A program made the translations under genes and the position numbers. The notes under the pieces are model-generated. The model saw nothing but the letters and a program-made list of their open reading frames with translations. It was not told where the DNA came from and searched no databases. Of a stretch of DNA of 45,219 nt, positions 1-45,219 are shown one piece after another. The stretch comes from Thermoplasmata archaeon (lineage in GTDB: Archaea; Thermoplasmatota; Thermoplasmata; Thermoplasmatales; Thermoplasmataceae). The stretch lies in NCBI GenBank assembly GCA_021797555.1, contig JAJZZM010000019.1:1-45219 (forward strand), given 5' to 3'. Each line of letters starts with the position of its first letter. The first letter of the stretch is position 1.

Positions 1-56
1 TTTATCTGTGTTTTATCAGGGTATATTCTGAATTTATAAGTGGTTTTATATTCCAT
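1..56 (-). CDS. tnpB: TnpB (OrfB, IS200/IS605-type), N-terminal fragment cut by window edge
   Basis: Only the first 18 codons are inside the window, read on the minus strand from an ATG at 54-56. They encode MEYKTTYKFRIYPDKTQI, which matches the usual opening of TnpB/OrfB proteins (a 'YKFRIYP' strand followed by K-x-Q). A TATA-like stretch (forward 66-80) lies upstream of the start. TnpB is the RNA-guided nuclease carried by IS200/IS605 and IS607 elements; the rest of the gene and its right end lie outside the window. The identification rests on a short but characteristic motif. Confidence 0.55.
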   Translation of the reverse strand, partial: MEYKTTYKFRIYPDKTQI

Positions 57-552
57 GTATATAAATAGATAATATAAATATATATAACTATTCTCATTTA
101 TTATGTTACCTACATTTATTCAAAAAAATATATAATTTATTAATATTTTAGAAATCATATCATTCGTGGGTTCTGAAAAGATTTCAAATTGTGATTATCT
201 ATTGAATATTTGTATTATATAATTCCAGGAATTCATCCACATCACAAGCTCAGTGGCTTTCTTTCTGGTATGTTGATTTGTAATTATCCTGTTATTCATT
301 ATTAATGAATATATACAATTGTTATATTTTTTTTCTCTATGCCGTTGATATTTTAAATGTTTTTACCATAAAATAATCTATAGCTGGCATTTATTCCATG
401 AAATAAGTATCTTTATTATCTGCTTAAGTGCGCATCATAATATTATTAATTACAGAATATTCATAAAATTTTTTAATTTTAAATTCCATTTTAAACTTTT
501 ATATAATTATAAAATTAAAGCGTATGAATTTTTATAATATAAAAATATAAAT
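57..552. other. Gene-free stretch upstream of tnpB; probable left flank/left end of an IS605-type element
   Basis: No convincing ORF on either strand. Positions 240-283 resemble 6988-7033 in the same orientation: CCACAT, then TCAGTnG, then the exact 12-mer TGTTGATTTGTA. Because the left-edge tnpB also points to lower coordinates, this repeat may mark the left end of a tnpB element. The remainder is AT-rich and carries nothing else I recognise. Confidence 0.35.
240..283 (-). repeat. Dispersed repeat copy 1 (possible IS left end)
   Basis: By eye this is about 70% similar over roughly 45 bp to 6988-7033, including the exact 12-mer TGTTGATTTGTA. Both copies lie upstream (on the minus strand) of tnpB-derived sequence: the tnpB start at 56 here, and a tnpB-like tail at 6735-6854 in the other copy. 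That makes a shared insertion-sequence terminus the simplest reading, which remains inference. Confidence 0.35.
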
Positions 553-1845
<1,293 letters not shown>

Positions 1846-1962
1846 TTAAAATATTATTAATAAATCTTATTATATATACTATAATGTATATTATATAAAT
1901 AAATATATATTATAAATAAATTCAATATTATACTTATGATTAAACATCAAAATTTTAAATAA

Positions 1963-3756
1963 TTATTCATCGTTTACCTGACCATTTTTAATAAAGTTTT
2001 TTAGCCTTTCGGTTTTATATCCTGTATTCGATGCAATGTAATATATTATTAAACTCAGAACTGCAAATATTATATAATCGTAAGGGTATTTTATTGCGTT
2101 TATTCCCAATGACCCATAATATGACATTATGCCTATAACAATATTATAAATGATAATCCATACAGTGGCCTTTATAACATTTTTTGATTCATCAAACCTG
2201 TAAAGTATTGTTGATGATACTATAAGTGTTAAGGTAAAAATGCTAAAATACACATAAAATGGCAATAATGACATTGCGTATACTATGCCTATAAAAATAA
2301 AAATTATCCAGTAAATAATAGAAAATGTGATTATATTTTTAAATGAAATATTAAATGTTTTTCTTCCATAGCCACTTAGCAGGAATAATGGCAGGCCGCC
2401 AACAACAATTAGTAATAATAAACTTACAACACTCCAGCCAGAGAAATATATGAGTAAAGAAGCTATTACAAAGCCTAATGGGGATAATATTTTCAGAAAA
2501 GGTGTTTTAAATTTCCTTTCCATATCTGGTGCAGTTTTCCTCAGTGATGAATTAGTAATTCCTGCTGCTAAATAAGCATATACTGTAAATGATGCATTAA
2601 TTCCTATAAGTGCATACCATGATGGAAATGGCAATAAAAATAATGCACCAATTATAAATGTTATTAGCAGCGATACCCATGGTGTCCTGAATTTTGAATG
2701 CAGCCTTCCAAATATATTGGGAAAATAATCTATTTTATTCATTCCGTATAATGACCTGGCAGAGGAACCTACATAAACATTTAATGTTGATGCAGATGAA
2801 ATTATGGAAACTATTATTAAAAATACTGCAAATCCAATCAAAAAATATATTCCTGTTGAATTGAAAGCATAATAAAATGGATTCGCTGACCAGCTTGATG
2901 ATAATAATGCCGGCCAGTCACCTGGAGAAACACCGGCAGCTTTCCAGTTTATTGCACCTATAAATGCTATCTGTAAAAATATATATGTGACCATTGCAGC
3001 AACCATTGAAAATATTAGCCCTAATGGAATAGCTTTTCCAGGATTTTTTGTTTCACCGGCATAATCAAGTCCCTGCCTAAAACCTAAATATGAGAATATT
3101 ACACCCCCTGGAACCATTGCAGCAAAGATCGATGAAGTTCCATATGGCAAAAATCCATCTCTAAGTTCAAAGAAATTTTTAGAATCAAATATAAATGAAA
3201 AAATCATGATTACAGTTAAAATTATCGCTGCCATTTTAAACCATGTCATTACTGCATTTGCCTTTCCAAATATGTTTACGCCGATAAACTGTATTAATAT
3301 AAATAATCCTAAAAATAATAATGCTACAATAATACCATATGATGTCAATAATGATGTATGCGCATTATAAACATCGGGTATATAACTGCTTATAAAGCTC
3401 GTTAATGCCGCTGCCTCAACAGGCGGTGTTGATATTGCACCTATTGTATATGCTAAGCCTAAATAAAAATTGCTCACAGGTCCATGTGAAAATTCATTGA
3501 ATCTTACCAATGATCCTGAGTATGGAAACATTGTTCCAAGTTCACTGAAAACCAGTGCAAGCACTATAAAAAATAAACCTGCAATAACCCATGTCAGTAT
3601 TGATGCGGGGCCATCATATACAGGTACAGCCAATACTCCTAAGAGCCAACCTGATCCAACCATGCCGGTAAAGCTGATTAAGAATATATCCATTGTTGAT
3701 AACGATTTTCGTAATTTATCTGTATTATTCATAGTACTCAAAAAAGTTAAATTCAT
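1963..3756 (-). CDS. APC superfamily amino-acid permease
   Basis: Cytoplasmic-membrane amino-acid transporter of 597 aa. The N-terminal signature TGMVGSGWLLG is the unwound first helix of APC (amino acid-polyamine-organocation) permeases, and the LVFSELGTMFPYSGSLVRF segment is the typical second/third helix region. About 12-14 hydrophobic helices follow, with a hydrophobic C-terminal extension after residue 450 that is longer than in the minimal 12-helix family. ATG at 3756 is preferred because an AT-rich TATA-like box (forward 3774-3781) lies just upstream; an internal ATG eight codons later is possible. The substrate cannot be assigned. Confidence 0.88.
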   Translation of the reverse strand: MNLTFLSTMNNTDKLRKSLSTMDIFLISFTGMVGSGWLLGVLAVPVYDGPASILTWVIAGLFFIVLALVFSELGTMFPYSGSLVRFNEFSHGPVSNFYLGLAYTIGAISTPPVEAAALTSFISSYIPDVYNAHTSLLTSYGIIVALLFLGLFILIQFIGVNIFGKANAVMTWFKMAAIILTVIMIFSFIFDSKNFFELRDGFLPYGTSSIFAAMVPGGVIFSYLGFRQGLDYAGETKNPGKAIPLGLIFSMVAAMVTYIFLQIAFIGAINWKAAGVSPGDWPALLSSSWSANPFYYAFNSTGIYFLIGFAVFLIIVSIISSASTLNVYVGSSARSLYGMNKIDYFPNIFGRLHSKFRTPWVSLLITFIIGALFLLPFPSWYALIGINASFTVYAYLAAGITNSSLRKTAPDMERKFKTPFLKILSPLGFVIASLLIYFSGWSVVSLLLLIVVGGLPLFLLSGYGRKTFNISFKNIITFSIIYWIIFIFIGIVYAMSLLPFYVYFSIFTLTLIVSSTILYRFDESKNVIKATVWIIIYNIVIGIMSYYGSLGINAIKYPYDYIIFAVLSLIIYYIASNTGYKTERLKNFIKNGQVNDE

Positions 3757-3978
3757 GATATTATTTATATTTCATTATAAATTCTGATATTTTAAAAACA
3801 ATATTAATATTTATATTGCATTTAATGAAAAATTTATTAATTATTTTAAAAAATAGATGAATTAAATGAAAGTTATAAAATAAAAATATTAAATGGTTCC
3901 TAGGTTGATATATTAAACGATACTTCGCTTGATCTTAATGATAAAAAGCTTAATTTAATTAATGCTGTTATAGCATCA

Positions 3979-4332
3979 GTGCACTCTTATATCTCCATGG
4001 ATAGGGATAAAATGACACAGCGCGTTATAAATGCAATAAAAACAGGTAATGTTAATATTATACGCTACTCAAAGTGCAGATTAATAAATGAAATGCCAGA
4101 ATATGATATAGACAGGGATGAGGTTACAAAATACTGTGAAAAATATAAAACGGCCCCTGAAATAAATTCATTGCCAAAAATATTTGGTTTGAATGATGAA
4201 AACATATTAAAAACATCAAAATATAATATATATTATTCTGTAAACATAGGTTCGCATAATATTTACCACCATGATTTTATGGAACTTGGCATAGGTACCG
4301 CAAGGCGTGGCTGGATTACAAAAACAGAATGA
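3979..4332 (+). CDS. Hypothetical protein, probably frameshifted near its start
   Basis: Not recognised. The frame is open from just after a stop at 3901 to 4332 but has only a weak GTG (3979) or internal ATG (3997) to start from. A much better start, ATG at 3894 with a TATA box (forward 3873-3885) about 20-25 bp upstream, lies one frame off; a single-base change near 3903-3905 would join the two and give about 146 codons. The protein is polar and soluble, ending in ELGIGTARRGWITK. Either it is a broken gene or translation starts at a non-ATG codon. Confidence 0.4.
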   Translation: MHSYISMDRDKMTQRVINAIKTGNVNIIRYSKCRLINEMPEYDIDRDEVTKYCEKYKTAPEINSLPKIFGLNDENILKTSKYNIYYSVNIGSHNIYHHDFMELGIGTARRGWITKTE

Positions 4333-4410
4333 TAAATATATTTAATTATAATGATTTGTTAAAATTTTTGAAAAAATAGTTTTTAATAATATAATTATAT
4401 ATTAAAAAAT

Positions 4411-4575
4411 ATGTGCGATGATTGCATGGCTGATAACTGCAAATGCGACAAATGCTATTTATACAGGCATTATTCAGCATGCCCTGTTTGCGGACATACA
4501 ATATTTTTGGACTGCTGCCAGGGATTTATAGACCATCATTATGATTTGGAATTTAATATTAATAATTCAAAATAA
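4411..4575 (+). CDS. Small cysteine-rich, probably zinc-binding protein (54 aa)
   Basis: ATG at 4411 to TAA at 4573-4575. The peptide has nine cysteines in its first 36 residues (C2, C5, C10, C12, C15, C24, C27, C35, C36), including CPVCGH and CDKCYLY, and conserved-looking histidines (H20, H29, and HH near residue 43). Such density suggests one or two zinc or other metal sites. A TATA-like AT stretch at 4390-4405 directly upstream fits a leaderless transcript. No family is recognised; redox, metal handling or RNA binding are all possible. The regular Cys spacing makes a chance ORF unlikely in DNA this AT-rich. Confidence 0.6.
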   Translation: MCDDCMADNCKCDKCYLYRHYSACPVCGHTIFLDCCQGFIDHHYDLEFNINNSK

Positions 4576-5207
4576 GCTTTATCATTTTTAATGGATTATT
4601 TGTTCCTTTTTCAAAATAGTTTTTTAATTTATTATTAACTAATGAAAGCAATGGCAATAATTTAATATTTCATATTAAAACTAAATTTATACTATCATTT
4701 TCCTTTAATATTGTTATTTTATATCCATGAAATGGACCTTTAATATAATTTTAGGTTAAAATAAAATTTTTATCATCTGTATCAATTCTCATTTTTCCTT
4801 TACCTAAAAATGCAAATTGAGAATAATAATCACCTATTTTTTCTATTAGCATTGTTCTGTACCATAATCCGGGAGTTTTTTATAATCCTTACTATATTCC
4901 AGAAATTATTTTTATTGTATTTTATATCTATTTCTTTCTTTTTTAAATTCCATAATTCCGTATAACTAATATTTAATATATATAAAGAAAAATTTTGATT
5001 TAAATTGATTTATAAATATATGTTTAGAAATCTATATATATATTAACTAAATAAATAATCTGTATTAAATCTCTATATATAAATTTTTTCCATCGTTATA
5101 CTGCATTTTATGCTTTATAATAAAATTATATTATCCAATACAGTTAAAGTTTTTAGCTTTATGCAAAATTAATAAATATTTATATATTAAAAAAAAATGA
5201 TTAAATC
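4576..5207. other. Long intergenic stretch with a decayed minus-strand gene
   Basis: The gap holds the pseudogene remnant listed at 4670-4953 and the promoter of the sugar porter. The TATA-like box at 5173-5186 lies about 25-30 bp before the ATG at 5208. Nothing else recognisable. Confidence 0.5.
4670..4953 (-). pseudogene. Decayed hypothetical gene, about 95 codons
   Basis: An ATG at 4953 with a TATA-like box upstream opens a frame (MEFKKERNRYKIQ) that hits stops. Protein-like sequence then continues by frame changes: FLEYSKDYKK, then TPGLWYRTMLIEKIGDYY and GKGKMRIDTDDKNFI, an in-frame TAA, then YIKGPFHGYKITILKEN and a stop at 4670. The mixture of polar and aromatic residues without low complexity suggests real coding ancestry with one or two frameshifts and nonsense codons. 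Family unknown. Confidence 0.4.
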
Positions 5208-6689
5208 ATGGAAAATGAGAGTTCAGATCCGGTATTAAAGCAATTGAACGGAAAAGTAACAACAAAATTTTACTGGGCAACGACAATGCTTGCTACAATA
5301 GGTGGATTTTTATTTGGATACGATACCTCAAATATAGGAACTGCACTGCAGTTCATACCTTTTTATTCAACAAAATTGAATCCATTTATTACTGGTTATC
5401 TGGTTGCAGGTGCATCACTCGGTGCCGCAATAGGGGCATTGATAGCGGCAGCATTAACCGATAAATATGGCAGAAAATATTTACTTATAGCAGATGCATT
5501 GATATATACTATCGGCGCTATCCTCTCGGGAATAACAATAGACCTTGCAATGCTATTGATATCAAGGACCTTTATTGGTATCGCTGTAGGTGCTGATTCT
5601 GCAATAGCAACAGCATATATAGCAGAATACGCGCCTGATAAAAGAAGGGGCAAATTATCCATAATGCAACAGTGGATGATAACATGGGGTATTTTAGGTG
5701 CGTATTTAGTTGGAATGCTTGTATTCTTTATAGCCCCGGGCCTTGCATATACTGTTGACTGGAGGGTATTATTAGGTGTTGCAGCAATACCATCATTAAT
5801 AGGCCTTGCATTCAGGTTATACATGCCAGAATCACCAAGATGGTTAATACTGCATGAAAAATATGATAAGGCAATAGATGCGCTTAAAAAATTCGGAATA
5901 AACGTAAAGGATAATGAATTAAAAAATACGCATGACTTTCTTGTTTCATTGGATAATAAAATAAAGGAAACGCCTGGGATTAAAAGGGCATTTGTTATAG
6001 TAGCATTATTTATGATGTTCCAGCAGATAACAGGGATAAATGTGCCGTTTTATTATGGTCCAACAGTAATATCAAGTCTTCATTTGATACCGAGCTCAAC
6101 GGCCCCTGTTGCAGGTGCAGTTTTTGCTGTTGAGGCGTCTGCAATACTTGCAATAATAAATGTTCTTGCAACATTGATAGGATTTAAATTGATAGATTCA
6201 TACGGCAGAAGGTCATTAGCATTGCTTGGATATTCTGGAATGGCATTCTTTGATTTCATTGGAACAGCATTATATTTAATGCATATTGATATAGGATTAT
6301 TAATAGGATTCGCAGGATTTATAATATTTTTCGCCTTTGGTGTAGGTGGAACAGGATGGATAATTCAGGGAGAATATTTCCCGACAAGATACCGTGGCTT
6401 ATATGCATCATTAATAGCCTTTGTGGACTGGATATCAAACTTTGCAATAATAGAATTATTCCCTGTAATGCATGTATCCATAGGCCTGGGCTATACTATG
6501 GCAGTATTTGGCGTATTATCAACAATTGCGGCGATAACATTCTTTATAATAATGCCTGTGACAAAGGGAAAATCTGTTGAGGATATAACATCAATGTTCG
6601 AAAACAACACATTAAAAAATGTTAAAAAGGCATCAAGGGAAATACCGGCAGAATCAGCAGAAACTGTAAATGACAAAACAAAGGCATAA
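5208..6689 (+). CDS. MFS sugar porter
   Basis: Twelve-helix major facilitator of 493 aa in the sugar porter family (TC 2.A.1.1). Visible signatures: GYDTSNIG in helix 1, DKYGRKY in the loop between helices 2 and 3, AEYAPDKRRGKL after helix 4, PESPRWL before the central loop, QQITGINVPFYYGPTVI in helix 7, and DSYGRRSL in the loop between helices 8 and 9. These are the classic PROSITE sugar-transport motifs. It likely imports a hexose or pentose, probably by proton symport given the steep proton gradient of acidophiles. ATG at 5208 follows a TATA-like box. Monocistronic. Confidence 0.92.
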   Translation: MENESSDPVLKQLNGKVTTKFYWATTMLATIGGFLFGYDTSNIGTALQFIPFYSTKLNPFITGYLVAGASLGAAIGALIAAALTDKYGRKYLLIADALIYTIGAILSGITIDLAMLLISRTFIGIAVGADSAIATAYIAEYAPDKRRGKLSIMQQWMITWGILGAYLVGMLVFFIAPGLAYTVDWRVLLGVAAIPSLIGLAFRLYMPESPRWLILHEKYDKAIDALKKFGINVKDNELKNTHDFLVSLDNKIKETPGIKRAFVIVALFMMFQQITGINVPFYYGPTVISSLHLIPSSTAPVAGAVFAVEASAILAIINVLATLIGFKLIDSYGRRSLALLGYSGMAFFDFIGTALYLMHIDIGLLIGFAGFIIFFAFGVGGTGWIIQGEYFPTRYRGLYASLIAFVDWISNFAIIELFPVMHVSIGLGYTMAVFGVLSTIAAITFFIIMPVTKGKSVEDITSMFENNTLKNVKKASREIPAESAETVNDKTKA

Positions 6690-6734
6690 ATAATTTTTAA
6701 ATAATAATATTTATTTAAAGGAATCATGAAAACC

Positions 6735-6854
6735 TTATTTAGCCTCAGCCATAATGACGATATAGCTGTGAGAATCGAAGGCGGCTGTCAACTTACTTGA
6801 ACTTCGAGGGCGTTGGATAGGATAACCACCCTTCAACTCTATTTCATACCTCAT
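6735..6854 (-). pseudogene. tnpB C-terminal tail remnant (putative)
   Basis: A 39-codon minus-strand frame starting MRYEIELKGG and ending VIMAEAK. It is noticeably richer in GC than its surroundings. Its Ser/Arg/Lys-rich make-up (YPIQRPRSSSKLTAAFDSHS) resembles the unstructured tails of TnpB proteins that are encoded over the right end and guide-RNA region of IS605-type elements. No RuvC or zinc-ribbon motif remains, so the assignment rests on composition and on the nearby left-end-like repeat. Confidence 0.3.
6775..6836. ncRNA. Possible structured RNA (guide-RNA end of a tnpB element)
   Basis: Two alternative stems can form: TCGAAG with CTTCGA around a 21-nt loop, or the longer hairpin TTGA/AGGG/TGG with CCA/CCCT/TCAA at 6797-6836. 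The sequence stands out by GC content in an otherwise AT-rich gap. If the neighbourhood is a tnpB relic, this is where an omega/reRNA scaffold would lie, read from the minus strand. Expression is unknown. Confidence 0.25.
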
Positions 6855-6987
6855 TAATATTTAATAAGGTGAATAGGAGTTTGTCTATTCTACACTACAA
6901 TTCATAATCCCACAGAATAGGAGGTGATTAATATAGTAATAGTGGCTATGGATAGTTTAATTTTCTATATTTGTATCCCAGAAATTG

Positions 6988-7033
6988 AGCCACATTATAA
7001 ATTCAGTAGTTTTCCTTATATGTTGATTTGTAC
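6988..7033 (-). repeat. Dispersed repeat copy 2 (possible IS left end)
   Basis: Partner of 240-283: shared CCACAT, TCAGTnG and TGTTGATTTGTA blocks in the same order and spacing, differing by small indels. It abuts the stop codon of the acyl-CoA dehydrogenase gene at 7035. Confidence 0.35.
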
Positions 7034-7034
7034 A

Positions 7035-8678
7035 TCAATTTTTTATTGTGTTTTCTATGGATTCAATATTTATAATCGAATCCGCTTTTTTAACCATCGA
7101 TAAATCATAATCCAATTTCTTTACATGCCTTGAATAATATAATATTCCTGAATTAATAAATCTGTCAATATTATTTTTATTCCCTATATAAATTAATAGA
7201 ATTGAGGACATTGCATTTCCAATATTTTTCATTATTTCCTTTGCATAGAATTGGGCTTCGTTATTATTATATTCAAATAATTTATTTATTTCATCTTTAA
7301 TTAACATAAATGATTTTTCTGCATATTCCTTTCCATTGTTTATATTATTTACCATATTATTAAAATCATCCAATAATTTTTTATGTGCATTCTTTTTGAA
7401 AATTGCTTCCAGCATATCCAGTGCCTGAATATTGCTTGCACCTTCCCATATTGGTGTTATCAATGCCTCCCTGTGCCATCTCTCAACAGGGAATTCCTTC
7501 AAAAATCCTATGCCACCATGCATTTCCATTGCCATCTGTGTTATATATGATGATGATTCTGCGGTAATGTTTTTCACAATATGTGTCAATAATCTTGCAT
7601 AATTGTAATCATCATTATACGGTGGCTTTATATCCAGAACTTTATCAAATTCATATATTGATTTAAATGTTAATGCTATAGAACCTTCCAGCAATACTTC
7701 CATATCAGTTAAATCTTTTTTAATTCCGTAATGCTCTATCAGATATTTTCCAAAGGCTTTTCTTTTCATTGAATAGTAATATGCCTCTAAATATGCCTTT
7801 CTTGCTATTCCACATGCTGCAGCAGCATTGTCAAGGCGTGAAACCATTAAATCCTCTGTTATATAGTATATACCCCTGCCTGCATCACCTATCATATATG
7901 CCTCTGAATTATTTAATTCAACCTCTCCCGATGGCACACTTTTTGTTGCACTTTTATCTTTTAATCTCCTTAATTTATAATTTAATTGATTATTCTGATT
8001 TTTTCTGGGCAGTAAAAATAATGATAATCCCTTGGCTCCAGAATTATTATCATGAAATGCAGATGTTAATGATACATCGGCCATACCCGCATTGCTAGCA
8101 AAATATTTATCACCGGTTAACAGCCATTTATCATTATATTTATTTGCTACTGTAAGATTATTGCCTATATCACTGCCACCCTGTACTTCTGTAAACCAGG
8201 TTGCGCCCAAATATAAATTATTCTTATCACCAATTAATTCAGGAACATAATAATTGAAATCCGGTGCATATTTTGATATTGCATATGCAGTCTGGTTTGT
8301 TAATGTAATTATGCAGTATATTCCAGGGTCAGCAACAAGATATCCCATTGCATAATGCTTTATTAATGATTTTTCATGAACATATGGCCTATTTATTCCA
8401 AAATCAATAATTAATTTTTTTAATGCCTGTTTTTCCAGAGGATTTAATAATATATCATCTATCCTTTCACCGTTGATTCCCCACATTGACAGTTCGGGCT
8501 TTGATATTTTATCTATGTAATCCGTTGTTTCATATAACTCTTTTCCTGAATATGCACCTAAAGCCGATAAATTGATATTTTTACCTGAAAAAAAGTTAAT
8601 TATTTCCTTAAATGGCATATCTATGTCATAATGGTTTTTTCCATATGAATTTGATAAATATGAAAACGTATCGTCCAT
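7035..8678 (-). CDS. Acyl-CoA dehydrogenase, AidB-like
   Basis: FAD-dependent acyl-CoA dehydrogenase of 547 aa, longer than the usual 380-400 aa and with the layout of the AidB/large ACAD subgroup. Signatures: WFTEVQGGSDIGNN (FAD/substrate loop), the FLLPR middle beta-domain, RKAFGKYLIEH and MEMHGGIGFLKEFPVERWHR in the C-terminal helical domain, and PIWEGASNIQALD, where the Glu sits at the position typical of the catalytic base region. Likely reaction: alpha,beta-desaturation of a branched or long-chain acyl-CoA. A TATA box about 25 bp before the ATG (forward 8699-8708) supports leaderless expression. An acyl-CoA ligase follows upstream on the same strand. Confidence 0.88.
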   Translation of the reverse strand: MDDTFSYLSNSYGKNHYDIDMPFKEIINFFSGKNINLSALGAYSGKELYETTDYIDKISKPELSMWGINGERIDDILLNPLEKQALKKLIIDFGINRPYVHEKSLIKHYAMGYLVADPGIYCIITLTNQTAYAISKYAPDFNYYVPELIGDKNNLYLGATWFTEVQGGSDIGNNLTVANKYNDKWLLTGDKYFASNAGMADVSLTSAFHDNNSGAKGLSLFLLPRKNQNNQLNYKLRRLKDKSATKSVPSGEVELNNSEAYMIGDAGRGIYYITEDLMVSRLDNAAAACGIARKAYLEAYYYSMKRKAFGKYLIEHYGIKKDLTDMEVLLEGSIALTFKSIYEFDKVLDIKPPYNDDYNYARLLTHIVKNITAESSSYITQMAMEMHGGIGFLKEFPVERWHREALITPIWEGASNIQALDMLEAIFKKNAHKKLLDDFNNMVNNINNGKEYAEKSFMLIKDEINKLFEYNNNEAQFYAKEIMKNIGNAMSSILLIYIGNKNNIDRFINSGILYYSRHVKKLDYDLSMVKKADSIINIESIENTIKN

Positions 8679-9121
8679 ATATATTTAATATGAATCGTTA
8701 TATAAATATTGTTAACTTTTATGTTGGATGTTGATCATTAAACATGACTGAAAGTATATATTAAAGCTTTATTTTAAGGCTTTCGTGGTGTGTATAATTT
8801 GCCATATTTTTATATGGTCCTTATCTTTACCGAAATTTAGGTTTAAGGGATAAAAAATATTTAGAAAATGAATTTTAAATTTTATATTAAATTGAATATT
8901 TAATTTAAAAGAGCCTTAAATAAATATTGAATCACTCGCAATAATTCTGCATATTTATATTCCATATATGTTATTTATATATTTTTAGTTTTGTTTAACA
9001 TGAAATGGCCATAACCAAAAGAGATGATAACTTCTAAAGTTTGTATTAACATAGTTAAAAACTATAACCTGGTATAGATATAGTAAATGGAAAAATAATT
9101 ATTACCATTACTAAATATTTT
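8679..9121. other. Intergenic, AT-rich; promoter of the acyl-CoA dehydrogenase and one palindrome
   Basis: No gene seen. A perfect palindrome CCATAT-TTTT-ATATGG lies at 8802-8817, about 125 bp upstream of the dehydrogenase start, as a hairpin or protein site of unknown role. The only other signal is the TATA box near 8699-8708. Confidence 0.4.
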
Positions 9122-10816
9122 TTATTTACCCTTGTTATCACAGCGCAGGGCCTTTTTATCCACTTTACCCACGAGGGTTAGTGGCAGCTCATCTCTAAAT
9201 TCAATTATTTTAGGAACCTTATAAACCGCTAATCTTTCCCTGCAGAAGTTTATTATTTCACTTTCGGTTAATGAATTGTCTTTCCTCACAATAAATGCCT
9301 TTACAGTTTCTCCCCTGTGCTCATCTTTAATGCCTATAACGGCACATTCTGAAACTTTTGTATTTTCATATAGTACCTCCTCAACTTCCCTTGGATATAT
9401 ATTATATCCACCGGCTATTATTAAGTCCTTTTCCCTGTCAACTATGTAGACATAGCCATCCTTATCGATTTTTGCAATATCACCGGTATGCAGCCATCCA
9501 CCAACTAACGTTTTAGAATTTTCATCTGGCCTGTTCCAGTAACCTTTCATTACCTGCGGACCTTTAATTAAAAGTTCTCCTGGCTCTCCAAATGGCATTT
9601 CAGTTATGCCATCTGATATTGAAACAATTTTTTCGTAGGTATTTGATATAGGTAAACCCACTGATCCAAATCTTCTCCATTTTTCCTTATCTTTTTCTGC
9701 CAGTGGTGTAACATTTGCTACGGGAGAGCATTCACTAAGGCCATATCCCTCAACAAGAATGGCCCCGGTCATGGACTCAAAATTTTTTTGCAGTTCCACC
9801 GGCAGAGGGGATGCACCGGAAAGGCATATTCTTACATTATTGATATGATATTTATTTACATCCTTATGCGTAATTATTCCATGATATAATGTTGGTATTC
9901 CTGGGAACGCTGTAGGTTTCTTTCTGTCCATTATTTTTAATGCCATTTTTATGTCTCTTGGATCCGGTGCAAGTATAATTTTGGAACCCTGCAATAACGG
10001 TGTTAGCATTGCTGTCATCATTCCATATACATGGAAAAAAGGTATTGATGATAAGTAGGAAATTTTTTCCTTGTATTCTTCTGGCAAATATTCAATTATC
10101 TGGTATGCATTTGCTATTAAATTCCTGTGCGTAAGTGTAGCTGCCTTTGGTATTCCTGTTGTACCACCAGTATACTGCAACAGGGCAGGATCATTTTCTG
10201 GATATATATCCACTTCTTTCGATTCTAATTTAGATTTTTTTGGTCTTTTGCATAAATATATATTATCTGCTCTGGGCAATTTTTTATGGCTTTTTATTTT
10301 TGACAGTGTATATAACTGTGATATAAGAACAGGTAAATATGACTGAATCTTAACAACAAGGATTTTTTTCAATTTATCCGGGTATAATGGCAAGGCCTTG
10401 TCAATAAAATCCTCCATTACTATAAGAACTTCTGATCCGGAATCATTTATTTCGAATTCCAATTCCCTTCTGGTATACAATGGATTAACCTGGACAACTA
10501 TTGCCCCAAGTTTAACGATACCAAAAAAATATGTTATATACTGCGGTATATTAGGCATCATCACTGCTATTCTATCGCCTTTGCTAATGCCCAGTTCGCG
10601 GAGACTTATCGAAATGGAGTCTATTTCGTCCTTTAATTCCTTATATGTTAATTTCCTGCCCATAAAATCTATTGCAATATTATTTTTATATTTTTTAGCA
10701 GAGTTGCTAAATGCGGCATAAATGCTTATATTAGGTATTTCTATGTTCCTTTTTACCCAGGGCGGATAGCTTTTTTTTAATATTTCATCTAATTTATCTT
10801 CTGTGAGTTCGATCAT
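9122..10816 (-). CDS. Long-chain fatty-acid-CoA ligase (AMP-forming)
   Basis: ANL-superfamily adenylate-forming enzyme of 564 aa. Motifs: YTGGTTGIPKAATLTH (P-loop-like A3), GYGLSECSP (A5), WLHTGDIAKID (A7), DREKDLIIAGGYNIYPREVE (A8/hinge) and GKVDKKAL with the catalytic lysine (A10). It activates a fatty acid with ATP and CoA, feeding the acyl-CoA dehydrogenase encoded downstream on the same strand across a 443-bp gap, so probably separately transcribed. The start is supported by GGTGAT five bases before the ATG, a match to the archaeal anti-Shine-Dalgarno, so this mRNA appears to have a leader. Confidence 0.92.
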   Translation of the reverse strand: MIELTEDKLDEILKKSYPPWVKRNIEIPNISIYAAFSNSAKKYKNNIAIDFMGRKLTYKELKDEIDSISISLRELGISKGDRIAVMMPNIPQYITYFFGIVKLGAIVVQVNPLYTRRELEFEINDSGSEVLIVMEDFIDKALPLYPDKLKKILVVKIQSYLPVLISQLYTLSKIKSHKKLPRADNIYLCKRPKKSKLESKEVDIYPENDPALLQYTGGTTGIPKAATLTHRNLIANAYQIIEYLPEEYKEKISYLSSIPFFHVYGMMTAMLTPLLQGSKIILAPDPRDIKMALKIMDRKKPTAFPGIPTLYHGIITHKDVNKYHINNVRICLSGASPLPVELQKNFESMTGAILVEGYGLSECSPVANVTPLAEKDKEKWRRFGSVGLPISNTYEKIVSISDGITEMPFGEPGELLIKGPQVMKGYWNRPDENSKTLVGGWLHTGDIAKIDKDGYVYIVDREKDLIIAGGYNIYPREVEEVLYENTKVSECAVIGIKDEHRGETVKAFIVRKDNSLTESEIINFCRERLAVYKVPKIIEFRDELPLTLVGKVDKKALRCDNKGK

Positions 10817-11030
10817 TATATCACCATTTAATTATCTTTCATTAATTTTTTATTACATATATAACGGCAGGAGTGAAAACTAGTATTTAAATCATTCATG
10901 CTGAATGGTATTGTTTCCATGATTTTGTACTGAAATCCGGTGACTTTATTCTCAAGTTTTCAAGTTAAATTAGGAGATCTTTATTTCTACATACGAAATT
11001 TAATAAACCATGCCTAATTTATATTAATCT

Positions 11031-11327
11031 ATGGAAAATGCCACCGGACATATAGAAATAAAAAAAATAAAAGGTAATTTATATGCATATTATACTCTGA
11101 ATATCTGGGATAAAACAACAAAAAAGGAGATTAAAAAAAGCAAGTACATTGGAAAATTAGAAAACAGTATGATAATACAGAAAGATTTTGCACTGCCTGA
11201 AAAATCATTGCAGTATGGTGATGTTGCATTATTAATGAAAATCAATAAGGATTTAATAGATAACATACTAAAAAATTTTAATAAATACAGAAGGGCTTTA
11301 ACTCTTAATGGAAATATTTATATATAG
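11031..11327 (+). pseudogene. IS1634-like transposase gene, 5' part, interrupted by IS607 element
   Basis: The first 93 codons are host sequence; the last few (after 11310) and the TAG belong to the inserted element. The N-terminus, IKKIKGNLYAYYTLNIW followed by KKSKYIGKL, is the small beta-domain that opens IS1634/IS4-type DDE transposases and their archaeal relatives. Joined with 13251-14314 at the GG dinucleotide, the frame continues without a stop. The family call is inference from pattern; the interruption is seen directly. Confidence 0.55.
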
Positions 11328-11329
11328 TT

Positions 11330-11344
11330 ATGCATCATTATGCA
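11330..11344 (+). repeat. Left terminal repeat of the IS607 element
   Basis: ATGCATCATTATGCA; its reverse complement matches 13226-13240 at 14 of 15 positions. It overlaps the first possible ATG of tnpA, which is one reason to prefer the later start at 11351. Confidence 0.6.
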
Positions 11345-11350
11345 ATATAT

Positions 11351-11935
11351 ATGAGCAAAATATACACAATCAGGGAAGCATGCGATATATTACAAATAGA
11401 TGCAACAACACTAAGGAGATGGGACCGTGAGGGAAAAATACACTGCATAAGATTATCAAATAATTTTAGAAGGGTTCCAGAGGAGGAAATAAACAGGATT
11501 CTTGGAATAAAAAACAATAGAGTGGATGCAATATATGCAAGGGTATCATCTAATGACCAGAAGAATGATTTGTACAATCAAATAAATAGATTAAAATCAT
11601 TGCATCCTGATGCTATTGTATATTCAGATATAAAGTCAGGATTGAAGTTCAACAGGAAGGGATTCAATGAATTATTGAATAAAATAGAGAATAATGAGGT
11701 TAATAATATTTACATTACACACAAGGATAGGCTGGCAAGATTCGGCTTTGATTTGATAGAAACAATATGCAAAATGCATAATACAAATATTATAGAAACA
11801 GATGGTGAGGAAATCTTATCGGCCAATGAGGAGCTTGAAAATGATTTAATATCCATAATAACATCATTTTCAGCAAGATTATATGGTTTAAGGTCTCATA
11901 AAATGAAGAATATTTTAGAGGCAGTAAAGGAATGA
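11351..11935 (+). CDS. tnpA: IS607-family serine recombinase (transposase A)
   Basis: An N-terminal MerR-like winged helix (YTIREACDILQI then TLRRWDREGKI) is followed by a serine-resolvase catalytic domain: IYARVSS, with the nucleophile serine in ARVSS (codons near 11546), and YITHKDRLARFGFDLIE, the arginine-containing active-site helix. The order DNA-binding domain first, catalytic domain second is diagnostic of IS607 TnpA. I chose ATG 11351 because the upstream ATG (11330) lies in the terminal repeat and adds seven residues not typical of the family. The length, about 194 aa, is normal. The stop overlaps the tnpB start, so both are co-translated. Confidence 0.9.
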   Translation: MSKIYTIREACDILQIDATTLRRWDREGKIHCIRLSNNFRRVPEEEINRILGIKNNRVDAIYARVSSNDQKNDLYNQINRLKSLHPDAIVYSDIKSGLKFNRKGFNELLNKIENNEVNNIYITHKDRLARFGFDLIETICKMHNTNIIETDGEEILSANEELENDLISIITSFSARLYGLRSHKMKNILEAVKE

Positions 11936-13242
11936 GCCATTTATGGAAATCTGATGGTGATAAAAGAACCATAGCATTCGGCTATATCCCTGATGATATT
12001 ATTCTGAAATATTTAACTGATATGAGGGATTTAATAAATAAGGCCATAATAAATGCATATTCAATAGCCAAATCCAACAACAATGAACTGCCATCGCCAA
12101 TTACGCTTAGAAAATCATTAAAGAAATATTATGATAATAATATTGATTACGCCAAACACCATATAAATCCAGCATGCAGGACTGCAGTAGCAATATTAAG
12201 GTCATACAAAAAGAACAATGATGGTAAATTAAAGGTAATAAAGGCTAAAAGACTGGCAATGAGAATAGACTCTGAATTAACAAAAATAGAGAATAATAAA
12301 TTAAGGATAACAATAAGACCGAATGAGTATGAATACATAACAATCATAACAAAGAATAAAAAATACAATGAATATTCAAAATATAAAATATCAGAGGTAT
12401 TATTAACAGATAATAAGGTATGCATTACATTCGTTGTCGGAAGCCTAAATAAGCCTTTAATAGATAACAATATAATAGGCTTTGATTTGAATTTTAAATC
12501 TGTTGATTATACTATTATAAAAAATAATGAAATAGTTGAAACAAATACAATAGATACATCTGATATAGCAAAGACACAGAGGGATTATGCAAGAAAAAGG
12601 ACAAAGATTCAGAAGCATATAAAAAATACTGGAAAAAGAAACAGAAAATTAAAAGAGGCAAAGCACAGGCAGAGAAATATCATAAAGGACAAATTGCAGA
12701 AATTAACAACTGAAATAGTTAATAATAATGATGATAAGACATTTGTATTCGAGGATTTAACAAACATAAAGAAGGGGGGAAAGAAGAATAAAAATAATAA
12801 AAAGAAAAACAATAAAAACAATACAATAAACAATAAATCAAATAATAATAAAAATAATCCAAATAAATCAAAAAGGTTCAGAACAGATATTAACAGATGG
12901 CCATACAGATTATTCCAAAGATTTATAGATTATAAATCAGATAATAAAACATTGTATATAGATCCAGAGGGGACTTCTTCTGAATGTCCTGTATGTGGTG
13001 ATAAATTAAAGCACCCAATCTGGAAGATATCCAAATGCATTAACTGTGGTTTAACCTACGATAGAAATAGATTGTCATCACTATCCATTTCCATTCGTGG
13101 ATTAAATCTATGCGGTACCCCGTTTACCGTGAGTGGCAGTTCCTCTTGGCATTCTATGAAGAATGATTACATGTACCATACAGATCATGTAATTATTGAG
13201 AATGTTAATGACTGCAAGAAAGAAATGCATAATAATGCATAG
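11932..13242 (+). CDS. tnpB: TnpB RNA-guided nuclease of IS607 element
   Basis: OrfB/TnpB of 436 aa. The RuvC catalytic triad is intact: D185 (IIGFD), E274 (FVFED) and D377 (GLTYD). The zinc ribbon has C352-x2-C355 and C369-x2-C372. Unusual is a Lys/Asn-rich low-complexity insert at residues 280-314 between RuvC-II and the zinc ribbon. Also, the usual NADxN following the zinc ribbon is replaced by YDRNR. The last 55 codons overlap the element's right end, where the guide RNA scaffold is expected. Known TnpB proteins cut DNA at sites matching the guide and help the element persist. Confidence 0.88.
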   Translation: MSHLWKSDGDKRTIAFGYIPDDIILKYLTDMRDLINKAIINAYSIAKSNNNELPSPITLRKSLKKYYDNNIDYAKHHINPACRTAVAILRSYKKNNDGKLKVIKAKRLAMRIDSELTKIENNKLRITIRPNEYEYITIITKNKKYNEYSKYKISEVLLTDNKVCITFVVGSLNKPLIDNNIIGFDLNFKSVDYTIIKNNEIVETNTIDTSDIAKTQRDYARKRTKIQKHIKNTGKRNRKLKEAKHRQRNIIKDKLQKLTTEIVNNNDDKTFVFEDLTNIKKGGKKNKNNKKKNNKNNTINNKSNNNKNNPNKSKRFRTDINRWPYRLFQRFIDYKSDNKTLYIDPEGTSSECPVCGDKLKHPIWKISKCINCGLTYDRNRLSSLSISIRGLNLCGTPFTVSGSSSWHSMKNDYMYHTDHVIIENVNDCKKEMHNNA

Positions 13243-13250
13243 TATTTCAG
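13165..13250 (+). ncRNA. Candidate right-end guide RNA (omega/reRNA) of the IS607 element
   Basis: The right end, overlapping the tnpB 3' end, contains a perfect 8-bp hairpin ATTACATG/CATGTAAT (13166-13173 with 13186-13193, 12-nt loop), extendable by a G-T pair, followed by an unpaired stretch and the terminal repeat. In characterised tnpB elements the guide RNA comes from exactly this region, with the guide being the sequence past the right end (here from 13251). The 5' boundary is unknown and may lie further upstream. Confidence 0.4.
13226..13240 (-). repeat. Right terminal repeat of the IS607 element
   Basis: ATGCATAATAATGCA; imperfect inverted copy of 11330-11344 and itself nearly palindromic, with an ATGCAT core on both sides. 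It is followed after a few bases by TATTTC, matching the inverted GAAATA at the left tip. Confidence 0.6.
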
Positions 13251-14314
13251 GAACGGAAATTATTGTCCTTTCCCTTATAATATCTATATACAGGTCACCA
13301 TTAATATATTCAAAATACTATTATAAACGTACATTTCTGTCATATATATGGCCCAGGCTTAAACTAAACGAAGAAAATATAGTAGGGATTTTAAATAATC
13401 TTTCAAAGGATCGCAATGTATATGAAAAGCTTGTACCGGTAAACGAAAATATGCTGTTGCTGCACGTAGAGATATCAATAAATATACAGACAAGGAATAA
13501 AAATAATTTAAGCCCTGTAACTATAGATATATTAATCGATGCCTTAACACTTAAAATAATTAACATAAGGCATATTTCAGGATTAGATAATTCTGTTGAT
13601 AGATTTATAAACATTTGTGATATTATTGTCAATAATGGTGTAATAATTCTTGAGAATAAATATTATAATGAAGAAAATATAAAAATTCTCATGGCCCACG
13701 AAAAAGATTTTATAATAGAGATATGTGAGAATTCTTTATCCAGACTCAAAAAAATTCTTAAGATCGGGAGATTATCATTAAAGCGTGAATATAATGAAGT
13801 ATTGAAATATGATATATATTATGCTAAATATAGAAATGGAAAACTGTTTTACTATTTCTTTTATGATGGGAATTCCGGTGTGGGCGATACTATTGAGGTA
13901 AATACCGGTGTCAGAATAGCAGTATCAAATCTTGACATAGACCACAATCTTATATACCAGGCTATAAATCTAAGGAATTTTTTACATAAAACATTATTAT
14001 ATTCACGATACAGGTTATATAATGATAATATTTATTTAAATAACAATATGTTAATAGATGGATACCTTATGCTTAATTCAATAGCCCTTGAAATGTATCT
14101 ATCACTGTACAGGTGTTCCAATTTTATTCATCCGCATAGAAGCAAGTATATAAATTCATTACTGCTTGAATTATCCGGAATAGATATATTTTTAATAAAA
14201 AATAATGTGTATTTGCCCGGAATAAGCAGGAATATTGATAAAGAATTAAATTACATTGATAAGGATATAAATATAAAAGATTTAGAGTCACTGATGCTTT
14301 ATAAGGAAATTTAA
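13251..14314 (+). pseudogene. IS1634-like transposase gene, 3' part, interrupted by IS607 element
   Basis: A continuation of the frame begun at 11031: after joining G11310 to 13251 the protein reads ...LTLN-GTEIIVLSLIIS... and totals 447 codons. C-terminal features, notably a hydrophobic DGYLMLNSIALEMYLSL helix after a YxxxxLRNF segment, parallel IS1634-type transposases. However, the positions where catalytic Asp/Glu are expected read IILENKYYNEENI (Glu for Asp) and YQAINLRNFL (no Glu), so the DDE site seems degenerate. The frame can be opened by an ATG at 13196 within the element, but that is fortuitous. It was probably already inactive or repurposed before the insertion. Confidence 0.5.
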
Positions 14315-14385
14315 TTAATATATTAAAATAAATTGTATTTCATTGCATAAAACAAAACTTATTTTTTATTATAGAATTCCAGTGT

Positions 14386-16026
14386 ATGAAATTATTTGAG
14401 ACAAAAAATATAGGAAATGTTGAAATTAAAAATAGATTTGTAATGTCACCCATGATATCAAATTTATGCAATGCTGATGGAAATACCAATGAAAACCATA
14501 TTGCATATTTGGAGGAAAGGTCCCGGGGCGATTTCGGATTAATAATTACAGAGTATGCATATATTGATGAATTTAATGGTAAAGGTTCTCCAAATGAAAT
14601 GGGGATATTTTCATATGAGCAGGAACCAAAATTTAGCAGATTAACAGAAAGAATCCATAAACACGGTTCAAAAATATTTATACAGCTTGTACATTCTGGC
14701 GGAAAAGCCAATAAAAATTATAACAAAAAAGAACCATTTGCTCCATCTTCAGTAGATTATCTTGGATATAAGCCTGATGAAATGACCTTAAATGATATCA
14801 ACGATGTTGAAGAAAGATTTTATAGGGCTGCAGATATTGCGTATAAATCTGGTTTTGATGGAATAGAATTGCATGGTGCACATGGTTATTTGCTGGATGA
14901 ATTTATATCCCCTGCATTGAATAAAAGAAATGATAAATACGGCGGAAACTTTGAAAACAGAATGAGAATGGTAAACGAAATATCATTAAACATAAAAAAA
15001 TACTATGATTTTCCTGTTGGAATAAGGCTAAGTTTATATGAGGATGATACCGATGGCTATGATGCAGACTACGGTTTAAAGGTTGGTGAATCATTAAAAT
15101 ATGTTGATTATCTGCATTATTCGGCAGGCAGGTTTACACCCCCCGGATCATCGGCACCATTTTATTACAACCATGACCATATATTCGATAAACTGCCCAG
15201 GAAACCGGATAAAACAACAATTCTGGTAGGTTCAATAGTTAATCTGGCTGACGCTGAAAAGGCCCTTGAAAAAACAGATTTTATTGCACTTGGCAGGGCC
15301 GCCCTTGCTGACCCTTATTTCCCATATAAAATCCAGAACAATATAAATATAAGGCCATGCATAAGGTGCAACCAGGCATGCAGGAATCTTTCAAGAGCCG
15401 AGGTGAGATGTACTGTAAATATTGATACAGGACTTGAATTATATAAAAATTATAATAAATATTCAGGTGAAATAATAATAGATGGTGCAGGCATAAAAGG
15501 CCTCGAGGCTGCAGTATATTCATTAAGCCTCGGGCTTAAGCCTGTTATCTACGAGGATAATAATATAGGTGGCCAGTTAAATAATATAATTGACGAATAC
15601 AAAAAAAGGGAATTTAATGTACTTATAGATTATTATAAGAGTATATTAAAGAAAAACAATATAGAAATAAATGTATCTAAAGACAATAAAGGTATCAACT
15701 GTTCCCCTGATATAATATATCCTGATATATATAAAAACGGCGATGTATCAATAGACACAAATATTTACAGATATTTCGATGATGTTCTTAAAATAGCAAA
15801 GAAAAATAATGTTGTAATGAGCAATAAATCATTACTGTCAATTGAAAGATCAAGGCGTGATTTTTATAAAAAACTTGCAGAGAATGCAGGTGTTAAATTT
15901 AAGGACATGGAAGAATATGACCTTGCTTTATATGACAATGACCAGTACGATATAAGAAAAGCTATGGTCAGTGGAAGAGAGAATGTTGATAAATATATAC
16001 TTGAAAATCTAGAAAATATATTTTAA
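14386..16026 (+). CDS. Old Yellow Enzyme-family NADH:flavin oxidoreductase / 2,4-dienoyl-CoA reductase-like, short C-terminal half
   Basis: Residues 1-320 form the FMN-binding TIM barrel: KNRFVMSPMI, HGAHGYLLDEFISPALNKR and FIALGRAALADP. A 4Fe-4S motif follows as C-x2-C-x3-C-x11-C (CIRCNQACRNL, then RCTVN) from about residue 324. A second flavin-binding region begins at IIDGAGIKGLEAAVYSL. Multidomain family members such as FadH run to about 640-680 aa with a complete FAD plus NAD(P)H domain; here only about 190 residues remain, with no second Rossmann glycine motif. It may reduce enoyl or dienoyl substrates using another electron donor. Monocistronic. Confidence 0.85.
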   Translation: MKLFETKNIGNVEIKNRFVMSPMISNLCNADGNTNENHIAYLEERSRGDFGLIITEYAYIDEFNGKGSPNEMGIFSYEQEPKFSRLTERIHKHGSKIFIQLVHSGGKANKNYNKKEPFAPSSVDYLGYKPDEMTLNDINDVEERFYRAADIAYKSGFDGIELHGAHGYLLDEFISPALNKRNDKYGGNFENRMRMVNEISLNIKKYYDFPVGIRLSLYEDDTDGYDADYGLKVGESLKYVDYLHYSAGRFTPPGSSAPFYYNHDHIFDKLPRKPDKTTILVGSIVNLADAEKALEKTDFIALGRAALADPYFPYKIQNNINIRPCIRCNQACRNLSRAEVRCTVNIDTGLELYKNYNKYSGEIIIDGAGIKGLEAAVYSLSLGLKPVIYEDNNIGGQLNNIIDEYKKREFNVLIDYYKSILKKNNIEINVSKDNKGINCSPDIIYPDIYKNGDVSIDTNIYRYFDDVLKIAKKNNVVMSNKSLLSIERSRRDFYKKLAENAGVKFKDMEEYDLALYDNDQYDIRKAMVSGRENVDKYILENLENIF

Positions 16027-16256
16027 ATTAATAATGTTACAATAAAAATATATCATTATTAGCATCAATTGTTCTATTTAAGGTACCGATATATGGCATG
16101 GCAAAAAGCTACAATAAATGGATTAAAAAGGTCAATGCCCTGAATTTATAATATAAAAACATACTTATAAACAGTGTTACACCTGAACTACTAAAAACAA
16201 GAATATGATGCAGTCTCCTAAAAATTATGAATGATAATATATTAAACAATGAAATG

Positions 16257-16712
16257 TTATAAATTATTATTAATTTCATCGAACCTGTATAAAAAGAACC
16301 TCATTAAACTCTTCAAAATTATTAAATTTTCATTATTGAATATTTTATTGAATCTCTGGTCCTTCTGAAGTTTTACAAAATAATGTAAGGCTATTCTTGC
16401 CTTTGTATATGCAGTATATAGCAATTTCGATTGCATGTTGCAATGCATTAATATTTCATCTATTCTAATTTTTGCAGGACCCGGAAGTTTGTCCTTGAAG
16501 GCATCTAGAATGCCTATATTTTTATATTCATAATCCGGAATTGTATATGCAATCCTTATGAGGTCATCATAATATTTATATCCTTTATCATAGTCCTTTA
16601 TTTCAGATATTAATACAGATAATTCATCCATTATTGAGAAATACAGGAAAACATCCTCATCATAGCCCATCTCACTTTTTGTTATTTCACAGAAAAAATT
16701 TTCATCTTTCAT
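16257..16712 (-). CDS. Hypothetical helical protein (151 aa)
   Basis: Not recognised. A soluble, acidic N-terminal half and a basic C-terminal half; predicted almost entirely helical (DELSVLISEIKDYDKGYKYY, then KARIALHYFVKLQKDQRF). No Cys motif, signal peptide or membrane helix; a single Cys sits in EILMHCNMQ. The 230-bp gap upstream of its stop and the TATA-like stretch beyond its ATG suggest a stand-alone gene. The frame is long enough and low enough in repeats to be real. Confidence 0.6.
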   Translation of the reverse strand: MKDENFFCEITKSEMGYDEDVFLYFSIMDELSVLISEIKDYDKGYKYYDDLIRIAYTIPDYEYKNIGILDAFKDKLPGPAKIRIDEILMHCNMQSKLLYTAYTKARIALHYFVKLQKDQRFNKIFNNENLIILKSLMRFFLYRFDEINNNL

Positions 16713-16801
16713 TAAAAGTTATGAAAGATATTATTATAAATATATTGTTAATAAAATAATTACATTATTTATATAACATAATGAAATATTTATAAAATAA
16801 T

Positions 16802-18274
16802 TTAAATGGTTTCATTCTCAGTTTTATCCTTTACTGCATGTATAGTTTTGTTTCTGTTGCCCAGAACTTCGTGTGCTGTTAAAACAATAAATGCGGATGC
16901 CATAAATGCAATTGCACCTATAATAAAGGCATACGAATATGCCGCTTTATCCGGGAATGAAAATATTACATTGCCTGTAGATGTTTTTACAATTTCAGTT
17001 ACAGTATATAAGGATAATATTGAACCTGCCACAGGTGCTCCGATGCTGCTTCCTATGTACCTGAATGTACTGTTCATTGATGTTGCCAATCCCATATATT
17101 CCGGGTCAACGGATAATACCAGCAGATTTATAACTGATGCATTCATAATTGCCATTCCTGAACCTATTATAAACTCATCAGCCAATGTTAAATAATATGT
17201 CTGCACCGCAGATAATAATAGGAATCCAATGCCCGTTATTATAGCACCTACAAATGCTAGTGGCTTTATTCCTGTTTTTGAAATTAATTTACCTGTTACT
17301 ATAGAGAATACCACCATGCCTATGGCAAATGAAACCATAGATATTCCTGTACCAAGGATTGATAAGCCAAAACCATATGGTGCTGGTGTTTCAAATTTAT
17401 ATGATAACGCCTGCATTGATAGATACATTCCCATACCGGCAATTAATAAAACTATATTTGCTATTAAAACATTTCTTTTTGTTAACAGTTTTATATCGAA
17501 TATGGCTTCTCCATTCTTTGAGTAATGTTTTTCGTATATGGCCATGGGTATGAAAAGTAAAAGCCCTAAAAGCATCACGGATATGAATAATAATGATGCC
17601 CATCCCCATGCCGAGCCTTCTGATAATGCTAAAACTACTAATGCTAATGGAATGCCTAATAATGCAGCGCCGGCATAATCTACCTTAACATTTGGCCTCC
17701 TATATGATGATTCACGTACCTTAAATAATACCAATAATGCCAATATAACAATAAATGGTATTGCTGTATGGTATGTCATTCTCCATCCATAGTAATCTGA
17801 TATCAGTGAACCAAGAGGCAAACTTATGGCAAAGCCCGCCCCAAACATGCCACTTATTAATGCCTGTGCTTTAGGAACCATCTCCCTTGGAAAATCTTCC
17901 CTTACAAGGGCCATTCCCAGTGGCATAATTGTTAGGCCTATTCCCTGTATTGATCTGGCAATAACCATAAATGTAAAATCCGGTGAAAACCCAGTTACGG
18001 AAACTGCCCCTGCATATATTAACATAACAATTGTCATCATTTTCTTTTTGCCGTATATATCTGCTAATTTTCCTACAACCGGGCTTAATGCAACACCTGT
18101 TAATAGATACGTTGATAATACTAAGCTTACCTGATCAACGGTTACATGAAAACTTTCAGCTATTGATGGTAGTGAGGGAGTTAACATGCCCTCTACATAC
18201 ATAACAGCTACAACTATCATGCCAAGCAATAATAAAACGAAATTTGCATATTTCTTATCATATTTGTTTTCCAT
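16802..18274 (-). CDS. MFS drug exporter, DHA2 (EmrB/QacA) family
   Basis: A 490-aa membrane protein with about 14 hydrophobic helices. Motif A, GKLADIYGKKKMM, lies in the loop between helices 2 and 3, and the helix-5 motif C region is SGMFGAGFAISLPLGSLIS. These place it among drug:H+ antiporters exporting lipophilic toxins. The start is supported by GGTGA five bases before the ATG. A 19-bp palindrome (18296-18314) sits 22 bp upstream, so repression by a MarR/TetR-like regulator, not encoded nearby, is likely. A paralogue lies at 32164-33606. Confidence 0.9.
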   Translation of the reverse strand: MENKYDKKYANFVLLLLGMIVVAVMYVEGMLTPSLPSIAESFHVTVDQVSLVLSTYLLTGVALSPVVGKLADIYGKKKMMTIVMLIYAGAVSVTGFSPDFTFMVIARSIQGIGLTIMPLGMALVREDFPREMVPKAQALISGMFGAGFAISLPLGSLISDYYGWRMTYHTAIPFIVILALLVLFKVRESSYRRPNVKVDYAGAALLGIPLALVVLALSEGSAWGWASLLFISVMLLGLLLFIPMAIYEKHYSKNGEAIFDIKLLTKRNVLIANIVLLIAGMGMYLSMQALSYKFETPAPYGFGLSILGTGISMVSFAIGMVVFSIVTGKLISKTGIKPLAFVGAIITGIGFLLLSAVQTYYLTLADEFIIGSGMAIMNASVINLLVLSVDPEYMGLATSMNSTFRYIGSSIGAPVAGSILSLYTVTEIVKTSTGNVIFSFPDKAAYSYAFIIGAIAFMASAFIVLTAHEVLGNRNKTIHAVKDKTENETI

Positions 18275-18295
18275 TTATTCACCTTTTCGATAATA

Positions 18296-18314
18296 ATCCT
18301 AATTCGTTTAGGAT
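18296..18314. promoter_or_regulatory. Palindromic operator candidate of the DHA2 exporter
   Basis: ATCCTAA-TTCGT-TTAGGAT, a perfect 7-bp inverted repeat with a 5-bp spacer, located between the exporter's likely core promoter and its ribosome site. Its size and position suit a dimeric winged-helix repressor. Confidence 0.5.
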
Positions 18315-18394
18315 ACATAATTAGTTTTTAATATATAACCATTTTGTTATTAACTATTTAGTGGTAAACTATTACATTATAAAATTATCCAAAA

Positions 18395-19381
18395 TTATTT
18401 AGAATTCAATTTCTTCAGGGAATCCTCAGTATTTTTGCCAACATGGTTTTTTATAATTTTAACAGTAAATCCCTTAATAAATGAATTATTATTGATTAAA
18501 ATATAGTTATTATCTATATTTATAATGTTTCTTAATTTGTAGTTGAATTTAATCTGGCTGCCCATAGCATTTTTCATTGCAATTTTTCCGGACTCTCTTG
18601 CTATTTCTGCGGTCATGGGGATATCATCCATAACCATGGAATCACCACAGGCATATACATTATCATAATCCACCGATTTTAGATATTTATCAACAATTAT
18701 CCTTGAATTCTTGCTTTTGATTTTTAGATTATTAATTAAACCATTTCCTGAAATACCACCTGAATAAATAGTTAAATCAGATTTCAATTCGTTATTATTT
18801 GTTATTACTGAATCTTTTTTTACTTCACTTACCCTTGAATTCAGGAATATGTTTACATTTTTATTTTTTAATAAATCATAAACATATTTTGAGGCTTTTT
18901 CGTTAGACCTGGGTAATAATCTATTATTTGACTCAATTAGGTTTACATTTTTATTTTTAAAAATACATGATAATTCAACGCCTAAATAGCTTCCACCTAT
19001 AATATTTATATTTTCAGCATTTTTGCATAGTTCCCTTATCCTTAAAGCATCTTCTGCAGTTTCGAGTTTATATAAAAATTCGTTGCCCTTTATTTTATCT
19101 ATATTCTGTTTATGCCCCAGGGCTATTATTAATTTATCATATCCATAATTATTATTTTCTGTTATAATTGTTTTTTCACTAAAATCAATATCCCTTACCT
19201 CCTCATTTATGTCAATATTTCTTTTTTTATATCCATATGATTCATTTTCCCCCTTTATAATATATATCAACCTTGTTGAGAATGTTATATAATTGCTTTT
19301 ATCGATTAATATTGAATTTTTATTTTCTAATTTAGAGTAAATGCCTGATAAGCCTCCACCCAGAATATATATTTTTGACAT
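18395..19381 (-). CDS. FAD-dependent pyridine nucleotide-disulphide oxidoreductase (NDH-2-like)
   Basis: A 328-aa flavoprotein. The N-terminal FAD motif is YILGGGLSGIY, a second Rossmann motif NIIGGSYLGVELSCIF binds NAD(P)H, and VYACGDSM is the conserved ATG/CGD-type FAD segment. No CxxxxC redox pair is present, which excludes disulphide reductases. The fold matches type II NADH dehydrogenase or sulphide:quinone reductase relatives, but it is shorter than either (usually 390-430 aa) and lacks an obvious amphipathic membrane tail. The SQR catalytic cysteines are not evident. The electron acceptor cannot be stated. It lies on the same strand as the exporter downstream. Confidence 0.78.
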   Translation of the reverse strand: MSKIYILGGGLSGIYSKLENKNSILIDKSNYITFSTRLIYIIKGENESYGYKKRNIDINEEVRDIDFSEKTIITENNNYGYDKLIIALGHKQNIDKIKGNEFLYKLETAEDALRIRELCKNAENINIIGGSYLGVELSCIFKNKNVNLIESNNRLLPRSNEKASKYVYDLLKNKNVNIFLNSRVSEVKKDSVITNNNELKSDLTIYSGGISGNGLINNLKIKSKNSRIIVDKYLKSVDYDNVYACGDSMVMDDIPMTAEIARESGKIAMKNAMGSQIKFNYKLRNIINIDNNYILINNNSFIKGFTVKIIKNHVGKNTEDSLKKLNSK

Positions 19382-19606
19382 GGGATGTTATTTATAATTT
19401 ATATATCTAATTTATTAAAATTTTAAAAGATATTATAAATATAGTTTAATATTATTAAATTTATATTTATAATAATAATTTTATTGAGCATATAATATAC
19501 ATGTATCAATGTTTCATAAAATTTATAAATTGCATTATAATACAATTTTAAGTTAATACGATAAAAATAATGCTTTGATGCATATTGTAGCGGCAAAATA
19601 ATATAT

Positions 19607-19629
19607 ATATCCTATGTATATTCGGATAT
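19607..19629. promoter_or_regulatory. Inverted repeat at toxin-antitoxin promoter
   Basis: ATATCC-N11-GGATAT overlaps the TATA box (19601-19610) and the antitoxin start codon (ATG at 19628). Type II antitoxins usually repress their own promoter, so this is a plausible operator. Confidence 0.4.
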
Positions 19630-19852
19630 GTCTTCCAGGAGAGTGGATATTACATTGCCTGATGATATAATAGAGATACTGAAAACAAAGGAAAATAAGT
19701 CAAAATTCATGGTAGAGGCCATACGTGAAAAAGTATTAAATGACAGAAAAAATGAATTAAAAAAGCAGGCAGGTTACATGAAGAAATATTATATTAATGA
19801 TAAGGAGTTAACGGAATTTTCCTGTATGGATTCAGAGGAATTCTGGGAGTAA
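19628..19852 (+). CDS. Antitoxin, ribbon-helix-helix, MazE-like
   Basis: A 74-aa protein: the N-terminal RVDITLPDDIIEIL strand and KSKFMVEAIREKV helix make a ribbon-helix-helix (MetJ/CopG) DNA-binding domain. The acidic C-terminus (DKELTEFSCMDSEEFWE) would wrap and block the toxin. A TATA box 23 bp before the ATG indicates a leaderless transcript. The toxin gene follows after an 8-bp gap, the standard order. It should repress its own promoter through the inverted repeat overlapping the start. Confidence 0.85.
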   Translation: MSSRRVDITLPDDIIEILKTKENKSKFMVEAIREKVLNDRKNELKKQAGYMKKYYINDKELTEFSCMDSEEFWE

Positions 19853-19860
19853 GGTCTTCT

Positions 19861-20202
19861 ATGGAACAAAAGGATATATGGGAAATTAATTTATCACCTG
19901 CAAATGAAAATAAAAAAATAAAAAAAGGTTTATGCGTTATATTAAGCAGTAATGAAATGGGAAACTTGCCTTTGAATATTACTGCCCCAATTATAAAATA
20001 TAAGGAAGAATACGAGGATATATTATGGATGGTAAAAATTATGCCTGATAATATAAATAAAATTAATGATGTATCTGTAATAGATATTTTTCAGCTAAAA
20101 TCAATACCACAAAGGAGATTTATAAAAAAAATAGGCAAAATATCTGATAATGATTTTAAAAAGTGCGTCGAAGCAATAAATCTGGTATTAGGAATTTATT
20201 GA
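19861..20202 (+). CDS. Toxin, MazF/PemK-family mRNA interferase
   Basis: A 113-aa protein of typical MazF length. KDIWEINLSPANE is the first strand with the canonical 'GDIW.v.l.P' start, KKGLCVILSSNEMGN holds the RP-CV-V-SN-type segment, and SVIDIFQLKSIPQRRF followed by KKIGKIS are the conserved 'D..Q..s....R' and 'G.ls' parts. It would cleave mRNA at short motifs when freed from the antitoxin. An AAGGT just before the ATG serves as ribosome site for this second gene. The first conserved region reads KKG where many MazF have K.RP, so activity should not be assumed. Confidence 0.85.
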   Translation: MEQKDIWEINLSPANENKKIKKGLCVILSSNEMGNLPLNITAPIIKYKEEYEDILWMVKIMPDNINKINDVSVIDIFQLKSIPQRRFIKKIGKISDNDFKKCVEAINLVLGIY

Positions 20203-20539
20203 GTTATATTTTATATAAATTTATAATGATTATACGATTCAGTGAACATTTCTGGTATATCCAAAATACAATAAAAAAATCCTGCGGAATTAATAATAAA
20301 AGTGTTTGTTTTATAAAATATTTTTCAAATTTTTAAAATAATTAATATTATATAGTTTTTGTTCAATATAATCTTGCAATTGCTGGATAATATGGAAATA
20401 TTGAAAGTATGCACAGGATATACCTAATATTATTACTGTTATATTAATCCTGTTGAATCATGTATTCCACAGCCATTAATAATGATAAATAATATTCTAT
20501 AAATATCATAGTATAAATATTAAATAGTTATACATCAGA
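20203..20539. other. Intergenic, AT-rich, between toxin and HTH_10 regulator
   Basis: Holds the TATA box of the regulator (20512-20520). A 36-codon ORF (20226-20336, starting MIIRFSEHFW) has an AT-rich upstream region but no other support. Nothing else recognised. Confidence 0.3.
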
Positions 20540-21151
20540 ATGAAAAGGGAATTAATAATAGTATTACTGGAGGCAAAAAACCCCTCGTGTGAGGTACTAC
20601 AGAAATTATATGAAATGAATTTAAATGCAAATATATTTCAGATAAATGCAGGGCCGATAAAAACAAATCATCTGACCGGTTTTATGAAAGACCATAAAAA
20701 AAATATTAAAAATTTAAATGATAATAAAATAACATTTTGTAATAATACCAGAAACAAAACATGGATTGAGACAAATAGCTGTGAGGTATGCAGAAATGTT
20801 TCTATTCTAAAAATGTTAATAGTAAATGTAAATATATACGAAAATAAAATGATACATTATAAACTGCTTTTTAGTAGCAGAGCTGCCATTGAAAAATTAA
20901 AAAAGAATCTTGACAAGGAAAATCTAGTATATAGAATAATTAATAACAATGAAAAATTGTCTAAAGAATTAACGCTAAGGCAGATGGAAATATTATTAGT
21001 GGCCATGCATAGTGGATATTTTGATATACAAAGGAAAATAAATCTTGATGGGCTTGCACAGCAGCTTGGAATAACAAAAAAGGCCGTTCAGGAATCACTA
21101 AAAAGAAGTGTAAATAAAATTTTAAACAAATATATTTTTGAAGAATTATAG
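20540..21151 (+). CDS. HTH_10 (bacterio-opsin activator-like) transcription regulator
   Basis: A 203-aa protein. The C-terminal 55 residues, LTLRQMEILLVAMHSGYFD followed by LDGLAQQLGITKKAVQESLK, are the archaeal HTH_10 DNA-binding domain (Pfam PF04967), in which 'LT.rQ...l..A...GYfd.Pr' is diagnostic. The N-terminal 140 residues carry a CEVC pair near residue 80 and probably form the sensory half. A TATA box about 24 bp before the ATG supports the start. It is codirectional with and directly upstream of the homogentisate operon, so it is a candidate local regulator, which is inference. Confidence 0.85.
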   Translation: MKRELIIVLLEAKNPSCEVLQKLYEMNLNANIFQINAGPIKTNHLTGFMKDHKKNIKNLNDNKITFCNNTRNKTWIETNSCEVCRNVSILKMLIVNVNIYENKMIHYKLLFSSRAAIEKLKKNLDKENLVYRIINNNEKLSKELTLRQMEILLVAMHSGYFDIQRKINLDGLAQQLGITKKAVQESLKRSVNKILNKYIFEEL

Positions 21152-21357
21152 TACACATGTGTAATTATATAACTATTTTTAGATTATAACGCTTATTTCA
21201 TTAATCATAACAGGTTAAAGTGACATAATGAATTAGACAGATACTGGATGCAGAATGTTATTTTATATATTTTATTTAGATAATAGATAATTAAAAAATT
21301 TTTAACAATAGTTCAAATAAACAGTGTGATACTATCTATCATATAATTTCATGGAAA

Positions 21358-21368
21358 CATATAAATAT
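21358..21368 (+). promoter_or_regulatory. TATA box of the homogentisate operon
   Basis: The ATATAAATA core is centred 26-27 bp before ATG 21390. That is the expected distance for a leaderless mRNA starting at that codon and argues against the upstream in-frame ATG at 21351, which lies before this box. Confidence 0.55.
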
Positions 21369-21389
21369 TGTTATATATATCATATAATT

Positions 21390-22475
21390 ATGTATCAGGA
21401 AGAAAAGTATAGTTTATTTAATGGTGTTGACCATATAGAATTTTATGTAAGCAGTGCAAAAACATGGTCCTATTTTTTAAGGAAAAGCATGGGATTTAAC
21501 ATTAATGGATACGCAGGGCCTGAAACAGGGATAAGGGATAGAATATCATATTCATTGGATCAGGGAAACATAAACATGGTTTTTTCATCCTCCATGAATC
21601 CTGATGGAGAAATAAATAGATCAGTAAATTTGCATGGCGATGGTGTAAAGGATATATCATTAAGTGTTGATGACCTTGATTTTACAAAGAAAAAATTGGA
21701 AGAAAAAAATGTAAAGGTCTCTAAAATTGAAGACCTGAAGGACAACTATGGAAAAATAAGAAAGGCGTATATGAAAACATATGGAGATACGGTACACAGT
21801 TTAATTGAACGGGGAGATTACAGAGGCATATTGCCCGGCTATGAGGAAGTACACAATAAGGAAAAAAACACAGGAATATATAAAATAGACCACGTTGTAG
21901 GCAATGTCTATGAGGGCGAAATGGACCAGTGGGTAAATTATTATATAAAATCAATGAATTTTAAGCAATTAATAACATTTGATGATAAGGATATAAGAAC
22001 AGATTATTCCGCATTGAGGTCAAAGGTAGTAAGATACAATGATAATATAACATTTCCAATAAATGAACCTGCAAAAGGATTAAAAAAATCACAGATAGAG
22101 GAATATTTGGATTATTATAGATCAGAAGGCGTCCAGCATATAGCCCTAAAAACAGACAACATTATAGAAACAGTTAAAAAAATGAGGGATAATGGCGTAG
22201 AATTCCTTGAAACACCGGAGTCATATTATAATACATTAACAAACCGTGTAGGAAGCATAGAGGAGGATATAAATAAATTAAAGGAATTAAATATTTTGGT
22301 TGACAGGGATGAAAATGGCTATTTATTGCAGATCTTTACAAAACCTTTAGTTGATAGGCCAACATTATTCTTTGAGGTCATAGAAAGAAAAGGTGCACAA
22401 TCATTTGGATCAGGCAATTTTAAGGCACTGTTTGAATCCATAGAAAGAGAACAGGCAAAGAGAGGGAATCTATGA
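21390..22475 (+). CDS. hpd: 4-hydroxyphenylpyruvate dioxygenase
   Basis: A 361-aa non-haem Fe(II) enzyme converting 4-hydroxyphenylpyruvate to homogentisate in tyrosine breakdown. Two VOC domains are visible: N-terminal GVDHIEFYVSSAKTWSYF, and a catalytic C-terminal domain with the iron ligands His (YKIDHVVGNV), His (GVQHIALKT) and Glu (TLFFEVIERKGAQSFGSGN). The final helix, GNFKALFESIE, is the gate. An in-frame ATG at 21351 would add 13 residues, but the TATA box position favours 21390. It is first of three genes, its stop overlapping the next start by 4 bp. Confidence 0.95.
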   Translation: MYQEEKYSLFNGVDHIEFYVSSAKTWSYFLRKSMGFNINGYAGPETGIRDRISYSLDQGNINMVFSSSMNPDGEINRSVNLHGDGVKDISLSVDDLDFTKKKLEEKNVKVSKIEDLKDNYGKIRKAYMKTYGDTVHSLIERGDYRGILPGYEEVHNKEKNTGIYKIDHVVGNVYEGEMDQWVNYYIKSMNFKQLITFDDKDIRTDYSALRSKVVRYNDNITFPINEPAKGLKKSQIEEYLDYYRSEGVQHIALKTDNIIETVKKMRDNGVEFLETPESYYNTLTNRVGSIEEDINKLKELNILVDRDENGYLLQIFTKPLVDRPTLFFEVIERKGAQSFGSGNFKALFESIEREQAKRGNL

Positions 22476-23350
22476 AAATTTTAAGGGCAAAAATAGATAA
22501 TAATGATAAAATATGCATTTATAACAGGAATGTTTATGATCTATCATTATTATTGAATGAAAAAACAGATTATATAGAAAATAACTTTTTTGATTTGTAT
22601 GATAAAATTTTAAAAGTAAAATTAAATGACGACGCAATAATAAATTATAATAAAATTGAATATAAGCTCCCTGTTCCATATATAAGATCTGTAAGGGACT
22701 TTTACTCATTTGAAGGACATGTTAAAAATGCAAGGAAAAACAAAGGATTACCCATGTTGGATAACTGGTATAAATTCCCGGTATTTTATTTTTCATGCAC
22801 ACCAAATATCTACCCATCAAACCATGATATAAAATACCCTGAAAAAACAAAAAAATTTGACTATGAAATGGAAATTGCAGCGGTAATAGGGAAAAATATT
22901 ATAAACTGCCATGGAGATGAATGCTTAAAATCAATTTATGGATTTATGATAATGAATGACTGGTCTCTTAGGGACATTCAGAAAGAAGAGATGGAAATGA
23001 TGCTTGGCCCTGCCAAGGGAAAGGATTACGCAACTTCATTTGGAAAATATTTTGTTACGGCTGATGAAGTTTTTTCTAAAATGAAAAACCATAAAATTGA
23101 TTTAAAAATGGAAACATATGTCAATGATATATTATATTCCTCAGGCAATTTAAATGAGATATATTTTAGTTTTTCTGATATGCTTGAACGTGCTTCCGAG
23201 GATGTACCATTATTGCCTGGGGATATTATAGGTAGTGGCACATTTAATTCAGGTTCAATTCTTGAAACTGGAAAGGAGTGGTTAAGAAAAGGAGATAATG
23301 TTATTATGAAATCTGATGTTTTAGGCGATTTAGAGAATACGGTGATATAA
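22472..23350 (+). CDS. Fumarylacetoacetate hydrolase-family protein
   Basis: A 292-aa FAH-fold hydrolase. DFYSFEGHVKNAR carries the likely catalytic His; the metal site is formed by the ExE in DYEMEIAAVIGKN and the Asp in MNDWSLRDIQ; the LGPAKGKDYATSFGKYFVT segment parallels the substrate loop of true fumarylacetoacetases. GDIIGSGTF and the C-terminal strands complete the fold. It should cleave fumarylacetoacetate (or maleylacetoacetate directly) to acetoacetate plus a C4 acid. GAGG upstream of its ATGA-overlapping start permits coupled translation. It lies between hpd and the ring-cleavage dioxygenase, so the pathway role is strongly supported. Confidence 0.9.
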   Translation: MKILRAKIDNNDKICIYNRNVYDLSLLLNEKTDYIENNFFDLYDKILKVKLNDDAIINYNKIEYKLPVPYIRSVRDFYSFEGHVKNARKNKGLPMLDNWYKFPVFYFSCTPNIYPSNHDIKYPEKTKKFDYEMEIAAVIGKNIINCHGDECLKSIYGFMIMNDWSLRDIQKEEMEMMLGPAKGKDYATSFGKYFVTADEVFSKMKNHKIDLKMETYVNDILYSSGNLNEIYFSFSDMLERASEDVPLLPGDIIGSGTFNSGSILETGKEWLRKGDNVIMKSDVLGDLENTVI

Positions 23351-24492
23351 TGGTTTTTTATATAAAACGTGGCAAAGTGCCTGAATTCAGGCATACATAT
23401 ATAGATAAGGATAATTTGCTGAAAGAGGAATTATTCGGCTTTGATGCATTTGACAGTGAGTATTCATTATTATACCATTTATATGACCCGGCAGAATTAG
23501 AAGTGGTTCAGAAAGAACCAAAAAAACTTTACGGGAAAATTGATGAAACAAAACACAGGCATGTAAAAACCGGTAAATTTAAAAAGTATTCCGATTTCTT
23601 TTATGGAAGGAAAACACTCTTTTTCAATGATATTTTATCTATAGGAATAATTAACCCGGAGAGTAATTCAGATTATTATTTTAGAAATGCAGTATGTGAT
23701 GAATTATTCTTTGTACATTATGGTTCTGGCGAGATATTGTCCATATTCGGAAAAAATAATTATAAAAAAGGAGATTTTATATATATTCCCAAGGGAACAA
23801 CGTATAAAATAAATATTAAGGAGGAATCATATTTCTTTTTTGTAACTTCACTTGACCACATAAAAATACCGGAAAGGTATCTTAATAAATATGGGCAATT
23901 AAAGGAAGGGACACCGTATTATGACAGGGATTTTAATGTTCCTGAATTCATGGAGCCTGAAGAGAGTGGAAAATCCGATTATAGCATTAAAATAAACTAT
24001 ATGAACTGCTATATGAATATAAAAAGGAACTACCCTGTATTTGATGTTGTTGGATGGGATGGATATTTATATCCGTTTACACTGAATGTTAATAAGATGG
24101 CACCTATTGTGGGAAAATTGCATATGCCACCACCCGTGCACCAGACATTTGAATCAAAAACCTTTATGGTCGGTTCATTTTTGCCCAGGCCTTTTGATTT
24201 CAATGATAAATCTATACCTATACCATATTACCATAATAATATTGATTCTGATGAATTAATATTTTACTCATCCGGAAATTTTATGAGCAGAAAGGGCATT
24301 GAACCGGGGTCTATAACATTGCACGTTCATGGGATGATTCATGGGCCACAGCCAGGATTAATGGAAAATAGCATAGGCAAAAAAAGCACGGATGAGGTTG
24401 CAATAATGGTAGAAACCTATAAAAGGCTATATGTAACAAATACAATGCTAAATAATGAGGAAAAGGATTATTATTTATCCTGGAAAGAATAA
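23350..24492 (+). CDS. hmgA: Homogentisate 1,2-dioxygenase
   Basis: A 380-aa cupin-type ring-cleavage dioxygenase opening homogentisate to maleylacetoacetate. The N-terminal cupin includes FVHYGSGEIL and GDFIYIPKGTTYKI. The iron-site region contains HMPPPVHQTFES (residues about 258-269) and LHVHGMIHGPQPG (about 325-337), supplying His and Glu ligands. It is somewhat shorter than the bacterial/eukaryotic enzyme (about 430-445 aa). GGTGAT a few bases before the ATG gives a good ribosome site, and the start shares one base with the previous stop. Last gene of the operon. Confidence 0.92.
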   Translation: MVFYIKRGKVPEFRHTYIDKDNLLKEELFGFDAFDSEYSLLYHLYDPAELEVVQKEPKKLYGKIDETKHRHVKTGKFKKYSDFFYGRKTLFFNDILSIGIINPESNSDYYFRNAVCDELFFVHYGSGEILSIFGKNNYKKGDFIYIPKGTTYKINIKEESYFFFVTSLDHIKIPERYLNKYGQLKEGTPYYDRDFNVPEFMEPEESGKSDYSIKINYMNCYMNIKRNYPVFDVVGWDGYLYPFTLNVNKMAPIVGKLHMPPPVHQTFESKTFMVGSFLPRPFDFNDKSIPIPYYHNNIDSDELIFYSSGNFMSRKGIEPGSITLHVHGMIHGPQPGLMENSIGKKSTDEVAIMVETYKRLYVTNTMLNNEEKDYYLSWKE

Positions 24493-24507
24493 TTTTTATA
24501 TTAAAAT

Positions 24508-25179
24508 TTATTTTTTATCTGATAATCCAAGCCAGAACTTTTCCTCCAGATTTAAAATATCCCTTGCACCGCTAATGAACTGGTTTTTTTCATCGGTGCT
24601 ATGTATTCCTATAATATTCTGCGTTGCGTCCTCATGTTTGGATTCGATTTCACGGTGAAAAGTAAAGTATAGCATGTCCATATCATGATATTTTCTTTCC
24701 TTCATTATTTTTAATCCTGGCAATAATTTATCCCACATAGGTATTGCCATATTTTCCAATCCAAATTCAGCTCCCAGGGCTACAGGGTAGTCCGATGAAA
24801 AATCATTTCTCATTCCATTTAGCCAGTCGCCTGTTGTTTCCAATTGCCTTTTTTTAACTAAATCTTCAGGTTTTAGCCCGATTGACCTGAGATATCTTCT
24901 ATATAATAATTCGTGCCTATGCTCGGGTTTATCATCGCCAAGTTCTGATACTAAAATTCTGGTAAGCTCATATGCATCATTTTCATTTGCAGTATTTACT
25001 AACAGTGTACTCAAAATCTGTGGCCATTCCCTTGTAAAATGGTAAAATTCAATAGAAAATCTTATAAATTCGTCGTCAGATATCTCTCCCCTGGAAAATC
25101 TATTTATGAAATCATTATCTGTTGCTGGATGGCTTTTTACTATATTTTTTATTTCCCCATAAAAATCTGTAGATTGCAT
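24508..25179 (-). CDS. Haem-oxygenase-fold diiron (TenA/PqqC/CADD-like) protein
   Basis: A 223-aa all-helical protein. HFTREWPQIL, SELGDDKPEHRH, GAEFGLENMAIPMW and FHREIESKHEDAT supply His and Glu/Asp residues in the spacing seen in iron-containing redox enzymes of the haem-oxygenase-like diiron oxidase group (E...H, E, H-x3-E-x2-H). TenA thiaminases use a Cys at the active site, which is not evident here. It is convergent with the homogentisate operon, 15 bp from its end, with no shared transcription. Substrate unknown; oxidative decarboxylation or C-C cleavage are typical of the group. Confidence 0.72.
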   Translation of the reverse strand: MQSTDFYGEIKNIVKSHPATDNDFINRFSRGEISDDEFIRFSIEFYHFTREWPQILSTLLVNTANENDAYELTRILVSELGDDKPEHRHELLYRRYLRSIGLKPEDLVKKRQLETTGDWLNGMRNDFSSDYPVALGAEFGLENMAIPMWDKLLPGLKIMKERKYHDMDMLYFTFHREIESKHEDATQNIIGIHSTDEKNQFISGARDILNLEEKFWLGLSDKK

Positions 25180-25524
25180 GATATTATAAAGTAAATATTT
25201 TATTTAAAGTTTGTGTAAAGAACATATAAAATTGTTATGTATAACACATAAAAATAATATTTTTTTACTTTTATATTTAGTTATTAATATCATTATTAAT
25301 TTATAATATATTTAAATATAACTATTAACCTATAAAATTTATGTTATTTTAATATTTTTTGAAAGCGTGTTTTTAAGTTCATTTTTTATTTTTGATATCT
25401 CTTCAATATTATTTTATTATTTAATATTAAATTTTCTTTTAAATATGAGATTTGTAAATTATTATTATATTTTTAAATTTTTAATGTAAAATTAAAAAAT
25501 TAGTTTTTATTATTTCACCTAAAT
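25180..25524. other. Intergenic, extremely AT-rich
   Basis: No intact gene. On the minus strand a short protein-like end (IEEISKIKNELKNTLSKN) stops at 25339, preceded by stops in the same frame; it may be the last trace of a lost gene. Otherwise nothing is seen. Confidence 0.3.
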
Positions 25525-25740
25525 TTAATCCTTATCATTTTTTATTTCATCCTGAAATTTTTTTAGATCCTTTAGGTTAACTTCAAGAATAAATGAACCA
25601 ACATAATTACAATCATCGCATTTATAAACGGGGCCTGCTATGCCGCCGGCTATCCAGTTTATTTTTAAAGATCCACATTGTGGACATATTTTAACCTTTT
25701 TATAGCCATCAAGATTATCCATATATATATAATTATTCAT
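25525..25740 (-). CDS. Small zinc-ribbon protein (71 aa)
   Basis: KICPQCGSLKINWIAGG then GPVYKCDDCNYVGSF form a C-x2-C / C-x2-C zinc ribbon in residues 18-47; the C-terminal 20 residues are a charged helix. Such proteins bind nucleic acid or protein partners, and many archaeal genomes hold several. The start may be the first ATG (25740) or the seventh codon (25722). Conservation of the Cys pairs and the 'GG.AGPvykC' segment, typical of archaeal zinc-ribbon proteins, makes it a real gene. Partner unknown. Confidence 0.75.
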   Translation of the reverse strand: MNNYIYMDNLDGYKKVKICPQCGSLKINWIAGGIAGPVYKCDDCNYVGSFILEVNLKDLKKFQDEIKNDKD

Positions 25741-26488
25741 TGTTATTTAATAATTATTAAATTCTAAAAATTTATTGGTTTTCATAATAGTCTATTTTTT
25801 ATAAATGTTGTAATGTATATTATAACGATTATATTGATAACTATTATTTTAAATATTTCATCCTCCACAACCTATTGCCAAGGAATTATTGGATACAGGG
25901 CCCATGATAAAATCAGTGTTATATTATCATATAAACTCTCAAAAATTTGTTAATTATCAATGATATTCCCATTAAAAAATATCAAATAAATGTCAATATA
26001 AAAACCATATTGATACAAAATAGCGCAGATATGCCATCTCGTGTTATATTCCTATTAGAGCATGGAATAATACTGAAATTATAAATAATAATAACATGTT
26101 AATTTATATTTTGTTTCTGATGTTTATTATTATCATGATGAAAATAAAAATAACAAAATTCCTGTTATTATTATGCTATAATTATAAATATACTGATACA
26201 ATGGTGTAGGATGATTATTATTTATTAAATTGCTACCGTCAAAGTCGCTCAATGCATTTTTTTGTTACGTAAACGAGGGATGAAAATATATTATTATAAC
26301 TATAGTAAGCCATGCACATATTATTGCAATTACCGAAAATAAAAATATTAATTTTATAGAATAATTTTTATTCACATATAATAATATTTTTAAACTAATA
26401 ATTAAATATTTCGTTTATCCATAAAATGCACTAAAATTTTTCTAAAAATTATAAATCAGTAGATAGGTTAAAATTTCTGTTAACAGTG
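25741..26488. other. 748-bp stretch without an intact gene
   Basis: Mostly occupied by the DUF998-like pseudogene at 25782-26375 (minus). The rest (26376-26488) would be the downstream flank or right end of the truncated tnpB, but I see no clear hairpin there. Confidence 0.45.
25782..26375 (-). pseudogene. Decayed DUF998-like membrane protein
   Basis: 594 bp, about 198 codons, the usual size of DUF998 proteins. From GTG 26375 the frame reads a hydrophobic helix, then YFHPSFT-stop-QKNALSDFDG, then IYNYSIIITGILLFLF. The 'HP.f....ALSD' followed by 'iyN.siiitG' is the DUF998 (PF06197) pattern. After a frameshift come LLLFIISVLFHALIGI, a stop and HEMAYLRYF; after another, DNITLILSWALYPIIPW, a stop, and DEIFKIIVINIIVIIYITTF to TGA at 25782. 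At least three nonsense codons and two frameshifts are needed, so it is dead. The family call is inference from pattern. Confidence 0.55.
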
Positions 26489-27004
26489 TTAACATCCATC
26501 TTTGAAAGTTGTCATCTTTAATAATTTAAGGATGCTTAAACTTTCCGGATTAATCCTTAACCCCTCTATCCCGTCAAATACATTCGGGAATGCCTTTTTT
26601 ATAATATTGTATGATCCATTAATATCTGCATTTATTAGAATTACCTTAAAGGTTCTAAACAATCCTCTTTTTATTCTTTTTCCTGGATATACACAATGCT
26701 TTCCTATTTCTTCATTATCCAAAAATGAGCATTTAGATGTATAACTCTCCTCCTGAAGAATAACATCAATGCCCATTTCCTCAGCCTTGTATTTAATTAA
26801 TTTTATTAGCTTATTAAAAGGTATTTGAACAAAGTTCTGATTATTCTTCTTTCCCATATTTGAATTCTGCTTCCATAATTCATTATGGCCCATAACTATT
26901 GTATCAATATTATTTAACAATGCATAATTAACAATTCCTGTTGACAATTTATGGAATAAATCATTTAATTCCCTGTTTCTTTTATCTGTTATTAATTTCA
27001 TCAT
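26489..27004 (-). pseudogene. TnpB, N-terminally truncated (C-terminal 171 residues)
   Basis: Retains the end of the RuvC domain: VMGHNELWKQNSNMGKKNNQ, then FNKLIKLIKYKAEEMGIDVI, QEESYTSKCSFLDNEEIG, GKRIKRGLF and INADINGSYNI (RuvC-III Asp). The wedge/REC regions and the RuvC-I Asp, normally about 200 residues, are missing. It belongs to the TnpB group where 'GHN..WKQ' stands at RuvC-II and the zinc ribbon is reduced to SYTSKCSFLD. A TATA-like stretch precedes the ATG, so a fragment might still be made, but nuclease function is not expected. No tnpA is nearby. Confidence 0.8.
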
Positions 27005-27100
27005 ATTAGTATATCTTGGATATCTTTTATTATTTTTATTTAAATGTCATTTATGGATCTTAGTTTAGAAATTTGCTTATTATAAAATTGGTTAATAGAT

Positions 27101-27169
27101 TTGACAATACTGCCCTTAACAACCATCGGTTTTCTCCGACGTTTTTTGATATAGCTACGATGTTGTCAA
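27101..27169. repeat. Imperfect palindrome upstream of truncated tnpB
   Basis: TTGACAA (27101-27107) can pair with TTGTCAA (27163-27169), and ACAACCATCG (27119-27128) with CGATGTTGT (27158-27166) with one bulge; the two stems exclude each other. Its location 5' of the truncated tnpB suggests a remnant left end of an IS605-type element, whose ends carry such hairpins, or a regulatory hairpin. Confidence 0.3.
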
Positions 27170-27211
27170 TGCCACTATTTATTCCTATAATATTATGGTT
27201 ACTATTTAAAA

Positions 27212-27898
27212 TTATTTTAAATTTTCACATAATTTTATTTCATTTTTAAAATATATTGAATTATTTTTATAATAAAATACTAAAAATTTAAATTTAACGT
27301 CATGGCTATATGCATCATAAAATGTTTTTGAGAAGTCTAAATCACGTTCTGCATTAGGCAAAAAACATTTTGCGTTTTCATTGAAAATTAGAAATAGTAC
27401 ATACGAATCATAATGATTTTTCATTAAATTCATCAATGTTATTAAATGCTTCTTGCCCCTAACTGTTTGTGCATCAGGGAATTTTGCTATGCCATTTTCA
27501 ACTAAGGTGCATGATTTAACCTCTATAAATGAATTACCATATTTAAAATCTATTCTACTATCGTCTACCTTTACCTCCTTTTCATAGCCATCCTTTATAA
27601 ATTTTGATGCGATTTCAGAATGGAACCTTGCATCGTTAAATGTGTAAACATTATTATTTTTAATAAATGTAACGGAATAATCAGTTTTTTTGCCTTTTGC
27701 TTTCCTTATTAACATATGATTTCCCGTATAAATTAATTCCTCCAGCCTCCCCGGGTCATGGAGGTGCACGTTTATTATTTTATTATTTAAATAAGACCTT
27801 ACAATAAATCTATTAGGCCGGTCAATAATAGTTGCATCAGTTAAATTTTGAAAGTTTATTACAATATAACCTTTATTTCTTTTTATAAATGGATCCAT
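27212..27898 (-). CDS. sfsA: SfsA-family protein (DNA-binding/nuclease-like)
   Basis: A 228-aa protein of normal SfsA length. The N-terminal OB-like domain has RPNRFIVRSYLN and VHLHDPGRLEELI; the C-terminal domain carries RIDFKYGNSFIEVKSCTLV, a PD-(D/E)xK nuclease-like core, followed by FPDAQTVRGKKHL. Those are the family's best conserved blocks. SfsA was named for sugar fermentation stimulation in E. coli and is thought to bind or cut DNA; the archaeal role is unknown. It stands alone, facing away from the DAO-type gene. Confidence 0.9.
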   Translation of the reverse strand: MDPFIKRNKGYIVINFQNLTDATIIDRPNRFIVRSYLNNKIINVHLHDPGRLEELIYTGNHMLIRKAKGKKTDYSVTFIKNNNVYTFNDARFHSEIASKFIKDGYEKEVKVDDSRIDFKYGNSFIEVKSCTLVENGIAKFPDAQTVRGKKHLITLMNLMKNHYDSYVLFLIFNENAKCFLPNAERDLDFSKTFYDAYSHDVKFKFLVFYYKNNSIYFKNEIKLCENLK

Positions 27899-28127
27899 TT
27901 TACATTATTTATTATAATAATATAATATTTTATGTATATGGTTTTTAGCTCTTAGCATCACCATTTTTTAAGGTATTTTATTATTCTTTCTGGTATACAG
28001 ATAATATGGTGGGTTACTCCGGTGTTTCATATATTTTAATATAGAGATTATTGACCTTTATAGAATAAAATCTATCCAAAAAATGCTATAAATACTGGAA
28101 ATATATCGATGGAAACGAAATAATTTT

Positions 28128-29366
28128 TTATAAAATCATGTCCTCTATTTTTGATGACCTGTATTTACCAGAATATGTATTTATTATTTTTTTGCCGCCA
28201 TATAATGTTGTTGCCTTGTCACGTTTATACCTTGATGCAACAACCCTGCCTATTGAATCACCCTTCATTATTCCGCCACCTGTGGTCCCTGATACAGTTA
28301 TTATATTTAATGAATTAAATATATACGGCATATAATCTATTGTGTTGTATGAATAATAACCTGCCCATGATGATGTAATTCTTGAACTGTCTGCTGCGGG
28401 GAAATAGTTATCTAAAATTGGCTTTATATTATATGTATAAAAATCGGGCTCTGGCTCGGGATTCTCGGTAAAAGAAAAATCCCTGTTGTAATCATCTGCC
28501 AGGCTTGTCCAGAAAGATGATGCCTGCGGGTAAGGCCTTATATATACGCCAGATGGAAATATTGTAAATGGAAAAACACCGCTATTGTTAAACATATTCT
28601 TATTTATTATGCTTTTAATTCCTGGTGATGTTATTTGGAATATCTGCCTTTTCTTGGGTCTTAAATGGGAATCTATGCCCAAAGGATCTAAAAGTTTTGT
28701 TGTCCATACGTCGGTACATAAAACATAAAAATCGCTTTCTATCTTTTCATTCCCTGTTTCTAAATATGTTACCATTGATTCCTGCCAGTTAAATGGTTCT
28801 CCAGGGTAATCTAATGATTTCAATGGGGATAAAACCAATCTTTTTACCTCTGTATTAAATTTAAATTCAACTCCCATTTCTATTAATTCGTTATAATAGA
28901 ATCCGGATAATAAATCGGGTTCTATTATTCCTGCATTTGTGTCAAGAATAGCAGTTTTAACCGAATCTATATTCATAATTTTCTTTGTTTCATTATCTAT
29001 ATTAAAATTAAAAAATTCAGATAAATTATCATATATTATTTTTGAATTAGGATATTTTGAAACAAATTCATTATCTTTTTCCTTATCAAACAGGAATAGG
29101 TATCCACAGAATTTCATGCCTATATCTATATTCAAATCGTTCTGTAAATGTTTATAAAAATTTATTGATGCCTGTGCCATTACCTGGTTTTCCCTTAATG
29201 AGAAGAAATCCCTGAAAGCAGCAGCACTTTTTGCTGTATTACCCTGCGAAAACGTTTTGAATTTGTCTATAACTAAAATCTTTAATGAAGAATCACTTTT
29301 CTTCAAATGGTAAGCAGAGCTAAGCCCGGTAATTCCGGATCCTACAACAATAACATCATATTTCAT
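28128..29366 (-). CDS. FAD-dependent oxidoreductase, DAO family
   Basis: A 412-aa flavoprotein. The N-terminal VIVVGSGITGLSSAYHL is the FAD-binding Rossmann motif; GNTAKSAAAFRDFF is the following loop typical of D-amino acid/sarcosine/proline oxidoreductases; GIIEPDLLSGFYY and the C-terminal ITVSGTTGGGIMKGDSIGRVVA complete the cofactor site. It oxidises an amino or N-methyl amino acid, or a related amine; the substrate is not readable. It resembles sarcosine oxidase beta or L-proline dehydrogenase-type enzymes in length. A GNAT gene lies upstream on the same strand, 106 bp away. Confidence 0.85.
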   Translation of the reverse strand: MKYDVIVVGSGITGLSSAYHLKKSDSSLKILVIDKFKTFSQGNTAKSAAAFRDFFSLRENQVMAQASINFYKHLQNDLNIDIGMKFCGYLFLFDKEKDNEFVSKYPNSKIIYDNLSEFFNFNIDNETKKIMNIDSVKTAILDTNAGIIEPDLLSGFYYNELIEMGVEFKFNTEVKRLVLSPLKSLDYPGEPFNWQESMVTYLETGNEKIESDFYVLCTDVWTTKLLDPLGIDSHLRPKKRQIFQITSPGIKSIINKNMFNNSGVFPFTIFPSGVYIRPYPQASSFWTSLADDYNRDFSFTENPEPEPDFYTYNIKPILDNYFPAADSSRITSSWAGYYSYNTIDYMPYIFNSLNIITVSGTTGGGIMKGDSIGRVVASRYKRDKATTLYGGKKIINTYSGKYRSSKIEDMIL

Positions 29367-29472
29367 ACATACAGAAAAGTCAGATATTTATATAAAATTA
29401 TCCTTAAAGAAATTAGTACGCAAATATAAATTTTCAATAAAAAACGGATTAAATATATTAGTTATAAGCATT

Positions 29473-30231
29473 TCATGGAACGACATTGGTGTTATAATCT
29501 ATAAATATTCTTTCCCCTACTATTTTAAACCCAAGTTCTTTATATAAATTAACGGCAGGATTGTTCTGCCTGACATATACTATTATATTTTCTGTTTTAT
29601 TTGAACAGTATTTTACCATATACGAAATTAAATTTTTGGCATACCCATTATTTCTATATTTTTTTAATGTATATATGCCACCAAGGACATAAGTTTTCAT
29701 GGTTTTTGCTGCAATTTCCCCTGATGATACAATTTTATCATTAATAAAATAGCCAAAAACATCAAAATTTTTTATATATTCACCTGAATTTACTATCTTG
29801 CCGGAACATTTTATAAAATTATTATACTGGTTTATATTATTTTCATCAAGCTTTTTTACATTTAATGCATCAATAAAATTAAAATCCCTTATTTTTAATC
29901 TCATAACATATTCCTTATAGTATGTAATTTTAAATTTAGATTGAACAATATCAAGGTTCTTTTCATCAACAAACATTATAAAGTTATCATAATTTACTGT
30001 ATTTATAGCATATTTGCATGAATTCCTGTCACCGTAGAACCATATTATCTCATTATTGCTATGGTGCAATGTTAATACTCCACGTATAATATTATTTTCA
30101 TATACTATTTTTATTTCAGAATTATTATCATTCAAATCATAAATCATATATGCATTTTTATACGGTTCTTTCATCAAAAATTCTTCAACAATATATCTAT
30201 TATCGTCTGCCAAATTTATAATATCCATCAT
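29473..30231 (-). CDS. GNAT-family N-acetyltransferase
   Basis: A 252-aa protein with an N-terminal region of about 120 residues of unknown role and a C-terminal GNAT fold: FGYFINDKIVSSGEIAAKT, then GGIYTLKKYRNNGYAKNLISYM carrying the acetyl-CoA loop (R/Q-x-x-G-x-G/A equivalent RNNGYA), and VRQNNPAVNLYKELGFKIVG, the classic last motif. It transfers an acetyl group to an amine; the target is unknown. The first two codons are both ATG (30231, 30228). It lies 40 bp after the pyruvate-oxidase-like gene on the same strand, possibly cotranscribed. Confidence 0.85.
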   Translation of the reverse strand: MMDIINLADDNRYIVEEFLMKEPYKNAYMIYDLNDNNSEIKIVYENNIIRGVLTLHHSNNEIIWFYGDRNSCKYAINTVNYDNFIMFVDEKNLDIVQSKFKITYYKEYVMRLKIRDFNFIDALNVKKLDENNINQYNNFIKCSGKIVNSGEYIKNFDVFGYFINDKIVSSGEIAAKTMKTYVLGGIYTLKKYRNNGYAKNLISYMVKYCSNKTENIIVYVRQNNPAVNLYKELGFKIVGERIFIDYNTNVVP

Positions 30232-30270
30232 TGTAGATAGAATATATAAATATTATATTTAATCTTTAAA

Positions 30271-31920
30271 TTAATCCTTCGGCTCCAGTTTTTCCCTTAA
30301 TATTGAAGTGACATATTTTTCCGCAACCTTAAACTCAAGTTTAGGCGGCATTGGCGTTTCATTTGTTTCAGTTATAACATCCAAAACTGCAGGACCATCA
30401 ACTGCAAAAAATTCATCTAATTTAGAATCAAGGTCATTAATATTATCAACCCTGATGCCTTCTATGCCAATTGACTCTGCAAGTTTATCAAAATTGGGGT
30501 TATATAAATCAACACCGTATTCAGGATATCCCATTACCTCTTCCTCAAGTTTTATCATGCCTAATATATGGTTATCATAAACTATTAATTTCACAGGCAA
30601 ATTATATTTCTTTGCTGTAATTAATTCCATAGAGGTCATTGCAAAGCTTCCGTCACCAATTATGCCATAAACTTTTTTGCCAGATGCAAATGCAAGCCCT
30701 ACCGATCCAGGTATACCAGAACCCATAGTACCAAGCCATGATGAAAAATAAAATTTATTATTATTTTTTGCATTTATAAATCTATTTGTCCATAAGGTTA
30801 CATTGCCGGTATCTGTAATTATTATCGCATCGTCCTCTAGCCTTTTTGATATTTTATCTGTTAATGTTTCTGCTTTTATGGGATTTTTATTATTACTTAT
30901 CAATTTATTTAAATTATTTAACCATTTATTTTTTTCATTTTGCATTTCATCATAAAATTTGTCATCTTTTGTATTAACATTTATATTGCCAAGAAAATAT
31001 TTAATATCACATAAATAAGAATAATTTGCCTTCATAATTTTATTTAAATCGTCAATGTTATTATTTACCTGTATATTATCAACCTTTTTTAAAAATGAGG
31101 TATATGGAAATATTGTTCCCAGGAATATTATTAAATCTGATTTTTCTATTGCCTTAATAGATGGTCTTGTTCCCAGCAATCCTATGCCACCCATTACTTT
31201 TTTATCATTATCATTGAATACCCCTTTGCCATCAAGTGCATATACTATGGGCGCACCTATTTTTTCGGCAAAATCATTTATTTCATTATGGTAATCCCTA
31301 GAACCACCACCTATAAATATCAATGGTTTTTTGCTTTTATTTATTAAATTTGCTGCCTCTTCAATGCCATCGGGCTTATAATTCACAGGATTAATATAAT
31401 ATGATAAATCTTCTTCCTCGCATTCCTCCCTTAATATATTAACAGGCATATCTATATGGCCAACGCCTTTTTTTGTTATGGCTTCTCTGCATGCCTTCCA
31501 GATTAAATAATGTGCATTGCCAGGATTAACAATCCTTGCGTTAAAAACAGATACATCATCAAATAATTTTACAAGATCAACCTCCTGAAAATAATCATGG
31601 TGAAGCAAATCTGTTTCTATCTGCCCTGTTAATGCTATTACAGGCACATGCTGCATTTTTGCATCGTATAAACCATTCAATAAATGAACTGACCCAGGTC
31701 CGGAAGTACCCATGCATGCAGATAATTTTCCGGAATATTTTGATTCGTATGATGCACTTAGTGCGCCACCTTCTTCATGCCTGACCTGTACATATTCAAT
31801 ATCCTTATTCCTTCTTATTGCATCGATTATCGGGTTTAATGAATCCCCCGGAATGGCATATATTCTCTTAACACCAAAATTTACCAGTGTTTTAATTATA
31901 ACGTCTGCTACTGTTGACAT
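30271..31920 (-). CDS. ThDP-dependent enzyme, pyruvate oxidase-like
   Basis: A 549-aa protein with the three-domain acetohydroxyacid synthase/pyruvate oxidase layout. VRHEEGGALSASYESK holds the Glu that activates thiamine; the central domain has PLIFIGGGSRDY; the C-terminal GDGSFAMTSMELITAKKYN is the ThDP-Mg motif. The C-terminus stops shortly after the third domain, without the membrane-binding tail of PoxB. Acetolactate synthase catalytic subunits share the fold, but no regulatory (ACT) subunit gene is adjacent, which favours pyruvate oxidation (to acetate or acetyl phosphate). Divergent from the following exporter gene. Confidence 0.82.
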   Translation of the reverse strand: MSTVADVIIKTLVNFGVKRIYAIPGDSLNPIIDAIRRNKDIEYVQVRHEEGGALSASYESKYSGKLSACMGTSGPGSVHLLNGLYDAKMQHVPVIALTGQIETDLLHHDYFQEVDLVKLFDDVSVFNARIVNPGNAHYLIWKACREAITKKGVGHIDMPVNILREECEEEDLSYYINPVNYKPDGIEEAANLINKSKKPLIFIGGGSRDYHNEINDFAEKIGAPIVYALDGKGVFNDNDKKVMGGIGLLGTRPSIKAIEKSDLIIFLGTIFPYTSFLKKVDNIQVNNNIDDLNKIMKANYSYLCDIKYFLGNINVNTKDDKFYDEMQNEKNKWLNNLNKLISNNKNPIKAETLTDKISKRLEDDAIIITDTGNVTLWTNRFINAKNNNKFYFSSWLGTMGSGIPGSVGLAFASGKKVYGIIGDGSFAMTSMELITAKKYNLPVKLIVYDNHILGMIKLEEEVMGYPEYGVDLYNPNFDKLAESIGIEGIRVDNINDLDSKLDEFFAVDGPAVLDVITETNETPMPPKLEFKVAEKYVTSILREKLEPKD

Positions 31921-32163
31921 ATTTATTAATTATGTCATCTTTTATATAATTATGGTATGGTCAACCACTGTAATAGAAAGTGCACATATGCCTGATGAAT
32001 ACTGTTTAATAAATGATATATTAAACGATTTAAAAATTTGCGAATATATGATATATAATTAATTATAAATGAAATTGCATGTTAAATATAAATAAATTAA
32101 TTATTATTTTTGTCAATGTTTTGTATACGTAATATTTATTAATAAAGCTTTAATACTGCCTCC

Positions 32164-33606
32164 ATGAATAATAATACACCTAGCAAAAGGGATATAAATA
32201 TTACAATAGCCTTGATGGCATTTTCAGGCTTATTAATTATATACGTTGAAACAATGATAGTTCCAGCAATACCTATTTTTATTAAATTCTTTCACTCAAA
32301 ATATGATGATGTCTCATGGATTTTAACTGCATACATTATTTCAGGAACAGTTTCTGCGGCAATATTCGGCAGGGTAGCAGATGTTGTGGGCAAGAAAAAA
32401 ATATTTTTAATTTTAGGAATAATATATGCAATTGCACTATCATTCGGTGGCTTTGCAAGGACATTGGATGAATTAATAGCTATAAGGGCAGTTCAGGGCC
32501 TTGGCTTTGGAATGATACCTATAGCTTTTGCAATTATTAATGATGTTGTCCCTAGGGAGAGGTTAGCTTTAGCCCAGGGAATTATGAGTGCAACTTTTGC
32601 TATTGGTTCTGGCATTGGCCTGGTCTTGGGTGCATATATTACAGAAACTCTTGGGTGGCAGTATGATTTTCATACAGCAATACCTGTTGCTATTATATTG
32701 CTAGTATTAACATATATATTCTTAAAGGATTATTCACATCCACATAAGGAAAAAATTGATTATGCCGGCGTAGCACTTTTTGGTATACCGTTAGTAATAT
32801 TTATATTTGCATTGTCTGAAGGGCAGGAATATGGCTGGACTTCAATATTAATAATATCATTATTTATATTTTCATTTATAATGTTTTTTGTATTTACATA
32901 TTTTGAATCGCATTATAAATATGCATTTATAAATATGAAATTATTGAGGGTAAGAAACGTTATACTTGCAAATATAATAGGCTTATTTGCAATGGCTGCA
33001 ATGTACTTCCTTTTCTTTACAGTTCCAACATTATTGCAGGACCCTAGTCCGGCAGGTTTCGGCAAAACAGTTCTTGATTCTGGATTGATATTATTTCCGG
33101 CAACTGTAATGAATATGGTCTTTGCGCCTGTAGCAGCAAAGGTAATAAAAAAAAGGGGGCCAAGGCTTGCAATATTAATAGGATTGACTGTTGATTTTAT
33201 CGGTTTTGTTTTATTATTCTCATTCAGGTCAAATATACCTGAAATATTACTGGATACCATGTTTGTTGGTTCAGGCATATCAATGATGCTGGTTGGAATA
33301 ATCAATGTATTGCTAATATCAACACCTAAAGAAAATGCAGGCGAGGCTACAGGCATAAATACGGTATTCAGGGATATTGGCATGTCCATCGCCCCTGCGG
33401 TAGGTGGTGCTTTGGAAACAATGTATGCAATCCCTATTATAGTTGGCCAGATAGATGTTCATGGTGTAATGGTAAAAATAACTAGTAAATTTCCGGATTC
33501 AACTGCTTATAATTATATATATTTAATTGGCGTAATCTTTGTAGTATTCGGATTTATATTTACACTATTAATTAAAAAACCTGATAAAAAAATAAATAAA
33601 TTATAA
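32164..33606 (+). CDS. MFS exporter, DHA2 (EmrB/QacA) family, second copy
   Basis: A 480-aa membrane protein with about 14 helices, paralogous to the product of 16802-18274: both share IYVETMIVPAIP/YVEGMLTPSLP-type starts, GRVADVVGKKKIF (motif A), and FALSEGQEYGWTS versus LALSEGSAWGWAS after helix 6. It probably exports organic acids or lipophilic toxins by proton antiport. A TATA box about 25 bp before the ATG indicates a leaderless transcript. No palindrome like that upstream of the first copy is visible, so regulation may differ. Confidence 0.9.
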   Translation: MNNNTPSKRDINITIALMAFSGLLIIYVETMIVPAIPIFIKFFHSKYDDVSWILTAYIISGTVSAAIFGRVADVVGKKKIFLILGIIYAIALSFGGFARTLDELIAIRAVQGLGFGMIPIAFAIINDVVPRERLALAQGIMSATFAIGSGIGLVLGAYITETLGWQYDFHTAIPVAIILLVLTYIFLKDYSHPHKEKIDYAGVALFGIPLVIFIFALSEGQEYGWTSILIISLFIFSFIMFFVFTYFESHYKYAFINMKLLRVRNVILANIIGLFAMAAMYFLFFTVPTLLQDPSPAGFGKTVLDSGLILFPATVMNMVFAPVAAKVIKKRGPRLAILIGLTVDFIGFVLLFSFRSNIPEILLDTMFVGSGISMMLVGIINVLLISTPKENAGEATGINTVFRDIGMSIAPAVGGALETMYAIPIIVGQIDVHGVMVKITSKFPDSTAYNYIYLIGVIFVVFGFIFTLLIKKPDKKINKL

Positions 33607-33669
33607 ATTTTATAAAAATTTTTACATATAAATACGGTTAAACCTTTGTGGATTATACACTTAATAGAA

Positions 33670-33838
33670 ACTATATTGGCGATTTCAGGTTAATATGATA
33701 GGTTATGGTAACATTATTAGTCGTTGCGTATCCCTGAACAACATATAGTTTTGCACGTGACGATAGCTGCATTTGTTATCCGGTTCTTCTTTGTTCCTGC
33801 AATAAGGTCATATTTATCAAAATACAGCTTGTTGCCAT
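33670..33838 (-). pseudogene. Fragment of a decayed gene
   Basis: Two adjoining minus-strand frames look protein-like: KLYFDKYDLIAGTKKNRITN in one, then SRAKLYVVQGYATTNNVTIT and HINLKSPI to a stop in another, joined by a frameshift near 33770. No start and no family recognised. The gap (33607-33842) holds nothing else. Confidence 0.3.
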
Positions 33839-33842
33839 AAAA

Positions 33843-34097
33843 TTATGATTTTTCGTTTATTTTATAATATCTCACTATTTTATCATCCTGATTGTATATA
33901 TCACGGTATGAAACTTTATTCTTCCAGATTAACCGTGTTAAATCCATATGTATTAATAAATCATCAGCACCATTAAAATTTTCCTTTATCTCCTTTAATG
34001 TATATGCATTGTTTTTATTTTTTAATAAAAAATCATATAATATCTCCATCAGGTCTTTATTATCTGCATTGTTAAACTCATCGCTTTTAAGTGGCAT
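33843..34097 (-). CDS. Small hypothetical protein, winged-helix-like (84 aa)
   Basis: Not recognised with certainty. The pattern DLMEILYDFLLKNKNNAYTL, then KEIKENFNGADDLLIHMDLT and KNKVSYRDIYNQDDKIVRYY, resembles a winged-helix fold: helix 1, 'T..eI' helix 2, recognition helix, then a beta wing with K and R. A regulator or a small nucleic-acid binder are possible. It lies 29 bp upstream of nothing else on its strand except the CoxG-like gene, whose stop at 34127 precedes it, so the two may share a transcript (CoxG first). Confidence 0.6.
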   Translation of the reverse strand: MPLKSDEFNNADNKDLMEILYDFLLKNKNNAYTLKEIKENFNGADDLLIHMDLTRLIWKNKVSYRDIYNQDDKIVRYYKINEKS

Positions 34098-34126
34098 TAT
34101 ACATTATTTATAACATAGATAAAAAT

Positions 34127-34570
34127 CTAATTGTTTTCTAATGTTTCTTTATATTTATCAACAAGCTTGTTTACGTATTTATTTATTGCACCCTTCATCA
34201 TTCTCCCGCCCATGCTTGCTGCTGTTCCCACAACGTTTATGTATGCATTCCACCTTATTTCTGTATCATCATTGTTCTGGTTAAAATCAAAATCCACAGT
34301 AAAATCGGTAGATGCCCCTGACCCATTGCCTTTCCCCCTCAGGGTTATATGCTTATTTTCCACCTTATGATCTATGCTTAAATCTAGGTCAAATTTGCCT
34401 TTTATGAATGAAACGCCAGCTTTTGCAGTTATTTTTAGATTATTATCATCTATTTTATTGTATTCTATTAAATCAGGTATAAGCTTTACCAGCGTGTCCG
34501 GGTTTGAAATATAGTTATATGCTGTCTTTACCTCTATTTTTACGTTAAAATTCCCATCGAGATGTATCAT
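34127..34570 (-). CDS. CoxG-like SRPBCC-family protein
   Basis: A 147-aa protein. The pattern V-x-A-x-N-Y-I-S-N-P-D-T-L-x-x-L-I-P, TAKAGVSFIKGKFDLDLSI, and the C-terminal VVGTAASMGGRMMKGAINKY helix match the carbon monoxide dehydrogenase subunit G (CoxG) family, a START-like helix-grip fold. CoxG was named from CO dehydrogenase clusters, where it anchors the enzyme to the membrane, but most archaeal members stand elsewhere, as here; no CO dehydrogenase genes are in the window. Probable lipid or hydrophobic ligand binder. Leaderless-type AT-rich upstream region. Confidence 0.8.
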   Translation of the reverse strand: MIHLDGNFNVKIEVKTAYNYISNPDTLVKLIPDLIEYNKIDDNNLKITAKAGVSFIKGKFDLDLSIDHKVENKHITLRGKGNGSGASTDFTVDFDFNQNNDDTEIRWNAYINVVGTAASMGGRMMKGAINKYVNKLVDKYKETLENN

Positions 34571-34610
34571 ATAATTATATACTATTATTATAAATAAATT
34601 TTTACATATA

Positions 34611-35609
34611 TTATTTATTAACCATAACTGCTTTTATTGTATCCGGTATATCCCCTTTAAATGCATTTTCAACATCATTTATATTTATCTGCTTATTTAA
34701 TAATATATTTAAATTGATCGCCTTTGATGATATTAGGTTTAATGACCTTTCCATTGTGTATGGATTTGTAAATTCACCAGTTACCGTTATTTCCTTTCTA
34801 AAAATTAATGATGGCTTTATTTTAGCATATGCATCTGGATCATAAACGGCAAATGCAAGAATTCTTCCGGTATTTCCTATTATATCTAATGATTCCTCAA
34901 ATAATTTCATATTCCCTGTTGTTTCAACTATAAGGTCCACACCATTATTATTGGTTTTTTTCATAACATAATCATATAAATTCCCTGAAACTACGTCTGC
35001 ACCTAATTTTTTTGCCGTATTTAACCTATATTCATTTAATTCCGAGACCATTAATGGGCTATATCCCATATTTTTTAGTATCTGTAAAAATGTTAGTCCA
35101 ATAAATCCAGCACCAAGAATTAAAGCAGATTCACCTACTTTAGCATGTATAATATCCAATCCATGGATAATGCATGCTATAGGCTCTGTTACTGAAGCTT
35201 CTATAAATGATACATTGTCCGGTATTTTATATAATTGGGAATCAGGTACATTCACATATTCGGAAAAACCACCGTAAACATTGTTTCCTATACTGACAAA
35301 ATCCTTACAAAAATTCCTTTTTCCAGAGATACAGTATTTACATTTATTGCATGTTATATTTGGATCCACAACAACCCTGTCATTTCTTTTAAATGATTTG
35401 CTTTTTGATTCAACAATAATACCGCTGAATTCATGTCCGGGCACAACGGGATAGCTTATTAATGGATTTTTTCCATAGTATGAATGAATATCAGACCCAC
35501 AGACACCGCAGGCTTCAACCTTTATCTTTACTTCATCCGGTTTTAATTCTTCTAAACCAACATTTTCTATTGAAACATTTTTAATTCCATTTAAAAATAA
35601 TGCTTTCAT
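34611..35609 (-). CDS. Zinc-dependent MDR dehydrogenase (polyol/threonine type)
   Basis: A 332-aa medium-chain dehydrogenase. EACGVCGSDIHSYYG and PGHEFSGIIVE carry the catalytic zinc ligands (Cys, His, Glu); CNKCKYCISGKRNFC is the structural zinc lobe (four Cys); ALILGAGFIGLTFLQIL is the NAD(P)-binding motif. It resembles sorbitol, threonine or sugar dehydrogenases; the exact alcohol is unknown. The frame is open upstream to 35705, but ATG 35609 fits the family start (MKALFLNG) and has a TATA box 26 bp upstream (35631-35639), whereas the longer start would overlap the transaldolase gene. It follows the transaldolase on the same strand. Confidence 0.87.
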   Translation of the reverse strand: MKALFLNGIKNVSIENVGLEELKPDEVKIKVEACGVCGSDIHSYYGKNPLISYPVVPGHEFSGIIVESKSKSFKRNDRVVVDPNITCNKCKYCISGKRNFCKDFVSIGNNVYGGFSEYVNVPDSQLYKIPDNVSFIEASVTEPIACIIHGLDIIHAKVGESALILGAGFIGLTFLQILKNMGYSPLMVSELNEYRLNTAKKLGADVVSGNLYDYVMKKTNNNGVDLIVETTGNMKLFEESLDIIGNTGRILAFAVYDPDAYAKIKPSLIFRKEITVTGEFTNPYTMERSLNLISSKAINLNILLNKQININDVENAFKGDIPDTIKAVMVNK

Positions 35610-35649
35610 TAAATAAATAATGCAAATTATTTTATAAATGTTTTTAAAG

Positions 35650-36327
35650 TTACTTATTAAAAAACGTTCTACTACTTTCTGGAATTTCACTCCATTTATT
35701 TTCAAAGTTCTTAATATTTATACTGGTTTCAGGATAATCCGGCAATTTTTTAATGATGCTATATGGCATCGTAACGGCGTCTATGCCCATTAAACCGCAT
35801 CTAACGATCTGCACAGGATTATTAATTGCTGCCGCAAGTATTTTTGTTTTAATATCATAATTATTAAATATGGTCTTTATTGTGCTTACAGTTTTTACTC
35901 CATCTGATCCTATATTATCAATGCTGCTTATATATGGTGCAACATAATCTGCATTGTTTTTTGCAGCAATCAATGCCTGTAGTGAATTAAATACGACAGT
36001 TGCGGTAGTTTTTATATTTTTATCCTTTAATGCTTTTATCGCTTTTATACCATTGAATGTAACAGGTATTTTTACTATTACATTCATGCCCATTGAATGA
36101 ATTTTTACTGCCTGTTTAATTATATCATCATAATTATTTGATGTTACCTGTATATGAACTTCACCGTTAACTATTTTTGTTATATCTGTTATTATCTTCT
36201 CTGTGTCCGATCCTTTTAAAACCTCCCTTGCAAGGAGTTCTGGATTTGTAGTAACACCATCAATAAAACCATAATCAACAATTTCCTTTATTTCATCTAT
36301 GTTTGCACTATCAAGTAATAATTTCAT
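35650..36327 (-). CDS. Transaldolase / fructose-6-phosphate aldolase-type (TalC family)
   Basis: A 225-aa class I aldolase of the small transaldolase subfamily. LLLDSANIDEI opens the barrel, VTTNPELLA is the second strand motif, and NVIVKIPVT contains the Schiff-base lysine; TTATVVFNSLQALIAAKNNA and YVAPYISSID follow, all family signatures. It links pentose and hexose phosphates in the non-oxidative pentose phosphate pathway. I prefer ATG 36327 over 36336 because a TATATAAAA box lies about 27 bp upstream of it. The next gene on the strand is the MDR dehydrogenase. Confidence 0.9.
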   Translation of the reverse strand: MKLLLDSANIDEIKEIVDYGFIDGVTTNPELLAREVLKGSDTEKIITDITKIVNGEVHIQVTSNNYDDIIKQAVKIHSMGMNVIVKIPVTFNGIKAIKALKDKNIKTTATVVFNSLQALIAAKNNADYVAPYISSIDNIGSDGVKTVSTIKTIFNNYDIKTKILAAAINNPVQIVRCGLMGIDAVTMPYSIIKKLPDYPETSINIKNFENKWSEIPESSRTFFNK

Positions 36328-36464
36328 TATAATCATTATTATATAACATTTTTATATATAATTATATTGATATTTTATTTTAGCATGAAATGTTTTTTAA
36401 TACCATTGTATCTACTAAAAAAATTTAAGAAAAATTAATATATAGTTTATAATAACTATACTGT

Positions 36465-36698
36465 ATGTCTGTTGAAAGCATGAGAGATGTTAAGGTTATT
36501 ACCGAAAAAAACATAAAAGATATGTATGGCGATAATATAGAAAATTTTACTGTTGGCAGCATAGTACATAACAGTGATGAGTATGATGTTTCGACAGAAT
36601 TTGATTACAATGGTTATAACTATACAGTTTATTTAAGCATTAATAATGATGGAGAGGTTATAAAATTCAATGAAATAAGCAAAATAAAAAAATCATAA
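36465..36698 (+). CDS. Small hypothetical protein (77 aa)
   Basis: Not recognised. Acidic, beta-rich in its second half (TEFDYNGYNYTVYLSINNDG), with a short N-terminal helix; the pattern resembles a small cystatin/NTF2-like or PepSY-like fold, but this is a guess. AT-rich TATA-like sequence lies about 25 bp before the ATG, suggesting a leaderless transcript. Its 3' end overlaps the convergent permease gene by 6 bp. No cysteines, no signal peptide. Confidence 0.6.
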   Translation: MSVESMRDVKVITEKNIKDMYGDNIENFTVGSIVHNSDEYDVSTEFDYNGYNYTVYLSINNDGEVIKFNEISKIKKS

Positions 36699-38069
36699 AA
36701 TTTTTTCGTGATGCAATATTTTTCTTCCAAGCAATGAATATATTATTCCAACAATTAACCATACCAGAAATGTATATGAGGCTACAATAACCGGATAATC
36801 TATGCTGATAAAGCTACCGTAGAAAACAAATGCAAGTATTGATATTGATGCTACTGGCAATGCGATATCCATAAATAGATTGAATCTTGCTTTGAATTTT
36901 TTGATTATTAAAGGCAATGAGGCATTTGCAAACATGTGAACAATTAATGCACCCAGTGTAGCGGCTATTCCTGTATAAAGAAATGCATTAAATCCACCAA
37001 GCCTTAAAACAGAGACTACACCTATAACAAATGCTATTATTACTATAAGGCCTGCAGCCATATGCGGTGTTTTTCTCTTTGCATGCGTATTTGACAGTAT
37101 TCCTGGCAGAACATTATCACGGCTCATGGAATAAACAACCCTTGATAATGAATTTGTGAAAACTACAGCATCTGTAAATAAACTGTTTACAAAAAATGCA
37201 GTTATTATTATTGCACCTATTATCCCAAGATAATTCTTTGTTAATACTACGCCTGGAACAAGCTCCTGAGAATAACTTAACATTTTTGTTGGACCCCAGC
37301 CAACAGTAAATGCATACGAAGCCAAAATAAAGAATAACCCCAGTACAATAACCGATGCAATAATACCTTTGCCTATAACATTTTTTGCGTTTTTTGTTTC
37401 TTCACCCAAGGGTGTTGCGGTTCCAAATCCACTAAAAGCCGTGTACATAAATAAAACACCTAACATTACACCGGTAAATCCGTGTGATGCGTATATTGGA
37501 GTAAATACTGTTGGCGTGTTAATGCTAGGCTTTGATAATATTATTATCAAGCTTATTGCTGTTACAATTATAACCTCGAGCGTTGCCATTATCATTGCAT
37601 ATCTTACAGAATTTTTTACACCGGAGAATGATACAAAGTAACCGAAGGCAAGAACCATAATCAAAAGTAAAACCCATGAATATGATGGTACAACTATTCC
37701 AAATATTTCTGATAAAAGATCGGGCAAAAATATTGCTATGCTTAAACCTATAAACGCCAGTGACATAATCTGATATAATATATACATCCAGCCTGTAAAA
37801 ATACCTGCAAAGTTTCCTAATCCTTCCCGGCTATATGCATAATAACCGCCTGCACCGACAACATGATTTGATATTCTGTTTATTATAACTGCATTTATAA
37901 AAACTATAATAAATGCAACAACAGCGGATAATGGCAGCGAACCCAGTGCAAATGCTGCTGAACCTGTTAATGTTGCAACTGCAGCTCCTGCCGGTGCTGA
38001 CCCGGCCACACCCTGAAAAACTACGTCATAAACATTTAAAGTATCTTTTTTCAATGATTTGTTGAACAT
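36693..38069 (-). CDS. APC superfamily amino-acid permease
   Basis: A 458-aa, 12-helix transporter. FQGVAGSAPAGAAVATL is the first unwound helix, NHVVGAGGYYAYSREGLGNF lies between helices 2 and 3, and FGTATPLGEETKNAKNVIGKG, after helix 6, is a strong APC marker. It likely imports amino acids, cationic or small neutral ones being common for this subgroup. It differs from the 597-aa permease at 1963-3756 and is not a recent duplicate. An AT-rich TATA-like box precedes the ATG. It overlaps the small convergent gene at its 3' end. Confidence 0.9.
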   Translation of the reverse strand: MFNKSLKKDTLNVYDVVFQGVAGSAPAGAAVATLTGSAAFALGSLPLSAVVAFIIVFINAVIINRISNHVVGAGGYYAYSREGLGNFAGIFTGWMYILYQIMSLAFIGLSIAIFLPDLLSEIFGIVVPSYSWVLLLIMVLAFGYFVSFSGVKNSVRYAMIMATLEVIIVTAISLIIILSKPSINTPTVFTPIYASHGFTGVMLGVLFMYTAFSGFGTATPLGEETKNAKNVIGKGIIASVIVLGLFFILASYAFTVGWGPTKMLSYSQELVPGVVLTKNYLGIIGAIIITAFFVNSLFTDAVVFTNSLSRVVYSMSRDNVLPGILSNTHAKRKTPHMAAGLIVIIAFVIGVVSVLRLGGFNAFLYTGIAATLGALIVHMFANASLPLIIKKFKARFNLFMDIALPVASISILAFVFYGSFISIDYPVIVASYTFLVWLIVGIIYSLLGRKILHHEKIL

Positions 38070-38341
38070 TCAAAGCATACCGATATTTATAATATATATT
38101 TATATTTTTTTGACGTAAAACGTTAATCGTTACAGTATTATATTAGCCAGTTAGCAATTATGTTTCATATAATGTATATAAAATCATGATTACATTATTT
38201 ATATTGGTGCATATCTATTAAAACATGTTAATCACATATTATATATTGAATAGAGCTTATTTTACTCCTGCATTTTCTCCTGCAGTGTCTGTATATATAA
38301 GAAAGTTGAACTAATAGAAAAATTTATAATAAAATTAATAA

Positions 38342-38845
38342 ATGCTTTATAACTTAGGATATATGGATATTATAGATAATGCATGGCTAGTACCGTTATC
38401 AAGGGGAGGAATTTATAAAATAGTGTTCTGCGATAATGAAATTAAAATTATAAGAATATTTTCGGGCGAATATGTACAGGAAAAAATAAAATTTAAAAAC
38501 GATTTAAAATATATAGATTCCATAAATGTACCAGGAGCAACAGACCCTATTGAACCTGAGGAATTATATAACAATATAAAAGATATGATTAATTATATTA
38601 CAGATGAATATTATAAAGAGGAAAAAATTAAATCTGAAAGTTCTAATGACATAAAAATAATAAAATATAATGATATAGATAATATAGAATTAAAAACTGG
38701 TAATTCCCGAGAATTGCCTGAATTGATCATAAACGACAATAAATTTATATTGCCACATAAAAATTTTGACATAAAACATGAAATGGATAAAGATTTGTAC
38801 AGTAAATATAATAAAATGATTGAGAAATATATTAATAAAAAATAG
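38342..38845 (+). CDS. Hypothetical protein (167 aa)
   Basis: Not recognised. A mixed alpha/beta N-terminal half (WLVPLSRGGIYKIVFCDNEI, then IKIIRIFSGEYVQEKI), a helical middle (EELYNNIKDMINYITDEYY) and a Lys/Glu-rich C-terminal half. 'PLSRGGIYKIVFCDNEIKIIRI' suggests a PH-like or beta-barrel membrane-surface domain, uncertain. The start may be ATG 38342 or the eighth codon (38363). It is convergent with the repeat protein gene, whose end is one base away. Confidence 0.6.
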   Translation: MLYNLGYMDIIDNAWLVPLSRGGIYKIVFCDNEIKIIRIFSGEYVQEKIKFKNDLKYIDSINVPGATDPIEPEELYNNIKDMINYITDEYYKEEKIKSESSNDIKIIKYNDIDNIELKTGNSRELPELIINDNKFILPHKNFDIKHEMDKDLYSKYNKMIEKYINKK

Positions 38846-38846
38846 A

Positions 38847-39344
38847 TTATTTTTGTTCTAAACCTTCACTAAAATTTTTATTTGAAATGGAAAATTTTAA
38901 TAATAATTCTTTTTTATTGTTTTCAATGCTATTGATTGAATCAGATATTGCATTTCCCATCGTTCTTGAAAGACATTTATTATTATTGCCTATTTCAATG
39001 GCTTTTTTTATTAAATCATCTGATAAAAATGCGATTATTTTACCTAATGAATAACCAAGACCATGCGCAAATTCCTGATTTTTTTTGCTATATTTTATGA
39101 TATAATTATATAAATTATCATTCAATGAAAATAGTATTTTTGCAACTGATATCCCTAAACCGTATGAAAAATCCTTATTGTTCTCTGCAATGTTTATTAT
39201 TTTTTCATTAATTTTATTTCCTATAAATAGATTAATTGCAATAGCTTCCCCAAATCTTCTTGATGATTCCTTATTTTTTAATATTTCATCTATATTATTT
39301 GAATCATTATAATTAATTCCATAGTAATATTCATTGCTTTCCAT
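38847..39344 (-). CDS. Helical tandem-repeat protein (165 aa)
   Basis: Not a named family. About four units of 30-35 residues follow one pattern: 'NKDFSYGLGISVAKILFSLN', 'NQEFAHGLGYSLGKIIAFLS', 'NKCLSRTMGNAISDSINSIE', 'NKNFSEGLEQK', each a turn (N-K/Q-x-F-x-x-G-L-G) followed by two helices ending in I/L-rich segments. This makes a HEAT/TPR-like solenoid that would act as a protein-binding scaffold. There is no signal peptide or Cys. Found convergent with 38342-38845; upstream AT-rich promoter. Confidence 0.65.
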   Translation of the reverse strand: MESNEYYYGINYNDSNNIDEILKNKESSRRFGEAIAINLFIGNKINEKIINIAENNKDFSYGLGISVAKILFSLNDNLYNYIIKYSKKNQEFAHGLGYSLGKIIAFLSDDLIKKAIEIGNNNKCLSRTMGNAISDSINSIENNKKELLLKFSISNKNFSEGLEQK

Positions 39345-39498
39345 GTTTATTAATTAATTTATTGAATTTAAGCTTTTTATATTGCTAAAATATATATAAT
39401 AAAAATTTTTGAATGCAAAATTCATAATATTGTATTGTTAAATTATTGTATTTTTATAAATAAAATTGTTAATTAAAAATTTAAAAAATTAAAATTAT

Positions 39499-40926
39499 TT
39501 ATGCTGTTATAGGCTTGTACATACCTATCTCATAATCATGTGCTACTGTGTAATTATCATTGGATAGTAAATAGTTATACATGGCACTATTTTCTGCACC
39601 TAATGTATGTGCAATTGTTGTATAATTCTGTGAAGACCCACTTGTTATTAATGATGTCCATGCATTATCCATTAATATCTGCCATTCTGAAATCCATGGT
39701 ACTGGATCCCTTATAAAGACACCTTCACTTATAGCTTTTATTGATACATTAAGTACTGAATTAGTTCCTGATACCAGGGATGTATTCATTCCTATGGTTT
39801 TCAAATCTACTGAGCCTGGCCACTGATAATCCATCATTGAGTATTTATTAGCCGCTAAGCCTTTGTATGTTGCCCAGTATGATGTTTTGTATTCCGGTGT
39901 GAAGTATTTGCTTAGGTTATATATATAATACATGGCCTGTATATCGTGTGTGTCATTGAAGACAACTGGGTTACCACCAAATTGAACAAACCACTGATAT
40001 AATTCAGTAGGTGTGCTTGCTCCGCCATGTCCCTGGAAATTTATCATGCCCCTTCCATATTTTGTATACAGTGTTTTTGCATCATTATAAAGTGCGGTAT
40101 AGTTTTGTGGTTCGTGTGTTATTCCTATAGAGTTTAACGCAGTCATATCTATCCATACTAGTGGTGTATTTATTATCTGGGTTACAAATGGTATGGCGCC
40201 AAAGATAGAGAATTCAGTATTTGTTAAATTTGTAACCGATGGGATAACATATTTTGGCATGACCTGTTTATAATCAGACATATTTAAAAGATATGATGCA
40301 CCCTTGTAATGACCATAGGCTAATACGCCAACATCAAGATTGTCTATACTTACTACTATTGGTGTAGTTGAGCCGGCATGTATATCTGCTTCAACATCCG
40401 ATATTATATCTGTAGCAAGTTCATCAGTAGCACTGATTTTTATATGTGGGTATAATTTTTCAAAGTTTGAAATAAGTTTCTGTGTTGTTGTGTAATCCGA
40501 AGGTGATATGCTTGTGAAATATGTTATCGTAACCGTTGCAGTGCTTGAGTATATGGATGGTACATCGGAACCTGTTACATTATGCGTACTTATAGGTATA
40601 AAGCCCGTAGCCTGTTCACATGTAAACTGTACTTCCGGTGAAAGCATATATGCAGCAAATTGGTTCATTGCACTTATATCCGTTGAAGTTAAACCACTTG
40701 TATTGGCTTCAGCTATTACACAACCTCCCAGCAAATGTTCTGAATTAACAGGTCCTGCAGGTCCTGGATAAACTGCTAAAGTCTGTTGTTTTACAGGTTT
40801 CGGTGCTAGATAATGGTATCCTACAGCAATGGCGACCCCTATTACCACTACAGCAATAACTATGGCCAAAATTTTTTTTGTATTGCCTTTGCCCTTACTA
40901 TCTTCTTCTTCATTTGGATTCTTCAT
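39499..40926 (-). CDS. ABC sugar-binding protein, membrane-anchored, with rearranged domain order
   Basis: Residues are counted from an upstream ATG at 40932; the TATA box (forward 40948-40953) lies 25 bp before ATG 40926, which is preferred. Residues 20-42 form a membrane anchor with no lipobox. Block C (50-118), AVYPGPAGPVNSEHLLGG to ATGFIPIS, normally lies in the last third of MalE-type proteins. Block A begins at 132 (VTITYFTS, NFEKLYPHIKI), the usual mature start; block B ends in YSMMDYQWPG (365-373), after which C should follow; block D (403-458, FIRDPVPWISEWQ) is the usual C-terminal helix region. It should capture oligosaccharide for the importer encoded divergently. All blocks resemble family 1 extracellular solute-binding proteins. 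Confidence 0.85.
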   Translation of the reverse strand: MKNPNEEEDSKGKGNTKKILAIVIAVVVIGVAIAVGYHYLAPKPVKQQTLAVYPGPAGPVNSEHLLGGCVIAEANTSGLTSTDISAMNQFAAYMLSPEVQFTCEQATGFIPISTHNVTGSDVPSIYSSTATVTITYFTSISPSDYTTTQKLISNFEKLYPHIKISATDELATDIISDVEADIHAGSTTPIVVSIDNLDVGVLAYGHYKGASYLLNMSDYKQVMPKYVIPSVTNLTNTEFSIFGAIPFVTQIINTPLVWIDMTALNSIGITHEPQNYTALYNDAKTLYTKYGRGMINFQGHGGASTPTELYQWFVQFGGNPVVFNDTHDIQAMYYIYNLSKYFTPEYKTSYWATYKGLAANKYSMMDYQWPGSVDLKTIGMNTSLVSGTNSVLNVSIKAISEGVFIRDPVPWISEWQILMDNAWTSLITSGSSQNYTTIAHTLGAENSAMYNYLLSNDNYTVAHDYEIGMYKPITA

Positions 40927-40961
40927 ATACATATTATTTAAATGTAATATATAAAATTTTT

Positions 40962-40991
40962 TATATGTACGATAATTTATACTATATGTAC
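40962..40991. promoter_or_regulatory. Direct repeats in the divergent ABC promoter
   Basis: TATATGTAC occurs at 40962-40970 and 40983-40991, 21 bp (two helical turns) apart, between the binding-protein promoter and the permease operon. It is a candidate regulator site controlling both transcripts. Archaeal maltose genes are often run by TrmB-type regulators, none of which is in the window. Confidence 0.35.
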
Positions 40992-41092
40992 TGATATGTT
41001 ATTTATAACCTATTTTTATAAGGAATTTAACATGCCAATAATTATTAACTGTATATTAATATAAGAGTAAAATTATTGTGCAGTTGCAAATA

Positions 41093-41100
41093 TTTATATA
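41093..41100 (+). promoter_or_regulatory. TATA box of the sugar ABC permease operon
   Basis: TTTATATA centred 26 bp before ATG 41122, as expected for a leaderless transcript. Confidence 0.5.
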
Positions 41101-41121
41101 TAATCAATAAATCAATAAGTA

Positions 41122-41967
41122 ATGTTAAAAAGCTATCGTAACCGCAACTATAAATATATATTATTTGTTCTGCCTGCATTAGTCTACATTGCTATTTTAT
41201 CGTTTTTTCCTGCGGCTTCGGTAGTGTTCCTTAGCTTTAAGACATCAAAGGATGTATATTCCCTAAGTAATTATTATGCTATAAAAGGTAGCTTACTAAA
41301 GGCAACGTATGATACTGTTATTGTTAGCTTTGGTGCACTATTAATACAACTTTTTTTTGCCATTCTTATCGCAAATATACTGATAAAATCCCTTAAAGGC
41401 AATAAAATATTTTCAACTATATTTATAATACCCTATGGAATTTCAACTGTTGTATCTGCATTTATATTTTCGCTTATATTCGCGGCTGTTGGTGGTTTTG
41501 CTAATTCAACATTGCATTCACTTGGGTTGCCTGTTATAGATTGGTATAAAACACAATATTCTTCAATGGGCGTTGTAATGTTTGCCGATTTCTGGAAAAA
41601 TACACCGTTGGTTGCATTAATTTTATTGGGTGGGCTTTCAAGCATTGACCCGGCCATGATGGAAGCAGCAAGCGTTGATGGGGCTGGATCGTTCAGAAGA
41701 TTTATACATATAACATTGCCTAACCTTGCGCCCTTTATTGCAATAGCACTGTTAATAAGAGGTGTTAGTGAATTTAATATATTTGCACTGCCATTAGTAC
41801 TAATAGGTTATCACCCCTCATTAATAAATACACTGGTTTATGAATACTTTACTTCAATATCGTCTGTAGATTATTCATATGCCGCTGCAACTATACTTTT
41901 ATTAATAATTGCTGCTTTTGCTGTTCTGGTAATAAAATTAGGAGGTACATCAAACTATGAAAAATAA
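41122..41967 (+). CDS. ABC sugar transporter permease, MalF-like
   Basis: A 281-aa, six-helix permease. The cytoplasmic coupling loop MMEAASVDGAGSFRRFIHITLP is the EAA motif of binding-protein-dependent permeases (EAA...G.........I.LP). The first helix, YILFVLPALVYIAILSFFPA, and the YGISTVVSAFIFSLIF region match family 1 sugar permeases, without the extra periplasmic insert of E. coli MalF. It forms the heteromeric channel with the next gene's product. First gene of a three-gene operon transcribed away from the binding protein; the start is fixed by the TATA box 26 bp upstream. Confidence 0.92.
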   Translation: MLKSYRNRNYKYILFVLPALVYIAILSFFPAASVVFLSFKTSKDVYSLSNYYAIKGSLLKATYDTVIVSFGALLIQLFFAILIANILIKSLKGNKIFSTIFIIPYGISTVVSAFIFSLIFAAVGGFANSTLHSLGLPVIDWYKTQYSSMGVVMFADFWKNTPLVALILLGGLSSIDPAMMEAASVDGAGSFRRFIHITLPNLAPFIAIALLIRGVSEFNIFALPLVLIGYHPSLINTLVYEYFTSISSVDYSYAAATILLLIIAAFAVLVIKLGGTSNYEK

Positions 41968-42769
41968 TAATATACCATCATATATACTTGCGATTATTTT
42001 ATCGATAATATTTATATATCCATTGTATATTTTAATTTTAATAGCATTTGAACCTATAAGTCTAACATTTGATAGATTATACCCATATCAATTACCCTTT
42101 GATTTTACACTTGCAAATTTTGAATCTTCCATCAAAGACCTATCACTTATTACACCAGTATTAAGAAGCATTGTGGTAGCATTTATAGTTAGTATACTTG
42201 CAATAGTGCTTTCTACTTCAGCAGGATATGGACTAAATAAACTATCATCAAGATTTTCAAATAAAATTATTGTATTGATGTTTTTTGCAAATATGCTTCC
42301 AGCTATAGTTATTGCTATACCCATATCTGTCTATTTTATAAAATTAGGATTATACGATAATGTTCTGGGGATAGCACTGGCACAGGAACTTGTTGTATTG
42401 CCAATATCAGCATTTATCATGCTTGGTGGATTTAGATCATTGCCTAGAGATTTAGAAAATCAGGCTAACATAGATGGTGCCGGAATGATATCAACATTCA
42501 GATATGTTATAATGCCATTAATAAAAGTACCATTAACAATAACATTTTTGCTGGCATGGATGACATCGTGGGATGAATTTACATACGCTATAATAATTTC
42601 GCCACTTGCACCAACGTTTCCTGTAAGCCTTTATGATTATGTAAGTAGGGGGGAGCCATTTATCTCTGCAAGTTTTGCCTTAATAGTTACAATACCAGTA
42701 ATACTAATTGTAGTATTTTTGCAAAAATATCTTAAAGGAGAATATTTAACAGGGGGAATGAAAGCATGA
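41957..42769 (+). CDS. ABC sugar transporter permease, MalG-like
   Basis: A 270-aa, six-helix permease, partner of the MalF-like protein. Its EAA loop is LENQANIDGAGMISTFRYVIMPL. FGYGLNKL-type helix 2 residues (SAGYGLNKLSSRF) and MTSWDEFTYAIIIS before the last helix are typical of MalG. The start overlaps the previous gene by 11 bp and is preceded by a GGAGGT Shine-Dalgarno at 41940-41945, a clear internal ribosome site. It overlaps the ATPase gene by 4 bp (ATGA). Confidence 0.92.
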   Translation: MKNNNIPSYILAIILSIIFIYPLYILILIAFEPISLTFDRLYPYQLPFDFTLANFESSIKDLSLITPVLRSIVVAFIVSILAIVLSTSAGYGLNKLSSRFSNKIIVLMFFANMLPAIVIAIPISVYFIKLGLYDNVLGIALAQELVVLPISAFIMLGGFRSLPRDLENQANIDGAGMISTFRYVIMPLIKVPLTITFLLAWMTSWDEFTYAIIISPLAPTFPVSLYDYVSRGEPFISASFALIVTIPVILIVVFLQKYLKGEYLTGGMKA

Positions 42770-43776
42770 CATATAAAATGGAATTAATTAATTTGAAGAA
42801 ATCATACAACAATGTAAAAGTATTAAAAAATCTTAATTTGACAGTGAATGATGGGGAGTTTTTAGTAATATTAGGTCCGTCTGGTGAGGGTAAATCAACA
42901 CTTTTGCGTACAATTGTGGGCATAGAATCTTTAGATGGCGGAAAGGTTACAGTGGGCGGAAAGGATGTAACAAACAAACCACCCAACAAAAGGAATATAG
43001 CAATGGTATTTCAGAATTATGCATTATATCCAAACATGACTGTATATGAGAATATTGCGTTTCCATTAAAAATGGAAAGAATAGGTAAAGATAAAATAAA
43101 AGCTAAAGTTAATGAAGTTACAAAATTATTAAAAATTGAAGATATATTAAATAAAAATGTTACAAAATTAAGCGGTGGACAGAAGCAGAGAGTTGCAATA
43201 GCCCGGGCACTGGTAAGAGACCCTGCGTTATTTCTACTTGATGAACCATTAAGCAATTTAGATGCCAGGGTAAGGTATACTTCAAGGCAGGAGCTGAAAA
43301 GGCTGCAGAAAGAATTAAATTATACATTTATTTATGTAACACATGATCAACTTGAAGCATCGAATCTTGCGGATAGAGTTGCTGTGCTGCACAATGGTGT
43401 TATTGAACAGATAGGAAAGTACAATGAATTATATGAAAAACCTGCTACAAAATGGATTGGCGACTTTATTGGAACATATCCCATGAACTTTATCGATGGT
43501 GGCATTCTAGATTATGCAGGTAAAACAATAGGCTTCAGGCCACCATGGACAAAAAATGGTAATGACATAAAGGCTGAGGTAAATCTTATTGAGAATTCCG
43601 AGGGAAACTACTATGTTCACGGCAATGTTAATGGAAATAGTATCGTTATAAGAACAACAGAGAAATATTCAATTGGTGATGAGATATCATTTAATCTTAC
43701 AAAATTTAACATATATAATAATGGCATACTTGAGGATGTAAAATTAACGGAATATTATAAAAATGAAAATTTATAA
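42766..43776 (+). CDS. ABC sugar transporter ATPase, MalK/MsmX-like
   Basis: A 336-aa ATPase. Walker A is GPSGEGKST (residues 37-45; the usual Cys/Ser before GKS is Glu), the Q-loop lies in VFQNYALYP, the signature is LSGGQKQRVAIARAL, Walker B is LFLLDEPLSNLD, and the switch His is in YVTHDQ. The C-terminal TOBE/MOP domain (from about residue 240, IGFRPPW) is shorter than in E. coli MalK (371 aa). It powers import by the two permeases. The last gene of the operon, its stop overlaps the convergent glycosidase gene by 6 bp. GGGGG before ATGA coupling acts as the ribosome site. Confidence 0.93.
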   Translation: MTYKMELINLKKSYNNVKVLKNLNLTVNDGEFLVILGPSGEGKSTLLRTIVGIESLDGGKVTVGGKDVTNKPPNKRNIAMVFQNYALYPNMTVYENIAFPLKMERIGKDKIKAKVNEVTKLLKIEDILNKNVTKLSGGQKQRVAIARALVRDPALFLLDEPLSNLDARVRYTSRQELKRLQKELNYTFIYVTHDQLEASNLADRVAVLHNGVIEQIGKYNELYEKPATKWIGDFIGTYPMNFIDGGILDYAGKTIGFRPPWTKNGNDIKAEVNLIENSEGNYYVHGNVNGNSIVIRTTEKYSIGDEISFNLTKFNIYNNGILEDVKLTEYYKNENL

Positions 43777-44955
43777 AAAATGGTTGTCAATAATATTTAA
43801 AAATAGTCCTATTGTCCATGCTTGGAACTCACATGGTTTAATAACAAGGTACTTATTATTTATTATATTGTTATTATTATCAACAGAATAATATTCATAG
43901 GGCTCTTTCAAATATTTCACTGCTTTTAACAAGCTTAATATTAGTTTATTAGATTCTGCAATAAAACCTGATTTTTTTAATCCTTCCAGTATTATCCAGT
44001 TATCGTTTGGCCATATACTACCGGACTGGTATTTTAATATGTCACAAATAGTATCTTCTATAGAAACTGTTCTTATTCCATATGGGGTGAACATGTTTTT
44101 ACCAAATAATTTATCAACAATAGCCCTCTTTTTATTTATATCTATAATGTCGGTTATTAATAGATGCCCTGGTGAGGATGCTATGTTTTTTAATGCATTT
44201 ATCTTGCCATTGCATATGGAAATAGCAGGAGAGTAATATTTAATATCATCGATCCAGAAATATTTATTAATATTATTTTTTAGATAAATAATTTCGTCAT
44301 TTACCCTTTTATATAGGTTATTATCAGGGAATATTTCATTAAAAAGCCTTAAAGCTTCATATGCATATCCCTGAACTTCAATAAGTGCTATATCACCTGA
44401 TAGTTTATCGTACAAATCCCATGCACCATCCATCCATCCCATTGACGCCAATTTTCCATCTAATTCTATGGTATTATATGTAACAAATCCGGTATTTTCA
44501 GATTTTTTTAATAACCATATTATTGATTTTTCAACCGATTTTTGAATAGAATCTAAATTGATTTCGTAATTTTTCTTTATAAATGTTAATGCCGAGATAA
44601 TAAAAAGTGGAGTGCTATCAATAGATAAAAATATGGGTTTGTTTACTCCAACCCATGATTCTTTGTCCGGATTCTCAACATATGTCCTTGGATTTGAAAG
44701 TTCATGGAGAATTTTACCGGGTTCTTCCCCTGTTTCCACATCATATTTATTACCCTGGTATTTGCTTAGTACATTTAGGGAGTTCTTTAAGAAATCAGGG
44801 GACAAATATAATAATTGCAGCGATGATATTAATGAATCCCTGCCAAATAATTCCATAAATCTTGGATATCCGGCATAAAGGTAGCCACTATCTGATTTAA
44901 TTTTTTCTAATGCGTTTAATAATTTTATCCTTATATTTTCCAGTTCTTTTTCCAC
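43771..44955 (-). CDS. Amylo-alpha-1,6-glucosidase-like (glycogen debranching type) glycosidase
   Basis: A 394-aa (alpha/alpha)6-barrel glycosidase. YPRFMELFGRDSLISSLQLL is the family's most conserved block ('FGRDsl'), GWMDGAWD and VEVQGYAYEALRLF-like IEVQGYAYEALRLF follow, and SGSIWPNDNWIILEGLKK includes the Asp/Glu-rich active-site region. It fits the COG3408 glycogen-debranching C-terminal domain but lacks the N-terminal domain, about 300 residues shorter than full GDE. The start is GTG at 44953-44955, since the only nearby ATG (44957) is in another frame. It probably splits oligosaccharides brought in by the ABC importer. Cytoplasmic, no signal peptide. Confidence 0.8.
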   Translation of the reverse strand: MEKELENIRIKLLNALEKIKSDSGYLYAGYPRFMELFGRDSLISSLQLLYLSPDFLKNSLNVLSKYQGNKYDVETGEEPGKILHELSNPRTYVENPDKESWVGVNKPIFLSIDSTPLFIISALTFIKKNYEINLDSIQKSVEKSIIWLLKKSENTGFVTYNTIELDGKLASMGWMDGAWDLYDKLSGDIALIEVQGYAYEALRLFNEIFPDNNLYKRVNDEIIYLKNNINKYFWIDDIKYYSPAISICNGKINALKNIASSPGHLLITDIIDINKKRAIVDKLFGKNMFTPYGIRTVSIEDTICDILKYQSGSIWPNDNWIILEGLKKSGFIAESNKLILSLLKAVKYLKEPYEYYSVDNNNNIINNKYLVIKPCEFQAWTIGLFLNIIDNHFL

Positions 44956-45056
44956 ATTTTATATATATTTTCAATATTTAAATATGTTATATATATTTCA
45001 ATTATTTTTTATTGAATGTGAACTAATATTAAAAAGACATTATCATATCATATTAT

Positions 45057-45219
45057 TTATCTAGTAATCCCTGAATTTCCTAGTTTTTTCAATTTATCAT
45101 TTAACTTTACAATAGCCCTTATTACACCTAAATGTGTAATTGCCTGTGGAAAATTGCCCAATAAATCATGGGTATTCAAATCAACCTCCTCTGAGAATAG
45201 CATTAAATGGTTTGATAGA
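45057..45219 (-). CDS. GH15 glucoamylase/trehalase, C-terminal end (partial)
   Basis: The last 53 codons of a minus-strand gene entering from the right: HLMLFSEEVDLNTHDLLGNF, then PQAITHLGVIRAIVKLNDKL and a TAA at 45057. 'SEE.D....LGNFPQA.tHlg.I' is the end of glycoside hydrolase family 15. Archaeal members include glucoamylases and, in Thermoplasma and Sulfolobus relatives, trehalases; the fragment cannot tell them apart. With the ABC importer and debranching-type gene it completes an oligosaccharide-use cluster. Confidence 0.85.
   Translation of the reverse strand, partial: LSNHLMLFSEEVDLNTHDLLGNFPQAITHLGVIRAIVKLNDKLKKLGNSGITR

Follow-up and report, generated by a model that had tools for sequence, protein, structure and literature searches.

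MalE is a standard folding model for discontinuous two-domain proteins, and the limits of its lobes are residues 1-109 and 264-309 for one lobe, and 114-258 and 316-370 for the other. In viral polymerases with a permuted palm, motif C lies ahead of motifs A and B. The N-lobe of MalE is discontinuous, with Y283 in its second segment; it forms late, depending on contacts between the sequence-distant residues V8 (strand 1) and Y283, both of which are tied to its nucleation core (PMC10805907). A natural change of chain order has been described for the Treponema pallidum protein TpMglB-2 (Tp0684), a circularly permuted substrate-binding protein (SBP) of the Type I / cluster B fold, for which the designation Type Ic / cluster Bc was proposed, and in which the N-lobe strands are circularly permuted and a fourth hinge crossing is added (PMC4990184). 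Fukami-Kobayashi et al. (1999, as cited in PMC9815098) inferred that type I and type II PBPs are related by a domain dislocation. Outside of binding proteins, an internally permuted palm is known from the RNA polymerases of permutotetraviruses and birnaviruses (PMC4666646, PMC8310298), and a natural non-cyclic permutation was proposed for the pair of AML1/CBF and riboflavin synthase (PMC2096629).

The window, i.e., the whole stretch of 45,219 nucleotides of contig JAJZZM010000019.1 (Thermoplasmata archaeon, GCA_021797555.1) that was analysed, contains on its minus strand a real open reading frame for an SBP with a changed order of blocks (Table 1); an alternative start two codons upstream would give a product of 477 aa. 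With a probability of roughly 0.86, this protein is a functional, membrane-anchored SBP of a carbohydrate ABC importer, in which block C was moved once, by duplication and loss, while the clamp was kept. The motifs quoted by the first-pass annotation were all confirmed at their positions: the chain runs from the membrane anchor through TLAVYPGPAGPVNSEHLLGG...MLSPEVQ...TGFIPIS to VTITYFTS...NFEKLYP and then to YSMMDYQWPG, from which ~32 residues lead to FIRDPVPWISEWQ. A similar anchor is also present in the relatives with the canonical block order. The linker between C and A is variable in the permuted proteins (roughly 10-25 residues).

Table 1. The permuted SBP gene, the parts of its product, and the neighbouring transporter genes (positions in the window)
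Feature	Position	Strand	Basis or remark
Permuted SBP, whole gene	39499..40926	-	475 aa + stop; partial Pfam SBP_bac_8 / PF01547 coverage
Membrane anchor at the N-terminus, with a short linker (residues 1-48)	40783..40926	-	Hydrophobic segment ~19-36 from sequence; model helix 15-40
Moved block C, residues 49-121 (TLAVYPGPAGPVNSEHLLGG...TGFIPIS...)	40564..40782	-	Canonical profile, C-block HMM, rearranged-alignment breakpoints
New linker C-to-A, residues 122-130	40537..40563	-	Fast-evolving or gapped across family
Block A, residues 131-253; first pass through the N-lobe	40168..40536	-	Canonical profile hit across A and B
Block B, residues 254-383, end ...DYQWPGSVDLKTIGMNTS; first pass through the C-lobe	39778..40167	-	Profile, block HMMs, rearranged alignment
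Old block C site, now short B-D junction, residues 384-389	39760..39777	-	~72 canonical residues missing
Block D, residues 390-475; last part of the C-lobe	39502..39759	-	Canonical profile match
ABC permease subunit 1	41122..41967	+	PF00528 4.5e-13; divergent from SBP gene
ABC permease subunit 2	41957..42769	+	PF00528 4.2e-14
ABC transporter ATPase	42766..43776	+	PF00005 1.6e-37
Glycoside hydrolase, amylo-alpha-1,6-glucosidase-like	43771..44955	-	PF06202 1.7e-10; often beside transporter

The relation of the protein to known SBP families is only partly visible to standard profiles. Pfam SBP_bac_8 matched it with an E-value of 2.6e-6 and 27.9 bits (cut-off 27), at profile positions 1-172 of 279 only, and SBP_bac_1 reached 25.3 bits (cut-off 26), or 27.1 in the genome search. 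In that search, the PF01547 match ended at 194 of 307 positions in the permuted gene, whereas it spanned positions 2-306 in the canonical relatives, and no NCBIfam model fitted the permuted SBP. Thus, the Pfam family profile is matched in order over only the first two thirds of its length, and block C is found at the N-terminus instead, so that profile searches that assume colinearity under-call proteins of this kind.

The change in block order became clear when a profile (A2) was built from ten relatives with the canonical order. It matched the gene in three pieces: profile positions 307-359 (C) at 40618-40788 (E 1.8e-6), 40-294 (A-B) at 39811-40557 (E 4.9e-65), and 381-461 (D) at 39520-39762 (E 1.8e-14). 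As three significant pieces occur in a shuffled order, the C-A-B-D arrangement is not due to chance. Together with the homology to relatives of canonical order, this bears out the proposal of the first-pass annotation that an internal block has been transposed. The annotation had also held that this is not a simple circular permutation, and rightly so, since block D remains C-terminal by profile and block HMMs, and no rotation of A-B-C-D yields C-A-B-D. No separate C region, which would have contradicted the annotation, is present between residues 373 and 403: only ~32 residues separate QWPG (371) from FIRDPVPWISEWQ (404).

In alignments with the canonical L118, restoring C to its canonical position increased the global score of the window protein from 568 to 788 and that of the permuted L009 from 668 to 944. 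When all of the 10,079 single-block moves were scored for L009 vs. L118, the return of this very block to its old site came out on top. Comparisons with L117, for which a wrong reading frame had been taken, are disregarded. The cut at the old site is clean in the rearranged alignment: permuted proteins have ...QWPGSVDLKTIGMNTS / ...SVLNVSIKAISEGVFIR, and the canonical counterpart is ...QWPYIYSDLLSLGMTNS-[EIGVYPGP...AAAYNGLNAST]-LKVYGPLEQAIQNPVFR, the bracketed segment of which the permuted proteins carry behind their anchor. The limits of the moved block, first read as residues 50-118, are shifted slightly by this alignment, to ~49-121. Additionally, the canonical profile is colinear with the solved structures 1eu8 (E 2.6e-18) and 9xf5, while the profile of the permuted family matches 9lff in swapped pieces.

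To place the change, we determined the block order of every homologous open reading frame with block HMMs. Among 62 distinct full-length homologues, 26 had the order C-A-B-D and 36 the order A-B-C-D (three further homologues were partial and are not counted here), and none of the 62 had two C blocks or the order C-A-B-C-D expected of an intermediate. Overlapping genome samples were surveyed at the level of the order (117), the class (400) and the phylum (390), and in these the permuted form was confined to one family (f1) of Thermoplasmatales, which fits the suggestion that the family is specific to acidophiles; its named carriers include Cuniculiplasma sp., Ferroplasmaceae UBA567, Thermoplasmatales UBA447 and Thermogymnomonas acidicola. 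Two genomes, G024 (L013 and L025) and G036 (L012 and L027), each have one permuted and one canonical-order relative. When a tree was computed from blocks A-B and D (341 columns, 62 rows), all permuted proteins fell into a single clade with a support of 100/100, nested within the canonical proteins, and the canonical outgroup clade of eight rows was supported equally (100/100). As the clade is nested, and as the solved MalE-type proteins have the order A-B-C-D, the permuted order is derived and of single origin: judged from this tree, C-A-B-D arose once, in the ancestor of one Thermoplasmatales clade.

The permuted gene adjoins its own two permease genes and an ATPase gene wherever the flanking DNA is long enough, and at such loci a GDE_C-type glycoside hydrolase gene is often found nearby. 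The order of genes was compared between loci L176-L185 on the one hand and L031-L055 and L186-L188 on the other. In canonical relatives, it is SBP-permease-permease-ATPase in one direction, except for L179, in which the ATPase gene is upstream. In contrast, every permuted locus with enough flank departs from this ancestral order, in one of three arrangements: with the SBP gene divergent from the permease genes, convergent with the ATPase gene, or downstream of it. This contrast places both the relocation of the gene and the block transposition on the stem of the clade; it is only inferred that a single event brought about both. In the Thermogymnomonas acidicola JCM 13583 record (L057, 5854-9924), the SBP gene and the two permease genes are all split into several frames. 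The window also contains a sugar-metabolism pair near the transporter (34611-36336; zinc alcohol/glucose dehydrogenase-like and transaldolase family), which is conserved in L031 and L032, and two small open reading frames without a Pfam match, at 38342-38845 (+) and 38847-39344 (-), the first of which has a relative beside the L031 SBP gene. Taken together, the block order, its derived state, its single origin, the purifying selection described below and the linkage to transporter genes are established as far as sequence alone can establish them.

A changed order could also have arisen without any movement within the gene, if the N-terminal C had been gained from another SBP paralogue and the gene's own C had been lost. 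The moved C ends in TGFIP, as in generic SBPs such as 9lff, and not in LSWPAVN, as in the nearest canonical proteins, and the stem branch in the C-block tree is long, as if the block came from elsewhere. However, the signature VYPGPxGpvNSxHlxGGdVlA is common to the moved C and the canonical relatives, with VFKGPNNTAQ in the outgroup, and the tail NAYGGMSAS / NAAAYNGLNAS is shared as well, in both cases with exactly the canonical group that is nearest in A-B-D. As the moved C bears the signatures of this same group, its import from a paralogue is rather unlikely. The C-block tree, with 73 columns, is too short to settle a paralogue origin or to prove that the block came from the same gene copy, and, given the TGFIP resemblance, an import is not fully excluded by these sequence comparisons.

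If block C was moved within the gene, as we prefer, the consequences for the chain can be inferred by homology. The alignment of the family profiles with a single MalE sequence (370 residues) by hhalign was weak, with a probability under 1 percent, and its path was colinear; it placed block C, with a weak score, at approximately MalE 243-305, against the region of 255-330 with which the first-pass annotation expected it to superpose. The mapping of lobes leans, therefore, mainly on 1eu8 and 9xf5. From this homology and the lobe limits of MalE, block C is inferred to be the second N-lobe pass. The identity of the moved block as C was thus read correctly at first, except that it also carries the short strand TLAVY, which belongs to the C-lobe edge in MalE. 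As both N-lobe segments are adjacent in C-A-B-D, the N-lobe would be continuous (at residues ~62-253), the C-to-D crossing would be gone, and two hinge crossings would be left instead of three, with the C-lobe consisting of B, D and the short N-terminal strand TLAVY. The earlier idea of a chain re-routed at the hinge is plausible, but it is better put, still as an inference from homology, as a continuous N-lobe with one of three crossings lost.

The AlphaFold2 model (residues 40-475, alignment of 62 rows) had a mean pLDDT of 86.5 and a pTM of 0.87, and block C was among its most confident parts (pLDDT 91-96 over model residues 31-60). In the model, this block has one strand of 8 residues and only one other, of 4 residues, so that the longer strand must pair outside of the block. 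An earlier model, from an alignment of 14 permuted rows, had its confident part mainly at residues 68-250 (C and A) and poor beyond 250, which fits a continuous N-lobe, as far as model confidence can indicate it. The best PDB matches by Foldseek were MalE-type SBPs (GacH, MalE3, TMBP; E 4e-6 to 1e-4), with TM values mostly of ~0.45-0.59 under sequential alignment. Such modest values of ~0.5 would be expected for an altered connectivity but do not prove it, and in a predicted structure lobe opening could also explain them. That the permuted protein still folds as the usual two-lobe clamp, with C docked in the N-lobe beside A, is therefore inferred, without an order-independent superposition or an experiment. 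It is also conceivable that C docks in a neighbouring molecule, so that the protein would form a domain-swapped dimer or a membrane chain and no monomer; the variable linker that joins C to A would permit this, and isolated PBP lobes are known for segment swapping (PMC9815098). We consider it improbable, given the confident monomer model and a linker that appears long enough for docking in cis.

Purifying selection acts on the gene throughout, and strongly on the moved block C. In the group to which the window protein belongs (L001-L002), dN/dS was ~0.09 in C, 0.15 in A and 0.02-0.03 in B, although these simple Nei-Gojobori estimates are approximate due to high dS. Such values in C and B, and the frames that are intact in all loci other than L057, make it hardly tenable to regard the gene as a degenerating remnant of the original SBP. 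The three frame-broken pieces in L057 might suggest decay; as the permease genes of that record are broken too, assembly errors are more likely, and we rejected the pseudogene reading. An artefact of assembly or reading, which might be suspected since metagenome bins supply many of the homologues, is refuted with near certainty by independent copies, i.e., 26 distinct full-length C-A-B-D proteins from independent assemblies, including the single-contig genomes G005 and G020.

Transposition within the gene could have proceeded by duplication and loss. A partial tandem duplication of A-B-C would make the new C-A junction in one step, and if the first A-B and the second C then disappeared, C-A-B-D would remain, with the block of ~72 residues shifted from the B/D junction to between the membrane anchor and A. 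In such a route, the full four-block set would be retained at each stage, and duplication and loss would fall in the same evolutionary stretch as the exit of the gene from its ancestral place in the operon. The protein should bind sugar and deliver it to the permeases as MalE-type proteins do, although this is inferred, in the absence of binding data.

Why the new order was kept is a matter of speculation. The N-lobe of the exported, anchored protein might fold on leaving the Sec channel, and the transposition might have been kept for that reason, as a now continuous N-lobe need not await a segment ~275 residues further on. We regard this as possible but doubtful. If true, the family would amount to a natural experiment that asks, for proteins folding outside of the cell in strong acid, whether folding is limited by the discontinuity of a domain. 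Independent of that, the equivalents of the V8 and Y283 segments are only ~40 residues apart in the permuted SBP, and so the family offers natural permuted and unpermuted pairs for testing the role of discontinuity in folding.

We found no earlier description of the permuted SBP family in the literature searched, nor, for binding proteins, a natural non-cyclic permutation with both orders recognisable. Natural non-cyclic permutations in which both orders can be recognised by sequence, on a known branch and in a working operon, appear to be rare. The closest described proteins are the MalE-type (type II, cluster D-I) SBPs, such as the trehalose/maltose-binding protein of Thermococcus litoralis (1eu8), GacH (3k01) and E. 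coli MalE, with which all four blocks are homologous and which have the same transporter gene set of two permeases and an ATPase. They differ from the permuted SBP in having the order A-B-C-D instead of C-A-B-D, in which the second N-lobe segment precedes the first and, by inference, one hinge crossing fewer is made. TpMglB-2 resembles the permuted SBP in being natural and membrane-tethered and in having an altered N-lobe chain order, but the permuted SBP is inferred, by homology to 1eu8 and 9xf5, to have a MalE-type fold, its permutation is non-cyclic, and one crossing is inferred to be lost. The domain dislocation of PBPs likewise changed connectivity via segment exchange; however, it is an inference on an ancient event at the level of folds, while here close homologues still show both the ancestral and the derived order. 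The permuted viral polymerases are an analogous case of non-cyclic internal transposition, in an unrelated protein and fold, so that the likeness is one of principle only. For AML1/CBF and riboflavin synthase, the proposal is based on 42 residues aligned by structure, with no homology in sequence (PMC2096629), whereas every block of the permuted SBP is strongly homologous to its canonical counterpart. The permuted SBP is, thus, a clear natural reordering of the parts of a protein whose close relatives keep the normal order.
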